Below are positions 1 to 64,000 of a stretch of DNA of 64,000 nucleotides, piece by piece. The stretch is from Brevundimonas intermedia. GTDB lineage: Bacteria; Pseudomonadota; Alphaproteobacteria; Caulobacterales; Caulobacteraceae. The DNA lies in contig NZ_BSFD01000010.1 in the NCBI RefSeq assembly GCF_027922165.1, positions 62,001-126,000 of the forward strand, in the 5' to 3' direction. The translations under genes and the position numbers were made by a program. The stretch's first letter is position 1. Every line of letters begins with the position of its first letter. The notes under the pieces were generated by a model. It was not told where the DNA came from and did not search any database. It was given only the letters and a program-made list of their open reading frames with translations.

Positions 1-218
1 TCGATCGCCATCGGCGGCTGACCGTGGATCGCGGCTAGGCCGGCGCGGCAGACGCGGCGCAGATCGGCCGCGCTCAGAACCTCAGGGGCCGTCTGCACGG
101 CGTCGGACGGTTTGGCCGCAGCCTTCTGGGCCACAGTCGGGGCAGTCTTCTCAGCAGGCTGGCCACAGGCTGCCAAAGCCAATCCGGATAGGCCCAGAAC
201 TACGAGGAGCTTAAGCAT
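1..218 (-). CDS. Putative lipoprotein, 3' end outside the window
   Basis: Reading leftwards from an ATG at 218, the first 17 residues are a short hydrophobic signal ending in a lipobox (LALAAC), so Cys18 would be lipidated and the protein anchored in a membrane. The visible remainder is Ala/Pro/Lys-rich, then a region with two cysteines (AADLRRVCRAGLAA). The start overlaps the stop of the membrane gene at 211-582 by 8 bp and has a GGGAGG ribosome site, so it is translated as the next gene of the nuo transcript. The function is unknown. Confidence 0.6.
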   Translation of the reverse strand, partial: MLKLLVVLGLSGLALAACGQPAEKTAPTVAQKAAAKPSDAVQTAPEVLSAADLRRVCRAGLAAIHGQPPMAI

Positions 219-582
219 ATAAGCCCTCCCACCTGGACTTAAGCCAGTTCATGCCAGACCTCATCACAACGGCAATCAGGCCGAGGACGCAAAGACTGGT
301 GCTGATCAGATAAGGCCAGAAGGCCGCACTTAGAGTTTGAGCGAACAAACCCTCCATGGGCCCGACTTCAACGTCGTTTTGCACAAGAACAAAGAAGACA
401 AGGACGGTCATGGCGGGGATAGCCGCTGCAACGACCAGCAGCGCCCCCGACCGAAGCTGGTAACGCAGGAAGCGCACGGCTCCGACAACGAAAGCCGCAA
501 GCCACGCAGGCCAGAATATCACCGCGCTCATACCGAAGGCGAATGCAATCTGGTTCAGGACTGGGGTTTCGTAGCCTTGCAT
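211..582 (-). CDS. Small three-helix inner-membrane protein downstream of nuoF
   Basis: This 123-aa protein has three hydrophobic stretches (about residues 8-37, 43-70 and 90-111) and a short acidic loop. The ATG at 582 lies 2 bp after the nuoF stop, with GGAG just upstream, so it is co-transcribed with the complex I genes. I do not recognise a family. Position suggests an accessory of the respiratory operon, but nothing in the sequence proves it. Confidence 0.6.
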   Translation of the reverse strand: MQGYETPVLNQIAFAFGMSAVIFWPAWLAAFVVGAVRFLRYQLRSGALLVVAAAIPAMTVLVFFVLVQNDVEVGPMEGLFAQTLSAAFWPYLISTSLCVLGLIAVVMRSGMNWLKSRWEGLYA

Positions 583-584
583 CA

Positions 585-1898
585 CTACTCCGCCGCGATC
601 GCGTGGCCGGCGAAGTTCGCGCGGCGGCTGCGGTAGTTGGCGATACGCTCTTCGATCTCGTGACGGAAGTGACGGATCAGGCCCTGAACCGGCCAGGCGG
701 CCGCGTCGCCCAGGGCGCAGATGGTGTGGCCCTCGACCTGGCCAGCGACGTCCAGCAGCAGGTCGATTTCCGACGGATCGGCCTCGCCCACAGCCATACG
801 CTCCAGCACGCGCCACATCCAGCCGGTGCCTTCACGGCACGGCGTGCACTGGCCGCAGCTCTCATGCTTGTAGAAATAGCTGATGCGGGCGATGGCCTTC
901 ACCAGGTCGGTGGAGTTGTCCATCACGATGACGGCGGCGGTGCCCAGGCCCGAACGCATTTCGCGCAGGCTGTCGAAGTCCATCAGCGCCGTCTCGGACA
1001 TTTCGCGCGTGATCAGCGGCACGGACGAACCGCCCGGAATGATAGCCTTCAGATTGTCCCAGCCGCCGCGCACGCCGCCGCAGTGTTCTTCCAGCAGTTG
1101 CCTCAGCGGGATCGACATGGCCTCTTCGACCACGCAGGGCGCGTTCACATGGCCCGAGATGGCCATCAGCTTGGTGCCGGTGTTGTTCGGACGACCAAAG
1201 CCGGCGAACCAGCCGGCGCCGCGACGCAGGATGGTGCCGACGACGGCGATCGACTCGACGTTGTTCACCGTGGTGGGGCAGCCGTACAGGCCTGCGCCGG
1301 CCGGGAACGGCGGCTTCAGACGGGGTTGGCCCTTCTTGCCCTCCAGCGATTCCAGCAGGGCGGTCTCTTCACCACAGATATAGGCGCCGGCGCCGTGGTG
1401 GATATAGACGTCGAAGTCCCAGCCGTGGACGTTGTCCTTGCCGATCAGCTTGGCCTCATAGGCCTGCTTGACCGCCGCCTCCATCCGCTCGCGTTCCAGC
1501 ACATATTCGCCGCGCAGATAGATGTAGCAGGCGTGGGCCTGCATGGCGAAGGAGGCGATCAGGCAGCCTTCGATCAGCAGTTGGGGATCATGACGCATGA
1601 TCTCCCGGTCCTTGCAGGTGCCGGGTTCGGATTCATCGGCGTTGACAACCAGGTAGTGGGGACGATCCTTCACTTCCTTGGGCATGAAGGACCACTTCAG
1701 CCCGGTCGAGAAACCGGCGCCGCCGCGACCGCGCAGGCCGGACGCCTTGACGTTGTTGATGATCCAGTCGCGGCCAAGATCCAGCATGTCCTTGGTGGCG
1801 TTCCAGGCGCCACGTTTCTTCGCCCCGTCCAGCGTCCAGTCCTGGAAGCCGTACAGGTTGGTGAAGATCCGGTCCTTGTCTTCGAGAATGCCGACCAT
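585..1898 (-). CDS. nuoF: NADH-quinone oxidoreductase subunit F (NADH/FMN-binding)
   Basis: NuoF oxidises NADH through FMN and passes electrons to a 4Fe-4S cluster in the peripheral arm of complex I. The 437-aa product has the NADH-binding Gly loop ([16 protein letters not shown]), the FMN/NADH segment [20 protein letters not shown], and the cluster cysteines [11 protein letters not shown] and HTICALGD. The ATG at 1898 follows GGAGGAG and gives the family's usual N-terminus ([12 protein letters not shown]). The frame stays open for a further 118 codons upstream (see 1899-2237), which I do not include. It belongs to the leftward nuoA-F run. Confidence 0.95.
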
Positions 1899-2237
1899 CA
1901 GGCTGCTCCTCCGTCTACGCCGACGGGGGGGACCGAGAGCGGACTGGCGTTCGAGGCCGAGATCGCGTTGGCCGGGAGGCGGCTGACGCGGTTCAGGGCT
2001 GGGGGTGTTACGCGGTTCGGAAGCATCAGCAGGACCGGGTGAAGGCGTAGAGGACGCGGTCGCGGGGGCGACCGAAGGGGATGTTGGCGGGGTTTGCGCC
2101 GATACGGGCCCGGCGCTCAGCGACAGGCTGGCCGCGCCGGCCAGATTGACCAGCAATCGGCCCGTCCCGGCGGGGCTCCACCCGCCTCGGCCGCGCTTGG
2201 GCGCGCGGCGCCCTGCCCGTTTCTGATCCATCGACAT
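1899..2237 (-). other. Open frame in phase with nuoF, with signal-peptide-like start
   Basis: About 390 bp separate nuoF from the 93-aa gene. One frame is open from ATGs at 2237/2231 right into nuoF without a stop. It would encode a basic n-region, a hydrophobic stretch ([16 protein letters not shown]), a signal-peptidase-like VSA-Q site, and then a Pro/Ser/Thr-rich and Arg-rich tail. A second frame (2026-2295) starts inside the stop of the 93-aa gene but gives only low-complexity Arg-rich protein. Either there is a short secreted protein whose stop was lost, or this is spacer. Confidence 0.3.
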
Positions 2238-2291
2238 GGCGCCCCCCGGCACGCTGCATCGAATTCATGGAACCATAATAGATCGACGCCG

Positions 2292-2573
2292 TCATGACGT
2301 TGCGCCTTCCAACTCGCGCATCCGGCGTTTGTGATGCCGATTGCGGGTGTAGATGGCGCCGATGACGCAGGCCCAGCCGAAGCCGAGCATGACGTAGGAC
2401 AGGGTGAAGGCCCATTCGCCGAGGCCCGGCGTCCCCTGACGGGTCAGCAGGATCAGCATGGCCGCGCCGACCACGAGCGCGAGCCCGCCGGCGCGCAGGG
2501 GGCGCGCGACCTGGCGCAGCTCCTTGCGGTATGCGGCGCGGCCTTCGTCGCTGTCGAGGTCGGGTGCAGGCAT
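2292..2573 (-). CDS. 93-aa membrane protein between nuoE and nuoF
   Basis: This small protein has a charged N-terminus (about residues 1-25), two hydrophobic segments (roughly 27-44 and 52-74) and a basic C-terminus rich in Arg and His. Its ATG overlaps the nuoE stop (ATGA), so it is translationally coupled to nuoE. A gene of this kind is not one of the 14 standard complex I subunits. It could be an assembly or stability factor, but that is inference from position only. Confidence 0.75.
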   Translation of the reverse strand: MPAPDLDSDEGRAAYRKELRQVARPLRAGGLALVVGAAMLILLTRQGTPGLGEWAFTLSYVMLGFGWACVIGAIYTRNRHHKRRMRELEGATS

Positions 2574-3250
2574 CAGGCCGGGGCCTTCTCGACCGGCGCC
2601 GGATCGCTGTTGGGCAGCTTCTTGATCGGCTTGGCGGCCGAACCGTCATACAGTTTCGGATCCAGCAGGGTCTTGGCCCCGCCGGCCGGTTCGGACGTCG
2701 CGCGGCCCTGATAGGAGCCCGGCTTGGGCGTCTTGCCGGCGGCGAAGTCGTCGATGATCTGGCCGATGGTTTCGGGCGTCAGGTCTTCGAAATAATAGTC
2801 GTTGATCTGGGCCATGGGCGCGTTCGAACAGGCGCCCAGGCATTCGACTTCCTGCCAGGTGAAACGGCCGTCGGCGGACAGATGGTCCTTGGGACCGATC
2901 TTCTCCTTGCAGACCTTCATCAGCTCATTGGCGCCGCGCAGCATGCACGGGGTGGTGCCGCACACCTGGATCAAGGCGGTCTTGCCGACCGGCTCCAGCA
3001 TGAACATGGTGTAGAAGGTCGCGACCTCCAGCACCCGGATGAAGGGCATGCCCAGCAGTTCGCCGATGGCGCGGATGGCGGGTTCGGAGACCCAGCCTTC
3101 CTGTTTCTGGACCAGCCACAGGATCGGGATCACCGCCGACTGGCGACGGTTTTCCGGATACTTCTTGATCCACCATTCGGCCTTGGCCTTGGTGTCCTTC
3201 GAAAAGGCGAACGAGGCCGGCTGTTCCTTGGCGAGACGACGAACGCTCAT
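2573..3250 (-). CDS. nuoE: NADH-quinone oxidoreductase subunit E (2Fe-2S)
   Basis: The 225-aa subunit carries the N1a 2Fe-2S cluster next to NuoF in the NADH dehydrogenase module. The thioredoxin-like domain occupies about residues 20-170, with the cluster ligands in [10 protein letters not shown] and CLGACSNAP. The C-terminal ~55 residues are a Pro/Ala/Lys-rich extension, as in other alphaproteobacterial NuoE. It overlaps nuoD by 4 bp and the 93-aa gene by 1 bp, consistent with one transcript. Confidence 0.95.
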
Positions 3251-4521
3251 CGGTCCACTTCTCCGAAAACGATGTCGAGCGAGCCCAGGATGGCGGAGAC
3301 GTCAGCCAGCTGGTGGCCGCGGTTCATCCAGTCCATCGCCTGCAGGTGACGGAAGCCCGGCGCCGAGATCTTGACGCGGTAAGGTTTGTTGGTGCCGTCC
3401 GACACCAGATAGATGCCGAACTCGCCCTTGGGCGCTTCGACCGAGGCGTAGACCTCGCCCTCGGGCGTCTTGAAGCCCTCGGTGTACAGCTTGAAGTGAT
3501 GGATCAGGGATTCCATCGACCGCTTCATCTCGCCGCGACGCGGCGGAACGATCTTGTTGTCCTCGATCATCACCGGCTCGCCGGGGCAGTTGCGCAGCTT
3601 GTGGATGCACTGCTCCATGATCCGCACCGACTGCTTCATCTCCTCAATGCGGCAGAGGTAACGATCCCAGCAGTCGCCGTTCTTGCCGACCGGAACATCG
3701 AACTCCAGCTCGGCGTAGCACTCGTACGGCTGTGACTTGCGCAGATCCCAGGCGATGTCCGAGCCGCGCAGCATGACGCCGGTGAAGCCCCAGGCCAGGG
3801 CCTGTTCCTTGGACACCACGCCGATGTCGACGTTGCGCTGCTTGAAGATGCGGTTCTCGGTGACCAGGCTCTCGATATCGGCCAGGGCCTTGGGGAACTC
3901 CAGGCACCAGCGACCGATGTCGTCGATCAGGTCCATCGGCAGGTCCTGGTGGACGCCGCCGGGACGGAAATAGTTGGCGTGCAGACGCGCGCCGCAAGCC
4001 CGCTCGTAGAAGACCATCAGCTTTTCGCGCTCTTCGTGACCCCACAGCGGGGGCGTCAGAGCGCCGACGTCCATGGCCTGCATGGTCGCGTTCAGCAGGT
4101 GGTTCCCGATCCGGCCGATCTCCGAATAGAGGACGCGGATCAGCTGGGCCCTGTACGGCACCTCGACGCCGAGCAGCTTCTCGATGGCCAGGCAGAAGGC
4201 GTGTTCCTGGTTCATCGGCGCGACATAGTCGAGCCGGTCCAGATAGGGCACGTTCTGCAGGTAGGTGCGAGCCTCCATCAGCTTTTCGGTGCCGCGGTGC
4301 AGCAGGCCGATGTGCGGATCGACGCGTTCGACGATTTCGCCGTCCAGCTCCAGCACCAGGCGCAGCACGCCGTGCGCAGCCGGGTGCTGCGGGCCGAAGT
4401 TGATGGTGAACTTGCGGTCGTCCATCGCCTTGGCGTGGTCGGTGCGGTGATCGACCGGCATGTCCTCGAAAGGATCGATGGCGCCGTTCACGGGCGCGGT
4501 TACGGGGGCTCCGTCAGCCAT
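3247..4521 (-). CDS. nuoD: NADH-quinone oxidoreductase subunit D (49 kDa)
   Basis: NuoD forms part of the quinone-binding chamber at the junction of the peripheral and membrane arms. The family signature [15 protein letters not shown] is near residue 40, and the C-terminus ends [16 protein letters not shown] as usual. The ATG at 4521 ([10 protein letters not shown]) overlaps the nuoC stop (ATGA). A longer upstream frame is only nuoC sequence read out of phase. 424 aa. Confidence 0.95.
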
Positions 4522-5150
4522 CAGCCCTTCACTCCTGCCTTTTCGTCGCCGGGAAGCACGGGCGCCGGATAATCGGCCCCTTCCCACGGCGACAGGAAGT
4601 CGAACGTCCGGAATTCCTGCGTCAGCTTGACGGGTTCATAGACGACCCGCTTCTGCTCTTCGTCGTAACGGACCTCGACATAGCCGGACATCGGGAAGTC
4701 CTTGCGCAGCGGATGCCCTTCGAAGCCGTAGTCGGTCAGCAGGCGACGCATGTCGGGGTGGCCCGAGAAGATCACGCCATACATGTCGTAGGCTTCGCGT
4801 TCGAACCAGCCGGCCGAAGGATAGACTTCGGACACGGTCGGCACAGGCTGGACCTCGTCGGTCACGACCTTGACGCGGACCCGCGCGTTCCGGGTCAGCG
4901 ACAGCAGATGATAGACGATCTCGAACCGCTCTTCACGATCCGGATAGTCGGCGCCGCAGAGGTCCAGCAGTTGCTGGAAGCCGAAACGGTCGCGCAACCC
5001 GGTCATGACCTCGACGATCCGCTCGCGCGGCGCGACCAGGGTCAGCTCCCCGAACGCCACCTGAGCCTCGACACCCAGGGCCCCCACCAGCTCGGCGCCC
5101 ATCGGCGTCAACGCGGCCTCGAACTGGGCCTGAACAGCCAGCGAGCTCAT
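4521..5150 (-). CDS. nuoC: NADH-quinone oxidoreductase subunit C (30 kDa)
   Basis: The 209-aa subunit joins NuoD to the rest of the hydrogenase-like module. It shows the 30-kDa signature [20 protein letters not shown] followed by [18 protein letters not shown]. It overlaps the end of nuoB by 4 bp and the start of nuoD by 1 bp. NuoC and NuoD are separate here, not fused as in E. coli. Confidence 0.95.
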
Positions 5151-5749
5151 CGATCGATGGTCCCCGTGCGACGAATCTTCTTCTGCAACTGCAGCAGGCC
5201 GTACAGCAGCGCCTCCGCCGTCGGCGGGCACCCCGGCACATAGACGTCCACCGGCACGACCCGGTCGCAGCCGCGAACAACGCTGTAGCTGTAGTGGTAG
5301 TAGCCGCCGCCGTTGGCGCAGCTGCCCATGGACACGACGTAGCGCGGGTCGGGCATCTGGTCGTAGACCTTGCGGATGGCGGGGGCCATCTTGTTGGTCA
5401 GGGTGCCGGCGACGATCATCAGGTCTGAGTGACGCGGGCTGCCGCGCGGAGCCATGCCGAAACGTTCCACGTCGAAACGCGGCATCGACATCTGGATCAT
5501 CTCGACGGCGCAGCAGGCCAGGCCGAAGGTCATCCACATCAGCGAGCCGGTGCGCGCCCAGGTGATGACGTCGTCCAGCGAGGCGGTCAGGAAGCCGCGC
5601 TCGCCTAGCTCCATATTGACTGACTCGAAGAACTTGTCGTGGATCTTGGGATCATAGCCCTCGACCATCGAACGGGCGGCCGAGTTGGCCGGAACCACTG
5701 CCCCGGCCGAAACGCTGGCCAGCGGCGAGGAGGGTGCGACTATTCCCAT
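5147..5749 (-). CDS. nuoB: NADH-quinone oxidoreductase subunit B (cluster N2)
   Basis: NuoB holds the terminal 4Fe-4S cluster N2 that reduces ubiquinone. The ligands are visible: the CC pair in [10 protein letters not shown], a Cys in [10 protein letters not shown] and one in [14 protein letters not shown]. It is 200 aa with an Ala/Ser-rich N-terminal extension of about 35 residues. It overlaps the end of nuoA by 10 bp. Confidence 0.96.
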
Positions 5750-6117
5750 TCCAGGGCTCCCTTCTTCCATTCGTAGATGAAGCCGATGGTCAGGACGCCC
5801 AGGAAGACCATCATCGACCAGAAGGCGAAGATCATGCCGGCGTGCGACAGGTCGAACATCGACACCGCCCACGGGAACAAGAAGGCCACTTCCAGGTCGA
5901 AGATGATGAAGAGGATCGACACCAGATAGAAGCGGACGTCGAACTTCATCCGGGCGTCGTCGAAGGCGTTGAACCCGCATTCATAGGCGGACAGCTTCTC
6001 TGAATCGGGATTCTTGGGCGCCAGCAGCATCGGCAGGGCGATGAAAAGCACGCCGATGAAGGCGGCGATGCCGGCGAAGATAATGACCGGCAGATACTCG
6101 AGCAGAAATGCGTTCAT
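5740..6117 (-). CDS. nuoA: NADH-quinone oxidoreductase subunit A
   Basis: This is the 125-aa membrane subunit with three transmembrane helices (about residues 7-30, 65-88 and 93-115) and the conserved loop ending [16 protein letters not shown], which forms part of the quinone gate. It is the first gene of the leftward nuo run. The 205 bp upstream (6118-6322), shared with the divergent transporter, must hold the promoter, but I see no convincing -35/-10 pair in it. Confidence 0.96.
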
Positions 6118-6322
6118 TCAAAGAACCTCGGCCGCCGGGGAGAGGCGGGATTCGGCGCTTCTTAGACCCAACGTTCGCGCGGTTCAAACCCCTGCTGTGA
6201 TTGGTTTTTTATTGAGAATGGATCGCAAGTCGCGAGGCCATATGTCGCAGCGGCGCGGCTTGCCGTTTCGCCCCCTTCACGGCCCTACTGCGGCCTTGAA
6301 ATCGTAACCGAAAGTCATCTGG

Positions 6323-7933
6323 ATGAGCGCTGGCAGCCGTATCCTGAACGCCGTCGAGAGAGTGGGGAATCGGCTGCCCGATCCCGTCTTTCTCTTTCTG
6401 TGGCTGATCGGCGGCCTGATCCTGCTCAGTCTGGTCGGGGCCGGTCTGGGATGGTCCGCCGTCAATCCGGTCACGGGTGATCGGCTGGTGGCGCAAAGCC
6501 TGCTGTCGGCGGAGAATCTCGAGCGGCTGATCATCGGCATGCCGCGCACCCTGGCGGATTTCCCACCGCTGGGGATCGTAATCACCATCATCTACGGCGC
6601 CTCCGTGGCCGAGAGGACCGGGCTTTTCGCCACAGCGATTCGCGGCGCCCTGCTGAATGCCCCGCGCGCCATACTGACGCCGGTGGTGGTGATCACAGGC
6701 ATGGTCTCTCATCACGCCTCGGACGCCTCCTATGTGGTGGTGATCCCGCTGGCGGCGGTGATCTTCGCAGCGGCGGGCCGTCACCCTCTGGCGGGGCTGG
6801 CGGCGGGCTTCGCCGCCGTATCGGGCGGTTACGCCGGCAATCTGTTCCCCGGCGCCAGCGACGCTCTGATCCTGGGCATCACCGAACCGGCGGCCCATCT
6901 GATCGACCCCTCCTATTCGGTGAACATCGCCGGCAACTGGTTCTTCATTGTCGGAGTGGTGGTCGTCTTCACCCCCATCGTCTGGTTCCTGACCGACCGG
7001 GTGATCGAGCCCCGGCTGGGTCGCTGGGTCCCGTCCGAAGGCGTGGCTGCGCCCGCAGCGTCGGAAAAGCAGCCCCTGACCACGACAGAGAAGCGCGGTC
7101 TGTCCTGGGCCGGCCTGGCGCTTCTGGGTATGATCGGCCTTTGGACCCTGATCACCCTTCTGCCCGGTTCGCCGTTTGTGGATCCAGAGGCGGTGGCGGA
7201 ACAGAGGTTCAACCCGCTGTATCGTTCTCTGGTCGCCTTCTTCGCTGTGACCTTCTTCGTTCTGGGCGGCGCCTATGGAGCCGGATCCGGTTCGATCCAG
7301 TCTCATCGCGACCTGGTGAAGATGATGCGCGACGGGATCGCCCAGCTGGCGCCCTATATCGTCCTGGCCTTCTTCGCCGCCCATTTCGTCGCCATGTTCA
7401 ACTGGTCGGGCCTGGGACCGATTCTGGCGGTCAACGCCGCCGCTGAGCTGAAGACCCTCGCCCTGCCCGCCCCGCTGCTGCTGATCTGCGTCGTGCTGGT
7501 CTCATGCGTCTTCGACCTGTTCATCGGCTCGGCCTCGGCCAAATGGTCCGCCCTGGCGCCCATCGTGGTGCCCATGTTCATGCTGTTGGGAATCTCGCCC
7601 GAGATGACGACCGCGGCCTATCGAATGGGCGACTCGGTGACCAATATCGCTACGCCGCTGATGAGCTATTTCCCCCTGATCCTGACCTTCGCCCAACGCT
7701 GGGATCCGCGGTTTGGCTTGGGGTCGTTGATGGCGACCATGCTGCCCTATGCCGGCGCTTTCCTGGTCGCAGGCCTGGCCATGGTGGCGGCCTGGGTGGC
7801 GTTCGATCTGCCCGTGGGCCCGGGCGTGGGCGTCCACTACGAGCCGCCTGTCCCCGCTGTCGCCGCGCAAGAGCCGGTCACGGGCGGTCTGGCGGGTCCG
7901 CACAGCCCGCCCCAGGCGGCGGCGAGGCCGTGA
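6323..7933 (+). CDS. abgT: AbgT-family transporter
   Basis: A 536-aa polytopic membrane protein of the AbgT family (p-aminobenzoyl-glutamate uptake; some members export sulfonamides). Family features visible are the N-terminal VGNRLPDPVFLFLW, a helix-hairpin region with GMVSHHASDASYVVVIPL, and a C-terminal repeat with SGLGPILAVN and GSASAKWSALAPIVVPM. It has at least ten hydrophobic segments. It is divergent from nuoA and ends 20 bp before the left prophage repeat. The substrate cannot be told from sequence. Confidence 0.9.
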   Translation: MSAGSRILNAVERVGNRLPDPVFLFLWLIGGLILLSLVGAGLGWSAVNPVTGDRLVAQSLLSAENLERLIIGMPRTLADFPPLGIVITIIYGASVAERTGLFATAIRGALLNAPRAILTPVVVITGMVSHHASDASYVVVIPLAAVIFAAAGRHPLAGLAAGFAAVSGGYAGNLFPGASDALILGITEPAAHLIDPSYSVNIAGNWFFIVGVVVVFTPIVWFLTDRVIEPRLGRWVPSEGVAAPAASEKQPLTTTEKRGLSWAGLALLGMIGLWTLITLLPGSPFVDPEAVAEQRFNPLYRSLVAFFAVTFFVLGGAYGAGSGSIQSHRDLVKMMRDGIAQLAPYIVLAFFAAHFVAMFNWSGLGPILAVNAAAELKTLALPAPLLLICVVLVSCVFDLFIGSASAKWSALAPIVVPMFMLLGISPEMTTAAYRMGDSVTNIATPLMSYFPLILTFAQRWDPRFGLGSLMATMLPYAGAFLVAGLAMVAAWVAFDLPVGPGVGVHYEPPVPAVAAQEPVTGGLAGPHSPPQAAARP

Positions 7934-7953
7934 CGGCGGCCGCTGCGATGGAG

Positions 7954-8008
7954 CGGAAACGGTGGTAGGCGGCGACGGGTTCGAACCGCCGACCCTCTCG
8001 GTGTAAAC
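7954..8008. repeat. attL: left 55-bp copy of the tRNA-Val 3' half
   Basis: This is identical over 55 bp to 46932-46986. Read on the minus strand it contains the tRNA from the anticodon loop to CCA plus 9 bp beyond. There is no 5' half here, so it is not a tRNA gene but the chromosomal 3' end displaced by integration. Confidence 0.93.
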
Positions 8009-8091
8009 AACTGGCTTTGAGGCTGGAAGCCAGCAATGGCGGGCTTTCAACCTTTCTATGTTTCCGTTTTCGTTCCCGGTAATTTTGGCAG

Positions 8092-8113
8092 TTTCCGGGA
8101 AATAGCTGGGAAA
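8092..8113. promoter_or_regulatory. Candidate integrase arm-type site, left end
   Basis: TTTCCGGGAAATAGC at 8092-8106 matches TTTCTGGGAAATAGC at 46894-46908 in 14 of 15 positions, and GCTGGGAAA follows at once. Both copies lie inside the prophage close to an att repeat, as expected for integrase arm sites. Role inferred. Confidence 0.5.
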
Positions 8114-8416
8114 CTACAGCGCCTCGGCCGGCGCTAGGACCTGGTCGTCATTGGCCGGCTGCGGCGTCGGCGCGCCGGCGGCCTTTCGCCTCGTGGCCGT
8201 TACGGGTAGCGCGACGCGCGGGTTAGGGCTGGCGCTCTGAACGACAGTGCGTTCGATGATGATCGAGGCGACCCCGACCCATCCGCATTCTAGGTTAGAA
8301 CAGCGCAGATAGGTCTCCCGATACGTTGGGGAAACACCCCTGGACGATCGCGCGGCGGAGGCCGAACCACAGTGAGGGCAAGGCACACGGCCGCCGTATC
8401 GCTTCATCCCAAGCAT
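8114..8416 (-). CDS. ogr: Ogr/Delta-type zinc-finger late gene activator
   Basis: The 100-aa product has CPHCGS near residue 13 and CSNLECGW near residue 39, the Cys4 pattern of the P2 Ogr/Delta zinc-finger family, followed by a conserved VASIIIERTV segment and a disordered tail. In P2 this protein activates the late promoters. Here it lies, as in P2, just beyond gene D and beside the att site. The four dyads at 16215, 20295, 29454 and 32501 are its probable targets. The start could be ATG 8416 or 8407. Confidence 0.85.
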   Translation of the reverse strand: MLGMKRYGGRVPCPHCGSASAARSSRGVSPTYRETYLRCSNLECGWVGVASIIIERTVVQSASPNPRVALPVTATRRKAAGAPTPQPANDDQVLAPAEAL

Positions 8417-8477
8417 TCTGCATTTCCCTGCGCGGCCCCCACATGTCTCATAACAGAAATGGTTCCAGCGGTGCTGT

Positions 8478-8508
8478 AAAAAAACTTCAGGTTATGCGGT
8501 TTGTAACC
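8478..8508 (-). terminator. Possible terminator after gene D
   Basis: Downstream of D on the minus strand there is a short inverted repeat GGTTA-N9-TAACC (8490-8508), followed after 5 nt by seven T (8478-8484). The stem is short, so termination would be weak. It may allow read-through into ogr. Confidence 0.3.
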
Positions 8509-8516
8509 GACCATCG

Positions 8517-9569
8517 TCAGGCAGTCGTCGCCGGCGGCGCGCCCAGCTCCATCTGCAGGCTGGTCTTAAGACCGCCCGCCCCGTCCAGGCGGTGGCTGGT
8601 TTCCACGATCAGCCATTCGGCGTGATCGATCTCGGGCTTGAAGCCGCTGACCGTCACCTTGCGTTCGGGGTAGAGGGTTGGATCCCCGATCGCCAACGTG
8701 ATCGAGAACTTGGCCACCTTCCGCTTCTGTTTCGCTTGGTGGGCCTCGGCGGCCCGACGGGCCGACCGCTCGCTCGCATATGTCCTTCCCAGCTTCTTGG
8801 GATTGGTGGCTGAGCCGACGGTTACCTGGCGGCGCTGAGCGCTCCCACGGTCGTGATACTCGACCGTGACGCCGGAATAATTCTCACGCTCGGCCGATTC
8901 CCAGCGGCATCCATCGCCTTTGCGGCGGGTGATGGTGGCCGGCGGGATAGGTTGCCCTCCGGCCGTCTCCCCTGCCCCTACGGACGCGAACAGCAGCTTC
9001 TGGGCTTTCACGGTGGCCACAGCGTCGTGAAGCCGCCCCAGGCGCGCTAGGAGGGCGCTGTCGCTTTCCCGGCCCTGGGTGAGGTGATCGACGACGATGG
9101 AGGCCTTGTCGGCGGCCACAGCCGCCTCCAGCGCGTTGCGCGCCGCGATTTCGTTCAGCACGGCGCCAAGGGTCGTGTTCGACCAGGTTTGAGAACGGCG
9201 CGTTCGGAAAGCCCGCGTCAGGTCGGCCGACTTGGCTCTGATCGTCAGGACGTCGGGCGTCCCCGACCAGCATCGTTCGTCGACCTTGAAGCTGCCCTTG
9301 TCCACCAACTGAGGCACGGCGCCGTCCCGTAGTTCGAGCCACCCGAGTTTAAGGGTGATCATCGCGCCGGCGCTGGGGATGGCCAACTTACCGTCATGGT
9401 CCTTCAGGATGATCTCGAGCTCGTCAGCATCCGCGCCGCGCTTTTCAGTGAGGGACAGGCTTTCTAGGCGTGGATTGACCGCGACGTTGATGCTCTGGCC
9501 GTCGACGACCAGATCATAGACCGGGCGGCGGTGAACATACCGCGCGGCGGCGCCGTCCGACGTGCTCAC
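8517..9569 (-). CDS. D: Tail protein D (P2 gpD-like hub)
   Basis: A 350-aa homologue of the P2 late control protein D family, a T4 gp27-like baseplate hub that sits above the spike. Features are the N-terminal VYDLVVDGQSINVAVNPRLESL, a middle domain, a basic stretch around residues 250-290, and the C-terminal HAEWLIVETSHRLDGAGGL typical of the family. It overlaps the end of U by 4 bp. Confidence 0.9.
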   Translation of the reverse strand: MSTSDGAAARYVHRRPVYDLVVDGQSINVAVNPRLESLSLTEKRGADADELEIILKDHDGKLAIPSAGAMITLKLGWLELRDGAVPQLVDKGSFKVDERCWSGTPDVLTIRAKSADLTRAFRTRRSQTWSNTTLGAVLNEIAARNALEAAVAADKASIVVDHLTQGRESDSALLARLGRLHDAVATVKAQKLLFASVGAGETAGGQPIPPATITRRKGDGCRWESAERENYSGVTVEYHDRGSAQRRQVTVGSATNPKKLGRTYASERSARRAAEAHQAKQKRKVAKFSITLAIGDPTLYPERKVTVSGFKPEIDHAEWLIVETSHRLDGAGGLKTSLQMELGAPPATTA

Positions 9570-9982
9570 GTCGCCACCGTGCTAACGCCAGCGGCGTCGT
9601 CATCGTCGTCATCGACCCGCTTCAGGGTGATGGTGAAATCGACCATGAGCGCCTGGCCGTCGACCAGGAAGTTGCGCTTGGTTTCGTCCAGGTCGGTGAT
9701 GACATAGGCGCCGTAGACGTAGCCCTCGCCATCGAGGAGCGGATAAGCAGAACCGGCCTTGGCCATGAGGGCGATATCGTCCAGGGCCTCGGCGTGGCCG
9801 ATCTGCCCGGGCGCCAACAAGCCGCCAAGGACGATGATATCATCGCCCGGGCCCGCGTACTGGCTGGCGGCGCGTGCTCCCACGCGGTCGCCTGACGGAT
9901 GACGCCAGTTCCGCCGGCGCTGCAGCTGGTTGAACAGCGCAGTGTCGATCGAGAAATCGAACATTCCGAGAGCGAGCAGCAT
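9566..9982 (-). CDS. U: Tail protein U (P2 gpU-like)
   Basis: The 138-aa protein matches the gpU family of tail completion proteins by length, position between T and D, and motifs such as WRHPSGDRVGA and VYGAYVITDLDETKRNFLVDG. It starts 2 bp after T and is coupled to D. Confidence 0.88.
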   Translation of the reverse strand: MLLALGMFDFSIDTALFNQLQRRRNWRHPSGDRVGARAASQYAGPGDDIIVLGGLLAPGQIGHAEALDDIALMAKAGSAYPLLDGEGYVYGAYVITDLDETKRNFLVDGQALMVDFTITLKRVDDDDDDAAGVSTVAT

Positions 9983-9984
9983 GG

Positions 9985-12837
9985 TCAGTCGCCGTAGGAA
10001 TCGGGATCGGCCTCATAACTGGCCGTGTTGCCCTGCTGCAGGCTGATCATCTTCTCGGCGACCTTGGCGACCAGGTCCTCCGAAGATTCTCCGGGCAGCT
10101 GGTGAATGTGGATCTCGACCTTAGCGATCGACATGCCTCCGCCGGCGGCCGGCGGCGGGCCACCCCTGGGCCCAGGCGGGGGCCCGGGCAAGAATGGCGG
10201 CGGATCCTGGAAGGTGATTGTCGGGCCGACGCCGGCTGTCGCCGCACCTGGCGCGGTTAGCGCGCCGGCGGCGGCGACGGCGGCGGCGGCGGCGCGCATT
10301 CGACCGACCACCCTTCCGGTGCCCCCGAGGATCCCGACGCCCATTCCCGCCATTACGTCCTGACCGATCGCGGCGAAGACTCGCGACGGGGAGTGGGTGT
10401 CGAGCCGATTACGTGCGCCGGTCTCGGCGCGGCCGGCCGCGTCGGCCGCCGCCGCCTGGACCTGTGACCGCTGCCCCCTAATCCCTTGGGTGAAGCCTCG
10501 CATGGCGTCCGCGCCTGCGTTCATCAAGCGGCCGGGTAGTTCTTGGAAATAGGTCCAGACGCTGGCGAACGCCGCCTTGAAGTCATTCAGCGGTTGGAAG
10601 TTGGCGATCACGCTCTTGATCGCGGCAATGCCGATCGAAACGCCGCTCTGCACCTGTGACCAGACACCTCCGACATAGCCAGTGATGCCGCCCCAGTTCC
10701 GCATTATCAGGCCGAGCGGAGTGAACATCAGGAGGTGCAGCTTGATCGAGTCGACGCCTAGGCCGACGGCCTCGCTGACGAAGCCCCACAGGGCGCCCAT
10801 GAAGTTGGTGATCGGCTGCCAGTTTCGAATGATGAACCCTAGCGGCGTGAAGTTCATGATGTAGCCCGCGACCAGGCGTAGCGCGCCCTGAACGACCGAA
10901 CTGATGTTGGTCCACATCTTCGACAGCCATGGCCCGATGGTGCCCCAGTTGCGGTAGATCAGGAATGCACTGGCGGCGAGCGCAGCGACCGCCGCCACGA
11001 CAAGGAGGACGGGCCATAGCAGCGCACTAACGCCCACGGCGGCTCCGCCTGCGGCGGCGCCGGTCCCGGTCAAACCGGCGATGACAGGGCCAAACAGCAG
11101 GCCCGCCTGAGTGAGGGTCAGTTGCAAAAGCGCGAACGGACCCAGGACCGCAGCAACCGCCATGGCAAGGCCGCCGAAGACAACCAGGCCCGCCGCAACA
11201 ACGGCGACCAGGGCGGCGACGACCTTCACGGCGTTGGGGTGCGCCTGGCTGAAAGTGCGAATGCCGCGCGCAGCACCGCGTGTCGCGGCCGAAGCCGCCT
11301 TGATCAGCGGGAGAAAGTTGGTTCCGACCTCGATGGCCAAGCCCTGCAGGGCGATCTTGCTCTGACCGATGGCGGTCTTGGCGCCGCTCTGGCGGTTCTC
11401 GAATTCCTTCTGCATTGAGCCCGCGTAAAGCGAGGCATCGGCGACCGCGTCCAGATTGGTCTTAAGCACGCCAAGCTGCGTCAGCATCGGCGCGATGCCC
11501 GACACGGATTCCGACCCGAACAGCTGGGTCAAGATCGAGGCCTGCCGATCGGGGGATAGGCGCGAAATCCGCGTCATGACGTCCATGATCGCGCCACCGG
11601 CGTCGCGCTGCATCGCCTTGGAGACAGCGACCGCCTCGAGGCCGAGCGCGGAATAGGCTTCCTTCTGGGCCTTTGTCGCCGCTTCGCCCTTGGTCATGGC
11701 CAGCATCGTGTTCTTGATGCTGGTCGCTGCGATCTCTTCTTCGACGCCCATGCCGACGATGGTGGACCCCAGCGCCGCGATCTGGGCGGCCGCCAGGCCA
11801 GCGACTTCCCCAAGCGGCCCGACGCGGGTCACGACGTCCGAGATCTTCAGCGCCGTCGCGTTGCCGTTGTCGCCCAGATAGTTGATCTGATCCGCCAGGG
11901 CCTTCACCTGCGGCTGGGTCATGGCGAAGGCGGTGCGCCAGGTGGCCATCTTCGCCCCCGCGTCCTCGGCCGTGGTGGTGAAGGCCACGCCCATCTTGCC
12001 CGCGTCCTCGGCGAACCCGAGCAGTTCACGACGCGGGATCTTGGCCTGGCCGGCGGCCGCAATGATGGCCGCCATGCCCTCGGGGACCTGGTTTAGATCT
12101 TCAGCGAGCTGAAGCACGTCCCGGTTCATTTGCTGGAACTGCATCGGCGTGTCGAAATCGACGACCTTCTTAACGTCCAGCATGGCGTCTTCGAAGTTGA
12201 CCGCCTCGTTCCCGGACGCCACCAACGGCGCAGCCGCAACCGTCCCCGCGCCAACGGCCGATGCTCCGGCCCCCATCATTGTGCCGGCCAGTCCCTGGGT
12301 GCGATCGTATCTGCTTCGCGCGGCTTGCATCCGACGCTGGCGCTCTCCCACTTCAGTCAGTCGGCGCGCCTGGTCGCGCAGGGCGTCGTTGGCGTCACGC
12401 GTCTGGCGCGCAAGCTTCGCCTCTGAGCCTGCCAGATTTCGAGCATCGAGCCCGGCATCTCGCATTTTGGTGCGCATCTCGGCCAAGGCGCGAATCTGGC
12501 CCTGCTCCTGGGCCTGAAGCTCTCGGATTTTGGTTCGTTGGACCTCGAGGGCGCGGGTCATCTGTTTGGTCGGTCGCTCGGTATCGCTGTGCGCCTTGCC
12601 CAGGCGCGCCGCTTCAGACCGGGCCGCCTCCATGGCGGCCCGCGTCGCCCCGAGACGGGTTTCCATGGTTCGATAAGCCTGGACGTTCTTCGTCGCGCGC
12701 TGCAGCTCGGTGATCCGATCGCGAGCGGCCTTCACGCCCTGGGCTGCTTTCGCGCTCTCGCCCGACACGCCCTTCAGGAAACCGACGGCGTTGCCGGCGG
12801 CCCTGAAGATCAGATCGAGGCGAAGTTTCTTGTCCAT
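9985..12837 (-). CDS. T: Tail tape measure protein (P2 gpT-like)
   Basis: The 950-aa tape measure sets tail length. It has an N-terminal coiled coil rich in Ala, Arg and Glu (about residues 20-185), the TP901-type core with MLDVKKVVDFDTP and IKNTMLAMTKGEAATKAQ (200-500), several hydrophobic segments (about 530-660), repeats of a PLGxIxRNWxxI motif (690-760), and a Gly/Pro-rich C-terminus. The gene order E-E'-T is that of P2. Confidence 0.93.
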   Translation of the reverse strand: MDKKLRLDLIFRAAGNAVGFLKGVSGESAKAAQGVKAARDRITELQRATKNVQAYRTMETRLGATRAAMEAARSEAARLGKAHSDTERPTKQMTRALEVQRTKIRELQAQEQGQIRALAEMRTKMRDAGLDARNLAGSEAKLARQTRDANDALRDQARRLTEVGERQRRMQAARSRYDRTQGLAGTMMGAGASAVGAGTVAAAPLVASGNEAVNFEDAMLDVKKVVDFDTPMQFQQMNRDVLQLAEDLNQVPEGMAAIIAAAGQAKIPRRELLGFAEDAGKMGVAFTTTAEDAGAKMATWRTAFAMTQPQVKALADQINYLGDNGNATALKISDVVTRVGPLGEVAGLAAAQIAALGSTIVGMGVEEEIAATSIKNTMLAMTKGEAATKAQKEAYSALGLEAVAVSKAMQRDAGGAIMDVMTRISRLSPDRQASILTQLFGSESVSGIAPMLTQLGVLKTNLDAVADASLYAGSMQKEFENRQSGAKTAIGQSKIALQGLAIEVGTNFLPLIKAASAATRGAARGIRTFSQAHPNAVKVVAALVAVVAAGLVVFGGLAMAVAAVLGPFALLQLTLTQAGLLFGPVIAGLTGTGAAAGGAAVGVSALLWPVLLVVAAVAALAASAFLIYRNWGTIGPWLSKMWTNISSVVQGALRLVAGYIMNFTPLGFIIRNWQPITNFMGALWGFVSEAVGLGVDSIKLHLLMFTPLGLIMRNWGGITGYVGGVWSQVQSGVSIGIAAIKSVIANFQPLNDFKAAFASVWTYFQELPGRLMNAGADAMRGFTQGIRGQRSQVQAAAADAAGRAETGARNRLDTHSPSRVFAAIGQDVMAGMGVGILGGTGRVVGRMRAAAAAVAAAGALTAPGAATAGVGPTITFQDPPPFLPGPPPGPRGGPPPAAGGGMSIAKVEIHIHQLPGESSEDLVAKVAEKMISLQQGNTASYEADPDSYGD

Positions 12838-12843
12838 CGGAGG

Positions 12844-13361
12844 CTAGTCTTTCTTCGGTGGCGCGTGGACGCGGTTCCACCAGGCGACGGCGCGTTCGCG
12901 CTCTTCGATCAGTTCAGAGAGGGAAAGCCGCAGCAGTTCTTCGCGCGACCAGTGGAAGACGCCGGCGATGTCGCTGATCGCGTCCTCTACGCTTCCAGGC
13001 CACCCTCGGCCTTCTGCCGCCTCGTCAGCAAAAAACCGACCACCTCGCCTGCGATCTGGGCGGCGTCCTCGGGCGCCATGGTCAGGAATTCGGCGGTGGG
13101 GATGGTGGGTTCCGAGATCCTCGGCACGACGGTGGAGACCGAGTTGACATCCATGTTGTAGAGATCGACGAGCTTGGTGCCGCGCAAATGCCCGGTGTCC
13201 GGCTTGCGCAGCATGATCTCGAAGACATCCTTACCGCCGCGCTTGATCGCGTTGTCCAGATCTACCCAGGCGACGCGATTGCCCGCCCCGTCGAAGAGCG
13301 GACGCCCCTTACTGTCGGTCAGCGGCTTGGCGAGGGTGGTGGTTTCGGTCACATCGGACAT
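12844..13361 (-). CDS. Tail assembly chaperone E+E' (programmed -1 frameshift product)
   Basis: Gene E shifts to the -1 frame at TTTTTTG (13029-13035). The shifted frame stays open to TAG at 12844-12846. The E' part encodes AISDIAGVFHWSREELLRLS then LIEERERAVAWWN, the GpE' signature seen in P2-like phages. This gives a fusion of about 171 residues. In P2 the E and E+E' pair chaperones the tape measure. The geometry matches: heptamer in phase with E, and E' in the -1 phase. Confidence 0.85.
12987..13361 (-). CDS. E: Tail assembly chaperone E
   Basis: The unshifted 124-aa product of the phage tail assembly (gpE) family starts MSDVTETTTLAKPLTD and has the conserved VFEIMLRKPDTGHLRG and a segment before the slippery site reading EDAAQIAGEVVGFLLTRR. 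It lies between the tube gene and the tape measure. Confidence 0.88.
   Translation of the reverse strand: MSDVTETTTLAKPLTDSKGRPLFDGAGNRVAWVDLDNAIKRGGKDVFEIMLRKPDTGHLRGTKLVDLYNMDVNSVSTVVPRISEPTIPTAEFLTMAPEDAAQIAGEVVGFLLTRRQKAEGGLEA
13029..13035 (-). other. Slippery heptamer T TTT TTG for -1 frameshift in E
   Basis: On the minus strand the codons are GGT TTT TTG CTG, so T TTT TTG is in the X XXY YYZ phase. The -1 frame after it is open through E' to 12844. As I recall, P2 uses the same heptamer at this gene. Confidence 0.85.
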
Positions 13362-13519
13362 GGTTCAAGCTCCCCGGAGCAGTTGAGGCGGCAGCGACTG
13401 CAGCCGCGCATGGAAGGGTGGAAGATCCTCGGCCGGCCGACGCTCATCGGCGTCCGGTCGCCGGCGATCGACGCCGGCCGGGATTAGGTTGGAGGCTGGC
13501 GTTTGCCGATCCGCCATGT

Positions 13520-14029
13520 TCAGCGGGTGATGGAGCGCAGCTGGGCCCAGCGATCGACGCCGTAGACCAGGAGGACTTTGTTGAGGGTATCGACCTCGAA
13601 CTCGGTAACGCCGTTGCGGACCTGTTTGTAATAGACGCAGTCCGTCTTGTAGCTGACGCCGTTCTTGGACCCGATCTCCTGCTCGGCCGTGTCGATCTCG
13701 TTGGTGCGGCCGCTCATCGAGATCTGGACGTCGTCGTAGGAGGCGATGGCGTCGTTCTTGTAGGCGCCAGCGAAGCGAAGTTGCTGGCCGTCCAAGCGGG
13801 GATCGCCAAACCCGGCGTTCAGCTCAGGGATCTCGCCGCCGTAGTTGTGAAGGAACTCAAGCGGAGCGATGCTGCCGGTGTGCAGCTTGGCCGCAGCGCC
13901 CATGCCGGCGCCGAGATATTCCTCGACGTTCATCACCAGCTTGGGGAGGGTGATGGTGCGCGCCTGGCCGGTGAGCGGCGTACCGTTGGTGAAGACGTTG
14001 AAGTCATGAAGGTTACGCGGCAGATTCAT
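13520..14029 (-). CDS. FII: Major tail tube protein (P2 FII-like)
   Basis: The 169-aa tube protein begins with the family hallmark MNLPRNLHDFNVFTNGTPL and ends with a LLVYGVDRWAQLRSITR strand pair. It stacks into the inner tube of the contractile tail. It follows the sheath gene FI. Confidence 0.93.
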   Translation of the reverse strand: MNLPRNLHDFNVFTNGTPLTGQARTITLPKLVMNVEEYLGAGMGAAAKLHTGSIAPLEFLHNYGGEIPELNAGFGDPRLDGQQLRFAGAYKNDAIASYDDVQISMSGRTNEIDTAEQEIGSKNGVSYKTDCVYYKQVRNGVTEFEVDTLNKVLLVYGVDRWAQLRSITR

Positions 14030-14089
14030 CGAGCGAGTTTCCTAGGGGGCGGTTGAGGGCCGGCGGTGTTGCGTGGAGGCGCGTCGCGA

Positions 14090-15244
14090 TCAGGCGGCCA
14101 CGGCGAAGTCAGCGTAGAATTCGTCCGTGATCTCGTTGGCGACGGACAGCTCTTCGAGCGGCGCGGCGTGCGTGAACCGGTAACCGATCTTCAGCTTGCC
14201 GGCGGCCAGCGTCTCCTTGGTGTTGCCGGGCGCGATGAAGGCGATCGCGCCGACGAGGCGGCCAGCCGAAACCTCTCGGCGGAACAGCTTGTTGATGCTC
14301 TCGACGATATCGTTGGGAAGCGAACCGATCAGCGGCTGGTCGATATAGGGGAACAGCCCCTCGACGATGGTGTCGCGGACCAGCTGGTTGGTGCGGACGG
14401 CGCTTTCGAAGGCGTAGCGCGGATCCACGCTGCAGGTGCGGTTGCCCCAAAAACGGTAACCGTCGCGCCAGATCAGACCCGTGACGTCAGCGCCATTGAT
14501 CAGGCCCATTTCGGTCTGAGCGCTGCCCAGGTCCCATTCGCGGGGATTCTCGATGCCGACGACGCCCTCCAGGACGACGTTCGAGATCGTCTTGTGATAG
14601 CCGACAGTGCGGTCGAGGTACGCGCGCACCCCCACCGCAACCGCCGGCGCGAAGGTCGAGACAATCAGCGCCGACACGGCATCGGTCGCCTTGAAGGTCC
14701 GATCGATCAGTATCAGCTCGCGCTGGGTGAAGTTATCGCGGTAGGTCTTCACCTCCGCCGGGGTGTCGCCCTCTGCGGTGGCGTAGGCAATCGCCGACAG
14801 ACGCGCGCCGGCGTCGCCCAGGGCGTCGGCTACTGGCTGGGTGTCCAAGCCTGGCGCGGCAAGGATGCGGGGGCGGAGCTGCACCGCCTGCTCGGCAACG
14901 CGGAGCTTGGCGATGCCGGCGATGACGTTGACGTCGCGAGAGGCGGTGATCTCGGCGGGGGTAGCGCCTACACCCTCGGCGACGCGGACCACCACGCCGG
15001 TCGACGGACCGAATGCGGCGATCGCCTGCAGGGTGAGGGACAAGGTGCCCTCGAGCCCGGCGTCTGCAATGAAGCTCTCGGGGTCCGTCATGGAGACGAC
15101 CGTGTTGAGGGGGAAGACGTCCGGATCGGCGTCGGTCGAGGTGCAGACCACGCCCCAGATCGAGGTGGCGACGATGGCGAGATAGACGTTGCGAGCGGCG
15201 ACCTCTTCCGGGGTGATGCCATGAGGGCGGGGCGTAAGGGCCAT
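14090..15244 (-). CDS. FI: Tail sheath protein (P2 FI-like)
   Basis: The 384-aa contractile sheath subunit is close to the P2 FI length. It shows the N-terminal HGITPEEV, an internal INGADVTGLIWRDGYRFWGNRTCS and the C-terminal EITDEFYADFA region. Neighbouring W and V form the baseplate side. Its first residues resemble those of the 159-aa gene at 23321-23800 (see findings). Confidence 0.93.
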   Translation of the reverse strand: MALTPRPHGITPEEVAARNVYLAIVATSIWGVVCTSTDADPDVFPLNTVVSMTDPESFIADAGLEGTLSLTLQAIAAFGPSTGVVVRVAEGVGATPAEITASRDVNVIAGIAKLRVAEQAVQLRPRILAAPGLDTQPVADALGDAGARLSAIAYATAEGDTPAEVKTYRDNFTQRELILIDRTFKATDAVSALIVSTFAPAVAVGVRAYLDRTVGYHKTISNVVLEGVVGIENPREWDLGSAQTEMGLINGADVTGLIWRDGYRFWGNRTCSVDPRYAFESAVRTNQLVRDTIVEGLFPYIDQPLIGSLPNDIVESINKLFRREVSAGRLVGAIAFIAPGNTKETLAAGKLKIGYRFTHAAPLEELSVANEITDEFYADFAVAA

Positions 15245-15262
15245 GGGCGGGCTTCCTTGGGG

Positions 15263-15616
15263 TCAGGCGGTGCGGAGGGAGACGGAAAGGGTCGCCGACG
15301 TGCGGCGCGGCCGGTCGGTGCGGATGACGTCGAGTTGGAGGGAGGCGCGGCCGAGGGCGCTGACGAGCAGCTGGACGCGTTTCAAGCGGACCCGGGGCTC
15401 GAAATTCTGAAGGGCCATCGCCGTCGCCGCGAAGATGCGGATCCGCGTCCGGGCATTGAGAGGCTGGTCGATCAGGTCCGGGATCTCGGAGCCGTAGGCG
15501 CGACGGCCGATACGCAGGTTCAGAGGCGTCGAGAGAATGTCGCCGATCGACTGCACCAGGTGCTCGTCGCTGTTCGGATCCAGGCGGCGGCCGGTGAAAC
15601 GATTGAGGCCACTCAT
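15263..15616 (-). CDS. W: Baseplate protein W (gp25-like)
   Basis: The 117-aa protein has the gp25/W pattern IGDILSTPLNLRIGRRAYGSEIPDLIDQP near its N-terminus region and a beta-rich C-terminus. In contractile tails it nucleates the sheath at the baseplate wedge. It overlaps the V stop by 4 bp. Confidence 0.9.
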   Translation of the reverse strand: MSGLNRFTGRRLDPNSDEHLVQSIGDILSTPLNLRIGRRAYGSEIPDLIDQPLNARTRIRIFAATAMALQNFEPRVRLKRVQLLVSALGRASLQLDVIRTDRPRRTSATLSVSLRTA

Positions 15617-16170
15617 TGGGGCGCTCCGGACACGCCGGACCCCGTCTGAACGCCGGTATGTTTGTGACCCTTCAGGCTCTTGCCGCCGCCAACTACATCG
15701 ACGTCGGCTGTGACGGCGCCTGAGACCTTGAGGTTGCCCTCGATGTCGAGGTCCGCGATCAGACGGACACCGTCGGGCGCCCTGATGGTGGCCGACCCAG
15801 GCAGATCAAAGCTGAGCAGGTGCGTTTCGGGGTCGTATACGATCAGCGCCCCGTCCTCGAACCCGATGCCGAACTTCGCGCCCAGGAAGAGCGGCGCGAA
15901 CTGCGACGACTTCAGGCGGGAGGAGATCGTCCCCTGCTCGATGTCGCCCTCAGGCGAGCTGACCTCGACCTGTTCGCCCACAGTCGGCGGCGCCCAAATC
16001 TTGATCCGGCCGGACGGCATGTCCCAGTCGATGGGGGGAGAGAGTTCTTCACCGAAGCGGACGATCGCGGTCCCAGCCTCGAAATCAACACTATGGACCA
16101 CGCCCACGCGCACGAGATTGCCGATCGTGAGATCGGTCTCGGCGTTGGACGTGGGCGCTCTACGGTTCAT
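15613..16170 (-). CDS. V: Baseplate spike protein V
   Basis: The membrane-piercing spike has an OB-fold around residues 18-90 (TIGNLVRVGVVHSVDFEAG), a beta-helix region and a C-terminal HKHTGVQTGSG, the HxH pattern that binds iron at the spike tip. I start at ATG 16170 (MNRRAPTSN) and not at 16236, because the longer form would run into the Ogr dyad at 16215-16241. No Shine-Dalgarno precedes this ATG, and the dyad centre is 58 bp upstream. Confidence 0.88.
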   Translation of the reverse strand: MNRRAPTSNAETDLTIGNLVRVGVVHSVDFEAGTAIVRFGEELSPPIDWDMPSGRIKIWAPPTVGEQVEVSSPEGDIEQGTISSRLKSSQFAPLFLGAKFGIGFEDGALIVYDPETHLLSFDLPGSATIRAPDGVRLIADLDIEGNLKVSGAVTADVDVVGGGKSLKGHKHTGVQTGSGVSGAPQ

Positions 16171-16214
16171 GCGGGCGAACGATGGCGCAGCCGCCACCGG
16201 CTTTCGCGGCGCGG

Positions 16215-16241
16215 CTGTTGTCAGACGCGCCCGCACAACAG
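16215..16241 (-). promoter_or_regulatory. Ogr-type late operator upstream of V
   Basis: CTGTTGT-N13-ACAACAG dyad. Read toward V the spacer is GCGGGCGCGTCTG, close to those of the J and P sites. P2-type late activators bind a TGT...ACA dyad near -55. The centre is 58 bp from the V start codon. Confidence 0.75.
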
Positions 16242-16254
16242 CAGAGAACCCCGG

Positions 16255-16893
16255 TCATTCCCCTGTCGCGAGCAGCTCCGGCGGCAGGAGGGGCCATTCG
16301 ATCAGGCTTGGGAAGCCGTCTTGCTCAGGCACGTCGCGCAGATCCTGGACGTGCTGAAGCACCAGGAGATAATCTTCGCCCGTCAGCGTGGTCGTTCGAC
16401 CGAGCGCCACCTCGTCTCGATGTCGGTCGATAAGCCAACGGATCTGGTTGATCTCGTAGGTACGACGCGAACGAGCGGCAGCAGCAAGGTCTTCGACGTC
16501 CGGTTCTTCTTCCACGGGCTGCAGCATGGCCTCGACGACCCAGGCGCCGTCGCGACGAACGACGACCTCGCCGAAGCCGAACGCCGGCGGCGCGTCAGTG
16601 TAGGCGTGAGCGGGGATGAGCCAAGCCGTCGGGGCGACCGCGTCACGGGCCGCCGTCGCCGCCGCGATCGCCGCGTCATAGGCCTGGCTAGCGGCAGCGA
16701 CGGCCTGATCGGCCAGTTGGGGATCCTCAATCGCTCGCGCCTCGGCGAATGCGGCCTGAAGGGAGACCTGCGCGGCGTCCGCCAGAGGGGCGAACACGGC
16801 CGCCCGCGCCAGCTCGAGCTCGGCAGGGTCGGGGACCGCCACCGAGGACTCGAGATAGAGGCCGCTTTCGGGGTGGGCGTGATAGATCAGCAT
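16255..16893 (-). CDS. Probable tail fibre assembly protein (gpG position)
   Basis: This 212-aa protein follows the fibre gene by 10 bp. It begins MLIYHAHPESGLYLESSVA, has an Ala-rich coiled middle (about 25-90), and then a VVRRDGAWVVEAM strand and an acidic helix. P2 places its fibre chaperone G here. Similarity to gpG is not clear from sequence, so the call rests mainly on position. Confidence 0.6.
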   Translation of the reverse strand: MLIYHAHPESGLYLESSVAVPDPAELELARAAVFAPLADAAQVSLQAAFAEARAIEDPQLADQAVAAASQAYDAAIAAATAARDAVAPTAWLIPAHAYTDAPPAFGFGEVVVRRDGAWVVEAMLQPVEEEPDVEDLAAAARSRRTYEINQIRWLIDRHRDEVALGRTTTLTGEDYLLVLQHVQDLRDVPEQDGFPSLIEWPLLPPELLATGE

Positions 16894-16903
16894 GGGTCGC
16901 GCC

Positions 16904-18748
16904 TCAGTAGGTAATGCAGGCGAGGAGCGCCTGGTTGACCGGGCGTGCTTCGGAACCGCCCTCCGAATAGGTGTTGACCGAGCGAAGCGACCCGCCCGTA
17001 CCGGCGTCTTCGATGTTCAGTCCGGAATCGGCGTTGTCGCGCACGGGCAGGCCGTGGGTGTGAGCCAGGTTTTGGCTTGCCTGGAAGACGCCCAGCGATC
17101 GGCCGCCATCAAGGCCACGGCCGTTGTCCAGACCCCGGAAGAAGACACCGCGCCAGTCGGGCAGATTGAATGTATTGGCCCCATCGCCAGCGCCGTAACG
17201 CGTGCCGATCGCGTTGTAGAGCCGGGAGTAAGTAGACCGGCTGACCTCGGCGCCATTCGCGACAAGAAGACGGGCGCCGCCGGGCGGCGAGCCAGTGTCG
17301 AATAGTTTCAGCTCGCCTGCCGGCCACCATGAATCGGGGTTTCCCGTGTGAAGGACGGGGTTGCCGAAGACGAGGAGGTTGCCGTTGTTCAGATTATAAT
17401 TTGCGCCGTCCCAGTAGAGGTAGTGCGCGCCGTCGCCGAGGAAGATCACGCCGGTGCCATTGCCGCGCGTCGTGGTGACGTCGTTGAAGTTGGCGACCTG
17501 GCCTAGGACGGCTCGGGCGGCGAGCGCTCCGTCGAGGCCCGCGATCTCGCCGGTACCATGCCCGTGACCAACAAGGGACCGTTGCGCGAGGGCGCCATCG
17601 AGGCCGCCGATCTGCGCCGTGGTGTGAGAGTGTAGCGCCGCCGCCTTGTCCGCTGGATTAAAATTCCCGGCGTGCCAGACCGTCTGAATAACGCCGGCGA
17701 CCCGCAAGCCCAGCCCGGAGGAAGAGAACTGGGCTATATCGCCGCTTATCTGATCCCAGAGGCGGATGAGACCGGAGGTCGCATAGAAGCCCGCCAACCG
17801 CGCCGCGTCGTCCCGGAATTCAACCTGCAGAATGGCGTCCGGGCCCGAGATCCTCGCGCCGCCAGTGAAGGCGGGGTTGATCTTCTCGGCCTTGGCGGCG
17901 AGCGCTGTCGCCAGCCCGGTAATCTTTTCCATCGCCAGCGCCGGGATCCGGCCGACGTTGAATACCCCGGAGGAGACGTCGGCGGCGTCGTGCTGGTGGC
18001 CGATAGCAGACTTGTCCGCCAAGGCGGCGACCAGGCCGGTGATCTTCGCCATGGCCAAGGCCGGTATCCGAGCGACATCGAAGACGCCGGTGATCGTGTC
18101 GGCCGCGTCATGCTTGTGCCCGGTCGCAGATTTTCCAGCCAGAGCGGTGTCCAGGCCTGTGATCTGGAGGATCGAGTGACTGTGAACTGCCGCCGCGAAG
18201 TTGGTCGCCCAGCTCTGCAGCGTGAACAGCAGCCCCTTGGGCGTAACCGCGCGCGAGGCGTCCGTGCCTACGGCCGTCTCCTGGTCGGTGGCCAGTTCCA
18301 CGACGCCCTGGCGGTCAGTCGTCGCCGGCGGGTTGATGAAGCCGGTCCCGCCGAACTCGATTACTGCGGTGTCCAAGGTCTTGAAGGTGATGTCGGCCGA
18401 CAGCAGCACCATGGCGTTGGCGCTTTTCTCGACCACGACATCGGCCGCGCTGAAGACGGCAAATAGGACGCCGGTCGATAGATAGAGGCCGAAGGCCCGC
18501 ACGGAATAGACGTCGGCGGTCTCGTCGTTGATGGTGATGTGGATGACGTCGTCCGCGACCACGTCCCCGCCGAATGTCACGACGCGTTTGATTTCGCCCG
18601 GCAGCGTGGTGAGCGCCTTCAGGGAGCCGCTCGCATGGACATTGCTGACGCCGACATGCGAGATGGTGACCGCTGAGGTGCCGGTGTTCGGGCCGTTGGG
18701 GAGCGCAGCTCGACCAGCGTCGGTGATGGTGATCGTCAGTCCGGCCAT
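16904..18748 (-). CDS. H: Tail fibre protein with collar domain (gpH-like)
   Basis: The 614-aa fibre has an N-terminal baseplate-attachment domain (TITDAGRAALPNGPNTGT, strands to ~residue 160), a shaft with at least two ~45-aa repeats containing KSATGHKHDAAD and KSAIGHQHDAAD plus shorter His-Gly repeats, and a C-terminal tail-collar domain (GELKLFDTGSPPGG, NLPDWRGVFFRG). It ends with a NTYSEGGSEARPVNQALL segment typical of phage collar fibres. It is the likely receptor-binding protein. Confidence 0.88.
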   Translation of the reverse strand: MAGLTITITDAGRAALPNGPNTGTSAVTISHVGVSNVHASGSLKALTTLPGEIKRVVTFGGDVVADDVIHITINDETADVYSVRAFGLYLSTGVLFAVFSAADVVVEKSANAMVLLSADITFKTLDTAVIEFGGTGFINPPATTDRQGVVELATDQETAVGTDASRAVTPKGLLFTLQSWATNFAAAVHSHSILQITGLDTALAGKSATGHKHDAADTITGVFDVARIPALAMAKITGLVAALADKSAIGHQHDAADVSSGVFNVGRIPALAMEKITGLATALAAKAEKINPAFTGGARISGPDAILQVEFRDDAARLAGFYATSGLIRLWDQISGDIAQFSSSGLGLRVAGVIQTVWHAGNFNPADKAAALHSHTTAQIGGLDGALAQRSLVGHGHGTGEIAGLDGALAARAVLGQVANFNDVTTTRGNGTGVIFLGDGAHYLYWDGANYNLNNGNLLVFGNPVLHTGNPDSWWPAGELKLFDTGSPPGGARLLVANGAEVSRSTYSRLYNAIGTRYGAGDGANTFNLPDWRGVFFRGLDNGRGLDGGRSLGVFQASQNLAHTHGLPVRDNADSGLNIEDAGTGGSLRSVNTYSEGGSEARPVNQALLACITY

Positions 18749-18749
18749 G

Positions 18750-19313
18750 TTAGGCGGCCTCCTCGAGCTGCAGGCGGCGATAAGCGGCCGGGCGAGCGCC
18801 GCCGGCGACGCCGAGGCCAGCCTCGGCGCTCAGCCCCTGGGTGAAGGTGAAGTGGGAGCGGGCGGGCTTGGTGCGGGCGACCTCATCAATCACCTCGTCC
18901 ACAAATCGCGCTGTCACGGGCGCCCCGCCCTGCCCGTTCAGGCTGAGAACCAGCTCGAAGGTATGCGGCTGGCCCGGCGGGTCCATCTGCCAAGCCTCGC
19001 GGATCGCGATCTGGCCGCCGAAGGCCTGGACGACCTTCCGCACCGAAGCCGCCGTTCCCTTGATCCGCTGGATCGCGATCGCTTGGGCTACGACTGACCG
19101 CTTGATCTGCTCTGACCATCCGGAATTCCAGCTGTCGATCGACAGCGCGTAGGCGAGCCAAGGCAGGAGTTCTATTGGGCAGCGTTCCGCGCTCCAGAGG
19201 TCGCGAAGCGGAACCGAGATGTCGTCTAGACTACGTGTGACCGCCTCGAGCGCGCGTTCTATTGACGTCGCGTTGGGCGGTAGCAGGCTGCCGCGACCGT
19301 CCAGGCTGCTCAT
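18750..19313 (-). CDS. I: Baseplate wedge protein I
   Basis: The 187-aa protein has the gpI hallmarks SLLPPNATSIERALEAVT, CPIELLPWLAYALSIDSWN and IQRIKGTAASVRKVVQAFGG. It starts at ATG 19313, inside the J stop (ATGA). It joins J in the wedge. Confidence 0.9.
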   Translation of the reverse strand: MSSLDGRGSLLPPNATSIERALEAVTRSLDDISVPLRDLWSAERCPIELLPWLAYALSIDSWNSGWSEQIKRSVVAQAIAIQRIKGTAASVRKVVQAFGGQIAIREAWQMDPPGQPHTFELVLSLNGQGGAPVTARFVDEVIDEVARTKPARSHFTFTQGLSAEAGLGVAGGARPAAYRRLQLEEAA

Positions 19314-20251
19314 TCGCCCAGTCCAGCGTGGGTGACATCGACGCCGGTGCACCGCGCGGCCTGAAGCCGGGTGCAGACGACGTTGGCCGCCGGGGAGATC
19401 AGCGTGACGTCCTGGACGCCTTCAGCGGCGAGCGCCGCGATGATGCCCGACCGCGTGATATCTCGACCGAGGCGGTAAGAGCTCGCCAGGTATTCGGAGA
19501 GGCGCGATTGCGCCGAGGCCATGACCACGTCGGCGTCGGGTCCGGCGAAAGTGGTGACCTGGGCGACTACCTCGAACTCCAGGATATCCGCGCCAGCGAC
19601 GATGACGTGATCGGTTAGGGGGCGCACATTCTCGGATGAGACCACGGCGGCGACAGCCGCCAGAAGCTCGGCCGAAGGTGCGCCGTCGTCCAAGCGAGAC
19701 AGGATAGTCACCAGGACATCGCCGGGGGCGGGGCTGGTGCAGCTCGCATCGAGGACGTCCCCCGACGCCCCTAGGGCGTGAGAGATGTAGGCGCCCTCGG
19801 GCCCTGCGACCGAATAAGCTTCCGGCGCCAGCAAAGCCCGCCGGCGCAGCGCTTCGTCGGTTTCCATAACGGCTGGGGTCTGATTTACCGGATCCGCAGG
19901 CACGATCACCAGGCGCTGCACGCCGAGGAGCGCCACAAGGTTGTCGAGATCCGCGCCAAACGCGCCAGCGATGGTCACCGCCCGGGCGGCGTCGTTTATC
20001 CGCTGGCGCAGCACGAGCTCGCGATAGGCGAAGACCTGGATCATCTTGACCAAGGGCTCGCTCTCGAGCTCAAGAACTGCGGCTAAGACTTCGGCCTGGT
20101 CTGGATCGACCTCATTCATAGCCGCAAGAAAGTCGGCCTTGCCGGTCGCGATCAGTTCCTCGAGGCTGAGCGCCTCGATGACGGCCGGCATGGGCAGTCT
20201 GGATAGATCGACGGCGGTGGAACCGCTGGCTTGGCCTGCGAAGGTGGACAT
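19310..20251 (-). CDS. J: Baseplate wedge protein J
   Basis: The 313-aa gp6/J-type wedge protein has LPMPAVIEALSLEELIATGK at the N-terminus, MIQVFAYRELVLRQRINDAARAV, DEALRRRALLAPEAYSVAGPEGAY, and a C-terminal SGIIAALAAEGVQDVTLISP. The start is ATG 20251. The longer frame to 20314 would cover the Ogr dyad. It is first in the J-I-H-G block and lacks a Shine-Dalgarno. Confidence 0.9.
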   Translation of the reverse strand: MSTFAGQASGSTAVDLSRLPMPAVIEALSLEELIATGKADFLAAMNEVDPDQAEVLAAVLELESEPLVKMIQVFAYRELVLRQRINDAARAVTIAGAFGADLDNLVALLGVQRLVIVPADPVNQTPAVMETDEALRRRALLAPEAYSVAGPEGAYISHALGASGDVLDASCTSPAPGDVLVTILSRLDDGAPSAELLAAVAAVVSSENVRPLTDHVIVAGADILEFEVVAQVTTFAGPDADVVMASAQSRLSEYLASSYRLGRDITRSGIIAALAAEGVQDVTLISPAANVVCTRLQAARCTGVDVTHAGLGE

Positions 20252-20294
20252 GGCGAGGTTGTCGCCGTCCCCTGCCCTCGCGCGCGACGCCGCG

Positions 20295-20321
20295 CTGTTG
20301 TCAGACGCGTCCACACAACAG
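20295..20321 (-). promoter_or_regulatory. Ogr-type late operator upstream of J
   Basis: CTGTTGT-N13-ACAACAG dyad whose centre is 57 bp from the J start codon. The spacer toward J is GTGGACGCGTCTG, sharing its last eight bases with the V and P sites. Confidence 0.78.
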
Positions 20322-20342
20322 GGCGGCGCGGTGGGTCAGGCC

Positions 20343-21029
20343 CTAGACGCCGGCGCGACGCCCCCAGCCAAGGGCGTCTCCGGCCTCGTCAATGAATAGA
20401 TTGAGCAGACGCGCCTCATCTTCCCGGCCAAAGCCGATCAACTCACGCTGTGGGTAGTCGATCTCGGGGCCGTCCGGAGACACGCGGTCCCGCCTACCCT
20501 CTTGGTGGATCAAGGCGATCCGGCTGGCGCGCTGGGTGAACTCAATCCAGCCGCCATCCGCATCGGCCCCTGCCCTAAGATGCCGCCCCGACCGCAAGCC
20601 TCGGAACATCTGCTTTGCCCTGGGGGCGCGCCGCGCCGTCGCCTCGCCGTCAGATCCGGCCACACCTTCGGGGGTGATCCACTTGATGATCTTCGCGCGT
20701 TCGAACGTGCGAAGACCCTCGGCCTCCCGATCAAAACCGACAAGGTAATCGCCGCGACCGATCCAGGAACGCATGTCGACCACGCGGGGCTCGCCGACGC
20801 CGCCGGAGGGGTAGAGAAACTTCGCGGGTCGCGTCGCCGGTTTGGCCTTCGGCCTAGGCTTACGCTTTTCCCAAAGCGAGCCGTCTGGCGCAACCTGGCG
20901 CGTCATCCGCCGCTGATTGGGGCGGCGCATCTCCATCGACATCCGAAAGAGCATGCGGCGGCGCTGACCAGGCTCGAGCTTTTCGAGCATCTGGGTCGCG
21001 ATCTGATGAAGTTGCTGGATGTCGTCCAT
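20343..21029 (-). CDS. S: Tail completion / virion morphogenesis protein S
   Basis: The 228-aa protein fits the P2 gpS family: an N-terminal DIQQLHQIATQMLEKLEPGQRRRMLF, a basic RxPNQRRMTRQVAPDGSLWEKR segment, IKWITPEG, and the C-terminal QRELIGFGREDEARL. The ATG at 21029 is 8 bp after the R stop. It is longer than P2 S (about 150 aa) because of an inserted basic region around residues 60-130. Confidence 0.85.
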   Translation of the reverse strand: MDDIQQLHQIATQMLEKLEPGQRRRMLFRMSMEMRRPNQRRMTRQVAPDGSLWEKRKPRPKAKPATRPAKFLYPSGGVGEPRVVDMRSWIGRGDYLVGFDREAEGLRTFERAKIIKWITPEGVAGSDGEATARRAPRAKQMFRGLRSGRHLRAGADADGGWIEFTQRASRIALIHQEGRRDRVSPDGPEIDYPQRELIGFGREDEARLLNLFIDEAGDALGWGRRAGV

Positions 21030-21037
21030 GGCGCCCG

Positions 21038-21547
21038 TCAGGGCTCGATCGCCGCTTCCGGGTGCGCGGAGCAATGCATGATAAGTTCATCGTCCAGGTA
21101 GACGGCGTGAAGCGGATCACCAGTTTCCAACGCCATCGGCATCGGCTCATCGACAACGACGAGGTCCTGTCCACCGTCCGGGCGCCCCTCGTACCGAAAC
21201 ACCTCGGTCAGATCGACGGCCGCGTGCAGATCGTAGCGTCGATCGTCGAGCCGGACGAACGTCATATCGATGGCCTTGGCCGCCTTGTCGGCGCTGGCGA
21301 CCAGGTCGTGCTGCCAGCGTTCTATCCAACGCAACATAGGAACCACGACCTCGAGCGGGCTGCCGTTGAAGTCGGGCATGTGGATTTCGACCGTGTAGGC
21401 CAGCTGGAAGCCCGTACCGGGCCGGCCGGAGACTTCCGGCCGGACGTTGCTCATCACCATCTGCAGGCGAGAGGAGTCGCCCTTGATGTGGTGTTTGGCT
21501 TCGAGCGCCGCGACTAGCGCGGCCAGCAGCGACTCTGGCTTCTTCAT
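21038..21547 (-). CDS. R: Tail completion protein R
   Basis: The 169-aa gpR-like protein starts MKKPESLLAALVAAL and contains FQLAYTVEIHMPDFNG and VPMLRWIERWQHDLV, the conserved helix of the family, then a strand-rich C-terminus. A GTG a few codons upstream is an alternative start. It caps the tail near the neck in P2. Confidence 0.85.
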   Translation of the reverse strand: MKKPESLLAALVAALEAKHHIKGDSSRLQMVMSNVRPEVSGRPGTGFQLAYTVEIHMPDFNGSPLEVVVPMLRWIERWQHDLVASADKAAKAIDMTFVRLDDRRYDLHAAVDLTEVFRYEGRPDGGQDLVVVDEPMPMALETGDPLHAVYLDDELIMHCSAHPEAAIEP

Positions 21548-21578
21548 ATTCGGCACATTCGATGTAGGGGCGTGGGGG

Positions 21579-23321
21579 TTAGAACCAGAACAGGCGCGCT
21601 TGACCATCGCCCCCCGCGCCGCCGCCACCGGAGTCAAACCCGTTGTCCGACGCGCCGCCGCCGCCGCCGCCGCCGCCAGGGTTTCCGCCCTTGCCGCCGG
21701 CCTGACCTGCCGCGCCGGACGTCCAAGCGCCGCCACCGGCGCCAGAACCGCCGAGGCTCGTTGGGTCCGTGCCGCTCGGCCCGCCATCCAGCGGCCCGAC
21801 GCCGCCGGAAACGCCTTGGAACCCCTGCAAGGTATACTGCGGCGCAATCGAACCTTCCGCGCCCAGAGACGCCCCAATGGACGCGTTCGCCGCCGTGGCC
21901 CCGCCGCCCGCGCCGCCGCCACCGGCAGCAGCCGCATTGGCAGTCGGCGACGCGCTCCCGGAGATCGCACTGGCGCCGCCTATCGTACCCGGCACGGTTC
22001 CTGAACCGTCAGACCCGCCGCCCACGGCGGCGCTCGTCGAGCCGCCCTGACCGCCGAGTGTGCCCATAACGTGCATCGGCGTGAACCGGGTAACGATCCG
22101 CGACATCTTCGTCAGGAACCAACCCGAAACCCCCGTGGCGGCGTACAGCACGCCCTTGAAGATCGTCGCCGACGCACAGGCTCCGGGGCCACTATGCGCG
22201 ATCCGATACCAGGTCAGGCCGTCGAACGAATAATCCCTGTTGTGAATGAACATCCCCGTCATACCGCCCTCGACGTCGCTCGGGATGCTGCCGGCGACGT
22301 AGTTGAGCTGAGACACCCGCTGGAACCGAGGCCCGCGATCCGTCCAGGTCACAGCGTCGGAGCTGGTGTAGCAACGGCCATTTTGACCGGCGACGGCGAC
22401 CCACAGCCCCGCACCATAGGCGAGGCCGACCAGAGGCTGGCGCGTCGTCAGAACCGGCGTCACGGGCGCCGCCGTCCATACGCCGGCCGGGTTGCTGGCG
22501 GTGACGGCCTGCCCCTGACTATCGACCGCACAGACCAGGCCCGCCCCATTGTGCGCGACCTGGTTCAGGGCGTTGGCGCTCGAATAGGCGTTCGTCGCCC
22601 ATGTCACGCCGTCCGCAGAGGTCAAAATCGTGCCCGCCGCGCCGACCGCGACCAGGGTCGAAGCCGAGACGATCACCGAATTCAGCGCATTTGCAGAGCC
22701 CGAGGTCTGGACGGTCCAGGTCACGCCGTCAGGGCTGGTGACGATAGTCCCCGCCGCGCCAACCGCCACGAACAGATTCAGGGCCGCCACCCAGGCCACG
22801 CTGTTCAAAGCGCTGGCGACACCGCTGGTGCGAGGCGTCCAGGTTTCGCCGTCCGTCGAGGAGGAGATCAGGCCGCCTGAACCGACAGCGACGGCGACGG
22901 CGGCATTGCTGGCGATGCCGTTGAAGGCCCCGGCAATAGTCCCCGCCGCCGGAACGACCGGACGCAGCATGGTCCCGACACCGACGAAGCCGCCCTGAAC
23001 ACCGGATGCACCATTGGTGTTGTCGGCGGTCACGGCCGCACCGCCTGGCCCGCCGACCCCGACATGTAGGGGTATGACGTCACCGGGGCTCAGCCCCAGA
23101 TCGTCAAGGCTGAAGACCGCTCGAAACGCATTGCCGCCCGCACCGCCACCGCCGCCCGTTCTAACGCCACCAGCGGCGCGGCGCGCGCCAGAGCCGCCGC
23201 CTCCCGCTGGTCCGACAAAGGTCAACTCCAGCATACGTTGCCCAGCCGGGACAACGACCTCGTAGTTCCCCGGCGTGTAAGTTTGACGCAGCGGCGCCGA
23301 CATCAGAACAGTCGCGACCAT
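21579..23321 (-). CDS. Glycine-rich protein with beta-propeller-like repeats, probable tail appendage
   Basis: In this 580-aa protein residues 1-70 are a Gly-rich domain starting YTPGNYEVVVPAGQRMLEL, as in phage fibre tips. About residues 130-370 contain repeated blades with S-x-D-G-x-x-W-T (STDGETWTPRTSG, SPDGVTWTVQTSG, SADGVTWATN, SSDAVTWTDRG), a BNR/sialidase-like propeller pattern. The last 170 residues are Gly/Ala-rich loops of the kind that pack as polyglycine helices. It sits between Rz1 and R, where P2 has no gene. It is probably a second host-recognition or enzymatic appendage. Confidence 0.6.
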   Translation of the reverse strand: MVATVLMSAPLRQTYTPGNYEVVVPAGQRMLELTFVGPAGGGGSGARRAAGGVRTGGGGGAGGNAFRAVFSLDDLGLSPGDVIPLHVGVGGPGGAAVTADNTNGASGVQGGFVGVGTMLRPVVPAAGTIAGAFNGIASNAAVAVAVGSGGLISSSTDGETWTPRTSGVASALNSVAWVAALNLFVAVGAAGTIVTSPDGVTWTVQTSGSANALNSVIVSASTLVAVGAAGTILTSADGVTWATNAYSSANALNQVAHNGAGLVCAVDSQGQAVTASNPAGVWTAAPVTPVLTTRQPLVGLAYGAGLWVAVAGQNGRCYTSSDAVTWTDRGPRFQRVSQLNYVAGSIPSDVEGGMTGMFIHNRDYSFDGLTWYRIAHSGPGACASATIFKGVLYAATGVSGWFLTKMSRIVTRFTPMHVMGTLGGQGGSTSAAVGGGSDGSGTVPGTIGGASAISGSASPTANAAAAGGGGAGGGATAANASIGASLGAEGSIAPQYTLQGFQGVSGGVGPLDGGPSGTDPTSLGGSGAGGGAWTSGAAGQAGGKGGNPGGGGGGGGASDNGFDSGGGGAGGDGQARLFWF

Positions 23322-23800
23322 TATTCAATCTCCATGATGTAGTAGGCGCCGTTTCCATCGACGAAATACGAGCCTTCATCGTTCACGACGTAGGCGAAGC
23401 CTGAAGGTGGATCGGGTGGCACCCCATCGTCCATTGCGGGGGTGATGGTGATGGCGACCAGGTTGTCGCTGGGCCCTTCGGCGTCGGGGTGGGTCTCGCG
23501 GATCGTGACGAGGAGCTCGCCTTCCGAGATGGCGGTCAGACCCACGACGAGGTTCCAGCCGCCGACGTCGTCACCGGCGAGGGCGACACGGCCGTCGTTT
23601 GGGGTGATGGATAGGCTGGAGCCGGCCGTCTTGCCCTGGATCAGGCCGATCACGGTCCCTGCCTCGGCGTCGGCCGGGGCGGTGGCGGCTGAAAGCGTCA
23701 GGGGGCCGAGGACGATCGGCTGCGGATCCACGCCCCCGCCGGGCGCGGTGTATCCGACCTCGGTGAAGGTGATGCCGTGTGGCAGGGGCGTGAGGGGCAT
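23321..23800 (-). CDS. Unknown 159-aa protein with sheath-like N-terminus and Ig-like body
   Basis: It begins MPLTPLPHGITFTEVGYT, strikingly like the sheath start MALTPRPHGITPEEV. The body has a cadherin/Ig-like strand pattern (GTVIGLIQGKTAGSSLSI, GDDVGGWNLVVG), and the end is YVVNDEGSYFVDGNGAYYIM. Its stop overlaps the ATG of the 580-aa gene, so the two are translated together and may form one appendage. Confidence 0.55.
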   Translation of the reverse strand: MPLTPLPHGITFTEVGYTAPGGGVDPQPIVLGPLTLSAATAPADAEAGTVIGLIQGKTAGSSLSITPNDGRVALAGDDVGGWNLVVGLTAISEGELLVTIRETHPDAEGPSDNLVAITITPAMDDGVPPDPPSGFAYVVNDEGSYFVDGNGAYYIMEIE

Positions 23801-23803
23801 GGT

Positions 23804-24136
23804 TCAGTTCCCGCGCTTGGGGAGGAAAGGATTGCGGGCGAGGTCGCGCAGCCAGGCGGCCTCGTCGGCGTGTTCGCCGGCATAGGTTTCGACGGCCAGC
23901 CTGCGCTTCGCTTCACAGGCGACGATCGCCGCGCCACGCGCCGTGTAGAGCGTCTCGAGATCTTTCTCGGTCGGCTGGGCAGGCAGCATTGGGACGTGGC
24001 AGGGATCTTCAGCCGTCGCCGGCATGACGCGTTGCGGAGGGGCTGGGATTGCAGACAGCTGGATCGAGCGCGCACAGGCGCTGGTCAGCAGCAACAAGGC
24101 GACTGACGCGGTCCGGATCGAGAGGTTGGTTCGCAT
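23804..24136 (-). CDS. o-spanin Rz1-like lipoprotein
   Basis: The 110-aa protein has a signal with lipobox LLLLTSAC at residues ~14-21. Its first ~40 codons lie inside the Rz gene in another frame, the classic nested Rz/Rz1 layout. It would tether to the outer membrane and, with Rz, fuse the two membranes at lysis. Confidence 0.8.
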   Translation of the reverse strand: MRTNLSIRTASVALLLLTSACARSIQLSAIPAPPQRVMPATAEDPCHVPMLPAQPTEKDLETLYTARGAAIVACEAKRRLAVETYAGEHADEAAWLRDLARNPFLPKRGN

Positions 24137-24458
24137 CGGGGGCTTCCCTGGCTTGGTTGGCGAAATCGGCAGCAATGGCGGCGGCTTGATGCTGCTGGCG
24201 GAGGGTGGCCTCGACCTTGACGACCGTTTCCCTCGCGCCAGCGACCTCCTGGGCGCGCGCGCCGGCGTCGGCCGTCGCTTTGGCGGCCTGCTGTTCGGCG
24301 CGATCGGCGCGCTTCTCGGTCGAGTTGAAGGGGTCGAAGTGGAAACCCACTCCGCCCAAGGCGACCACGCAGAGCCAGGCGAACGCCAGGAGGGCAAGGC
24401 CGGCCAGCGCCCAGCCCCATGGCGAGGCGAAGTTGAAGGTTCGAGTCAGGGCTTTCAT
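24009..24458 (-). CDS. i-spanin Rz-like protein
   Basis: A 149-aa type II membrane protein: one N-terminal transmembrane helix (GWALAGLALLAFAWLCVVAL), then a long Ala/Glu/Gln/Arg-rich coiled coil (about residues 45-105). It starts at ATG 24458 inside the amidase stop (ATGA). It is the inner-membrane partner of the nested lipoprotein. Confidence 0.8.
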   Translation of the reverse strand: MKALTRTFNFASPWGWALAGLALLAFAWLCVVALGGVGFHFDPFNSTEKRADRAEQQAAKATADAGARAQEVAGARETVVKVEATLRQQHQAAAIAADFANQAREAPDANQPLDPDRVSRLVAADQRLCALDPAVCNPSPSATRHAGDG

Positions 24459-24919
24459 CAGCGCTGAACCTTGCCCTGCGACCACCAGAGATCGACGTTG
24501 AACGTGGGGCACTCTTTGACCCACTCGCCGGGCGAGACGACGCCGTCGCCATTGCGGTCGGGCGAAAGATCGCGGTGGCCGCAGATCCTGGAGCCAGGGA
24601 ACTTCGTCTGAAGCCTGGTCAGAAGCTCCCGTAAGGCGGCAAACTGCGCCGGCGTGAAGTTGATCTCCGCCTTCAGGTCGGGTTTGACGCCACCGACCAG
24701 GCAGATCCCGAGCGATCCGTCGTTGTGGCCGGTGACATGGGCGCCCATGACATTGTCGGCCCGCCCCTTCTCGACCGTGCCGTCCCTGCGGATGACATAG
24801 TGATAGCCGACGTCCCGCCAGCCCTTTGCCTTGTGCATGGTGCGGATCTCCGCAACGCCGATGTCGCGGTTGGCGGGGGTCGCAGAGCAGTGGACGACGA
24901 GCAGCTTTACGGGTTTCAC
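24458..24919 (-). CDS. Endolysin: N-acetylmuramoyl-L-alanine amidase
   Basis: The 153-aa Amidase_2 (PGRP-like) enzyme cuts the amide bond between muramic acid and the stem peptide. The zinc-ligand and active-site regions are visible: VVHCSAT near the N-terminus, GYHYVIRRDGTVEKGR, VGAHVTGHN-like, and ICGHRDLSPDRNGDG. The start is GTG 24919, overlapping the holin stop (GTGA). It has no signal peptide, so it needs the holin. Confidence 0.88.
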   Translation of the reverse strand: MKPVKLLVVHCSATPANRDIGVAEIRTMHKAKGWRDVGYHYVIRRDGTVEKGRADNVMGAHVTGHNDGSLGICLVGGVKPDLKAEINFTPAQFAALRELLTRLQTKFPGSRICGHRDLSPDRNGDGVVSPGEWVKECPTFNVDLWWSQGKVQR

Positions 24920-25194
24920 GATGGATCTCCGGACGAACGGGCGAAGGGGAAGCGGCCGCGGATCTCGGCGAAGATCCGCGCCAGCTCGGCTGCGCTGGGG
25001 GCGAGCAGGTAGTAGGTGACGACCAGGGCGATCAGGCCGATGAGCCAGAGGGCGACCAGCTGCAGGCCGTCCGCCGGCATCCGCCAGATGATCCAGCCCA
25101 GCAGGCCGAGGAGGACCACGGTTAGCGACCAGGTGAAGATGCGCCGGAACAGCCACTGCCCTTCCGGCAAAGGATCCTGCGGGTTCTGGGTCAC
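24916..25194 (-). CDS. Putative holin
   Basis: The 92-aa protein has two hydrophobic helices (about residues 16-38 and 45-66) and a charged C-terminus, a class II holin layout. It lies directly before the amidase and is coupled to it. It would release the endolysin at the end of the lytic cycle. Confidence 0.7.
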   Translation of the reverse strand: MTQNPQDPLPEGQWLFRRIFTWSLTVVLLGLLGWIIWRMPADGLQLVALWLIGLIALVVTYYLLAPSAAELARIFAEIRGRFPFARSSGDPS

Positions 25195-25445
25195 TGCGCC
25201 CTCCCCCGCTCGCGTTCGCGCTCAAGCTCGGCGCGGATCCAAGCGACATTCGTGCGGATCTCGACCAGCTGGCCATCGCGCAGCGGCTGGGTCGTGGATT
25301 TCAGCTCGTTGATCTGGGCTTGAGCGCGGGCGCCGTAGGACACCACGACAGCGAACTGAACCAGGACGGCGAGGAAAAAGGCCAGCATCGTCCAGTTTAC
25401 CGGGATAGATGCTGGCGGCGGCGCGGTGATCGGTTGAGCGGTCAT
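25191..25445 (-). CDS. Small one-helix membrane protein, possible antiholin or second holin
   Basis: This 84-aa protein has one transmembrane segment (VNWTMLAFFLAVLVQFAVVV) and a charged coiled-coil tail (about residues 45-84, ending ELERERERGR). It overlaps the putative holin by 4 bp and starts 2 bp before the X stop. A lysis-timing role is inferred from position. Confidence 0.6.
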   Translation of the reverse strand: MTAQPITAPPPASIPVNWTMLAFFLAVLVQFAVVVSYGARAQAQINELKSTTQPLRDGQLVEIRTNVAWIRAELERERERGRAQ

Positions 25446-25447
25446 GG

Positions 25448-25666
25448 TCAGTTCCACAGATTGATCATCGCCGATGTGGCGGGCGCCGTGGCCGTGACAG
25501 GGAACAGCACCGGGGTGCCGCGCGGCAGGAAGGGGCCGTGATCGGCAAGGTTTGGGTTGGCCTTCAGCACCTGCTCGATGGCGGGCGCACTGCGGCGCAG
25601 GTTGCGCCAGCAGATCGCGTCCACGGTCTCGCCTTCCAAAGCCAGATCGGTGAAGGGACCGGCCAT
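25448..25666 (-). CDS. X: Tail protein X (LysM-like)
   Basis: The 72-aa protein matches P2 gpX: one LysM-like fold with EGETVDAICWRNLRRSAPAIEQVL and ANPNLADHGPFLPRGTPVLF. It starts at ATG 25666 in the L stop. In P2 it is needed for tail assembly. Confidence 0.88.
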   Translation of the reverse strand: MAGPFTDLALEGETVDAICWRNLRRSAPAIEQVLKANPNLADHGPFLPRGTPVLFPVTATAPATSAMINLWN

Positions 25667-26157
25667 CACAGGGCCTCGGCGACGATGCGGGGCTTGCCCA
25701 GGAAGTCGCGAACGGCGAAGGCGACGTTGCGCAGGTGGACATCGACGTCGGCGCGCAGCGCCTCGAGCCGATCAGCGCCGGCAGACGACAGCTGCGGCCC
25801 GACTGCGCGTTCGCCGACGTCAGCCGCGACGACCGAATAGACGGCGCGGAACCAGCGGAGTTCGTAGTCGGACTTCCCATCGACAACGATGCGGCCGGGC
25901 ACGTCAGCCAGCTTTGCGTAGCCGGCGGCCACCTGGTCGGCGCGCCACGCGGCAAGTTCGCCGGCGATATCCAGCATGGCCTGGCGGACGGCGTCCCGGA
26001 GCCGCTCGGTTTCGCCGCTGGGGACGCGCACGGCGTCGCGCAGGGCGCCAAGGTTGACGCCGGGCCACCACCCATCGCACGGCACGTCGTCGGCCGCCGG
26101 CAGAACCGGAGCGGGAGCCGCGTCGTCGTCGGGAAGGTTGAAAGAGATGCCGGTCAT
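25666..26157 (-). CDS. L: Head completion protein L
   Basis: The 163-aa gpL-like head-tail connector begins MTGISFNLPDDDAAP and has DGWWPGVNLGALRDAVRVPSG, then HLRNVAFAVRDFLGKPR near the end, as in the family. ATG 26157 was chosen for the conserved N-terminus. 160 bp without a gene separate it from M. Confidence 0.85.
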   Translation of the reverse strand: MTGISFNLPDDDAAPAPVLPAADDVPCDGWWPGVNLGALRDAVRVPSGETERLRDAVRQAMLDIAGELAAWRADQVAAGYAKLADVPGRIVVDGKSDYELRWFRAVYSVVAADVGERAVGPQLSSAGADRLEALRADVDVHLRNVAFAVRDFLGKPRIVAEAL

Positions 26158-26316
26158 GGCGTTCGCGGGGGTTCCTGGTGTGCCGCCTGCCGACGGCATC
26201 TCTTTCGTTTCATCGCCCTGGCTACGGCGGTGGGGGGGCTGGTCGGACGCTGCAGACGGGCGAACCCACTGTTGTCGGGCCAACCCCCGCCGCCGAGCGC
26301 CGGGGGGCGAGCGGGT

Positions 26317-27330
26317 TCAGCCTTCCTCTTCCGAGGCGGGCGGGTTCTGTTGGTCGGCGGCCGAGATGGCGTCGCCCAGGGCTGCCACAGCTGCGGCGGC
26401 GGCGTCGTCGGATTCCGAGTCGCCATCCTCGGCCTTGCCGAGCGCCTTCTTCAGGCGAGTGACGTCGCCCTTCACACCCGAGCGGGGATCCAGTTGTATG
26501 GCGCGAAGGTAGTGTTTCAGGGTTTGCGCCTGGCGCACGCGGACGTCGTCCTCGTCCTCGAGGTCGGCGCCGGCCAAGATGGCCCGGCCGATGGCCTTCT
26601 GCAGCTTGGCCGTCACTTCGTCGGGCATGTCGGCGTCGACGGCCGCGATCAGATCCTCGACCATCGGCAGGACCGCGTGCGGGAATGGCTCGGCGGCGTC
26701 GTCGGCCAGGTCGTAGGACGCGATGGCGGCCTCGGCGATCTGTTCGACGATGAACACGGCCGGGGTCCGCTTGACGTGCGCCGGCATCTCCAGGCCGTAG
26801 CGGAGCACATGCTCGGCCATCGGCAGGGCCGTCATGTAGTCGCCGACGTCGATGGTCCACATCAGGATGGTGGTGAAGATCGAGTCCAGCGGGCCCCGAT
26901 CGCCACGACCGCTGGCCAGAATGCCGTTGCACCAGTCGCGATAGTTCGGGAGCAGCTCGCGCTTCAGTTCGATCTTGCGCTCCTGGGACTGGAGCTGCTT
27001 CAGGCGACGCTTGTCCTCCTGAAGCATGATGAGGGTGTTGGCGGCAGCGCCCTCGAGCTTCGGATCGTTGGCGGCGGTGAGATCCAGGTGGACGCCGGCG
27101 GCGGCCAGAACCCTGCCGGCCGAGGAGGCGATTAGGAAGGAACGCCGACGCGCAGCCGGCGACAACCGGCCAGGCACGGGCGCAGGCACCGATGGCGCCG
27201 GCCGGAACGCGGGCTTGAATGTTGCGGGCCTGGCCGTGGCCAATGCTGCCGCCACCTCGGCCGCTTTCTCGGCGGCCAGCTTCTCGGCGGCCGCTTCAGC
27301 TCGGGCTTTGGCGCGTTCGGCGGCGCTCAT
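26317..27330 (-). CDS. M: Terminase small subunit M
   Basis: The gpM family protein carries the terminase endonuclease and DNA-recognition role in P2. It has an Ala-rich coiled N-terminus (1-60), then LIMLQEDKRRLKQLQSQERKI, LLPNYRDWCNGILA, and FTTILMWTIDVGDYMTAL, the family core. At 337 aa it is longer than P2 M (about 250), with extra acidic C-terminal sequence and a TPR-like KHYLRAIQLDPRSG segment. Confidence 0.88.
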   Translation of the reverse strand: MSAAERAKARAEAAAEKLAAEKAAEVAAALATARPATFKPAFRPAPSVPAPVPGRLSPAARRRSFLIASSAGRVLAAAGVHLDLTAANDPKLEGAAANTLIMLQEDKRRLKQLQSQERKIELKRELLPNYRDWCNGILASGRGDRGPLDSIFTTILMWTIDVGDYMTALPMAEHVLRYGLEMPAHVKRTPAVFIVEQIAEAAIASYDLADDAAEPFPHAVLPMVEDLIAAVDADMPDEVTAKLQKAIGRAILAGADLEDEDDVRVRQAQTLKHYLRAIQLDPRSGVKGDVTRLKKALGKAEDGDSESDDAAAAAVAALGDAISAADQQNPPASEEEG

Positions 27331-27371
27331 CGACGTTCTCCTGGTGGGTGTTGGGGTTGGTGGGACGGCGA

Positions 27372-28406
27372 TTACTCGCCGTCCTCGACGCCAACCTCGA
27401 TGTTCTCGATCAGCAGTGCGAAATCGTAGTTTTCGACGACGTAGGCCTCGTTGACCGACTCGTAGGTCTCGACCCGGTTGCGCTTGGCGTTGTCGACGAT
27501 CGTCTTGCGACGGGTGCCTTCCTGCTCGTAGATCGACAGGTTATCGAGGCGCGTCACCAGAATGGTCCCGGCCGGGAAGAAGGGCACCTTGACCGCCTGC
27601 AGGCCGCCCAACTGCTTCTTCGACAGAAGGATGTCGGCGGCGACCTTTTCGGTCGGCTTGTCCTCCCCATCGACCATGGGGAAATACTTCTCGTGCAGCA
27701 GGCCGCTGCCGACGATCGCCACCAGTTCGGTGTCGCCCTGGACCCATTCAGGCAGGAACTTCGCCACGGCGTCGTAGACCAGGGCGTCGAGGTTGCGATA
27801 GTCGCTGCCGGTCGGCGCCACGACGATCTTGTCGGGGGTCGCGCCCTCGGCGAAGACGTGCGTCGGGCGGTTGACGCGGATCTGCTGGAGCCAACCGATG
27901 TTGACGTCCTGAAGCAGAGGATTGGCCACGCGGTCGGTCTGGACGGCGGCGATGATGCCGTTCCAGCCGATCATGATGCGGTCCCGAGCCTGCTGCTGCA
28001 GGGTCTGGTTGCGCATGCGGAGCTGGAAATCCTTGAACTTCGCCCAGAGATCCAGCTTGGCGTACCCGACATGGGTGTCGAAGTTGGTCTGCTTGCACTC
28101 GAAGCGGTCGGCATCGAGCGTGGTCGGATCACGGGTTTCGCGATCGCGGGCGTTGGTGTCGGTGCGGCCAGCCAGAGTGCCGGCGACACCCAGGCCGAGC
28201 TTTTCGCCAGACTGTTCGTCGACAGGGACGACATTGATCATGCCCAGGAAGGCGGAGCTCTCGGCCTGCTTGTCGATCAGGACCTGTTGGACCGACGGGT
28301 CCACAGCGAACTGCTTTTCGCCGAGGACGGTGCTTTCAGCGACGCCGTTCAGATCGGCCTGGCGGCTGAGCCAGGTGGTGTAAAGGAGGCGGGTTTTCGT
28401 CTTCAT
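27372..28406 (-). CDS. N: Major capsid protein N
   Basis: The 344-aa P2-family capsid protein starts MKTKTRLLYTTWLSRQADLN and has FLGMINVVPVDEQSGEKLGLG, ARDRIMIGWNG, VNIGWLQQIRVNRP, and SIYEQEGTRRKTIVDNAKRN, all family hallmarks. It follows the scaffold O, as in P2, where O cleaves N to its mature form. Confidence 0.93.
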   Translation of the reverse strand: MKTKTRLLYTTWLSRQADLNGVAESTVLGEKQFAVDPSVQQVLIDKQAESSAFLGMINVVPVDEQSGEKLGLGVAGTLAGRTDTNARDRETRDPTTLDADRFECKQTNFDTHVGYAKLDLWAKFKDFQLRMRNQTLQQQARDRIMIGWNGIIAAVQTDRVANPLLQDVNIGWLQQIRVNRPTHVFAEGATPDKIVVAPTGSDYRNLDALVYDAVAKFLPEWVQGDTELVAIVGSGLLHEKYFPMVDGEDKPTEKVAADILLSKKQLGGLQAVKVPFFPAGTILVTRLDNLSIYEQEGTRRKTIVDNAKRNRVETYESVNEAYVVENYDFALLIENIEVGVEDGE

Positions 28407-28461
28407 CGGGTTCAGGTTCCGTGACGGGCGTCGGGAGGGGATCGGTGGCGCGAGGGGCGGA

Positions 28462-29364
28462 TCAGCAGTCGGTCAGCTCTTGACCCTCGCCGCCGCCGGT
28501 GGCGGCCGGGCGCTGGCGATAGTTGCGGTCGGGGGTTTGCTCGACGTCGCGCTTGATGGCGGCGTGCTCGCTCTCGATCTTGGCGAAGCGGGCGTTGATC
28601 TCGCCGCTCTGGGTCGCCAAGGCCTGGGTGAACGACTGGCCGAGTTCCTTGAGGCCTGCGGACATGGCGGTAGCGAACGCGGTCAGGTCACCGCCCGGGT
28701 TGGCGGGATCGGCGGCGGGCGGCGCCTTGGGCTCGGCGCCCTTCATCGCGGAAGTGAACTTGGCGACGATCTTGTCGATCACCGAGTCGGCGCTTTCGAC
28801 CTGGGCGCCTTCCTCGGCGAACTCGATCGTGGTGGCGAAGGCGGCCGAGAACAGGCAGGTCTCGTGCTTCTTGCGGCTGTCCAGGTCGGCCTTGCGGATC
28901 TTGGCGAAGGCGTCGTCGGTGCGGGCTGAAAACTGCAGGGCCTCGACGCCCAACGAAGCCGGGCTGTCGGTCGCGGCCAAGCCCATCAGATAGGCCTTGC
29001 CGGTCCCCGAGAAGTTGGGCTCGACCTCGATCGAGGTGAATTTCTTCTGATCGGCCGCGAGATAACCCTGCAGGGTCTCGTTGCCCTCGATCTGCGCGTA
29101 CAGTGCGAGGCGCTTCTCGGTCTTGCCGCCGATCTCGATGTCGTCGTCCTGGACCTTCAGCGCGACGACGTCGCCCAGCGCCGGGAAGGGCCCGGCGGCC
29201 GAGGCGTTGCGGAAATGCTCAACGTTCACCCGAGCGGTGTAGGTCGCCGGGTTGTAGTTGGCGGCCATGTCGCGGAGCCATTGCGGCTCGATCGTGCGGC
29301 CGTCCGACGCGGTCAGGCCGGCGACGGCGATGCGGGTGAACTTGGTCGTCAGCTTCTTGGACAT
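28462..29364 (-). CDS. O: Capsid scaffolding protease O
   Basis: The 300-aa gpO-like protein has an N-terminal protease domain (FTRIAVAGLTASDGR, NVEHFRNASAAGPFPALGDV, FTSIEVEPNFSGTGKAYLMG), where the His of VEHFR fits the catalytic histidine, and a C-terminal scaffold helix rich in Glu and Lys. First gene of the capsid operon; the nearest late operator (29454-29480) is 90 bp upstream. Confidence 0.9.
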   Translation of the reverse strand: MSKKLTTKFTRIAVAGLTASDGRTIEPQWLRDMAANYNPATYTARVNVEHFRNASAAGPFPALGDVVALKVQDDDIEIGGKTEKRLALYAQIEGNETLQGYLAADQKKFTSIEVEPNFSGTGKAYLMGLAATDSPASLGVEALQFSARTDDAFAKIRKADLDSRKKHETCLFSAAFATTIEFAEEGAQVESADSVIDKIVAKFTSAMKGAEPKAPPAADPANPGGDLTAFATAMSAGLKELGQSFTQALATQSGEINARFAKIESEHAAIKRDVEQTPDRNYRQRPAATGGGEGQELTDC

Positions 29365-29453
29365 CGGGCCTCGGGCGATCTGCAGGGCGGCCGGTCGATC
29401 CGGCGAATGAGGCTGCAGATCACCGCCTGATCGCCTCTCGTCTCAAGGCGGGC

Positions 29454-29480
29454 CTGTTGTGCTGACGCGTCTGACAACAG
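29454..29480. promoter_or_regulatory. Ogr-type late operator between O and P
   Basis: CTGTTGT-N13-ACAACAG dyad in the 159-bp divergent region. Its centre is 57 bp from the P start codon and 103 bp from the O start. The spacer reads GCTGACGCGTCTG toward P. No other such dyad occurs here, so it may serve both directions. Confidence 0.75.
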
Positions 29481-29523
29481 CGGGCCGTCAGAAGCGGGCG
29501 ATGTCGCCGGTAGCGTCCGCCGC

Positions 29524-31419
29524 ATGAGGACACGGCCGAAAAAGAAGGCGGAGCAGACGGCCGGCGCGGACGACCTAGGCGCCCTGCTGACCGAATGCGG
29601 GGGTTTCGGCTTCCCCGTCGCCGCACTTCTGGACGAGCGCCGGGCGGCGAAGTTTCTTTATTGGTCGTTCTGGCGACTGACCGACATCGCCAAGCTTCTG
29701 AAGCAGCCTGAAGGCACCATCGCGAGCTGGAAGAGCCGCGACAAATGGGACGAGGCGTCCCCTCTCGAGCAGATGGAGGGCGTCACCCACGCCCGGTACA
29801 TCGCCCTGACGATGAAGGCCCAGAAAACGGGTCTGGACTTCAAGGAAATCGACGCCCTGCTCCGCGCGGCCGAGCGTCTGGCGCGCCTGCGCCGCTACTC
29901 GGTCGAGGGCGGCAACGAGACCGACCTCAATCCCAAGGTCGCCAATAGGAACGCGGGCCCGAAGAAGAAGCCCCAAAAGAACCGCATCACGCCCGACCAG
30001 GTCGAGATCCTGAAGGCGACGATGCTGAAGCGCATGTTCGGCTACCAGCTCACCTGGTGGTCGAAGGCGGATCTGCGGTCACGCATGATCCTGAAGAGCC
30101 GTCAGATCGGTGCGACCTACTATTTCGCGCTCGAGGCGCTGATCAAGGCGCTCGAGACCGGCCACAACCAGATCTTCCTGTCCGCATCGAAGGCGCAGGC
30201 CCATGTGTTCCGGGGCTATATCCGTGCCTTCGTCCTGGAAGTGATCGGCGTCGAACTGAGCGGCGATCCGATTCTGATCGATCGCGGTGAAGACGAGGAC
30301 GGCACGCCGCTCGAACAGCCAAACCTGATCTTCCTGGGCACCAACGCCCGGACGGCCCAGGGCTATCACGGCGATTTCTACTTCGACGAATTCTTCTGGG
30401 TCTTCGGTTTCGAGACGCTGAAGAAGGTCGCCAGCGGCATGGCGATGCAGAAGAAGTACCGAAAGACGTACTTCTCGACGCCCAGCTCCGTGATGCACGA
30501 GGCCTATGCCTTCTGGACCGGCCTGGAGTGGAACAAGAAGCGCGCGAAGGACAAGAGGCGCGACTTCGACGTCACCTGGGCGGCGACGAAGGACGGCCAG
30601 ATGGGCGCCGACCGGATCTGGCGCCACATGGTGACGATCGAGGACGCCGAGGCCCAGGGCTGCGACCTGTTCGACATCGAGGACCTGCGCGACGAGTATT
30701 CCGGGCCCGAGTTCGACAACCTCCTCATGTGCGGGTTCGTCGACGATACGCTGAGCGTCTTCCCCATGACGTCGCTCACGCCGTGCATGGTCGACGGCGA
30801 GGACGCCTGGGACGACGTCGATATGGCGCGCATTACCCTGGGCGCGGGGCGCGCATACAGCGGCGAGGTCTGGCTATCCTACGACCCGAACGGCAACGGC
30901 GAGAACGCCGACGCCGCAGGCCTGGTCGTCGTTGCGCCGCCGGCGCGCCCGGGCGGGAAGTTCCGGGTCCTGGAGCGCCAGCAGTTCAAGGGTTCAGACT
31001 TCACCGAACAGGCCGAGGTGATCCGCGCCTATACGCAGCGGTACCGGGTTTCGAAGATCGACATCGATGGGACCGGGATAGGCGCCGCGGTGGCGCAGCT
31101 GGTCCGGACCTTCTTCCCCAATCTGACCGAGCACCGATACGATCCCATCCTGAAGACGCAGATGGTCTACAAGGCCCTCGACGTCATCGGAAAGCATCGC
31201 CTCGAGTACCACGTCGAGTTCCGAGACCTGACCGGCGCCCTGATGTCGATCCGCCGCACCACGACGGCGAGCGGCCGTCAGGTCACCTATGAGGCGAGCC
31301 GCACCAAGGATAGCGGACACGCCGACCTCGCCTGGGCTCTGTTCCAGGCCCTGTTCAACGAGCCGCTAGCGGCCGGGATCGGCGGCGCCGCCAGATCCAG
31401 TGTGGAGATTTCCCGATGA
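29524..31419 (+). CDS. P: Terminase large subunit P (ATPase)
   Basis: The 631-aa packaging motor has an N-terminal HTH-like domain (WRLTDIAKLLKQPEGTIASWK), the ATPase with a Walker A-like LKSRQIGATYYFALEAL, Walker B-like GDFYFDEFFW, and a C-terminal nuclease domain with LSYDPNGNGENADAAGLVVV and DIDGTGIGAAVAQLV. It runs rightwards and overlaps Q by 4 bp. No Shine-Dalgarno precedes the ATG, which fits a leaderless late transcript. Confidence 0.93.
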   Translation: MRTRPKKKAEQTAGADDLGALLTECGGFGFPVAALLDERRAAKFLYWSFWRLTDIAKLLKQPEGTIASWKSRDKWDEASPLEQMEGVTHARYIALTMKAQKTGLDFKEIDALLRAAERLARLRRYSVEGGNETDLNPKVANRNAGPKKKPQKNRITPDQVEILKATMLKRMFGYQLTWWSKADLRSRMILKSRQIGATYYFALEALIKALETGHNQIFLSASKAQAHVFRGYIRAFVLEVIGVELSGDPILIDRGEDEDGTPLEQPNLIFLGTNARTAQGYHGDFYFDEFFWVFGFETLKKVASGMAMQKKYRKTYFSTPSSVMHEAYAFWTGLEWNKKRAKDKRRDFDVTWAATKDGQMGADRIWRHMVTIEDAEAQGCDLFDIEDLRDEYSGPEFDNLLMCGFVDDTLSVFPMTSLTPCMVDGEDAWDDVDMARITLGAGRAYSGEVWLSYDPNGNGENADAAGLVVVAPPARPGGKFRVLERQQFKGSDFTEQAEVIRAYTQRYRVSKIDIDGTGIGAAVAQLVRTFFPNLTEHRYDPILKTQMVYKALDVIGKHRLEYHVEFRDLTGALMSIRRTTTASGRQVTYEASRTKDSGHADLAWALFQALFNEPLAAGIGGAARSSVEISR

Positions 31420-32498
31420 CCATGGCCCTGCCCTCGCGCGGGCGCGCCCTTGCGCGTGCCCGCTCCTCGTCCAGCTTCAGCCGGCCAATCGAGGGCGAGA
31501 TCTTGCCGACGACCAGATCGGCCGAGCCGATGGCCTTCAGCCTGGGCGACGCGGAGCCGATACTGAACCGCCGCGAGTTGCTCGATCACCTGGAGTGCTG
31601 GCCGGTCCAGGGCGTCGGAGGTCGGTATTACCAGACCCCGTTGCCGCGCGATGTCTTGAGCCGCACGGCCAATGTCACCTCCCACCATTCCAGCGCCTTC
31701 CGCGTGAAGGTCAACCAGCTGCTGCGCGACTTCATTCCGTCATCTACCCTGGACCTCACGACGTTCGAGGGCCTCGTCCTCGATCACCTGGTCTTCGGCG
31801 ACTATTTCGTCGAGCGCATCAACAACCTCGGCGGCAGGCCAATGAAGCTGAAGCGTAGCCTGGCTCGCTTCACGCGCGTCGGCGTCGAGCCCGGCAACTA
31901 CGTCTTCCTCAACGGGTTCATGCGGGAGCACTGGTTCGAGAACGGATCCGTCTTCCACGGCATGCAGCCCTGGCTCGACCAGGAAATCTACGGCGTGCCT
32001 GAGTATCTTGGCGGGCTTCAATCGGCCTGGCTGAACGAAGGGGCGACCCTGTTCCGTCGGCGCTTCTTCCTGAACGGGGCGCACGCCGGCTTCATCATGT
32101 ACGTCGGCAAGGGCGGTCTGCAGGAGGACGACGCCGAGAAGATCAAGGCCGCGATCCGAGACACGAAGGGCGTCGGGAACTTCAAGAGCCTGTTCGTCCA
32201 CCTGCCCCAGGGCGAGAAGGATTCGATCCAGATCCTGCACCCGGGCGAGGCGGCCGCGAAGGATGAGTTCGTCGGGATCAAGGACGTCACCCGCGACGAC
32301 ATCCTGGCCGCACACCGCGTGCCGCCCCAGCTGCTCGGCATCATTCCGAAGACGGCGGGGGGGTTCGGCGACGTCCAGAAGGCCGAGGAGGTGTTCTATA
32401 TGACCGAGATCATCCCGCTGCAGCGTCGTTTCCTCACCATCAACGAATGGCTGGGCGTGGACGTCGTCCGGTTCAAAGAGCGGGTCTATCCGGCTTAG
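31416..32498 (+). CDS. Q: Portal protein Q
   Basis: The 360-aa P2/PBSX-type portal has MAFSLGDAEPILNRRELLDHLEC, YYQTPLPRDVLSRTANVTSHHSS (seen as separate segments), VFHGMQPWLDQEIYGVPEYL and LAAHRVPPQLLGIIPK. ATG 31416 overlaps the P stop; a second ATG two codons on is also possible. Confidence 0.92.
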   Translation: MTMALPSRGRALARARSSSSFSRPIEGEILPTTRSAEPMAFSLGDAEPILNRRELLDHLECWPVQGVGGRYYQTPLPRDVLSRTANVTSHHSSAFRVKVNQLLRDFIPSSTLDLTTFEGLVLDHLVFGDYFVERINNLGGRPMKLKRSLARFTRVGVEPGNYVFLNGFMREHWFENGSVFHGMQPWLDQEIYGVPEYLGGLQSAWLNEGATLFRRRFFLNGAHAGFIMYVGKGGLQEDDAEKIKAAIRDTKGVGNFKSLFVHLPQGEKDSIQILHPGEAAAKDEFVGIKDVTRDDILAAHRVPPQLLGIIPKTAGGFGDVQKAEEVFYMTEIIPLQRRFLTINEWLGVDVVRFKERVYPA

Positions 32499-32500
32499 GC

Positions 32501-32526
32501 CTGTTGTCGTACCCACCCGCACAACA
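32501..32526. promoter_or_regulatory. Ogr-type dyad just after Q
   Basis: CTGTTGT-N13-ACAACA, 3 bp after the Q stop. The spacer (CGTACCCACCCGC) differs from the other three, and no start codon lies 57 bp away on either side. It could drive the rightward methylase gene (start 32709) late in infection. Confidence 0.5.
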
Positions 32527-32640
32527 ACGGCGACTGGCTTAGCCGGGCGGCGTCCAGGATCTGGGCGTCGCCCTCGTTTCTAGAGGCGGGGGCCGGGCGT
32601 TTGCCGCGCCCGAGCCGCCGAGCCGTAACTCAGCACGTCC

Positions 32641-32675
32641 AGGGGTGCACGCCCCTTTCGCCCCGCCACCGGCCT
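32641..32675 (-). other. Candidate cos region downstream of Q
   Basis: In P2 the cohesive end lies just beyond Q. In the 210 bp between Q and the methylase the minus strand reads GGTGGCGGGGCGAAAGGGGC (32670-32651), which resembles the remembered P2 end GGCGAGGCGGGGAAAGCAC in order and composition. A GGGG-N6-CCCC repeat adjoins. This is a weak, position-based candidate. Confidence 0.3.
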
Positions 32676-32708
32676 GACCGGCGCGGCGCAAATACTGTTG
32701 AGTCGACC

Positions 32709-33518
32709 ATGAACGCAATCACCCTTTCTCCCGTCACGCCGGTGCGCCCGATCGCACCCTACATCGGCGGCAAGCGCAACCTGGCGCGCCGTCTGTGCGC
32801 CCTGATCGAGGCCACGCCTCACACCACATATGCCGAAGCTTTCGTCGGCATGGGCGGCGTCTTCTTTCGCCGGCAGTCCCGGCCGAAGTGCGAACTGATC
32901 AACGACTGGTCTGGCGACGTCGCCAATCTGTTCCGCTGCATGCGCGCCCACCCCGGCGCCCTCGTTGACCTGGTCGCGCTGCAACTCCATTCGCGAGCCG
33001 AGTTTGATCGAGCGGTGCGCGAGGATCCCACCACACTGACCGACCTGCAGCGCGCGGCGCGGTTCGTCTATCTGCAGAAGACCGCGTTCGGCGGGAAGGT
33101 GAACGGTCGCCACTTCGGCGTCAGCCTCGGGCGCCCTGCCCGCTTCCAAGCCAGCACCGTCGGTGATGACCTACTGGCCGCCGCAAAGCGCCTCGAGGGC
33201 GTGACGATTGAGCAGCTCGGATGGTCGGAGTTCATGGCCAGATATGACCGGCCGGACGTGCTGTTCTATCTCGACCCACCGTACTTCGGCTGCGAGGACG
33301 ACTACGGCGACGGCATGTTCGGGCGCCAAGAGTTCGGCGCCATGGCCGAGCAGCTTGCCGTACTGAAGGGCCGGTTCATCCTATCGCTGAACGATCGGCC
33401 GCAGGTGCGCGAGATCTTCGCGCGCTTCCAGGTCGAGACCGTCGGGACGCACTATGGGCTCGCCGGCCAGGGCGCCCTGCCTGCGTCAGAGGTCATCATC
33501 ACCGGGGGCGGCGCCTAA
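32709..33518 (+). CDS. DNA adenine N6-methyltransferase (Dam/D12 class)
   Basis: The 269-aa enzyme has the D12-class motifs in order: YIGGKRNLARRLCALI (SAM-binding region, about residues 18-33), EAFVGMGGVFFRR, a middle TKTAFGG-like QKTAFGGKVNG, and the catalytic DPPYFG near residue 190. The target sequence cannot be read from this; D12 enzymes often modify GATC. Phage copies usually protect DNA from host restriction. ATG 32709 starts the conserved domain. Confidence 0.88.
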   Translation: MNAITLSPVTPVRPIAPYIGGKRNLARRLCALIEATPHTTYAEAFVGMGGVFFRRQSRPKCELINDWSGDVANLFRCMRAHPGALVDLVALQLHSRAEFDRAVREDPTTLTDLQRAARFVYLQKTAFGGKVNGRHFGVSLGRPARFQASTVGDDLLAAAKRLEGVTIEQLGWSEFMARYDRPDVLFYLDPPYFGCEDDYGDGMFGRQEFGAMAEQLAVLKGRFILSLNDRPQVREIFARFQVETVGTHYGLAGQGALPASEVIITGGGA

Positions 33519-33523
33519 GCCTC

Positions 33524-33555
33524 TCGGCCGGGCCGCTCCCCGCGCGCCCGGCCGA
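33524..33555 (+). terminator. Hairpin terminator after the methylase gene
   Basis: TCGGCCGGGC and GCCCGGCCGA form a perfect 10-bp stem with a 12-nt loop, 5 bp after the methylase stop. There is no long T run, only AATCTT, so efficiency is uncertain. Confidence 0.5.
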
Positions 33556-33567
33556 AATCTTAAATGA

Positions 33568-33582
33568 GAACATTACAAGAAC
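33568..33582 (+). promoter_or_regulatory. LexA (SOS) box of the alphaproteobacterial type
   Basis: GAAC-ATTACAA-GAAC is the reverse complement of GTTC-N7-GTTC, the direct-repeat LexA box of alphaproteobacteria. A CATACA -10-like hexamer lies at 33612-33617, and the next gene starts at 33651. The 80-bp spacing suits a repressible promoter. Confidence 0.65.
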
Positions 33583-33650
33583 ATTTTTGCTTTGCGGCGC
33601 GGCGGCTCTGGCATACAGAAGTCGCTGGGTCGGCACGCCCGAGATCGAGA

Positions 33651-33917
33651 ATGAACAAGAGCCAGTACCCCGACGACACCACCATCGACGACATACAATC
33701 AGGCGACCAGCTGTCGATGACGTGCGAATGCGGTTGGTCCGGCGAAATCGCCTGGGCGCTGCTCCCTCAGAAGCAGAAGTTCACGCCGCTGCGAGACTTG
33801 CGTCGGAAGATGGTCTGCCGCCGCTGCGGCGCGCGTTCGCCGAGGGTGGTGATCAAGGGGTTCCAGGGCCCCGGCTCCGCCCTGTATACGCGCTGGACCT
33901 GGCCGCCGGTCGCCTGA
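33651..33917 (+). CDS. Small zinc-ribbon protein under a likely SOS promoter
   Basis: This 88-aa protein has two CxxC pairs (CECGW near residue 24, CRRCG near residue 57) forming one zinc ribbon, with a hydrophobic WALLPQ segment between. I start at ATG 33651. The longer frame from 33564 would run through the SOS box. The function is unknown. Damage-induced phage genes of this size often act on the host cell or on the repressor, but that is inference. Confidence 0.65.
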   Translation: MNKSQYPDDTTIDDIQSGDQLSMTCECGWSGEIAWALLPQKQKFTPLRDLRRKMVCRRCGARSPRVVIKGFQGPGSALYTRWTWPPVA

Positions 33918-33930
33918 AGGCCCTCTCGAG

Positions 33931-33952
33931 CCCCCGGGCAGCCCGGGAGGGG
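33931..33952. terminator. GC-rich palindrome between convergent genes
   Basis: A CCCCCGGGC / GCCCGGGAGGG palindrome lies 13 bp after the zinc-ribbon gene and before the convergent 34033-34251 gene. Possible shared terminator; no T run. Confidence 0.3.
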
Positions 33953-34032
33953 CGCCACCCCGGTGCCGCCCCGAGGATCGCGCTTTTCCCCCCGCCTCGC
34001 CTGGCCGCTTTATGGGTCGCAATTATTGCACT

Positions 34033-34251
34033 TCACCAGTCTCGCCGGATCCTTGTCCGCCGGGGCTGGATTAGGTGTCTCGCTGGGGGCTCCGGTCTTG
34101 CAGTTTCTTGCGGCCTCGGCGTGTTTTCAGGCGCGCACGTCCAACTGCCGATGAACAGCCGCTGATACTCGACCAGCGTCATCGGCAAGTCCCGCGCGAT
34201 CTCCGTGATCTCCTCATACTCGTCGAACCAGATCTTCGGCGGCTCGCTCAT
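34033..34251 (-). CDS. Small hypothetical protein, last of the parA operon
   Basis: 72 aa. The first half is a well-formed acidic helix region (IWFDEYEEITEIARDLPMTL, then VEYQRLFIG); the C-terminal third is Pro/Arg-rich and probably disordered. It overlaps the preceding gene (ATGA). No family recognised. Confidence 0.55.
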   Translation of the reverse strand: MSEPPKIWFDEYEEITEIARDLPMTLVEYQRLFIGSWTCAPENTPRPQETARPEPPARHLIQPRRTRIRRDW

Positions 34252-34463
34252 TTGCGTTCCTCCAACGCCTTAGCGACCTCGCTCGCCGTCGACGCGACGA
34301 TCGCATCATACTGCTTAATAGTCACCCAGCAGGCCCAACGAGAGAAGACGGCCGAGGTCTCGGTCACTTCGAGTTCGTCGCCGCTCTCCGGATCCTTGAT
34401 CGTCGTTCCAGAGGGAACGCGATGAACCTTGAAAGCAAACAGTGAGTCGAACAGGCCAAGCAT
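34248..34463 (-). CDS. Small hypothetical protein in the parA operon
   Basis: 71 aa, with KDPESGDELEVTETSAVFSR in the middle and an Ala-rich helix at the end (IVASTASEVAKALEERK). Overlaps both neighbours through ATGA junctions. No family recognised. Confidence 0.6.
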   Translation of the reverse strand: MLGLFDSLFAFKVHRVPSGTTIKDPESGDELEVTETSAVFSRWACWVTIKQYDAIVASTASEVAKALEERK

Positions 34464-34675
34464 CAGTACCCTCTCCGGATCTCGTGCTCGAGCGTCTGGC
34501 GGGTCAGGTCCAGGTGCGCGTCTAGGGCGGCGGAGGCTGCGGTGCGCGCCTCCTCAGCCGCTTTGCGATCGCCCGACCATACGTGAGCGCCGAATTCTAC
34601 AATCTTGGCGTCCATCATCGCTCGGGCCGCCACCGACTGAAGCATCACGTCAGTGTAGGGCTTGCGGCGGTCCAC
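34463..34675 (-). CDS. Small helical hypothetical protein in the parA operon
   Basis: 70 aa, starting at GTG 34675 after a strong GGGAGG site that lies inside the end of the preceding 38-codon frame. Almost all helix, Ala/Glu/Arg-rich. The upstream part of the longer frame is not used because of that ribosome site. No family recognised. Confidence 0.6.
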   Translation of the reverse strand: MDRRKPYTDVMLQSVAARAMMDAKIVEFGAHVWSGDRKAAEEARTAASAALDAHLDLTRQTLEHEIRRGY

Positions 34676-34677
34676 GG

Positions 34678-34794
34678 TCAGCCTCCCAGGCCAAGGAACA
34701 ACCGCCGGAGATCGGCCGCCACTGATTTGGGCGCGAGATCCCAGGCCGCTGAAATCCTGGCTTCGACGTGCACATCTACAACTGGCAGCCTCAC
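34678..34794 (-). CDS. 38-codon open frame coupled to the partition genes
   Basis: GTG at 34794 overlaps the stop of the ribbon-helix-helix gene (GTGA), and the frame ends 2 bp before the next GTG start, so it fills the gap exactly. The product begins MRLPVVDVHVEARISA and ends in a short Leu/Arg helix. Support is from operon packing only. Confidence 0.45.
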   Translation of the reverse strand: MRLPVVDVHVEARISAAWDLAPKSVAADLRRLFLGLGG

Positions 34795-35120
34795 GACTTA
34801 TCCTTCCGATCCAAGGCATCGACGGCTCGCTCGAACAGCTCGTTCATGCTGATCCCGGCTTCGTCAGCCATGGCCGCGAAGCGGGCTCGGTTTTCAGGCG
34901 TGACTTTAAGGTTCAGCTGGGCGTTGCGGCCGGTGCGGTAGCGGCGCTGGGTGTCGCTGGGGGCGCGGACGGAGGCGCCGGAGCCATAGCCTCCCTCCTC
35001 AGCGACGCGGCGCGCGGCCTCGGGATCAGGCCGGGCGATCGGGCGCGGCTTGAAATCGCCGGCGCCCAGGTCATCGGTCGAGCCGGGGGCCGGGCCGAAG
35101 GTCTTACGCCGCTCGTTCAT
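34791..35120 (-). CDS. Ribbon-helix-helix partition partner of ParA (ParG-like)
   Basis: 109 aa. A flexible, charged N-terminus (1-65) precedes a C-terminal ribbon-helix-helix unit: the strand NAQLNLKVTPENR, then helices RFAAMADEAG and SMNELFERAVDAL. This long tail plus RHH is the ParG/omega layout: the fold binds repeated DNA sites and the arginine-containing tail stimulates ParA ATPase. It overlaps parA by 17 bp, typical of a par cassette. Confidence 0.75.
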   Translation of the reverse strand: MNERRKTFGPAPGSTDDLGAGDFKPRPIARPDPEAARRVAEEGGYGSGASVRAPSDTQRRYRTGRNAQLNLKVTPENRARFAAMADEAGISMNELFERAVDALDRKDKS

Positions 35121-35784
35121 GCTCGAGATCCTTCAGCACCTGGACGACCTCGGCCGCGAAGGCGCGGGCGTTGGCGACGGCCTTGTCTGGACTGGATACC
35201 TGACGGCTATCCAGTAGCTCAAGGGTGCCGCCGAAACTGAACATGGCCTTGAACGCCTCGCGCTCGACCAGCTGGGTTTCGAAGGTGGCGACGCCGGCGT
35301 CCGCGAGCTCGACCTTCAGGTGACGCAGGGTGCGGGTTTGAATGGCAGTCGATGTGCGAGTGAAAAGAATCCGCGTTGCGATCCGCCGACGCGCGGCGCG
35401 CTCCTGGTTCGTGACCTGGACAAGCGCGCGTTGGGCTTGGTCCGCGTCAAGCTGCGACGCCTGCAGGGGTATGATGACCAGGTCGGCCGCGCTGATCGCG
35501 AGCGACGAGATGACGTTCGCGGTGCCCTCGGGGTCGATGAGGACGAACGGGGTCCGCCGCGCGACATCGTCCAGGCGGTCGTAGAAGTTGGCGTCCGTGA
35601 TGTCGGAGATCACCTCGATGTTCGCAGGAAAGCCCGGCGCCTTTGACCAGGTCACGATGGGCTGGTTCTTGTCTGCATCGATGATGGCGACCGGAGCGTT
35701 TCGCGCCAGCTGGGTGGCCAGGACGGCGAGTGACGTTGTTTTTCCGGCGCCGCCCTTTGGCGACGACATGGTGATGACCGGCAC
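35104..35784 (-). CDS. parA: ParA-family partition ATPase
   Basis: The 226-aa protein has the deviant Walker A motif SSPKGGAGKTT at residues 7-17, Walker A' VAIIDADKNQP (32-42) and Walker B FVLIDPEGTA (~80-89), followed by VIIPLQASQLDADQA. It lacks an N-terminal HTH, as in the small type Ib (ParF-like) and VirC1-like proteins. It starts at GTG 35784 with AAAGG upstream. Five iterons lie immediately upstream. With the RHH partner it should segregate an extrachromosomal form. Confidence 0.85.
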   Translation of the reverse strand: MPVITMSSPKGGAGKTTSLAVLATQLARNAPVAIIDADKNQPIVTWSKAPGFPANIEVISDITDANFYDRLDDVARRTPFVLIDPEGTANVISSLAISAADLVIIPLQASQLDADQAQRALVQVTNQERAARRRIATRILFTRTSTAIQTRTLRHLKVELADAGVATFETQLVEREAFKAMFSFGGTLELLDSRQVSSPDKAVANARAFAAEVVQVLKDLEHERAA

Positions 35785-35798
35785 GGCAAAGACCTTTC

Positions 35799-35888
35799 AG
35801 CTAGTGGATAGCTAACAGCTAGTGGATAGCTAACAGCTAGTCGATAGCTAATAGCTAGTCGATAGCTAATAGCTAGTGGGTAGCTGAT
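35799..35888. repeat. Five 18-bp iterons: candidate partition centromere
   Basis: Tandem 18-bp units start at 35799, 35817, 35835, 35853 and 35871 (AGCTAGTGGATAGCTAAC, the same again, AGCTAGTCGATAGCTAAT twice, then AGCTAGTGGGTAGCTGAT), with a partial sixth after 35888. Each holds AGCTA-N5-TAGCT, so half-sites alternate in orientation about every 9-10 bp. Position between parA and hicA and the RHH partner suggest a parC-type site that also represses the par promoter. Confidence 0.75.
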
Positions 35889-35900
35889 TGGTAGCTAAAT

Positions 35901-35952
35901 GCGGACATTCTCGCCCGCGCCGCTTGACTGCGGACATTTTTGACCGCATACA
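35901..35952 (+). promoter_or_regulatory. hicA promoter with paired GCGGACATT boxes
   Basis: TTGACT (35924-35929), a 17-bp spacer and CATACA (35947-35952) place the transcript start at or within 1-2 nt of the hicA ATG (35959). GCGGACATT occurs at 35901-35909 and 35930-35938; the second copy lies in the spacer and could be the HicB operator. Confidence 0.6.
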
Positions 35953-35958
35953 AGATCC

Positions 35959-36165
35959 ATGAACCGCAGCGCCTTCCTTCGTGACCTGAAAGCCTACTGC
36001 CGCAACGCCGGCGTCGAGTATCGTTTCGACGCAGCACACGGCAAGGGCGGCCACGGTCGCGTCTACGTCGGCGAGAAGTTCACGACGGTGAAGTCCGGTG
36101 AGATCAGCAATGTGGTCAAGCAAGGATTGTTGAAACAACTCGGATTGCCAAAAGACGCCTTCTAA
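35959..36165 (+). CDS. hicA: HicA-type mRNA interferase toxin
   Basis: A 68-aa HicA-like double-stranded-RNA-binding fold with RDLKAYCRNAGVEYRFDAAH, then GKGGHGRVYVGEKFTTV, where the His of GGHGR is in the position of the catalytic histidine, and ISNVVKQGLLKQLGLP at the end. Free toxin would cleave mRNA and stop growth. The antitoxin follows 90 bp downstream. Confidence 0.8.
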   Translation: MNRSAFLRDLKAYCRNAGVEYRFDAAHGKGGHGRVYVGEKFTTVKSGEISNVVKQGLLKQLGLPKDAF

Positions 36166-36180
36166 CAGGCCGACGATGAA

Positions 36181-36237
36181 AAGGCCGCACCAACGGCCTT
36201 CGACGATGATGACGATGACAGGCCGCCGCCAACGGCC
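36181..36237 (+). promoter_or_regulatory. Two hairpins between hicA and hicB
   Basis: AAGGCCG-N6-CGGCCTT (36181-36200) and GGCCG-N7-CGGCC (36221-36237) share the loop CCAA. They may lower read-through from toxin to antitoxin or stabilise the message. Confidence 0.4.
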
Positions 36238-36255
36238 GATGAGGAGAACGAGCCG

Positions 36256-36690
36256 ATGACGGCATTTGCATACCCCGCTCAAATCGAAGAGCAAGCGCCA
36301 GGCGAGTTCCTGGTCACCTTCCGCGATATCCCGGAGGCCATCACCGGCGGTCCCACGCTGGCCGAATCATTCGCCCTGGCGGTCGACGCGCTGGGCGTCG
36401 CCATCGAGGGCTATCTGATCGACGGCCTGGGCGTGCCCGATCCGACCCCGGCCGAGGCCGGCGAGTTCGTGGTTCCGCTGGAACCGGCGATCGCCGCGCG
36501 CGCCGCCCTGGAGACGACGATGCTGCGCGCCGGGGTTTCCGGCCGGGCCCTGGCCGATCGCATGGGCAAGGATGAGAAGCACGTCCGCCGGATCCTATCA
36601 GGCTCGGCCAAGATGGATCAGACGCTCGAGGCGCTGCGCGTCCTGGGCGTCCGGCCGTCTCTGTCGTTCGAGCCGCCGCTCGCAGCTTGA
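36256..36690 (+). CDS. hicB: HicB-type antitoxin with C-terminal HTH
   Basis: 144 aa. The N-terminal partial RNase H-like domain (YPAQIEEQAPGEFLVTFRDI, TLAESFALAVDALGVAIEGY) would cap HicA. The C-terminal XRE-like HTH (ALADRMGKDEKHVRRILSG) would bind the operator near 35901-35938. GAGGAG precedes the ATG. With hicA it would make loss of the phage costly to the cell. Confidence 0.85.
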   Translation: MTAFAYPAQIEEQAPGEFLVTFRDIPEAITGGPTLAESFALAVDALGVAIEGYLIDGLGVPDPTPAEAGEFVVPLEPAIAARAALETTMLRAGVSGRALADRMGKDEKHVRRILSGSAKMDQTLEALRVLGVRPSLSFEPPLAA

Positions 36691-36905
36691 TCGCGGATCC
36701 TCGCCGGATCACGTGGCCTGGCCGGCGGGGTCAATAGGACGCGGCGGATCCCGCCGAACCCGTCCAGTTCGAGCCGCGCCGCCCCCCGCGCGCCCGGTTC
36801 AAACGCTATGACCTGGTGCCCTGCCCTGAGCGTCGCATGGATGGCGGCCTCATAGGCCAGCCGCCGGCCGCCCCCGCGTCCCTCGAAGATGGTCATCATG
36901 ATCAT
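36618..36905 (-). CDS. Small hypothetical protein convergent with hicB
   Basis: 95 aa: MTIFEGRGGGRRLAYEAAIH, HQVIAFEPGARGAARLELDG, GIRRVLLTPPARPRDPARIR. GGAG precedes the ATG cluster at 36905-36896. The last 72 bp overlap the end of hicB on the other strand, and that C-terminal part looks non-native. No family recognised. Confidence 0.45.
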   Translation of the reverse strand: MIMMTIFEGRGGGRRLAYEAAIHATLRAGHQVIAFEPGARGAARLELDGFGGIRRVLLTPPARPRDPARIRDQAASGGSNDRDGRTPRTRSASSV

Positions 36906-36977
36906 CGTCTCCGTGGAATTTTAGAATGGGCATCATACCCGTTCTCGATCCCAGGGGCGAACGGGCGCCTGAGGCCG

Positions 36978-37709
36978 TCAGGCGGCGGGTGCTTCGTCCG
37001 GTTTGAACTCAGGGAGGGTCAAGCCAGCCGCTTCAGCAGCTGCGGCAAATTTGGCCAGGCAATGAAGGTTCGACAGCTGACCGCGCTCGAGTTCCGCCTT
37101 TACCTCAGCGAACGCGGACGGCCGGCTGTCGCCGTTCACGACCTTGGCCAACTTCGCCATGGCGTCGCCCTTGATGAAGGCCGTGGTCGCGCAGGCTTCG
37201 CGGGCGTCCAAGAACGCTCGTTTCACATCGCCTTTCGCAGATTTCGGCGGATCGATATCCTGCATCAAGAGCATAGCCTGGTTGCATTCGTCCTCGGCCC
37301 GTTGGACCGCCGGATAGGCCGCGTACATGTCGCCTGTTCCGACGATCTCCCCCGCCCGGCGAAGCGGGGCGTCACAGCGATCCATCACCACTTTGGTCGC
37401 ACCCCAAACGGCGTCGAATTCGGCCTGGGTGACGCCGACGGGCTGCTCGACCTTGGCAACCGCCGCCGCCGCCCGCGCGCGATCCTCCTGATCTTTCTTC
37501 TGCTGCGCTTCGCCCGCCGCCTTCATCTCGGGCGACATGGTGGCGCCGGCCGTGATGGCGCCACCCCAGAACATCACGAACGACGCCGCCAGGATCGCGG
37601 CGCCGACGCGGCGCTTGGTGATGGGCGGTATGGGCTTGATGACCAGGACCAGGCCCGCGATCCCGGCCGGGATCGAAATCAGAAAGACGATGAGCGCCAA
37701 AGCAAACAT
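36978..37709 (-). CDS. Membrane-anchored hypothetical protein, possible lysogenic conversion gene
   Basis: 243 aa from ATG 37709 behind GGGGGAG. Two N-terminal transmembrane helices (about residues 3-25 and 34-53) are followed by a Lys/Glu/Ala coiled segment and a soluble helical domain with four cysteines (DRCDAPLRR, EDECNQAM, REACATTAF, SNLHCLAKF). It sits alone between other transcripts, as prophage accessory genes often do. A role such as superinfection exclusion is only a guess. Confidence 0.6.
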   Translation of the reverse strand: MFALALIVFLISIPAGIAGLVLVIKPIPPITKRRVGAAILAASFVMFWGGAITAGATMSPEMKAAGEAQQKKDQEDRARAAAAVAKVEQPVGVTQAEFDAVWGATKVVMDRCDAPLRRAGEIVGTGDMYAAYPAVQRAEDECNQAMLLMQDIDPPKSAKGDVKRAFLDAREACATTAFIKGDAMAKLAKVVNGDSRPSAFAEVKAELERGQLSNLHCLAKFAAAAEAAGLTLPEFKPDEAPAA

Positions 37710-38061
37710 ATACACTCCCCCAAGTTGCGCCCTCTTTGCACACCTCCCAGCGTTCGGGCAATCCGGCGCCTGCCGCGTGCCCCGAAATTCGAAACCCCTC
37801 CGCCCTCGCCTAGCCCACATACAGGCGAACAGACGCCGTCGGCGGCCGGTTGGCACGCGACAGCGTGGGTCAATGAGGCCGAGCACTGCTCGGCCCCCTG
37901 TTGTGAGGGGGAGGAAAACCGCCGTCGGCGGTCGTTGTGATCCTGGGAAATGTTGTCGCGCGTCCTAGCGCGACGCCTTTCATCCCTTGATCAAGTGGTC
38001 GAGCGACTAGCTCGACGCCTTCTAAATCTATGAGAGCCCGGATTCAGAGCCCTCAGGTGAT
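37710..38061. other. 352-bp non-coding region with three palindromes
   Basis: No gene is seen. GTCGCGC-N6-GCGCGAC (37955-37974), CTTGATCAAG (37987-37996) and GTCGAGC-N5-GCTCGAC (37998-38016) are evenly placed, and both outer stems are followed by GCCTT. They lie just past the 3' end of the replication-like gene. They could be two terminators or part of a replication origin. Confidence 0.5.
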
Positions 38062-38730
38062 TCATATTCGACTTTTACGACCGACCTGGGGGCCGCGCTC
38101 GCTTCGCTTGGCGGCCGAGGCCTTCATGGCGCGGAGGCTGGCCTGCATTGCCTCAGGCATGGACGCCCAGCGGGCTTCGTCGTCCTCTTCAGCCTTGCGG
38201 GGCGCAAGTACCTTGGCGGCCGCCTCCAGGGCTTCCAGGGGCGCTTTCATCCAATAGGCGTTCGATGTCTGTTGCACCTGGTCGCCACGCGCGCCTTCCC
38301 GGCCGGTGAAGACCCAGCGCCGACGCCAGTCCAGGAAGCCGTGGCGTTTCAGCTGGGCCTTCCAGGCGTGGATGGTTTTCAGGGGTACGTTGAGCGCCTT
38401 GGCCAGCCACTTCACGGATGGCTCGAGGCGACCGCTTCGTTTGGTGGCGATGCCGATCAGTACCTCGGCCAGCCGGATGGCGCCGAAGCTAATGCCGCCG
38501 ACGTCTGTCTTATTCCTCGGCGCACAGCCTGTCCGCTCACCCTTGCGGCGCTGCTTCTCGGCGTGGATCCGGAGCGCCAGCAGGATCTTACGGCCCTCGG
38601 CCCAGCTGATCGGCCGCCAGTTTTCGCCACCGGCCGCCTGGCTGTTGCGGCGGACGGGAGAAAGGGTGCGGCGGCTCTCAGGTTCCGGCCGTCGACGCCG
38701 GTGGCTGTGGTCGATCGGGATAGCCGTCAT
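38062..38730 (-). CDS. Winged-helix protein, candidate replication protein
   Basis: 222 aa with a basic N-terminus, WRPISWAEGRKILLALRIHA, FGAIRLAEVLIGIATKRSG, and an HTH reading EPSVKWLAKALNVPLKTIHA followed by a wing (KRHGFLDWRRRWVFTGR). The pattern resembles the HTH replication proteins of some alphaproteobacterial phages and plasmids. It has no rolling-circle (YxxxY) motif. It is the only replication candidate in the prophage. It overlaps the upstream gene by ATGA. Confidence 0.5.
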   Translation of the reverse strand: MTAIPIDHSHRRRRPEPESRRTLSPVRRNSQAAGGENWRPISWAEGRKILLALRIHAEKQRRKGERTGCAPRNKTDVGGISFGAIRLAEVLIGIATKRSGRLEPSVKWLAKALNVPLKTIHAWKAQLKRHGFLDWRRRWVFTGREGARGDQVQQTSNAYWMKAPLEALEAAAKVLAPRKAEEDDEARWASMPEAMQASLRAMKASAAKRSERGPQVGRKSRI

Positions 38731-39173
38731 GTCGGCTCGCCTTCGGCCAACTGGTCAGCATCGAGCGACGTGCGGAAGGTCCGGGCCGCGTCCTCGAGCT
38801 TCTGCAGGCCGGACGCCAGCTCCCGCTTCTCGATCTCGCTGAGATCCCCGTCGGCCAGGGCGTCCTTGGCCGCCTCCCACAATCGGAAGGCCGAGATATG
38901 CACCTGGTCAGCCGAGGCGCCGACGCAGGCGATGGCGTCGGCTCGGCTTGACTCCTTGGCCATCTCGAAAAGGAAGCCCGAGTAGACCGGATTCCCGCAC
39001 TTCTTTTCCAGCGCCTCGATGACGTCGGCGGGCATGAAGGCCGGTTTCTCATAGTCCCGGTATGCGTAGAGGGCGGATCGTTCGACCCGCGTTATCGGCT
39101 TGCAGCATGCATCGACGCCGCCGCAGGCGTCGATAAGCAGGCGCGCCAGCAGCGTGTGCTGTCGTGCGTTCAT
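38727..39173 (-). CDS. Hypothetical protein coupled to the replication-like gene
   Basis: 148 aa, helical: N-terminal LLARLLIDACGGVDACCKPI could be an HTH-like segment, then PADVIEALEKKCGNPVYSGF and a C-terminal coiled region (SEIEKRELASGLQKLEDAAR). The same transcript as 38062-38730. No family recognised. Confidence 0.65.
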   Translation of the reverse strand: MNARQHTLLARLLIDACGGVDACCKPITRVERSALYAYRDYEKPAFMPADVIEALEKKCGNPVYSGFLFEMAKESSRADAIACVGASADQVHISAFRLWEAAKDALADGDLSEIEKRELASGLQKLEDAARTFRTSLDADQLAEGEPT

Positions 39174-39410
39174 GGTGGATTCGGTCCTTGCGAATCCGCC
39201 TGACGGCAGAGCTTCTCGGGGCGCACAGATCCGGTCGCCGCAGCGCTACCGCCCGGCGTTTTGGAATGAGCAAACCCGATGCCCGTCCGTAAGACGGCCA
39301 TGGATGGCTGTGATGGGGGCAAGCCGCCCGCACGCGCCGCCGCTGGCGATCACGATCAGCGCTGCAGAAATCCGCCCCCGGCGGGTTCACAGGGCTGTCC
39401 GGCATGGCCG

Positions 39411-39668
39411 TCAGGCGGGCGAAGCGGGTGCTTTGCCGATGTGGGTCTGGCGCTGATCACGCTGGGGGGCCTGGCCCCTCTCGCGGTCCAGGCAGAGCCT
39501 CGCCAAAAGCCGGTGACGAAGAGCGGTGAGCCGGGCGCCGCGGCGTCGGCCGAGCAGCCGGGCGCGCCCGCGCAAGCAGGTTTCGTTAACCTTCGGGACG
39601 AATCGGGAACTCAGCGAAAAGAGACCGGCGCCGGGGGGCTGAAGCTGCGTCTGAAAGCGGCTCAGCAC
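39411..39668 (-). CDS. Doubtful Arg/Leu-rich open frame
   Basis: 85 codons from GTG 39668, overlapping the stop of the 39662-40102 gene. The product is Arg/Leu/Ala-rich with no recognisable fold. It is kept only because its start is coupled to the upstream gene. The 237 bp beyond (39174-39410) show nothing I can support. Confidence 0.3.
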   Translation of the reverse strand: MLSRFQTQLQPPGAGLFSLSSRFVPKVNETCLRGRARLLGRRRGARLTALRHRLLARLCLDRERGQAPQRDQRQTHIGKAPASPA

Positions 39669-40102
39669 GGTGTCCCTGTTGAGACGGGGGACGCGGACGC
39701 TTCACTGAAATTGGTCGCCCCGTCGTCGCTCCGGAGGGGGACCGCTGGCATGGCGGTTGCGACGACGGGGCTCTCACCAGCGCCGGTCAGGCTGACGGTG
39801 GCGAGGCCGAGGGCGAGGGACGCGTGGTCCGTTCGCACGAAGGTCAGAAATGAACTGCTGGTTTTGCCGAGGTCTGTCGGCTTCACCAAGACAACCTCGT
39901 CAGGGCTAGCCGTATCGTACCCGATCCAGACCGGGTCTGGCGGTGGAGCGGCTAGTTCGTCGGCCAGCTCCAGGAGCTCAGCCTGGGACAGGGGGAGGTG
40001 GAGGAGCGCGATCGGCGAGGCGAACGGCCTCAGACAGAAGCCGGCACCCTGGCAGTCGGGCCAGGCGCTGTCATCGCAAAAGTCGCCTCCCCCGATCGCC
40101 AT
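39662..40102 (-). CDS. Hypothetical protein in the leftward regulator operon
   Basis: 146 aa beginning MAIGGGDFCDDSAWPDCQGA, then LPLSQAELLELADELAAPPP and a strand-rich part (VWIGYDTASPDEVVLVKPTD, SSSFLTFVRTDHASLAL). ATG 40102 is one base past the upstream stop. No family recognised. Confidence 0.5.
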   Translation of the reverse strand: MAIGGGDFCDDSAWPDCQGAGFCLRPFASPIALLHLPLSQAELLELADELAAPPPDPVWIGYDTASPDEVVLVKPTDLGKTSSSFLTFVRTDHASLALGLATVSLTGAGESPVVATAMPAVPLRSDDGATNFSEASASPVSTGTPC

Positions 40103-40103
40103 C

Positions 40104-40334
40104 CTAGGACGTCCGAGACCTGTCGGCCTCGGCGAGCCACTCAGCGATTTGCCTTGGGTCGCGGTCCTGCTGTTCGGCGATCTGACCGTGGGTCCAGCCC
40201 TGGGCATGGAGACGGATCGCCTGGCGACGATCTACCTCGGTGATCCAGCGCGTGATGGACGGGCCGATCAGGGCGCCGAGGCCGAAGGCGGCCGCCAGGG
40301 CGACGGCGGCGAGGGCGGGTTCGAGGGGGGTCAT
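40104..40334 (-). CDS. Small protein with a membrane helix and HTH-like tail
   Basis: 76 aa: one N-terminal hydrophobic helix (ALAAVALAAAFGLGALIG) followed by an HTH-like sequence (IRLHAQGWTHGQIAEQQDRD, then RQIAEWL). A membrane-tethered DNA-binding protein is possible. Overlaps the XRE gene by 4 bp, so it is made with it. Confidence 0.55.
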   Translation of the reverse strand: MTPLEPALAAVALAAAFGLGALIGPSITRWITEVDRRQAIRLHAQGWTHGQIAEQQDRDPRQIAEWLAEADRSRTS

Positions 40335-40573
40335 GCCGAGGCCCCGGTCTGGGCGTCGGCCCGGATGACGCGGACATCGTGTAGGTCGGGGCGAAGGTCC
40401 GCGACGCGCACGGCGCCAGTGGTCAGCCGATCAATGGCGATCGCCAACTCGGCCGAGACCCGTTCGCGCTTGGTCTCTAGACGTGAGACATGCGCCTTCG
40501 ACCTCAATCCGAGTCGGTCAGCAAGGACGCTTTGCGTCCAACCCTTTGATTTTCGCCACGATGGTAGGTCCAT
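40331..40573 (-). CDS. XRE-family regulator, leftward arm of the lysogeny switch
   Basis: 80 aa with a Cro/C1-type HTH: SWRKSKGWTQSVLADRLGLR, then AHVSRLETKRERVSAELA. It is divergent from the 40625 gene, with operator 40584-40600 only 11 bp from its ATG. No Shine-Dalgarno is visible, so the transcript may be leaderless. Which of the two divergent proteins is the maintenance repressor cannot be decided from sequence. Confidence 0.7.
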   Translation of the reverse strand: MDLPSWRKSKGWTQSVLADRLGLRSKAHVSRLETKRERVSAELAIAIDRLTTGAVRVADLRPDLHDVRVIRADAQTGASA

Positions 40574-40583
40574 AAGGGCGGAA

Positions 40584-40600
40584 GTTTGGTTTTTCTCAAC
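40584..40600. promoter_or_regulatory. Operator O1 in the divergent switch
   Basis: GTTTGGTTTTTCTCAAC, an imperfect copy of the GTTTGG-N5-CCAAAC palindrome found complete at 41179-41195. It lies between the two divergent HTH genes. Confidence 0.55.
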
Positions 40601-40624
40601 CGCGAGTCAAGCGGAATTGTTGAG

Positions 40625-41011
40625 ATGATCACAAACGACCGCCGCCGCCGAACAGGTCAGAGTCGTTTGGTGGAGAAGAACTGGTTCCTTCAGCAGTGGC
40701 TCGACCACTTCAACAAGCGGCAGGCGTCGCTGGTAAATGAACTCGGCTGGGACAAATCCCGCGCCAACTTCGTCTATCATGGAAAGCAGCCCTACCGACG
40801 CGACCTGGTGAATGAGATAGCCGCCTGGCTTCAGATAGAGCCTTACGAACTCCTCATGGACCCTCAAGAGGCCATTGCCATTCGGTACCTGCGCGCCGCA
40901 GCGCGCTCCATCTCGGAAGGATCGCCCCTTCCTGCTTCGACGGACCCCGCCCCCAAGGCCGGCCGCTCACCGAATGCCCGCCGCACCAAGCCCTCGATCA
41001 AAGCCGCATAG
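40625..41011 (+). CDS. HTH regulator, rightward arm of the lysogeny switch
   Basis: 128 aa from ATG 40625 (a TTG at 40586 would extend into the operator). The HTH covers about residues 18-75 (FLQQWLDHFNKRQASLVNEL, DKSRANFVYHGKQPYRRDLV, IAAWLQIEPYELLMDP), followed by a basic disordered tail. Such proteins are common as alphaproteobacterial prophage repressors. Confidence 0.7.
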   Translation: MITNDRRRRTGQSRLVEKNWFLQQWLDHFNKRQASLVNELGWDKSRANFVYHGKQPYRRDLVNEIAAWLQIEPYELLMDPQEAIAIRYLRAAARSISEGSPLPASTDPAPKAGRSPNARRTKPSIKAA

Positions 41012-41142
41012 GTTTTCGCCACCACTACCTTAGCGGAGCGCCCTCACATCGAATGAGCGCGCCCAATTGGCCGTGACTCACACCAACCTGACCGCGCGCA
41101 AACCGCCACGATCTGACACTGCACCCGCCACCTCGCCCTTTG

Positions 41143-41195
41143 GGTTGGTTTTTCCAAACTTCGTAGTTGACTCTTAATGTTTGGATTTGCCAAAC
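41143..41195 (+). promoter_or_regulatory. Early rightward promoter with two operators
   Basis: GGTTGGTTTTTCCAAAC (41143-41159) and the perfect palindrome GTTTGGATTTGCCAAAC (41179-41195) flank TTGACT (41167-41172). A -10 would fall inside the second operator (CAAACT, 41191-41196, 18 bp spacing). A repressor bound here would block the early operon that runs to the integrase. Confidence 0.6.
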
Positions 41196-41222
41196 TCCCC
41201 TCACGATTGAGGGAGAGAGCCG

Positions 41223-41432
41223 TTGCCTGCAACCAGAAGCATGACGTTCATGACCATCGCCAAACGGGCGGGGATGAATGACGTCGAACAGGCGCGACAG
41301 GCTCTGTTGCGGCTCCGCCACGAGTGGAAAGCCTTAAGCCAGACGTTGGACGGGCAAACCTACGCCCTTCTGAACGACCTTGACGCCCTCGAGCGCAGCA
41401 TCGCCAAGATCGACCTGGGCGACGGGCAATGA
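41223..41432 (+). CDS. First early gene, small helical protein
   Basis: 69 aa from TTG 41223 with GAGGGAGAG 6 bp upstream; ATGs at 41241 and 41250 are alternatives. A helical pair (EQARQALLRLRHEWKALSQT, LLNDLDALERSIAKIDLGD). No family recognised. It heads a chain of ATGA-coupled small genes. Confidence 0.6.
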   Translation: MPATRSMTFMTIAKRAGMNDVEQARQALLRLRHEWKALSQTLDGQTYALLNDLDALERSIAKIDLGDGQ

Positions 41433-41785
41433 CCGCGACGCCCTTCCTGATCCGCCGGTACTGCAGCTGCGACCTAGAGCGCATCTGCCGCTGTGATCTG
41501 CCGAGGACGCTGAGCGGCTGGACCGTCGGCAAACTGAGCCGCCTGAGGCTGGCCATGCGGGAACATGGATCCCTGTCCACCGCGGCCGCGGAAGTCGGCG
41601 AGACGCTGCACCGCGCCAACGTCGCCCTCGACACCATGCTGGGCAAGACGCCCACCCAGGCGCTGGCCGCGCTCGAGGCTAAGGCCTCCCGCGACAAGTA
41701 CCAGGCTGAACAGCAGGCCACGCTGCAGGCGCTGTCGTCGCCCGTGGTCCAGGAAGCGCTGGCAGCCTTGAGGCTGGCGTCGTGA
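41429..41785 (+). CDS. Small early protein with Cys cluster and HTH-like helix
   Basis: 118 aa. RRYCSCDLERICRCDLPRTL at the N-terminus is a possible metal site, followed by an HTH-like RLAMREHGSLSTAAAEVGET and an Ala/Gln-rich helix. It may bind DNA. No family recognised. Confidence 0.6.
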   Translation: MTATPFLIRRYCSCDLERICRCDLPRTLSGWTVGKLSRLRLAMREHGSLSTAAAEVGETLHRANVALDTMLGKTPTQALAALEAKASRDKYQAEQQATLQALSSPVVQEALAALRLAS

Positions 41786-42114
41786 AGCGCTCGGACGAAG
41801 CGCCCTTCAGCATGACCCGCACCCAGGTGCTGGCGACGCTGACATCCCATGTGCGCCTGATGCGAGAGACGAAGACCGGCGACGCGCTCGCTGACCTGCT
41901 GAACCTTGCCTATCCCGATAATCCGCCATTCCCGGATCTCGGCTTCGGTGACGATCTGAACACCATCCGCTCGAACGTCGAATCGGTCCTGGACGGCTGG
42001 ACCCGCGTCGGCAGGCTGAATGTGGAAGGCGCGGCGCCCTACCGCGAAGCGGGTTTGGCGCTGGCTTTCGTCCTCGGCCGAGCCGAGCAAGCCGCGCTGC
42101 AGGCCGCCTCCTGA
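41782..42114 (+). CDS. Small early hypothetical protein
   Basis: 110 aa from GTG 41782 in the preceding stop. Helical, with MTRTQVLATLTSHVRLMRET and an Ala-rich end (GLALAFVLGRAEQAALQAAS). No family recognised. Confidence 0.6.
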   Translation: MKRSDEAPFSMTRTQVLATLTSHVRLMRETKTGDALADLLNLAYPDNPPFPDLGFGDDLNTIRSNVESVLDGWTRVGRLNVEGAAPYREAGLALAFVLGRAEQAALQAAS

Positions 42115-42272
42115 TGTCCGGGCCGGCACCCATCGACTGCCCGCGCTGCGGATCCAAGTCGCTGAACCCAATCACGCTGGTTTGCAGCTGCTCGGCCGAG
42201 TTCAACCCGCAGGGATACGCCTTCTGGCGCGCCCTCCCCACCCACCTTGCCTTGAGGACGATCCGGTCATGA
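42114..42272 (+). CDS. 52-aa zinc-ribbon protein
   Basis: ATG 42114 overlaps the previous stop and the frame ends in the next ATG. It contains CPRCGS and VCSCSAEF, a four-cysteine zinc ribbon, then NPQGYAFWRAL. Probably nucleic-acid or protein binding. Confidence 0.6.
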   Translation: MSGPAPIDCPRCGSKSLNPITLVCSCSAEFNPQGYAFWRALPTHLALRTIRS

Positions 42273-42475
42273 CCACAGACAACACTATTCATCTTCGCCA
42301 TTTCGCGGTCCGTCGCTCAGGCGGCGGCATGACCGTCACAGGCAAGGACACCGCCGGCATTGAGCAGAAGTTCACGGAGGTCGTTCAAATCTACAGCGAC
42401 GAAAACAACCACTACGGCGGAAGGCCCTTCTTCTTCGCCACGAAGGGCGGCCATCGCGTCGAGCTTGGGGCCTGA
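42269..42475 (+). CDS. Small early hypothetical protein
   Basis: 68 aa: IHLRHFAVRRSGGGMTVTGK, EQKFTEVVQIYSDENNHYGG, FFFATKGGHRVELGA. A compact beta-rich protein. Coupled to both neighbours. No family recognised. Confidence 0.6.
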   Translation: MTTDNTIHLRHFAVRRSGGGMTVTGKDTAGIEQKFTEVVQIYSDENNHYGGRPFFFATKGGHRVELGA

Positions 42476-42476
42476 C

Positions 42477-42761
42477 GTGGCGTTCGATGCTCCTGACGTT
42501 GGCTTTGACGCCTCGCCCGACGTCCTGACGGCCACAGCCCAAGGTCGGCTGCGCACCATCATCGAGCGCCTGGAGCGCCTCGAGGAGGACAAGCAGGCCG
42601 TCATGACCGACATGAAGGAGGTCTTCGCTGAGGCCAAGGGCGAGGGCTACGACGTCAAGATCCTGCGCAAGGTCATCCGCATCCGCAAGCAGGACAAGGC
42701 GAAGCGTCAGGAAGAGGACGCGATCCTCGATCTCTACCTCTCCGCCCTGGGAGAGGTCTGA
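42477..42761 (+). CDS. gapR: GapR-family nucleoid protein (DUF2312)
   Basis: 94 aa from GTG 42477. It matches the remembered Caulobacter GapR along most of its length: TATAQGRLRTIIERLERLEE, then EVFAEAKGEGYDVKILRKVI and IRKQDKAKRQEEDAILDLYL. GapR is a coiled-coil tetramer that encircles overtwisted DNA and supports replication with topoisomerases. The phage copy is in the early operon and may aid phage DNA replication or act on the host version. Confidence 0.88.
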   Translation: MAFDAPDVGFDASPDVLTATAQGRLRTIIERLERLEEDKQAVMTDMKEVFAEAKGEGYDVKILRKVIRIRKQDKAKRQEEDAILDLYLSALGEV

Positions 42762-42763
42762 TC

Positions 42764-43021
42764 ATGGCCTGCACCTGCCTCGACGACTTTGACGCCAAGC
42801 TGGTCGACCACAACACGCGGATCGTTCGGACCTTCGTCCTGCGGCCTACCGCCCTCGAGTTTCCCAAGATCGCGGTCGAGAAGATCAACCCTCGCAACCG
42901 CGCAATCGCGACCGCTGTCCCGACCTACTGCCCATTCTGCGGCACGGCCTACGCCCTCGACGGGGGCAAGGTCGAGGTTGCCGGACAGCCCGCAATCGAC
43001 CCGGAGCAAGAAGCCCCATGA
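42764..43021 (+). CDS. Small early protein with zinc-ribbon end
   Basis: 85 aa: ACTCLDDFDAKLVDHNTRIV at the start and YCPFCGTAYALDGGK near the end. One Cys pair at each end could form a zinc site. No family recognised. Confidence 0.6.
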   Translation: MACTCLDDFDAKLVDHNTRIVRTFVLRPTALEFPKIAVEKINPRNRAIATAVPTYCPFCGTAYALDGGKVEVAGQPAIDPEQEAP

Positions 43022-43254
43022 CCCACAACATCATCCGCAGCGAGGCGGGACGCCCGCTGCCCCACGTCCAGATCCGCACCGGCTACGGCCGCCGGCGTCG
43101 GCGCGCCGCCGGCAAGCAAATCTTCACCGCACACCTGGCGGCCGCCGGTATTGGCATCGCGGCAGGCCTGGCGGACGTCGCAATCGGACAGCCGTTCTGC
43201 ATCGTCCTGATCGGGGTGGCCTATGGCGCCTGGTGCTTCTGGCCCAGCCGCTGA
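43018..43254 (+). CDS. Small membrane protein of the early operon
   Basis: 78 aa. A basic N-terminus (TGYGRRRRRAAGK) is followed by one or two hydrophobic helices (AAAGIGIAAGLADVAIG, FCIVLIGVAYGAWCFW). Inner membrane; positive-inside rule puts the Arg cluster in the cytoplasm. Confidence 0.6.
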   Translation: MTHNIIRSEAGRPLPHVQIRTGYGRRRRRAAGKQIFTAHLAAAGIGIAAGLADVAIGQPFCIVLIGVAYGAWCFWPSR

Positions 43255-43340
43255 TGCGCCGTCGCCCTGTCCTGCTGACCTTCGTTCTCGCCTACTGCGC
43301 CGCGATCGCCGTGGTGCTCATCCTTCAACTGCAGAGGTAG
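43254..43340 (+). CDS. 28-aa single-helix membrane peptide
   Basis: ATG 43254 overlaps the previous stop. MRRRPVLLTF then a hydrophobic helix to LILQLQR. It could pair with the preceding membrane protein. Confidence 0.5.
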   Translation: MRRRPVLLTFVLAYCAAIAVVLILQLQR

Positions 43341-43343
43341 ACC

Positions 43344-43742
43344 ATGTCCGACTTACCCGACCCCTTCGACGTCGCGCTCGGCGCGCGTATCCGTAAACGG
43401 CGCGAGGCGCTGAAGGTCACTCAGGCCCAGCTCGCGGCCGCCGCAGAGGTGACGTTCCAGCAGATCCAGAAGTACGAGCGCGGCGTGAACCGCGTCAGCG
43501 CGGCGAGGCTCGCCCTGATCGCAGCCTTCCTTCAAGCGCACCCGGCCGACTTCTATGGTTACGCCGATCAGGCGGCGGACGCCGGCGACCCGCTGAGCCA
43601 GCTCCGCCGCACCCATGACGGACTCGAGCTGGCCGACAGCTTCGTCAAGATGTCCGAGGATCACCGCCGTTCGTTGATCAGCATCGTTCGCGCCATGACC
43701 GGCCCCTCGGCCGGCGACCTGGCTCGGATGGCGGCCGCCTGA
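43344..43742 (+). CDS. XRE-family transcriptional regulator
   Basis: 132 aa with a clear HTH at residues ~9-65 (IRKRREALKVTQAQLAAAAE, FQQIQKYERGVNRVSAARLA) and a C-terminal helix (SEDHRRSLISIVRAMTG). It resembles the small XRE regulators common in Caulobacterales. In the middle of the early operon it may switch expression between early steps. Confidence 0.8.
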   Translation: MSDLPDPFDVALGARIRKRREALKVTQAQLAAAAEVTFQQIQKYERGVNRVSAARLALIAAFLQAHPADFYGYADQAADAGDPLSQLRRTHDGLELADSFVKMSEDHRRSLISIVRAMTGPSAGDLARMAAA

Positions 43743-44113
43743 TGCGCGCGCCGGCCGACGCCCGGATCTGCCGCGCCTGCGGGTGCTGGCAGCTTCAAGC
43801 CTGCGAGAGCGGTTGCGCCTGGTTGTCGGCCGACCGCTGCACGGCGTGCCCAGACGCGCCTTTGATCCATCCTATCCGGCCGGTTCATCTGGAGCACGCC
43901 ACGATGGAGTTGCGCGGTACCGTCAAGGACGAGACCGGGGAAGACCGTCTGCACGTCGCCCTGGAGTTCCCATCGATGGTGCTGGTCACACGCCACGACA
44001 AAGCCGGCCGGTATATCGGGCCGCGTCTGTTCGTTGGGGAGCAGGAGCTCCTCACCGGCTTCGCCTACGCCGAGGCGGCCGAGCTGCTGAACAAGCGGAG
44101 GCTGGCCGCCTGA
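43742..44113 (+). CDS. Cys-rich early protein
   Basis: 123 aa. Residues 9-37 hold seven cysteines (ICRACGCWQLQACESGCAW, DRCTACP), a zinc-binding knuckle, followed by a beta-rich domain (MELRGTVKDETGEDRLHVAL). An internal ATG before MELRG suggests that a second, shorter protein is possible. Confidence 0.6.
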   Translation: MRAPADARICRACGCWQLQACESGCAWLSADRCTACPDAPLIHPIRPVHLEHATMELRGTVKDETGEDRLHVALEFPSMVLVTRHDKAGRYIGPRLFVGEQELLTGFAYAEAAELLNKRRLAA

Positions 44114-44256
44114 TGTTTGATCCGATTCCTGAGCACCATCCGCGACTGATGGTCTGGGCCAACGCAATGCGCCGGTCCGGCGTCACGGCGAAGTACATTG
44201 CCTGGCTGTTCAACGTCGAACTCGGCGTTCTCATTGAAGCAGGGATGGAACCCTGA
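44113..44256 (+). CDS. 47-aa early protein with HTH-like helix
   Basis: ATGA-coupled at both ends. MVWANAMRRSGVTAKYIAWL then FNVELGVLIEAG looks like a short HTH of the Sigma-70 region 4 type. No family recognised. Confidence 0.55.
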   Translation: MFDPIPEHHPRLMVWANAMRRSGVTAKYIAWLFNVELGVLIEAGMEP

Positions 44257-44816
44257 TGGCCCGGCCGATGATCGACTTTGCCTGGTTGAAGAACCTGCAG
44301 GCCCGCAAGGGTCGTCAGTTGACCACGTGCGAGACTCCGGCGGGGACCGTCCATGTCGACGGCCAGCCAGACGCTTTCGTGGCCGCCCTGATACGACTGG
44401 CCGAGATCGGGCAGAAGCTCGAGGTCGCCACGGCAGCCGCTGCAACAGCGCCGGGAGCGAAGGTCCCGACGCCCAAAAGTTCCGTACCATTGATGAGGTC
44501 TCAAGCCCCGCCTTCACCACAGGATGAAGAGACCCTCACCCGCGCGCACGCAGCGTGGATTATGGCGCTGGGACAGATGCCCGACAGCGTCGAGGTAGTC
44601 ATGACCAATGAGCAGGCGCGAGCAGCACTGAAGATGGCGATTGAAGCCACCTACAGAGTTTCCGTGGACGACATCGCCCGATTGGTCGATCCGGCCGCCT
44701 ACTGCGCCGACGTTGCCATGGACGACGCCACCCGATCATGGAGCCTAGAGGAGGCGCGCGAAAAGGCGCTGCGGATCCAGAGGCTGTTTTTCGGGAGCAT
44801 CCAGCATGGCGCGTAG
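44256..44816 (+). CDS. Early hypothetical protein
   Basis: 186 aa. The N-terminus (FAWLKNLQARKGRQLTTCET, then VHVDGQPDAFVAALIRLAEI) is followed by an Ala/Pro linker and a helical C-terminal half (RAHAAWIMALGQMPDSVEVV, LEEAREKALRIQRLFFG). No family recognised. Confidence 0.6.
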   Translation: MARPMIDFAWLKNLQARKGRQLTTCETPAGTVHVDGQPDAFVAALIRLAEIGQKLEVATAAAATAPGAKVPTPKSSVPLMRSQAPPSPQDEETLTRAHAAWIMALGQMPDSVEVVMTNEQARAALKMAIEATYRVSVDDIARLVDPAAYCADVAMDDATRSWSLEEAREKALRIQRLFFGSIQHGA

Positions 44817-45018
44817 GAAGTTCACCAAGACGGACGTCCGCGCCGGCTGCTTCGTCTGCAACGGCGCGGATCCACGCTGGACCGGCAAGAACGCGATGGC
44901 CCTAGCGGCTCGTCATCACGACGCCACCGGCCACAACACCTGGGCGGACCAGGTGCTGATCATCCGCTACGGCGACGCCGCCGACGCCCACCCCGATCTG
45001 TTCGAAGAGGCCGCATGA
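44806..45018 (+). CDS. Small C2H2-like zinc-finger protein
   Basis: 70 aa: CFVCNG followed by AARHHDATGHNTWAD; two Cys and following His residues have C2H2-finger spacing. Overlaps its neighbours by 11 and 4 bp. Confidence 0.65.
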   Translation: MARRKFTKTDVRAGCFVCNGADPRWTGKNAMALAARHHDATGHNTWADQVLIIRYGDAADAHPDLFEEAA

Positions 45019-45422
45019 TGCGCCTAGATCTCGCCCAGCTTTCACAGCGCCTGGTGCACGTCGTCGTCGGCGGCAAATCCCTGCGAGACCGCCGCGCGGC
45101 CGACCGCCGCCGAGCGATCTACCACAACGCTTTCGGCCTCCGCGCCGACGCCGCCTGTCTGCTGGACCAATTAGCCCAGGCGAACGGCCGGCTGGTCCAC
45201 CTCCAAGACGCCGCCCGTACTATCGGCCGTCGCGGTCAGGTTCTCGACATGCGACCGAGGCCGCCCGAGATCTGCATGATCGAGATCCGTGAACGCCTTG
45301 GGGCGGATGCGATCGAGACGGTGCGCGCTGTGAGCTGGCGCCTAACGCCGCTGGGCCGGCTGCGGACCATGCGCGCGCGCGGAACCCGTTTCACGACGGA
45401 GAAGATCGGGGCAAACGGATGA
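45015..45422 (+). CDS. Early protein with winged-helix-like C-terminus
   Basis: 135 aa. The C-terminal half (CMIEIRERLGADAIETVRAV then SWRLTPLGRLR) resembles the winged helix of OmpR-type regulators. The N-terminal half is Arg-rich and helical. It may be a DNA-binding co-regulator of int or xis. Confidence 0.6.
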   Translation: MMRLDLAQLSQRLVHVVVGGKSLRDRRAADRRRAIYHNAFGLRADAACLLDQLAQANGRLVHLQDAARTIGRRGQVLDMRPRPPEICMIEIRERLGADAIETVRAVSWRLTPLGRLRTMRARGTRFTTEKIGANG

Positions 45423-45907
45423 CTGCGCGTCGCCGCGACCGCTCTATTGATCGACCGCTCCCCTCGGATTGGTCAGATGATGATCCCATGACCCTACCAG
45501 AAATTGTGGCGGTGTTTTCCGGCGTCTATCCCTGCGCGGTGTCCACCCTGCGCCTCGAGATCGGACGTGAGCGCTTGACGGCCTCCTATGTCGGCGGCGC
45601 CTATTACGTCACCCCAGCGAATCTCAAGGCTCTGTTTGCATGCCCCGTCCCTCGAAAGGCCCGCGCCTCTATCTTCGAAAAGGCAGGCGGCGGCCCGACG
45701 GCGTCACCATCCCCGATACCTACTGCATCCGAGACGGCACGGTCGAAATCGGCACAGGCTGCGGCCCTGATCGCCGTGAGGGCCCTGGCGGGGCGGACGA
45801 GCAACTCGCCCTCTACATCCTCCAAAAGAACGCCAGTGCTGTCGAGCAACCCACCGACCGGGAGGTCGAACGACGCCGCAAGAGTGATCCAGATCAGGTC
45901 TACGTAG
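45419..45907 (+). CDS. Excisionase-like DNA-binding protein overlapping int
   Basis: 162 aa (an internal ATG at 45488 gives MTLPEIVAVFSGVYPCAVST). Residues ~25-65 form an HTH-like unit (STLRLEIGRERLTASYVGGA, YVTPANLKALF) as in small proteins found directly before tyrosine integrases. The C-terminal ~90 residues are Ser/Thr/Pro-rich and are read from the same DNA as the integrase N-terminus, a 268-bp overlap. Confidence 0.55.
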   Translation: MTARRRDRSIDRPLPSDWSDDDPMTLPEIVAVFSGVYPCAVSTLRLEIGRERLTASYVGGAYYVTPANLKALFACPVPRKARASIFEKAGGGPTASPSPIPTASETARSKSAQAAALIAVRALAGRTSNSPSTSSKRTPVLSSNPPTGRSNDAARVIQIRST

Positions 45908-46878
45908 CGGAGGTCCTGGCCGAATACGCGGCCGGTCCCGCCACACGCCTATCCAATCCGGCCAAGGAGGCGAGCTTCATCGCCACCCTGCTCCCCAGGT
46001 GGGAAGGCAGGGTGTTGTCCGATGTGCGTCGATCGAGCACCGAGGCGTATGTCGAGACGCGGATCCTGGACCCGATCAAATCCTACACAAAGGATCCGGC
46101 GAACGCGCCGCGCGTCAGCGACCAGACAGCGAGGCGCGAACTGGAGTGCCTATCGACGGCGATCGGGAAGTGGCACGAGGAGCATCATCTCCGCGTCGTT
46201 CCAAAGGTCGTCCTGCCTGCGAAATCGGAATCGCCCCGCGACGCCTTGAGCAGACGCGAGGCCGCTCGGCTGCTCTGGGCCTCCATGGGCTGGCGCTGGG
46301 ATGAAAAGGTGACGAACCCAAGGACGGGAGCGCCCGGACGGTGGGTGAGGCCGTCGACCAACGCGCGGACCAATCGGATGCACCTGCGCCGGTTCATCCT
46401 GATCTCTCTGTACACCGGCTCGCGCTCGGGCGTGACGGCCGCCGCACTATGGGAAGAGAGCCCGGCGCATCCCTGGGCGAACGTAGACGCCGGCGTCATG
46501 TACCGGCGCGCTCGAGGCCAGCGCGATAAGCGAACCAAGCGCCGCCCCGTCGTGAAATTTCCGAAGCGCCTGCAGGCCCACATGGAAAGGTGGCGACGCC
46601 TCGACGAAAAGGCGGGCGTCACCGCCGTCATCCACTTCGGCGGCGAGCCGGTGTTGCGGGTCAAAAAGAGCTTCGCCAGCTGCGTCAGCGACGCCGGGCT
46701 CGATAAGGGCGTGTCACCGCATTATCTGCGCCACACCTGCGCGACCTGGTTGATGGAGCGCAACGTCGATACCTGGGACGCCGCCGGCTTCCTCGGCATG
46801 TCGCCCACGACCCTGCTGAAGCACTACGGCCACCATCGGCCGGACTATCAGAACGACGTCGCCGACAAGTTTGGGTGA
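45640..46878 (+). CDS. int: Tyrosine integrase of the prophage
   Basis: 412 aa. The N-terminus (KGPRLYLRKGRRRPDG, TYCIRDGTVEIGTGCG) and the core-binding and catalytic domains are intact. Catalytic residues seen: Arg in LYTGSRSGVTAAALW, the HxxR box in SPHYLRHTCATW, and Tyr in LLKHYGHHRPDY near the end. It ends 53 bp before attR. It recombines attP with the 3' half of tRNA-Val. Confidence 0.93.
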   Translation: MPRPSKGPRLYLRKGRRRPDGVTIPDTYCIRDGTVEIGTGCGPDRREGPGGADEQLALYILQKNASAVEQPTDREVERRRKSDPDQVYVAEVLAEYAAGPATRLSNPAKEASFIATLLPRWEGRVLSDVRRSSTEAYVETRILDPIKSYTKDPANAPRVSDQTARRELECLSTAIGKWHEEHHLRVVPKVVLPAKSESPRDALSRREAARLLWASMGWRWDEKVTNPRTGAPGRWVRPSTNARTNRMHLRRFILISLYTGSRSGVTAAALWEESPAHPWANVDAGVMYRRARGQRDKRTKRRPVVKFPKRLQAHMERWRRLDEKAGVTAVIHFGGEPVLRVKKSFASCVSDAGLDKGVSPHYLRHTCATWLMERNVDTWDAAGFLGMSPTTLLKHYGHHRPDYQNDVADKFG

Positions 46879-46881
46879 CGG

Positions 46882-46908
46882 TTTCTGGGAACATTTCTGG
46901 GAAATAGC
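46882..46908. promoter_or_regulatory. Candidate integrase arm-type sites, right end
   Basis: TTTCTGGGAA (46882-46891) is followed at once by TTTCTGGGAAATAGC (46894-46908), a direct repeat between int and attR. The second copy matches the left-end site at 8092. Confidence 0.5.
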
Positions 46909-46931
46909 CGCACAGCATTCCCCAGAAAGCC

Positions 46932-46986
46932 CGGAAACGGTGGTAGGCGGCGACGGGTTCGAACCGCCGACCCTCTCGGTGTAAAC
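46932..46986. repeat. attR: right 55-bp copy inside the restored tRNA-Val
   Basis: Identical to 7954-8008. It covers the tRNA from the anticodon loop to CCA, so the phage copy rebuilds a complete tRNA gene after integration. Confidence 0.93.
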
Positions 46987-47017
46987 GAGATGCTCTGACC
47001 AGCTGAGCTAGCCGCCC
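46941..47017 (-). tRNA. tRNA-Val (anticodon UAC)
   Basis: A 77-nt gene including encoded CCA. Acceptor GGGCGGC pairs with GCCGCCT, D-arm GCTCAGCTGGTCAGAGC, anticodon stem TCTCG/CGAGA with loop TTTACAC (anticodon at 46981-46983), and T-arm GTTCGAACC. It is the integration target of the prophage. Confidence 0.95.
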
Positions 47018-47049
47018 TTGAACCGAAGCGGGCTTATGCCCTGCGGCCG

Positions 47050-47325
47050 TCAGCCGTTCAAGGCGCTTTTCAGACCCTCGCCGGGGCGAAAGCGCGCGGT
47101 GCGAGAAGCGGCGCGGGCTATGGCCTCGCCCGTCTGGGGGTTGCGGGCCACCCCGGCCTTGCGATCCACCGGGCTGAAACTGCCGAAGCCGATCAGCTTG
47201 ACGTCTCGCCCCTGGGTCAGGGCCTCCACCACGCCCTCAGTGAAGGCTTCGAGGGCCGTCTTGGCCTGATCGCGGCTGATGTTCGCGGCCACGGCCATGC
47301 GGCCGATAAGTTCGGCTTTTGTCAT
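47050..47325 (-). CDS. DNA-binding protein HU
   Basis: The 91-aa HU/IHF-fold protein starts MTKAELIGRMAVAANISRDQ, with the DNA-arm region KLIGFGSFSPVDRKAGVARN and PQTGEAIARAASRTARFRPG. It bends DNA as a dimer in the nucleoid. ATG 47325 is chosen, as the longer frame would cross the lon terminator. It lies downstream of lon, as in many Proteobacteria. Confidence 0.95.
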   Translation of the reverse strand: MTKAELIGRMAVAANISRDQAKTALEAFTEGVVEALTQGRDVKLIGFGSFSPVDRKAGVARNPQTGEAIARAASRTARFRPGEGLKSALNG

Positions 47326-47382
47326 GTCGTTCTCCCCTTGACCGTCAGTAAACGGCGGATTGGCGCTCGCGTCAAAAGCGAA

Positions 47383-47412
47383 AACGCCGCCGACACGAAT
47401 GTCGGCGGCGTT
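47383..47412 (-). terminator. Rho-independent terminator of lon
   Basis: AACGCCGCCGAC-N6-GTCGGCGGCGTT, a 12-bp perfect stem, followed on the minus strand by TTTTCGCTTTT. It lies 23 bp after the lon stop and before HU. Confidence 0.85.
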
Positions 47413-47435
47413 AAGCATTCGACTTAAGTCGCGGC

Positions 47436-49832
<2,397 letters not shown>

Positions 49833-49941
49833 GGATGCGTACTCCTGGGCCATTGATGATCGCCGGCCCGCCGCCACGGTCGCCCGGGCAAGAGGCCCGA
49901 CCGGCGCATGACGGCCCGTCGATTCCGACGGCGTTCGGATG

Positions 49942-49972
49942 AGTATGTGGTTTGAAACCGCCCCGGTTCAAG
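49942..49972 (-). promoter_or_regulatory. Probable heat-shock (sigma-32) promoter of lon
   Basis: On the minus strand CTTGAA, a 16-bp spacer and CCACATACT fit the sigma-32 pattern CTTGAA ... CCCCATNT reasonably well, 110 bp before the lon start. Heat induction of lon is established in other bacteria. Confidence 0.5.
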
Positions 49973-50013
49973 CGTGACGGCGGAACCGCCCACATCTGCG
50001 TGGTTGAAACGCC

Positions 50014-50658
50014 TCACCCTTCCTTCGCCGTCCCCTCCACCAGGGGCACGAACCGCACCTCCGTCAGGCTCTCGCGGTGGAACGACCCGTCGCCCTGTCC
50101 GACATAGCGGTGCAGCATCTGCACCGAGGTCCGGCCCACCGGCGCGACCAGCACGCCGTTCGGCTTCAGCTGTTTCAACAGTTCGGTCGGCTCGCCGGGC
50201 GAGGCCGCCGTCACCATGATCCGGTCGAAGGGCGCCTGTTCGACCCAGCCCAAACCGCCGTCGCCGTGTCTGGTGATGACATTGTCGATCTCCAGCGTGC
50301 GCAGCTTGGCCTCGGCCTCGACCAGCAGGCTGCGATACCGCTCCACCGAATAGACATAGCGCGCCAGCCGGCTCAGCACCGCGCACTGGTATCCGCTGCC
50401 GGTGCCGATCTCCAGCACCCGGTGGCGGGGCTGGACGTCCAGGGCCTGGGTCATCAGGCCGACGATATAGGGCTGGCTGATGGTCTGGGCGCAGTCGATG
50501 GGCAGGGCCTGGTCTTCCCAGGCCTGATCCAGGAATTTCTCGTGCACGAAGACCGCGCGGTCGATGCTCTCCATCGCGCCCAGCACGCGGGGGTCCGTCA
50601 CCCCCTGCTGGCGCAGCGACAGGATCAGCCGTCCGGCGCGGTCGTCGTGCAGGTTCAT
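50014..50658 (-). CDS. pcm: Protein-L-isoaspartate O-methyltransferase
   Basis: The 214-aa SAM-dependent repair enzyme methylates isoaspartate residues in aged proteins. Motifs are ALPIDCAQTISQPYIVGLMT, VLEIGTGSGYQCAVLSRLA (SAM loop) and YSVERYRSLL. It overlaps surE by 4 bp, a common stress-survival pairing. Confidence 0.93.
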   Translation of the reverse strand: MNLHDDRAGRLILSLRQQGVTDPRVLGAMESIDRAVFVHEKFLDQAWEDQALPIDCAQTISQPYIVGLMTQALDVQPRHRVLEIGTGSGYQCAVLSRLARYVYSVERYRSLLVEAEAKLRTLEIDNVITRHGDGGLGWVEQAPFDRIMVTAASPGEPTELLKQLKPNGVLVAPVGRTSVQMLHRYVGQGDGSFHRESLTEVRFVPLVEGTAKEG

Positions 50659-51449
50659 GCGGCCTTCACCACCGCCTTGGGCGGCGCCCCGCCCAGCACC
50701 TTCTTCAGGTCATGGACGCTGGCCATATGGGTCAGGTCGATGTGCAGCGGCGTGACCGAGATCCGCCCCGCCTCGATGGCCCTCAGGTCGGTGCCCTCGG
50801 CATGCTCCTGCTTCTCGCCGCGGAAGCTCATCCAGTAGTAGTCCCGCCCGCGCAGGTCGGTGCGCCGCACCGCATGCATCTCGCCCACGTCGCGGAAGCC
50901 CTGGGTCGTCACCTCGATCTGCTCGACCCGTTCGGGCGGCAGATTAGGGAAGTTCAGGTTCATCACCACCCCATTGGCCCATTTCTGGTCCAGCAGCTTG
51001 GTGATGATCGCCGGCGCAAAGGCCTCGGCTGTCTCCCAATGGGCGACCACCTCGTCGTGGAACCGCTCCAGGCTCTGGCTCAGGGCGATGGAGCGGATGC
51101 CGAAGGCCATGCCCTGCAGGGCGCCCGCCACCGTGCCGGAATAGCTGACGTCCTCGCCGATATTATGCCCCCGGTTCACGCCGGACAGCACCAGGTCCGG
51201 CCGCTCCGGCATCAGGTCATTGACCGCCAGGATGACGCAGTCGGTCGGCGTCCCCGTCACCGCGAACCGTTTCTCGCCCAGCTTATGCACCCGCAGCGGC
51301 TCGCTCAGGGTGATCCCCCGCCCCTTGGCCGACTGTTCGACGGCGGGCGCACACACCCAGATGTCGTCGCTCAGCGTCCGCGCGATCCGCTCAAGGGATT
51401 CAAGACCTTCTGCCTCGATTCCGTCGTCGTTTGTCAGGAGGATCCTCAT
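50655..51449 (-). CDS. surE: 5'/3'-nucleotidase SurE
   Basis: 264 aa. The metal-binding start ILLTNDDGIEAEGL, then ESGVNRGHNIGEDVSYSGTV-like SGVNRGHNIGEDV and VMNLNFPNLP are SurE hallmarks. It removes phosphate from nucleoside monophosphates and acts in stationary phase. It sits between serS and pcm. Confidence 0.94.
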   Translation of the reverse strand: MRILLTNDDGIEAEGLESLERIARTLSDDIWVCAPAVEQSAKGRGITLSEPLRVHKLGEKRFAVTGTPTDCVILAVNDLMPERPDLVLSGVNRGHNIGEDVSYSGTVAGALQGMAFGIRSIALSQSLERFHDEVVAHWETAEAFAPAIITKLLDQKWANGVVMNLNFPNLPPERVEQIEVTTQGFRDVGEMHAVRRTDLRGRDYYWMSFRGEKQEHAEGTDLRAIEAGRISVTPLHIDLTHMASVHDLKKVLGGAPPKAVVKAA

Positions 51450-51461
51450 GCCACAACGCTC

Positions 51462-51607
51462 CCTTCTCCCGTTGGGAGAAGGTGGCCCGCAGGGCCGGAT
51501 GAGGGACCGCCGGTGGGCCAGTCCGCACCACCGTGCCCCTCACCCTTTCGCGCAAGGACGACGGCTTGCGCCGCCGTGCGCTCAAGCCCTCTCCCGATGG
51601 GAGAGGG
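51462..51607. repeat. Structured intergenic repeat between serS and surE
   Basis: Hairpin CCTTCTCCC-GTT-GGGAGAAGG (51462-51482) and hairpin CCCTCTCCC-GAT-GGGAGAGGG (51587-51607) bracket about 100 bp of GC-rich sequence with further short palindromes. Elements of this kind are scattered in alphaproteobacterial genomes. It may act as a processing or attenuation signal within serS-surE-pcm. Confidence 0.65.
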
Positions 51608-51609
51608 GC

Positions 51610-53079
51610 TCACTTGGCCGCTCCCACGAATTCCAGCCCGCCCATATACGGCTGCAACACCGTCGGCACCGCGATCCGCCCATCCTCCTGCTGATAGTTC
51701 TCCATGATCGCCACCAGGGTCCGCCCGACCGCCAGCCCCGACCCGTTCAGCGTATGGACGAACTCGGTCTTCTTCTCGCCGGCTCGCTTGAACCGCGCCT
51801 CCATGCGCCGCGCCTGGAAATCCCCGCAGTTCGAGCAGCTGCTGATCTCGCGATAGGTCCCCTGGCTGGGCAGCCAGACCTCCAGGTCGAAGGTCTTCTG
51901 GGCCGAGAAGCCCATGTCGCCCTTGCACAGCAGCATCCGCCGGAACGGCAGCTCCAGCGCCTTCAGCACCGCCTCGGCGCAGGCCGTCATCCGCTCGTGC
52001 TCGGCGTCGGAGTCTTCCGGCCGCGCGATCGACACCATCTCGACCTTGGAGAACTGGTGCTGGCGGATCAGCCCGCGCGTATCCCGCCCCGCCGACCCCG
52101 CTTCAGCGCGGAAGCAGGGCGTCAGCGCCGTCATCCGCATCGGCGTGGCGAGATCGTCCTCGGACAGGATAGTCTCGCGTACGAGGTTGGTCAGGGAGAC
52201 TTCGGCGGTGGGGATGAGCCAGCGGGTATTTGTCTGGCTAGCCAGGATGGTAGCCAAGTCCTCATCAGTGACGTCGAGTGCGTGATCGGCAGCAACTTCA
52301 CGCGAAATCAACTCAGCACCATGCTCGGGCGAGCCATTCCAAACGCTAGAGAATACATGCCTGCGCACCATACTCTCGTAATCAGTCAGGCTTTGAGCAC
52401 CGTTGAAGCTGATAAAAAGGTCATCGGCAAACTTCGGCAACTGCCCGGTGCCGAACATCGCCTCGTCCCGCACCAGCAGCGGCGGGTTCACCTCCAGATA
52501 GCCGTGCTGATCCGTCTGCAGGTCCAGCATGAACTGGCCCACGGCCCGTTCCAGCCGCGCCAGCTGGCCCTTCAGCACCGCGAACCGGGCGCCCGACATC
52601 TTGGCTGCGGCTTCAAAGTCCAGCATCCCCAGGGCCTCGCCCAGGTCGGCGTGATCCTTAGCCGGGCCGCCTTCGCGGGGCGTGCCCCAGCGCGAGACCT
52701 CGACATTGCCCGCCTCGTCCTCGCCGTCCGGCACGTCCTCGGCCGCCAGGTTCTTCAACCCCGCCAGCAGGTCGCGCAGCTCCTTGCCGACACGCGCCTC
52801 GACCTCGGCCGCCGCCGCGATATCGCCCTTCAGCGCCTCGACCTCGGCCTTCAGCCGGTCGGCTTCGGCCATGTCCTTCTTGCCCATGGCGGCGCCGATC
52901 AGCTTGGAGGCGGCGTTGCGCTTGGCCAGGGCGTCCTGGCCCGTGGTCTGGGCGTGGCGCAGTTCGGCGTCCAGCCGCAGGATGTCCGCCACCAGCCCGT
53001 CGGCCTCGTCCACCCCGCGCGACGACCAGCCCGCGACGTAAACCTGGGGGTTCTCGCGAATGGCTCGGATATCGTGCAT
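51610..53079 (-). CDS. serS: Seryl-tRNA synthetase
   Basis: The 489-aa class II synthetase has an N-terminal tRNA-binding coiled coil (about residues 30-115), motif 2 [20 protein letters not shown] with [10 protein letters not shown], and motif 3 [19 protein letters not shown]. An insert of about 50 residues around 215-260 ([20 protein letters not shown] onward) sits at lower GC than its surroundings. It is first in the serS-surE-pcm run. Confidence 0.95.
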
Positions 53080-53176
53080 GGTCTGGAACTTCGGCTGGGC
53101 GGGAGAAGCCGAACGCTCTACCCGCCCACGCGGAGTCGGGCAACGCGCTGCGCTCCATCTTTCGTCGCCCGTTTTC

Positions 53177-53349
53177 CTTTCGTCATTCCGGGCGAAGCGC
53201 AGCGGAGACCCGGAACCCAGCGGCGCCGAAGGCGAAATCTATCCGCCGCACAATGTTTGAAGATCGAGTCCGCGACAGGTTCGCGCTCTCGCGCGCCGCT
53301 GGGTTCCGGGTCTGCGGGCCAAGCGGCCCTTCGCCCGGAATGACGAAAG
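53177..53349. repeat. 173-bp inverted-repeat element between serS and mutL
   Basis: Two arm blocks are perfect inverted copies: 21 bp (53177-53197 with 53329-53349, CTTTCGTCATTCCGGGCGAAG in two pieces) and 19 bp (53207-53225 with 53294-53312). The inner loop is about 68 bp. The sequence occurs outside genes in the 353-bp serS-mutL gap and has the look of a small mobile palindromic element. The gap also must hold both promoters. Confidence 0.75.
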
Positions 53350-53432
53350 AGGGAGGCCAATGGCAAGCGGACAAGGTTGCCCCCGAACCATCAATGGCGC
53401 GAATCCCTCCGCCCCCCTATCTTCCCCCTCCG

Positions 53433-55319
53433 ATGCCCATCCGCCGCCTCTCCCCCGAAACCGTCAATCGCATCGCCGCCGGCGAGGTGGTCGAGCGGCC
53501 GGCCAGCGCCATCAAGGAACTGGTCGAGAACGCCCTGGACGCGGGCGGCCGCAATATCGAGATCCAGGCCGACGGCGGGGGCCTGTCGCGCATCCTGATC
53601 GCCGACGACGGCAAGGGGATTCCGAAAGACGAACTGCCCCTGGCCATCGAACGCCACGCCACGTCCAAGCTGGAACCCGACGACGCCGGCGATGTGGACC
53701 TGCTGCGTATCCACACCCTGGGTTTCCGGGGCGAGGCCCTGCCCTCCATCGGCTCGGTCGCCCGCCTGTCGATCACCACTCGGTCCCGCGACGAGACCGA
53801 GGCCTGGGTCATCCAGGTCGAGGGCGGCGCGACCCGTCCCCTGGCCCCCGCCCCCTTCCCCGGCCCGCACGGCGCGCGGGTCGAGGTGCGCGACCTCTTC
53901 TACGCCACCCCCGCCCGGCTCAAGTTCATGAAGTCCGAACGGGCCGAGGCCATGGCCATCTCGGAAGAGATCAAACGCCAGGCCATGGCGCACGAGGCCG
54001 TCGCCTTCACCCTGTCGCTGGACGGCAAGGTCGCGCTACGCCTGCCCGCCGAACACCCCGGCGACGAGGGCCGGCTGAAACGGCTGTCCGCCCTGCTGGG
54101 CCGCGACTTCGAGGCCAACGCCCTGCTGATCGACCAGGCGCGCGACGGCGTGCGCCTGTCGGGCTACGCCGGCCTGCCCACCTATTCGCGCGGCAATGCG
54201 GCGCATCAGTATCTGTTCGTTAACGGCCGCCCGGTGAAGGACCGGCTGCTGCAAGGGGCCCTGCGCGGCGCCTATGCCGACTTCCTGGCGCGCGACCGGC
54301 ACCCGGCCGCCGTCCTGTTCCTGGACATCGACCCGCTGTACGTGGACGTCAACGTCCACCCCGCCAAGGCCGAGGTTCGGTTCCGCGATCCGGCCCTGGT
54401 CCGCGGCCTGATCGTCGGCGCCCTGAGGCACGCTCTGCACGCCGCCGGCCACCGCGCCTCCACCACCGTCGCCGCCGACGCCATGGCCGGTTTTCAGCCC
54501 CACACGGGCGTCTCCACCGGTCCTGCCTACAGCCCCAGCTCCCCGTCGGCCCAGGGCTTCAGCGGCTGGACCGGCTGGTCCCAGCCCGCCGCCGCCGCCC
54601 AAGTCCTGCCCGGCCTCAACGAACGCAGCGCCCGCGTCGAACCCAGCTGGGACGGGCCCGCCTGGCCCCAGCAAGCGCCCGCCGACGCCGCCAGTCACGA
54701 CCCACGCTTCCCCCCTCACGCCCCCATCGACCCTCTCGACTACCCTCTGGGCGCCGCGCGGGGCCAACTGCACGCCAACTATATCGTCGCCCAGACCCGC
54801 GACGGCCTGGTCATCGTCGATCAGCACGCCGCCCACGAACGCCTGGTCTATGAGCGGATGAAGGCCCAGATGGCCGAGGGGTCCGTGACCCGTCAGGCCC
54901 TGCTGACGCCCGAGGTGGTCGATCTGGACCCGGCCGAGGCCGAACGCGTCGCCTCGCGCGCCGAGGAACTGGCCGAGATGGGCCTGATCGTCGAGGCCTT
55001 CGGCGCCGGCGCCGTCCTGGTGCGCGAGACCCCGGCCATGCTGGGCGATACGGACGTCCAGGGCCTGATCCGCGACATCGCCGACGATTTAGCCGAACAC
55101 GGCGCCGCCCTGTCGCTGAAGGAGCGGATGGCCGAGGTCTGCGGCACCATGGCCTGCCACGGCAGCGTCCGCTCCGGCCGCATCCTCACCGCCCCCGAAA
55201 TGAACGCCCTGCTCCGCCAGATGGAAGCCACCCCGCATTCGGGCCAGTGCAACCACGGCCGCCCGACCTATGTGGAGCTGAAGCTGCACGATCTGGAGAA
55301 GCTGTTCGGGAGGCGGTGA
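53433..55319 (+). CDS. mutL: DNA mismatch repair protein MutL
   Basis: 628 aa. The GHKL ATPase is clear: [50 protein letters not shown] Pro/Ala-rich linker (about 350-450) leads to the C-terminal dimer and nuclease domain with [12 protein letters not shown], which fits the endonuclease motif DQHAxxExxxxE, plus ACHGSVRSG and QCNHGRPT. So this MutL probably nicks DNA itself. ATG 53433 is the conserved start. Confidence 0.95.
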
Positions 55320-55342
55320 AAAAGAGGCGGACATTTAGTGAT

Positions 55343-56782
55343 TTACGAGATCGATAAGCGTTCTTGAGCTTCAGATAACTGCGACTTAACAGTCTCACTG
55401 AGTTTGCTCACTATCTTTTCGACCAACCATTCCACGTCTGCTCCCCAATCTTGCTTATACCACCGACGCGTTAACTCAGCCCCTTCGTAGTCGAAGGCCT
55501 GAAAGTCCGTTCGAGGATGTCCAGTTGCCAACTCGAACACAAAACAGCGCTCCAGGCTTGGTGCGCAAGTCACGACTAACTTAATCTTTTGAAGGGCCAT
55601 AAAATACGGAGTAAGCGTGAATGTAATCTGCGCCCGCTTCAAGCTCATATTTAGCTGAAGGTCCCAATGCTCAACGATTTGGTCGTCATCATATAACCCC
55701 ATTGCAAAAGATGCGGTCAAAGTCGCTAATCGGTTATTACGCTTGTGCTCTCGCGTAATTGTAGCAGTAACGAAATTGTCCGACCGCTTTTGCTGTGACA
55801 GCACCCGAATCATAAAACTGCGAGATCCAGTGTCATCAAAGTTCGAGCTCTCTGCGGCATTGGTCTCGTAGTAATCAGCAAAGTCCTCACTCTCTAGTCG
55901 AGCTCTGAGACCATCAAACAATGCACCTATGGTGGCCGTCACTTCTTCTGGCTTAGCGAGCCTTTCGTCAGTTTCGCGCAATAGGTCCAAAAGGCTAACA
56001 GGATTGGACAAGACAGCAGACGGAACAGCGCTATCGACAATGTTTAATGCAACAGACCGTTTTGAGCTCCATTCAATTTCAAATCGAGCGCGAAAATCAT
56101 CAAACGCGCTTGCGTCGTCAGTAAACGTCTCTCGAGCAGAGAATTGAAACGCAAAATGTGGTGTTCGATCTCGATCATTGATATAACGATCTCGAATTTC
56201 ACTGACTATGTCGGTGTAGTATACAGAACCTTCTGTCTTCTGCGTTACTGCTAAGCAGAATTGCTCTGTAAACTCGCTTAATGGCTCACCTGTGAGCGAC
56301 GTTTGAGAGTCCATACAAGAGGCGATTTGAACTAGGTTCTTTAGGCCACCCTTATCTGCTGGCAGAAAATCGCCTCCTGATTTGACCAGAAGCGAACCAG
56401 AGCTGCAGGCGTCAATGACCTTAACTACCAGTTCTGGTGAGGTCTCACGCAGGAGCGCATGTAATTCTGCATTGGACAGGCCCGTAGCATTGGGCTTCCG
56501 CGCGTCGAAGTCTTTGGGACAAAAGAAAAATTCTCCGTCCTCGCTGTGCCCGTGACCTGAGAAGTAGAAGAATATTTCCGACGCTGATGGCACAGGCTCA
56601 AGTGCCGCTCGCAGTTGCGCCTTCAATCCCGCCGCGTCCAAATCATTAAAGCGGTGGATATCATCAAAACGTCCGGTGGCGCTCAACAGTGTCGAAATCG
56701 CCTCTGCATCATCAACGCAGCAAGGTAGTGGAGACAGTCGAGCGTAGTCGGCACTGGCAATTACGATCGCGATGGCGGCCAT
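55343..56782 (-). CDS. Solitary caspase-family (metacaspase-like) protease
   Basis: 479 aa. The N-terminal ~230 residues form a caspase p20-like fold: strand AIAIVIASADYARL, then EIFFYFSGHGHSEDGEFFFC with catalytic His77, and VVKVIDACSSGSLL with catalytic Cys126. Residues ~240-479 are an unfamiliar domain with a long helical link and beta strands (LATLTASFAMGLYDDDQIVE, QLNMSLKRAQITFTLTPYFM). There is no signal peptide or membrane helix. Its base composition is clearly lower in GC than its neighbours, and it lies alone between mutL and a phosphatase, so it was probably acquired. A defence or cell-death role is inference. Confidence 0.8.
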   Translation of the reverse strand: MAAIAIVIASADYARLSPLPCCVDDAEAISTLLSATGRFDDIHRFNDLDAAGLKAQLRAALEPVPSASEIFFYFSGHGHSEDGEFFFCPKDFDARKPNATGLSNAELHALLRETSPELVVKVIDACSSGSLLVKSGGDFLPADKGGLKNLVQIASCMDSQTSLTGEPLSEFTEQFCLAVTQKTEGSVYYTDIVSEIRDRYINDRDRTPHFAFQFSARETFTDDASAFDDFRARFEIEWSSKRSVALNIVDSAVPSAVLSNPVSLLDLLRETDERLAKPEEVTATIGALFDGLRARLESEDFADYYETNAAESSNFDDTGSRSFMIRVLSQQKRSDNFVTATITREHKRNNRLATLTASFAMGLYDDDQIVEHWDLQLNMSLKRAQITFTLTPYFMALQKIKLVVTCAPSLERCFVFELATGHPRTDFQAFDYEGAELTRRWYKQDWGADVEWLVEKIVSKLSETVKSQLSEAQERLSIS

Positions 56783-56876
56783 GGAATTCCTTAGCGTTCA
56801 GGAGCGACTGATCAGAGTAGTCTGACTACCATCATAGAACTACATATTCTCCAGTTTTACAGACAAGCTTGGACCT

Positions 56877-57410
56877 ATGCGTAAATTTATCAATTCGTCG
56901 GATCAAAGCATCTCCTCCGAAAACATACGCCTAGGGCATGACCGCTCCATCCTCTTCGTCTGCCTCGGCAACATCTGTCGCTCCCCCCTCGCCGAGGCCG
57001 CCCTCCGCGCCGAGGCTGAACGCCTGCGCTTCGATCTGATCGTCGAGTCCGCCGGCACGGGGAACTGGCATGTCGGCCATCCGCCCGATCCGCGCGCCCA
57101 GGCCGTGGCGCGCAAACATGGGATCGATATTTCCGGCTATCAGGGCCGGCAGGTGACGCCGGCGGACTTCCGCCGCTTCACCCACGTCATCGCCCTGGAC
57201 CACGACAACCTGGCCAATCTGCGCCGCATCCAACCCGCCGACGCGGTCGCCGAACTCAGCCTGCTGCTCGACCACGTGCCCGGCCGCGAGGGCCAGGCCG
57301 TGACCGATCCCTATTTCGGCGACGACGCCGGGTTCGAGGTCACCTGGGCCGAGGTTACGGCTGCAGCGGAACAGCTGGCGGCGCGGCTTCGGGCGTCCCC
57401 CGTCCCGTGA
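56877..57410 (+). CDS. Low-molecular-weight protein tyrosine phosphatase
   Basis: 177 aa. The phosphatase P-loop is ILFVCLGNICRSPLAEAALR (nucleophile Cys in CLGNICRS), and the acid is in VTDPYFGDD. The domain starts near residue 23. The first ~20 codons are AT-rich like the caspase island, so the 5' end of this gene seems to come from the foreign DNA. Overlaps the convergent gene by 56 bp. Confidence 0.9.
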   Translation: MRKFINSSDQSISSENIRLGHDRSILFVCLGNICRSPLAEAALRAEAERLRFDLIVESAGTGNWHVGHPPDPRAQAVARKHGIDISGYQGRQVTPADFRRFTHVIALDHDNLANLRRIQPADAVAELSLLLDHVPGREGQAVTDPYFGDDAGFEVTWAEVTAAAEQLAARLRASPVP

Positions 57411-57681
57411 TCTTGCGCCAGATGCGCTTGCGCGCCTCGACCACCGACATCCCCAGCAGGGCCGCCGTGGTCCAGAACAGGGCCTCGGTCGTCACCGCCG
57501 CGACGATGGCCAGGGTGATGCGCGCGCCGCGATCCACATCCAGATAGAGGCCGATCCCCAGGCCGATCCAGGCGCAGATCGCCCCGACCAGCAGCAGCAG
57601 GGCCAGCACCTTCAAGAACCCCTTGCCCCGCGTCAGCACGCCCTTTTTCGGCGTCTCTATCGTCCCCGTCTCAATGGTCAT
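57355..57681 (-). CDS. Small two-helix membrane protein
   Basis: 108 aa from ATG 57681. Two hydrophobic helices (FLKVLALLLLVGAICAWIGL and ITLAIVAAVTTEALFWTTAA) are followed by a basic tail (EARKRIWRKITGRG). It is divergent from the sigma factor gene. No family recognised. Confidence 0.65.
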   Translation of the reverse strand: MTIETGTIETPKKGVLTRGKGFLKVLALLLLVGAICAWIGLGIGLYLDVDRGARITLAIVAAVTTEALFWTTAALLGMSVVEARKRIWRKITGRGTPEAAPPAVPLQP

Positions 57682-57779
57682 GGCGAACTCCTTTGTTTTT
57701 CGACGCCTGACCTGAAAGTCTCGCCCGGTTCCTGAGTCTTTCATCCCGACCGACGATTTTTTCACGGAGACCGCCGCGC

Positions 57780-58295
57780 TTGGGACGCGACCAGACCTTC
57801 GAGGCCCTGCTGGCCGAGCACGGCGGCATGCTGCGCCGCATCGCCTCGGCCTATGAGGCGGATCGCGAGCGGCGGCGCGAGCTGGAGCAGGACATATTGC
57901 TGGCCGTCTGGCGCGCCCTGCCCAAACACCGGGGCGAGGCGCCCCTGCGCCATTTCATCGCCCGCGTGGCCCACAACCGCGCCGTCACCCATGTGGCCCG
58001 CGAGGCGGCCGAGCCGCGCCGCCAGCCCCTGGACGAGGCCGCCCCTTCGGACGCCCCCACCCCGCACGAGGCGGCCGAGACGCGGGATCTGCACGACCGG
58101 CTGGGCCAGGCGGTGCGCGCCCTGCCCCTGTCGCTGCGCCAGCCGGCCCTGCTGACCCTGGAAGGCTTCGCCCCGGCCGAGATCGCCGACATGCTGGGGA
58201 TGAACCCCAACGCCGTCTCCATCCGCCTGACCCGCGCCAAGGCGGCGCTGCGCGAGGCGCTGAACCCCACACCGTCCCAAGAGGTCCGCCCATGA
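57780..58295 (+). CDS. ECF-type RNA polymerase sigma factor
   Basis: 171 aa from TTG 57780 with CACGGAG upstream. Sigma region 2 spans about residues 8-75 (EQDILLAVWRALPKHRGEAP, LRHFIARVAHNRAVTHVARE) and region 4 about 110-160 (LPLSLRQPALLTLEGFAPAE, IADMLGMNPNAVSIRLTRAK). Coupled to the membrane gene that follows, so they are probably a sigma/anti-sigma or sigma/sensor pair. Confidence 0.85.
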   Translation: MGRDQTFEALLAEHGGMLRRIASAYEADRERRRELEQDILLAVWRALPKHRGEAPLRHFIARVAHNRAVTHVAREAAEPRRQPLDEAAPSDAPTPHEAAETRDLHDRLGQAVRALPLSLRQPALLTLEGFAPAEIADMLGMNPNAVSIRLTRAKAALREALNPTPSQEVRP

Positions 58296-58888
58296 CCCGC
58301 CCTGATGACGACTGGACCGACCTGACCCAGGCCTGGACCGAGACCCCCGATCCCGAACCCCGCCTGGACGCCGGCTTCCTCCAGTCCTTACGCCGCCGCG
58401 ACCGACTGGCGCGGCTCAATTTCTGGCTGGAGATGAGCGGCGGGGTCGTCGTGCTGGGCGTCATGGCCTGGGCCGTGCGTCGCGGCGTGCCCCTGCCCGC
58501 CGCCGGGGCCGCCCTGGTCTTCGTCCTGTTCGCCATGGGCCTGACCCTGTGGTCGCGGCGCGGTCATCCCGGCCTGTTGACCGAGACGCCCGAGGCCGTG
58601 CTGCGCTCGGCCTTGGGCCAGGCCCGCACCGGCTATCGCTGGGCTCTATCCGGGGTGGCGATCAGCGTCGCGGCCATGATCTTCCAGGGCGTCATCCTGA
58701 CGACGGTCGATCCCGCGCGGGGACATATCGGGGCCGTCACAGCCGGGGTGTTCGGCTTCCTGGTGATCTGCATCGGCTATTACCTGCGCCACGCCCGCCG
58801 CTGCCGCCGTCGGATGGCGGCGCATCAGGCGGCGCTGGAGGCGCTGGCGGTGGAACCCTCGGAGACTGAGGCCGACGACCGAATCTGA
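58292..58888 (+). CDS. Membrane protein partner of the sigma factor, possible anti-sigma factor
   Basis: 198 aa. A cytosolic N-terminus (LTQAWTETPDPEPRLDAGFL, then QSLRRRDRLARL) is followed by four hydrophobic helices (about residues 46-64, 68-86, 112-133 and 144-162) and a basic tail. ATG overlaps the sigma stop by 4 bp. It lacks the zinc anti-sigma HxxxCxxC motif. Confidence 0.65.
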   Translation: MTRPDDDWTDLTQAWTETPDPEPRLDAGFLQSLRRRDRLARLNFWLEMSGGVVVLGVMAWAVRRGVPLPAAGAALVFVLFAMGLTLWSRRGHPGLLTETPEAVLRSALGQARTGYRWALSGVAISVAAMIFQGVILTTVDPARGHIGAVTAGVFGFLVICIGYYLRHARRCRRRMAAHQAALEALAVEPSETEADDRI

Positions 58889-58914
58889 CGTAACGACGTT
58901 CTAGGGTCCGTTTC

Positions 58915-59394
58915 ATGACCCGCCTCTACCGCACCCGACCCGCTGAAACCTGGGCCAAGGCCAGGGATGATTATCTGGCCGGCTCCAGCGCCGAAACCGT
59001 ATGCCGCCGCTATGATCTCGGCCTGGCGTCCTTTCGCCTGCGCGCGCGCCGCTATGGCTGGCGGCGCTGCGATCAGGTTCCGCCGCCGCCGGGCGAGGCG
59101 GATCTCACCCTCTATTCCGACATCGACCTCGAGGCCCAGATCAAGACGGCGGGTCTGAGGTTCATCGAGGCGCTGGAGGGCGGCAAGGCGGTGGAGGCGC
59201 GGCGTTGGCGCCGGCTGTGGATTGAACTCAGCGAGACCCATGTCCAGATCAGAGAACTCTGGACGAAGGAGATGACGCCGATGGAAAGGGTGGCCTACCT
59301 GGTCACGCCGCCCGAGGAGGAGCCGGAGACGGAGGAAGAGGCTCGGCTCCTGCCCATGCCGCCTCAGGACGGGCCTTCGCCGGCGTCAGAATAG
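58915..59394 (+). CDS. Conserved hypothetical protein with N-terminal HTH-like region
   Basis: 159 aa. An HTH-like stretch (AKARDDYLAGSSAETVCRRY, then DLGLASFRLRARRYGW) resembles terminase-small-subunit or homeodomain-like folds. The rest is helical with an acidic Glu/Pro tail. No family assigned. Confidence 0.6.
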   Translation: MTRLYRTRPAETWAKARDDYLAGSSAETVCRRYDLGLASFRLRARRYGWRRCDQVPPPPGEADLTLYSDIDLEAQIKTAGLRFIEALEGGKAVEARRWRRLWIELSETHVQIRELWTKEMTPMERVAYLVTPPEEEPETEEEARLLPMPPQDGPSPASE

Positions 59395-59436
59395 ACGAAA
59401 ATAGACTCAAAAAAATTCGAGTCGATTCCGTCTATT
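59390..59436. terminator. Bidirectional terminator between convergent genes
   Basis: AATAGACG (59390-59397) pairs with CGTCTATT (59429-59436), with inner GACTC/GAGTC pairs and seven A in the loop side. Both stop codons (59392 region and 59432) lie in it. It contains three GANTC sites, the CcrM target in Caulobacter relatives. Confidence 0.45.
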
Positions 59437-60001
59437 TCGCCCCGACCCGCAGGAACAGCACCCGCGCCGCGCCATAGTCCCGCGCGTCCAGCCGCTGATA
59501 GCCGGGGGTGTCGATGTCCGGCTCGTCTGACCCGCGCTCGAACACCACCAGGGCGCCGGGCTTCAGCCAGTTGCCCTCGATCAGCCTGGCCAGCGTCTGC
59601 TCCCCCAGACCCTTGCCATAGGGCGGGTCCAGGAAGGCGACGTCGAAGGCCTCGCCGTCCGATCCGGGCCGGACGCCCAGGTCCGTCGCGCTGCGCCGAT
59701 GAACACGCGTGCGGCCCATCACCCCATAGGCGTCGGCGTTCTCGCGGATCGCGCCCCGCGCCCCGTCGTCAGTCTCGACGAACAGGCAGAAGCCCGCGCC
59801 CCGACTGATGGCCTCGAAGCCCAGGGCGCCCGATCCAGCGTACAGGTCGATGACCCGCGCGCCGTTCAGGCTCTCGGCCCAGGCGGCGTGTTCCAGCACG
59901 TTGAACACGGCCTGCCGCGCCCGGTCCGAGGTCGGGCGCGTGCCCTGCCCCTCCGGCGCGACGATGGCCCGGCCCTTCAGGCTTCCCGCAACGATCCGCA
60001 A
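59432..60001 (-). CDS. rsmD: 16S rRNA (guanine-N2-)-methyltransferase RsmD
   Basis: 189 aa. MRIVAGSLKGRAIVAPEGQG, TRPTSDRARQAVFNVLEH, VIDLYAGSGALGFEAISRGA (SAM) and FDVAFLDPPYGKG (catalytic) are the family motifs. It modifies G966 of 16S rRNA. 3 bp after the pseudouridine synthase gene. Confidence 0.94.
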   Translation of the reverse strand: MRIVAGSLKGRAIVAPEGQGTRPTSDRARQAVFNVLEHAAWAESLNGARVIDLYAGSGALGFEAISRGAGFCLFVETDDGARGAIRENADAYGVMGRTRVHRRSATDLGVRPGSDGEAFDVAFLDPPYGKGLGEQTLARLIEGNWLKPGALVVFERGSDEPDIDTPGYQRLDARDYGAARVLFLRVGAK

Positions 60002-60004
60002 GCC

Positions 60005-61564
60005 TCAGCTCCGGGGCGTGCGGGGCTTGCCCCCCGGCGCGCGGCCGCTAGTGCCCGAAGGCCCGGCCGGCTTGCCGCCGCCGGTGCGCGGCGGTCGCGT
60101 TTCGCGTCCGCTGGGCGAGGCCGCGCCGAAGCCGCGGGGCTTGAACTCCCGCTTGCCCGCGTCGGCGCCCGCCGTGCGCGGCTTGTACTCGCGCTTGGGC
60201 CCGTCGCTGCTGCGGGCCGGAGCCCCCTCACGGGGCTTGAAGGCGCGGGCGGGACGATCCCCCTCCTCGCGCGGCCTGTAGGTGCGGGCCGGGCGTTCGC
60301 CGTCGGTCGGCGCGCCTTCGCGGGGTTTGAAGCTCTTCTTCGGATGGCCGGTCTTGGGCGCGGCCTTGGCCCAGCCTTCCTTCTTCGGCGGGCGCTCGCG
60401 GCGCTCGACCGCATCAGCCTGGGCTGTCTCAGCGGCGCGGACGCGGCTGGGCTTGCGCGACGGATCCGACATGGCCGAGCCCGAGCGTCCCTTGACGATG
60501 GGCGTCGAGACCCGACGGCCGGGGATGGGCGCCGGCGTCTCGACCGTATTGCCGGTCGGCAGGTTCTCGGGCCGGATGTAGTCGGCCAGCAGTTCGCGGA
60601 TCACGCGCGGCCCGACCTCTTCGACCGAGCCGATGGGCAGGACGTCCAGACGGAATGGACCATAGGCCAGGCGGATCAAGCGGTTGACCGTTAGGCCGAC
60701 CGACTCCAGCACCTTGCGGACTTCGCGGTTCTTGCCCTCGGTGATCGAGACCGAGATCCACAGATTGGCCGGGGCCTTGCCGTCCTCGGACTTGGACTCC
60801 TTGGCCTTGTCCAGCGTCGCCTCGATGGGGCCATAGGAGACGCCGTCCACGACGACGCCGTCCTTCAGCGCGTCCAGTTGGGCTTGGGTGATCTTGCCCC
60901 GCGCCCGCGCCCGGTACTGACGCACCAGCGAGGTCGCCGGCAATTCCAACGCCCGGCTCAGCTCGCCGTCATTGGTCAGCAGCAGCAGGCCTTCGGTCGC
61001 GAGGTCGAGCCGTCCGACCGAGATCACGCGCGGCAGACCGGCCGGCAGGGCGTCGAACACCGTCGGCCGTCCGGTGGGATCGCTGTGGCTGGTCAGCAGG
61101 CCGGCCGGCTTGTGATAGCGCCAGACCCGCGTCGCCTGGGTCGAACCGATGGGCTTGCCGTCGACCGTGATCACGTCGTCGCGCGTCACCAGGGTGGCCG
61201 GCGTGTCCAGGATGCGGCCATTGACCGCCACCTTGCCCAGGCCGATCAGCCGCTCGACCTCGCGCCGCGAGGCGATGCCGGCGCGGGCCATGGTCTTGGC
61301 GATTCGCTCGGCGCGCAGAGGCGTGTCGGACTTGCCCGAACCGGACGACGGCTTGCCGTCCTTGCCGGCGCGCGGCCGGTCGCCTCGGTCCGGCTTGTCG
61401 CCGAACCGCTTGGGGCCGTCTTCGCGAGGGCTGCGCGGCTTGTCGCCGAAGGAGGTCTTCCCGTCACCGCTCTTGCGAGGACCGGAGGATTTAAAGGGCC
61501 GAGGCGACCGTTCGTCTTGACGGGCGCGGGGCTTCTTGTCGTTGTCGTCTGTATGGCGGACCAT
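60005..61564 (-). CDS. RluB-type 23S rRNA pseudouridine synthase
   Basis: 519 aa. An N-terminal disordered Lys/Arg/Asp tail (1-75), an S4 domain (RIAKTMARAGIASRREVERL, then IGLGKVAVNG), the RsuA/RluB catalytic core (RVISVGRLDLATEGLLLLTN, catalytic Asp in GRLDLAT) and a long C-terminal Lys/Pro/Gly tail with repeated KPREGAP and YRPREEGDRP elements (about 355-519). The tails suggest RNA contact. The start ATG 61564 overlaps divergent tadA by 12 bp. Confidence 0.88.
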   Translation of the reverse strand: MVRHTDDNDKKPRARQDERSPRPFKSSGPRKSGDGKTSFGDKPRSPREDGPKRFGDKPDRGDRPRAGKDGKPSSGSGKSDTPLRAERIAKTMARAGIASRREVERLIGLGKVAVNGRILDTPATLVTRDDVITVDGKPIGSTQATRVWRYHKPAGLLTSHSDPTGRPTVFDALPAGLPRVISVGRLDLATEGLLLLTNDGELSRALELPATSLVRQYRARARGKITQAQLDALKDGVVVDGVSYGPIEATLDKAKESKSEDGKAPANLWISVSITEGKNREVRKVLESVGLTVNRLIRLAYGPFRLDVLPIGSVEEVGPRVIRELLADYIRPENLPTGNTVETPAPIPGRRVSTPIVKGRSGSAMSDPSRKPSRVRAAETAQADAVERRERPPKKEGWAKAAPKTGHPKKSFKPREGAPTDGERPARTYRPREEGDRPARAFKPREGAPARSSDGPKREYKPRTAGADAGKREFKPRGFGAASPSGRETRPPRTGGGKPAGPSGTSGRAPGGKPRTPRS

Positions 61565-62035
61565 GATGAGCGGTTCATGCGCATGGCGCTGGACCAAGCG
61601 CAAGCGGCGGCGGACGCAGGAGAGGTGCCTGTGGGCGCAATTCTTGTCGATCCTGCCTCAGGTGAGGTAATTTCGACCGGCGCCAACGGCCCAATCGGCG
61701 CGCACGACCCCACCGCCCACGCCGAGATCGTCGCCCTGCGACGCGCGGCGACGGCGTTGGAGAACTACCGACTGACCGGCCTGACCCTTTATGTGACGCT
61801 CGAGCCCTGCGCCATGTGCGCCGGCGCCATCAGCCACGCCCGCATCGGCCGCGTCGTCTGGGCCGCCGACGATCCCAAGGGCGGGGCGGTGCTCCACGGC
61901 CCCCGCCTGTTCGAACAACCCACCTGCCACTGGCGCCCGGCGACGGACTCGGGTCTGTTGGCGCAAGAGGCGTCCGCCCTGCTGAAATCCTTCTTCCGTC
62001 AACGGAGGGGAACGGCCGCGAACGGCGCACGTTAG
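61553..62035 (+). CDS. tadA: tRNA-specific adenosine deaminase TadA
   Basis: The 160-aa enzyme makes inosine at position 34 of tRNA-Arg. Zinc and catalytic motifs are PTAHAEIVALRRA (His, proton-shuttling Glu) and LEPCAMCAGAISHARIGRVV. Conserved C-terminus LLAQEASALLKSFFRQRR. ATG 61553 is the family start. Confidence 0.94.
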   Translation: MADHDERFMRMALDQAQAAADAGEVPVGAILVDPASGEVISTGANGPIGAHDPTAHAEIVALRRAATALENYRLTGLTLYVTLEPCAMCAGAISHARIGRVVWAADDPKGGAVLHGPRLFEQPTCHWRPATDSGLLAQEASALLKSFFRQRRGTAANGAR

Positions 62036-62074
62036 ATCGCCGCGCCAAGCGGCGCCGTTATCAGGAGTGTCGCC

Positions 62075-62500
62075 TTGTCCAAACCGGGCCTGCCGCCGTC
62101 GATCGTCTTCAGCGGCCTCGCCGCCGCCCTTCTCCTGACGGCCTGCGGTCCCGACCCCGACACCGCGCCCAGCACCGGCGACGAGGTCAAGGAACGCGCC
62201 ATCGAGGCCCAGACCGCCCGCCAGCGCACCGGCGCAGAGATCCAGGACCGTACCCTCAACCGCGTCGTCCACACCGTCTATCTGTGCGACAATGGCGAGC
62301 GCCTGTCGGTGGATTTCGACAACCCCCGCCAGATGGCCACCATCCGCAATTCGTCCGGCGAGGCCATCGACCTGTACCAGGAGCGCGCCGCCGACGGCAT
62401 CTGGTACCGCGCCTCCAACGTCGAATTGCGCGGCAAGGGCGTCCTGGCGACCTGGTCGGTCGAGGGCCGCCAGCCGACGCAATGTCGCGCGGTGGACTGA
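62075..62500 (+). CDS. MliC-like lipoprotein (lysozyme inhibitor family)
   Basis: 141 aa from TTG 62075 with AGGAG 7 bp upstream. Signal with lipobox LLLTAC at residue ~24, then a C-terminal MliC-type beta-barrel (HTVYLCDNGERLSVDFDN, RAADGIWYRASNVELRGKGV, LATWSVEG, final Cys). MliC proteins inhibit C-type lysozyme in the periplasm. Confidence 0.82.
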   Translation: MSKPGLPPSIVFSGLAAALLLTACGPDPDTAPSTGDEVKERAIEAQTARQRTGAEIQDRTLNRVVHTVYLCDNGERLSVDFDNPRQMATIRNSSGEAIDLYQERAADGIWYRASNVELRGKGVLATWSVEGRQPTQCRAVD

Positions 62501-62503
62501 GTC

Positions 62504-62884
62504 CTAGCCTCTGCGCGAGGTCGGACGCGGGGCCAGTTGGTCGAGCGCCTCCGCATTGTCCCGCCCCCAGGCATAGAGCAGCTCGACCGGTTCCACGAAC
62601 CGCACGCCTAGGTCCGTCAGCCGGTATTCCACGGCGGGCGGGAGGGTCTCCAGCACATGGCGACTAATCAGGCCGCTGACCTCCATCTCGCGCAACGTCT
62701 GGGTCAGCATCTTCTTGGACACGCCCGGCAGGCTGCGCAGCAGGACGCCGGCCCTCGCGCACCCGCCATGACGGGCATGGAGCGTGTGCAGAACCATGCT
62801 GGTCCATTTGGTCGCGAACAGTTCCAGCACCCGCCGGGGCGCGCAATCCTCGCGCCAGTCCTCGTCCTCGCCGCTCGCTTGCAT
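62504..62884 (-). CDS. HxlR-family transcriptional regulator
   Basis: 126 aa winged helix. PRRVLELFATKWTSMVLHTL, LLRSLPGVSKKMLTQTLREM and VEYRLTDLGVRFVEPVELLY are HxlR hallmarks. It is divergent from the reductase gene at 62992, and probably controls it. Such regulators often sense aldehydes, quinones or redox stress. Confidence 0.9.
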   Translation of the reverse strand: MQASGEDEDWREDCAPRRVLELFATKWTSMVLHTLHARHGGCARAGVLLRSLPGVSKKMLTQTLREMEVSGLISRHVLETLPPAVEYRLTDLGVRFVEPVELLYAWGRDNAEALDQLAPRPTSRRG

Positions 62885-62991
62885 GGTAGTCACCTTCTGG
62901 GAGCCAGGTCCCCAAATGGTGCCTTCTAGCGACCCGTCGTCGGCCCCACTAGGTGTGCCCTCAAGACGAAGTAGACGAAGCGGAGATGACG

Positions 62992-64000
62992 ATGTCGAAA
63001 ACAGCCCTAGTCGTGGGATCCAGCGGAATCGCCGGCGGCGCGGCCGCGGCCGAACTCGTGGCCCAGGGCTGGTCGGTGCTCGGCCTCGCCCGCAGGCCCG
63101 TCGCACAGGCGGGCGTCAGCCCCGTCGTCGCCGACCTCCACGATCCGGCGGCGACAGCGGCCGCCCTCGCCGATGCGCATCCCGACGCCGTCTTCTTCAC
63201 CACCTGGGCGCGCCAGTCGACGGAGGCGGAGAACATCCGCGTCAACGCCGCCATGGTGCGCGTCGTGCTCGACGCCGTGCGCCCAGCAGGCTCGGTCCGC
63301 CATGTGGCCCTGGTGACCGGACTCAAGCACTACCTCGGCCCGTTCGAGGCCTATGGCCAAGGCGTGCTGCCCCAGACTCCGTTCCGCGAGGAACAGGGGC
63401 GGCTCGACATCGACAACTTCTACTACGCCCAGGAAGACGAGGTCTTCTCCGCCGCCGAACGCGACGGCTTCACCTGGAGCATCCACCGCCCCCACACCAT
63501 CATCGGCAAGGCCATCGGCAACGCCATGAACATGGGCACGACCCTGGCGGTCTATGCCAGCCTGTGCCGCGAGACAGGCCGCCCGTTCCATTTCCCCGGC
63601 TCCGAGGCCCAGTGGAACGGCCTGACCGACATGACCAGCGCCACCCAGTTGGCGCGTCACCTCGTCTGGGCCGCGACCACGCCCGCCGCCGCCGACCAGG
63701 CCTTCAACGTCGTCAACGGCGACGTCTTCCGCTGGAAGTGGATGTGGGGGCGGATCGCCGACTGGTTCGGGCTCTCGCCCGCCGAGTTCGACGGGACGAT
63801 CACGCCGCTGGAGACCCAGATGGCTGAGGACGCTGAGATCTGGCGCGGTCTCGCCGCCCGCGAAGACCTGGTGGAGCCGGACCTCGACCGCCTGGCCTCG
63901 CCCTGGCACACGGACGCCGACCTCGGCCGCCCGATCGAAGTGGTGACCGACATGGGCAAGAGCCGCCGCCTGGGCTTCCTCGACTATCAGCCGACCGACG
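62992..64000 (+). CDS. SDR-family reductase/epimerase (PRISE-like), 3' end outside the window
   Basis: A Rossmann-fold protein with the NADP loop KTALVVGSSGIAGGAAAAEL (Gly-rich at residues ~8-17), HVALVTGLKHYLGPF, FYYAQEDEVF (Tyr region), WSIHRPHTIIGKAIGNAMNM and GSEAQWNGLTDMT. This set fits the progesterone-5-beta-reductase/iridoid-synthase-like (PRISE) group that reduces enones. ATG 62992 has GGAG 6 bp upstream. An ATG at 62986 is less well placed. Confidence 0.8.
   Translation, partial: MSKTALVVGSSGIAGGAAAAELVAQGWSVLGLARRPVAQAGVSPVVADLHDPAATAAALADAHPDAVFFTTWARQSTEAENIRVNAAMVRVVLDAVRPAGSVRHVALVTGLKHYLGPFEAYGQGVLPQTPFREEQGRLDIDNFYYAQEDEVFSAAERDGFTWSIHRPHTIIGKAIGNAMNMGTTLAVYASLCRETGRPFHFPGSEAQWNGLTDMTSATQLARHLVWAATTPAAADQAFNVVNGDVFRWKWMWGRIADWFGLSPAEFDGTITPLETQMAEDAEIWRGLAAREDLVEPDLDRLASPWHTDADLGRPIEVVTDMGKSRRLGFLDYQPTD

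What the first reader, a model, noticed from the sequence alone, without database searches (positions are those of the whole stretch)
55325..56935. Low-GC island with a solitary caspase-like protease
A single gene with an intact His77/Cys126 caspase dyad and a ~240-aa C-terminal domain I do not recognise sits between mutL and a phosphatase in DNA of clearly lower GC. No partner gene, transposase or repeat is visible. Bacterial caspase-like proteins increasingly turn up in anti-phage cell-death systems. The unknown C-terminus could be a sensor.
Basis: partly seen in the sequence, partly recalled or inferred. Interest (0 to 1): 0.75.

Follow-up and report, generated by a model that had tools for sequence, protein, structure and literature searches.

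The report
One-gene caspase in a defence slot
A bacterial relative of our cell-death proteases, carrying its own unfamiliar second domain, sits alone in a chromosome slot where related bacteria keep different phage-defence and toxin-antitoxin genes, so it is probably a mobile single-gene kill switch against infection.

Summary
Window 55343-56782 (- strand) encodes a 479-aa protein: a caspase-fold protease (His77/Cys126) plus a ~250-aa C-terminal domain that matches no Pfam or NCBIfam model and no PDB sequence. It lies in DNA of 49% GC against 68% around it, between mutL's stop and a low-molecular-weight phosphatase.

(1) It belongs to a family of caspases of 458-572 aa with the same two-domain layout, found in 8 phyla by record title and on 4 plasmids. 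The gene is lower in GC than its flanks in 66 of 67 loci, and no consistent partner gene was found. (2) In the same genus the mutL-phosphatase junction is a swap slot. Of 24 genomes with both flanks, 10 are empty and 14 carry other cargo of 1-2.9 kb. Five of those 14 are PADLOC-modelled defence systems or their close homologue (DRT2 twice, NsnA/HEPN, PDC-M03, PDC-M53); three more resemble toxin-antitoxin modules.

Best explanation (0.6): a mobile one-gene abortive-infection protease, held inactive by its C-terminal domain until an infection signal, then cleaving after basic residues. Trigger, substrate and anti-phage effect are untested; a stress, toxin-antitoxin or plasmid-maintenance role remains possible.

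The parts
55343..56782 (-). solitary caspase-family protease gene, 479 aa
   Evidence: ORF; Peptidase_C14 E = 3.8e-15; 73-row family alignment
56117..56782 (-). caspase domain, residues 1-222; His77 codon 56552-56554, Cys126 codon 56405-56407
   Evidence: Pfam 4-199; model's best PDB match is the MALT1 caspase domain 3v4o, E = 9.7e-11; His77/Cys126 in 73 of 73
56351..56380 (-). low-confidence loop, residues 135-144, following invariant Lys134; candidate self-cleavage or activation loop (inference)
   Evidence: pLDDT < 50; Lys134 in 73 of 73, columns of residues 135-146 hold 11-24 residues across members
55346..56116 (-). C-terminal domain, residues 223-479: helices, then an antiparallel sheet and a long last helix; candidate regulator/sensor
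   Evidence: pLDDT 90.2, pTM 0.79 when folded alone; no Pfam family matched by more than 1 of 64 members even at E <= 1; best VIA-align match 7ui9 chain q, Z 11.7, 111 residues, 2.5 A
55320..56942 (.). cargo slot between the mutL stop and the phosphatase coding region, holding the low-GC insert
   Evidence: breakpoints of congeneric alignments; 24-genome comparison
53433..55319 (+). mutL, conserved left flank
   Evidence: MutL_C E = 4.4e-50
56877..57410 (+). low-molecular-weight phosphotyrosine phosphatase, conserved right flank; its listed start lies inside the insert
   Evidence: LMWPc E = 9.3e-36; most relatives match only from ORF residue 23-24 on (query began at residue 2)

Best explanation
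A mobile single-gene immune protease acting by abortive infection. SHOWN: a caspase-fold protease with intact dyad fused to a conserved, undescribed C-terminal domain; composition and distribution of a horizontally acquired gene; no consistent gene partner; sits in a slot that congeners fill with different defence and toxin-antitoxin-like modules. INFERRED: in uninfected cells the C-terminal domain keeps the protease inactive. A cue of infection (a phage protein, or damage to a host process) is read by the C-terminal domain, which dimerises or re-orders the protease. The active enzyme then cuts host and/or phage proteins after Arg/Lys, because the acidic pocket of metacaspases is conserved, and the cell stops growing or dies before phage release. 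The slot is probably refilled by homologous recombination through the conserved mutL and phosphatase genes, since no recombinase was seen among the 18 cargo proteins scanned.
For: Family: from 85 loci examined, 72 complete members of 458-572 aa plus the window, from 8 phyla by record title and 4 plasmids, two of them only 4.9 and 6.5 kb. Mobility: gene GC below flank GC in 66 of 67 loci; lowest-GC ORF of its stretch in 46 of 67, 7.3 expected; the window's nearest kin on the tree is Roseomonas, where the gene lies between an Ldh_2 gene and SAM synthetase. Single gene: among 725 neighbouring ORFs of 85 loci the largest recurring families are a recombinase-like one (my reading) in 5 loci and two confined to near-identical Lachnospiraceae loci; among the nearest 120 of 208 eligible neighbours the commonest Pfam families are resolvase and phage integrase, 4 each. 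Slot: 14 of 24 congeneric junctions hold > 500 nt of other cargo against 0 of 8 and 0 of 8 at pcm-surE and surE-serS. Cargo includes DRT2 (E = 1.6e-132 in L158; a 73%-identical homologue in L154), NsnA (6.6e-54) with a RiboL-PSP HEPN, PDC-M03A/B and PDC-M53A/B, and a PIN_10 pair. Specificity: TbMCA2 S1-pocket residues Cys92, Asp95, Ser156, Asp211 (PMC4357240, passage) correspond by register to Cys22, Asp25, Ser75, Asp124; Asp25 and Asp124 are in 73 of 73, Cys22 in 65, Ser or Thr at 75 in 73.
Against: No functional data. No recognised sensor fold in the C-terminal domain. The slot is not purely a defence slot: L143 is TetR plus an ABC-transporter region, L150 is unclear, the L162 protein and L145's proteasome-like protein have no PADLOC match, L144 matches only by its SEC-C motif and L155 only weakly to GajB, E = 7.3e-6; cargo of L142, L143, L150, L154, L157 and L159 was not scanned with PADLOC. 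A third junction of the control, serS-mutL, exceeds 2 kb in 4 of 8. PADLOC matches only the caspase part of the protein (E = 4e-9, residues 4-182). Some neighbours of family members match defence models, none of these models in more than 2 of 120, and no control was run, so enrichment is not shown. No copy was found in the phage or viral collections, the latter with a query that finds close relatives only. The dyad count is partly built in: the scan required a motif around the His or the Cys.
Confidence: 0.6

Rival explanations
1. A stress- or maintenance-linked protease rather than phage defence: the caspase cleaves a host protein such as an antitoxin when the cell is stressed or loses a plasmid, as MaOC1 cleaves a ParD-like antitoxin.
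For: MaOC1 of Microcystis cleaves a type II antitoxin and stops growth (PMC7935541, abstract). Family members ride on plasmids, and the 6.5-kb P. sordellii plasmid also encodes a PemK/MazF-family toxin. Congeners fill the same slot with toxin-antitoxin-like modules: L142 (PIN_10), L157 (PemK-like, below cut-off) and its near-copy L159.
Against: No toxin-antitoxin family recurs beside family members; the strongest family matches in the slot are defence systems.
Confidence: 0.2
2. A downstream effector of a signal made elsewhere in the genome, working like the type IV Thoeris caspase: a TIR enzyme makes a cyclic nucleotide that the C-terminal domain binds.
For: Type IV Thoeris uses N7-cADPR to activate a caspase-like protease that degrades cellular proteins (stated in PMC12847820, passage, citing Rousset 2025, not read). 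This genome has two TIR_2 matches close together on another contig.
Against: The TIR genes of Thoeris are in the same operon (same passage). TIR is not among the Pfam families matched by 2 or more of the 120 neighbours, and ORFs of the two own TIR loci find nothing among 725 neighbours by phmmer (a weak test). Members on 4.9 and 6.5 kb plasmids have no TIR gene annotated on them.
Confidence: 0.08
3. An EACC1-type two-gene conflict system or other conserved operon whose partner was missed.
For: NCBIfam's only hit is caspase_w_EACC1 (E = 1.7e-16).
Against: 60.4 bits against a cut-off of 140. That system has a 5' EACC1 gene with a transmembrane helix (PMC7159879, passages); no consistent neighbour family was found here, and the gene upstream of the caspase in the window is the divergent phosphatase.
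Confidence: 0.05
4. Neutral or selfish passenger DNA with no defence role.
For: Sporadic distribution: one other full-length match in 385 class genomes, own included, and one other genome with the C-terminal domain in 398, own included; 171 of 174 matching E. coli genomes cover under 80% of the plasmid caspase region.
Against: Intact reading frame, invariant catalytic and pocket residues over very diverged sequences, narrow length range.
Confidence: 0.07

Closest known systems
Type IV Thoeris caspase-like effector
   Same: bacterial caspase-fold protease used in anti-phage immunity; proteolysis of cellular proteins as the proposed outcome
   Different: that system has a TIR gene in the same operon; here no consistent partner and the trigger is unknown (PMC12847820 passage)
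EACC1-associated caspases (NCBIfam NF047832)
   Same: N-terminal caspase domain followed by another domain; only NCBIfam match
   Different: under half of the curated cut-off score, no EACC1 partner gene, one constant C-terminal domain rather than up to 50 alternatives
Orthocaspases such as MaOC1
   Same: prokaryotic caspase homologue with HC dyad; Arg/Lys specificity expected from the conserved pocket
   Different: [quoted passage not shown] MaOC1's sequence was not compared
MALT1 paracaspase and metacaspases
   Same: closest solved structures of the protease domain (MALT1 3v4o E = 9.7e-11; metacaspase-9 profile hit 7.3e-9)
   Different: eukaryotic; the C-terminal half here has no PDB sequence match
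PADLOC 'caspase' model PDLC02987 (453 positions)
   Same: caspase part matches in the window and in 10 of 10 other members tested
   Different: best stretches stop within the first 171 of 453 profile positions, so the remainder differs
CapZ / Mediator 7ui9 chain q / Fbxo7 FP-domain fold
   Same: C-terminal domain aligns at Z 8-12 over 102-133 residues (16 top rows)
   Different: no significant Foldseek match (best E = 0.15); a shared arrangement of about half of the domain, no functional claim

Membership tests
Peptidase C14 / caspase superfamily | caspase fold with His-Cys dyad | tested here: met
   Pfam E = 3.8e-15; MALT1-like fold; H77 and C126 in 73 of 73
Orthocaspase/metacaspase type (basic P1) | acidic S1 pocket residues equivalent to TbMCA2 C92, D95, S156, D211 | tested here: met
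   register C22/D25/S75/D124; D25 and D124 73 of 73, C22 65 of 73, S or T at 75 in 73 of 73; cleavage preference itself not assayed
Type IV Thoeris | TIR gene in the same operon | tested here: not met
   flanks are mutL and a phosphatase; no TIR family matched by 2 or more of the 120 neighbours; the genome's two TIR_2 matches lie on another contig
Type IV Thoeris | caspase effector homologous over its C-terminal half and binding N7-cADPR | not testable with these tools
   no type IV Thoeris effector sequence was fetched; binding needs biochemistry
EACC1-caspase two-gene system | 5' EACC1 gene with one transmembrane helix | tested here: not met
   no ORF of 80 aa or more between the caspase start and the phosphatase; the nearest minus-strand ORF upstream (56931-57275) is antisense to the phosphatase; no consistent neighbour among 725 ORFs of 70 aa or more
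EACC1-caspase two-gene system | NCBIfam NF047832 curated cut-off 140 bits | tested here: not met
   60.4 bits
Mobile defence cargo | sits in a slot with other defence genes in congeners | tested here: met
   5 of 14 occupied junctions carry PADLOC-modelled systems or their homologue; no matched control for that proportion was run
Mobile defence cargo | protects against phage | not testable with these tools
   needs a bench assay
CapZ / FP-domain fold | structural match to the C-terminal domain | tested here: inconclusive
   VIA-align Z up to 11.7, but only within Foldseek's own list and no Foldseek E below 0.15

The most novel reading that the evidence does not exclude
A widespread, previously undefined one-protein immune system: sensor and executioner caspase in a single chain, needing no signalling partner, with a new sensor domain that triggers dimerisation and Arg/Lys proteolysis on phage infection, spread across phyla as a single-gene cassette.
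Probability: 0.4. Interest if true: 0.8.

Novelty: new variant of a known kind. Interest (0 to 1): 0.6.

Why it matters
The two bacterial caspase conflict systems compared here in detail from papers (type IV Thoeris, EACC1) work with a partner gene. A solitary caspase with a constant, undescribed second domain in 8 phyla would make the question 'can one bacterial caspase sense infection and execute death alone?' directly testable with one gene and one point mutant. The mutL-phosphatase slot is a second lead: beside known defences it holds cargo with no or only weak PADLOC matches (a proteasome-like protein paired with a Panacea-like one, a DUF6883 protein, a SEC-C protein), so it is a place to look for new systems in this genus.

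Tried and rejected
Searches that found nothing: phage records by tblastn; IMG/VR scan with the single protein, which finds close relatives only; PDB by sequence with the single protein; viral structure library with the C-terminal model, best E 0.027; Rfam at gathering scores; repeats joining the insert's ends; a promoter above chance (1 site, 1.3 expected). I first guessed from the strand order that the C-terminal domain was a START/Bet v1 helix-grip; the structure searches did not list that fold among their best rows, so it is not claimed. A partner-gene hypothesis was tested by clustering 725 neighbour ORFs and rejected: one component in 5 loci (L047, L072, L080, L084, L085) reads like a tyrosine recombinase (my reading), two more are confined to near-identical Lachnospiraceae loci, the other listed ones are in 3 loci each and look generic. 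Whether the C-terminal domain exists without the caspase was tested in 398 genomes: 2 matches, the window and L168, and L168 carries the caspase too. A PADLOC scan of 120 neighbours gave scattered matches (type II restriction-modification, RT-Toprim, HEC-06, PDC models), none of these models in more than 2 members; without a control it says nothing on enrichment.

Paper searches for the family or the slot. From their listings no paper is recognisable as describing a solitary caspase family with this architecture or this slot; only open-licence PMC papers are covered, most were seen as listing only, and subscription papers (Rousset 2025 among them) were not read.

Row losses: one search kept 80 of 154 relatives. 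Of 85 loci, 12 fell outside 430-580 aa or were cut off (L036, L041, L066, L070, L073, L081, L083, L089, L094, L098, L102, L103) and L009 duplicates L039, leaving 72 plus the window. The GC test also dropped near-duplicates L077, L078, L080, L084, L090, used L009 in place of L039, and left out the window. The tree had 68 rows; the structure alignments (A3, A5) had 64. The neighbour scans used the nearest 120 of the 208 eligible proteins. In one search, 12 of 41 genus genomes had no phosphatase match; of the 29 with one I fetched 27 longer stretches, the window's own genome and G437 (a short contig) not among them; 3 of the 27 (L138, L140, L156) show no mutL end. Of 22 cargo ORFs of 100 aa or more, 18 were scanned with Pfam and 10 with PADLOC. 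In one search the printed flanks of L148, L153 and L160 are wrong places and L152 has none, because their gaps are 9 nt or less.

Full report
WHAT IS THERE. The reported stretch holds one gene, 55343-56782 on the minus strand, 479 aa. Residues 4-199 are a Peptidase_C14 domain (E = 3.8e-15) with His77 and Cys126. The rest matches nothing in Pfam, NCBIfam or PDB sequences. The gene has 49% GC; 16 kb of flank has 68%. The flanks are mutL and a low-molecular-weight phosphatase.

THE INSERT IS DISCRETE AND THE SITE IS A SWAP SLOT. In congeneric loci the alignment ends at the mutL stop, 55319, in 11 of the 14 that cover mutL (55309-55333 in the other 3), and resumes at 56933-56952 in 27 of 28 (56945 in 12; the exception is a short contig). 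I fetched 27 longer stretches around the phosphatase in the same genus; 24 show both flanks. Ten have at most 199 nt between the genes. Fourteen have 978-2887 nt, and the content differs: DRT2 reverse transcriptase in two (L158 E = 1.6e-132; L154 73% identical to it); a GmrSD/NsnA-like gene with a RiboL-PSP HEPN gene (L146); PDC-M03A/B, a HipA-like plus HIRAN pair (L141); PDC-M53A/B (L136); a PIN_10 pair (L142); a weak PemK-like gene (L157, 16.6 bits against a cut-off of 23.1) and its near-copy in L159, not scanned itself; a Panacea-like ORF (below cut-off) with a proteasome-like one (L145); a SEC-C protein (L144); a UvrD-like 904-aa protein with weak GajB matches (L155); a DUF6883 protein (L162); TetR plus an ABC-transporter region (L143); and an unclear 207-aa ORF (L150). 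The genome with the phosphatase most like the window's (97%) carries PDC-M53, not the caspase. As a control, in the 8 stretches that reach further upstream, pcm-surE and surE-serS never exceed 404 nt; serS-mutL exceeds 2 kb in 4 of 8, at nearly constant size, content not examined. No integrase was seen among the 18 cargo proteins scanned with Pfam (of 22 ORFs of 100 aa or more). Exchange by homologous recombination through the flanking genes is therefore a likely route (inference).

THE FAMILY. A first search found one other full-length relative in 385 class genomes, own included (34%); plasmid searches gave four more members. An alignment of these drove one scan of a collection of 84,980 genomes: 154 relatives, the best 80 kept. 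From the 85 loci then in hand, 72 complete genes of 458-572 aa align with the window. They come from Pseudomonadota, Bacteroidota, Bacillota, Cyanobacteriota, Acidobacteriota, Nitrospinota, Spirochaetota and Myxococcota by record title; some are metagenome bins, so single assignments may be wrong. The labels are clustered on the tree (10 changes for 8 groups against 26.2 in shuffles), so transfer between phyla is occasional rather than rampant; the window's own clade of nine mixes Pseudomonadota with one Bacteroidota and one Acidobacteriota bin. The window's nearest kin is Roseomonas, where the gene lies between an Ldh_2 gene and SAM synthetase, while 40 relatives of the window's genome have no full-length copy. 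The gene's GC is below its flanks in 66 of 67 loci, and it is the lowest-GC ORF of its stretch in 46 of 67 (7.3 expected). Among 725 neighbouring ORFs (70 aa or more, up to five each side, simple ORF caller) no consistent partner was found. Two members sit on plasmids of 4.9 and 6.5 kb with 5 and 4 annotated genes; the latter also encodes a PemK/MazF-family toxin. The protein therefore most likely works alone.

ANATOMY. AlphaFold gives a confident model (pLDDT 89.4, pTM 0.62). The protease half is closest to MALT1 and to Geobacter GSU0716. The published TbMCA2 pocket residues Cys92, Asp95, Ser156 and Asp211 (PMC4357240, passage) correspond by their spacing from the catalytic residues (TbMCA2 numbering of the dyad recalled), and for Cys22 and Asp25 by the alignment to metacaspase-9, to Cys22, Asp25, Ser75 and Asp124; the two acids are invariant in 73 of 73. 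That predicts cleavage after Arg or Lys. One loop, residues 135-144, is of low confidence in the model and follows an invariant Lys134; it could be a self-cleavage or activation loop (inference). The C-terminal domain folds alone with pLDDT 90.2 and pTM 0.79. It has no significant Foldseek match in PDB or in viral models. VIA-align places it near actin-capping CapZ, chain q of the Mediator entry 7ui9 (Med17, as I recall) and the Fbxo7 FP domain at Z 8-12 over 102-133 residues, above the tool's quoted typical best of 7-8. As I recall, those folds often mediate dimerisation, which would suit a caspase, but this is a lead only. The C-terminal half diverges faster than the protease half (7-17% against 25-40% identity to the window in the rows other than L027-L040), as expected of a part that tracks changing targets, though other causes are possible. 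In 398 genomes the C-terminal domain was found only with the caspase (2 matches, own included).

MECHANISM. Shown: anatomy, mobility, lack of a consistent neighbour, and slot context. Inferred: autoinhibition by the C-terminal domain, an infection trigger, basic-residue proteolysis and abortive infection. Against: no assay exists, the slot also carries cargo that is not recognisably defence, and defence enrichment around family members was not measured against a control (one search shows scattered defence-model matches only).

PLACE AMONG KNOWN SYSTEMS. It is a caspase-superfamily protease of orthocaspase/metacaspase type. It fails the operon test for type IV Thoeris and the score and partner tests for the EACC1 system. 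It may still work like the type IV Thoeris effector in killing by proteolysis. PADLOC's generic caspase model matches its first domain only. Ten paper searches listed no paper recognisable as a description of this family; the library is limited to open-licence papers. I saw passages of PMC12847820, PMC7159879, PMC4357240, PMC3501461 and PMC13236601, the abstract and outline of PMC7935541, and the rest as listings.

CAVEATS. The scan patterns contain motifs around His77 and Cys126, so conservation of one of the two is partly by construction for each member; Asp25 and Lys134 are outside the patterns, Asp124 inside one. The genus is unnamed in these tools. The class is probably Alphaproteobacteria, because the class-level match G265/L009 has the same match coordinates and neighbours as the named record L039.

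Noticed in passing
L025:8925-9800; L165:2474-3043: 174 of 5426 E. coli genomes match the plasmid caspase region, but only 3 have a place covering at least 80% of the query. Of 30 rows listed, 27 keep just the stretch with the last third of the gene; in the one inspected it is annotated as a hypothetical protein next to a frameshifted IS3 transposase.
   Followed up: partly
window 56877-56945: The phosphatase ORF's listed start (56877) lies inside the insert; where most relatives have an ATG just before the shared coding region the window reads GAC, and the ATG at 56938 is out of frame, so this gene may now start in insert DNA.
   Followed up: partly
L145:11540-12717: Slot cargo in a congener: a Panacea-like ORF (below Pfam cut-off) followed at once by a proteasome-like ORF (just above it); the proteasome-like protein has no PADLOC match, the Panacea-like one was not scanned there. 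A possible undescribed module.
   Followed up: no
L162:7576-9093: 506-aa slot cargo with DUF6883 and no PADLOC match.
   Followed up: no
L144:1876-3486: 537-aa slot cargo with a SEC-C motif, otherwise unmatched; its PADLOC hits cover only the motif.
   Followed up: no
L163, L164 (G000:C2:230965-231873): Two TIR_2 matches close together, on opposite strands, on another contig of the window's own genome.
   Followed up: no
L147, L149, L151, L161 between serS and mutL: The serS-mutL junction is about 2.4 kb in 4 of 8 congeneric stretches, at nearly constant size, perhaps a conserved extra gene.
   Followed up: no
L137 and L139, between mutL and the phosphatase: Two empty sites carry a short inverted GTCATCCTCGGGCTTGTCCCGAGGATCC-type sequence, likely an intergenic palindromic repeat.
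   Followed up: no
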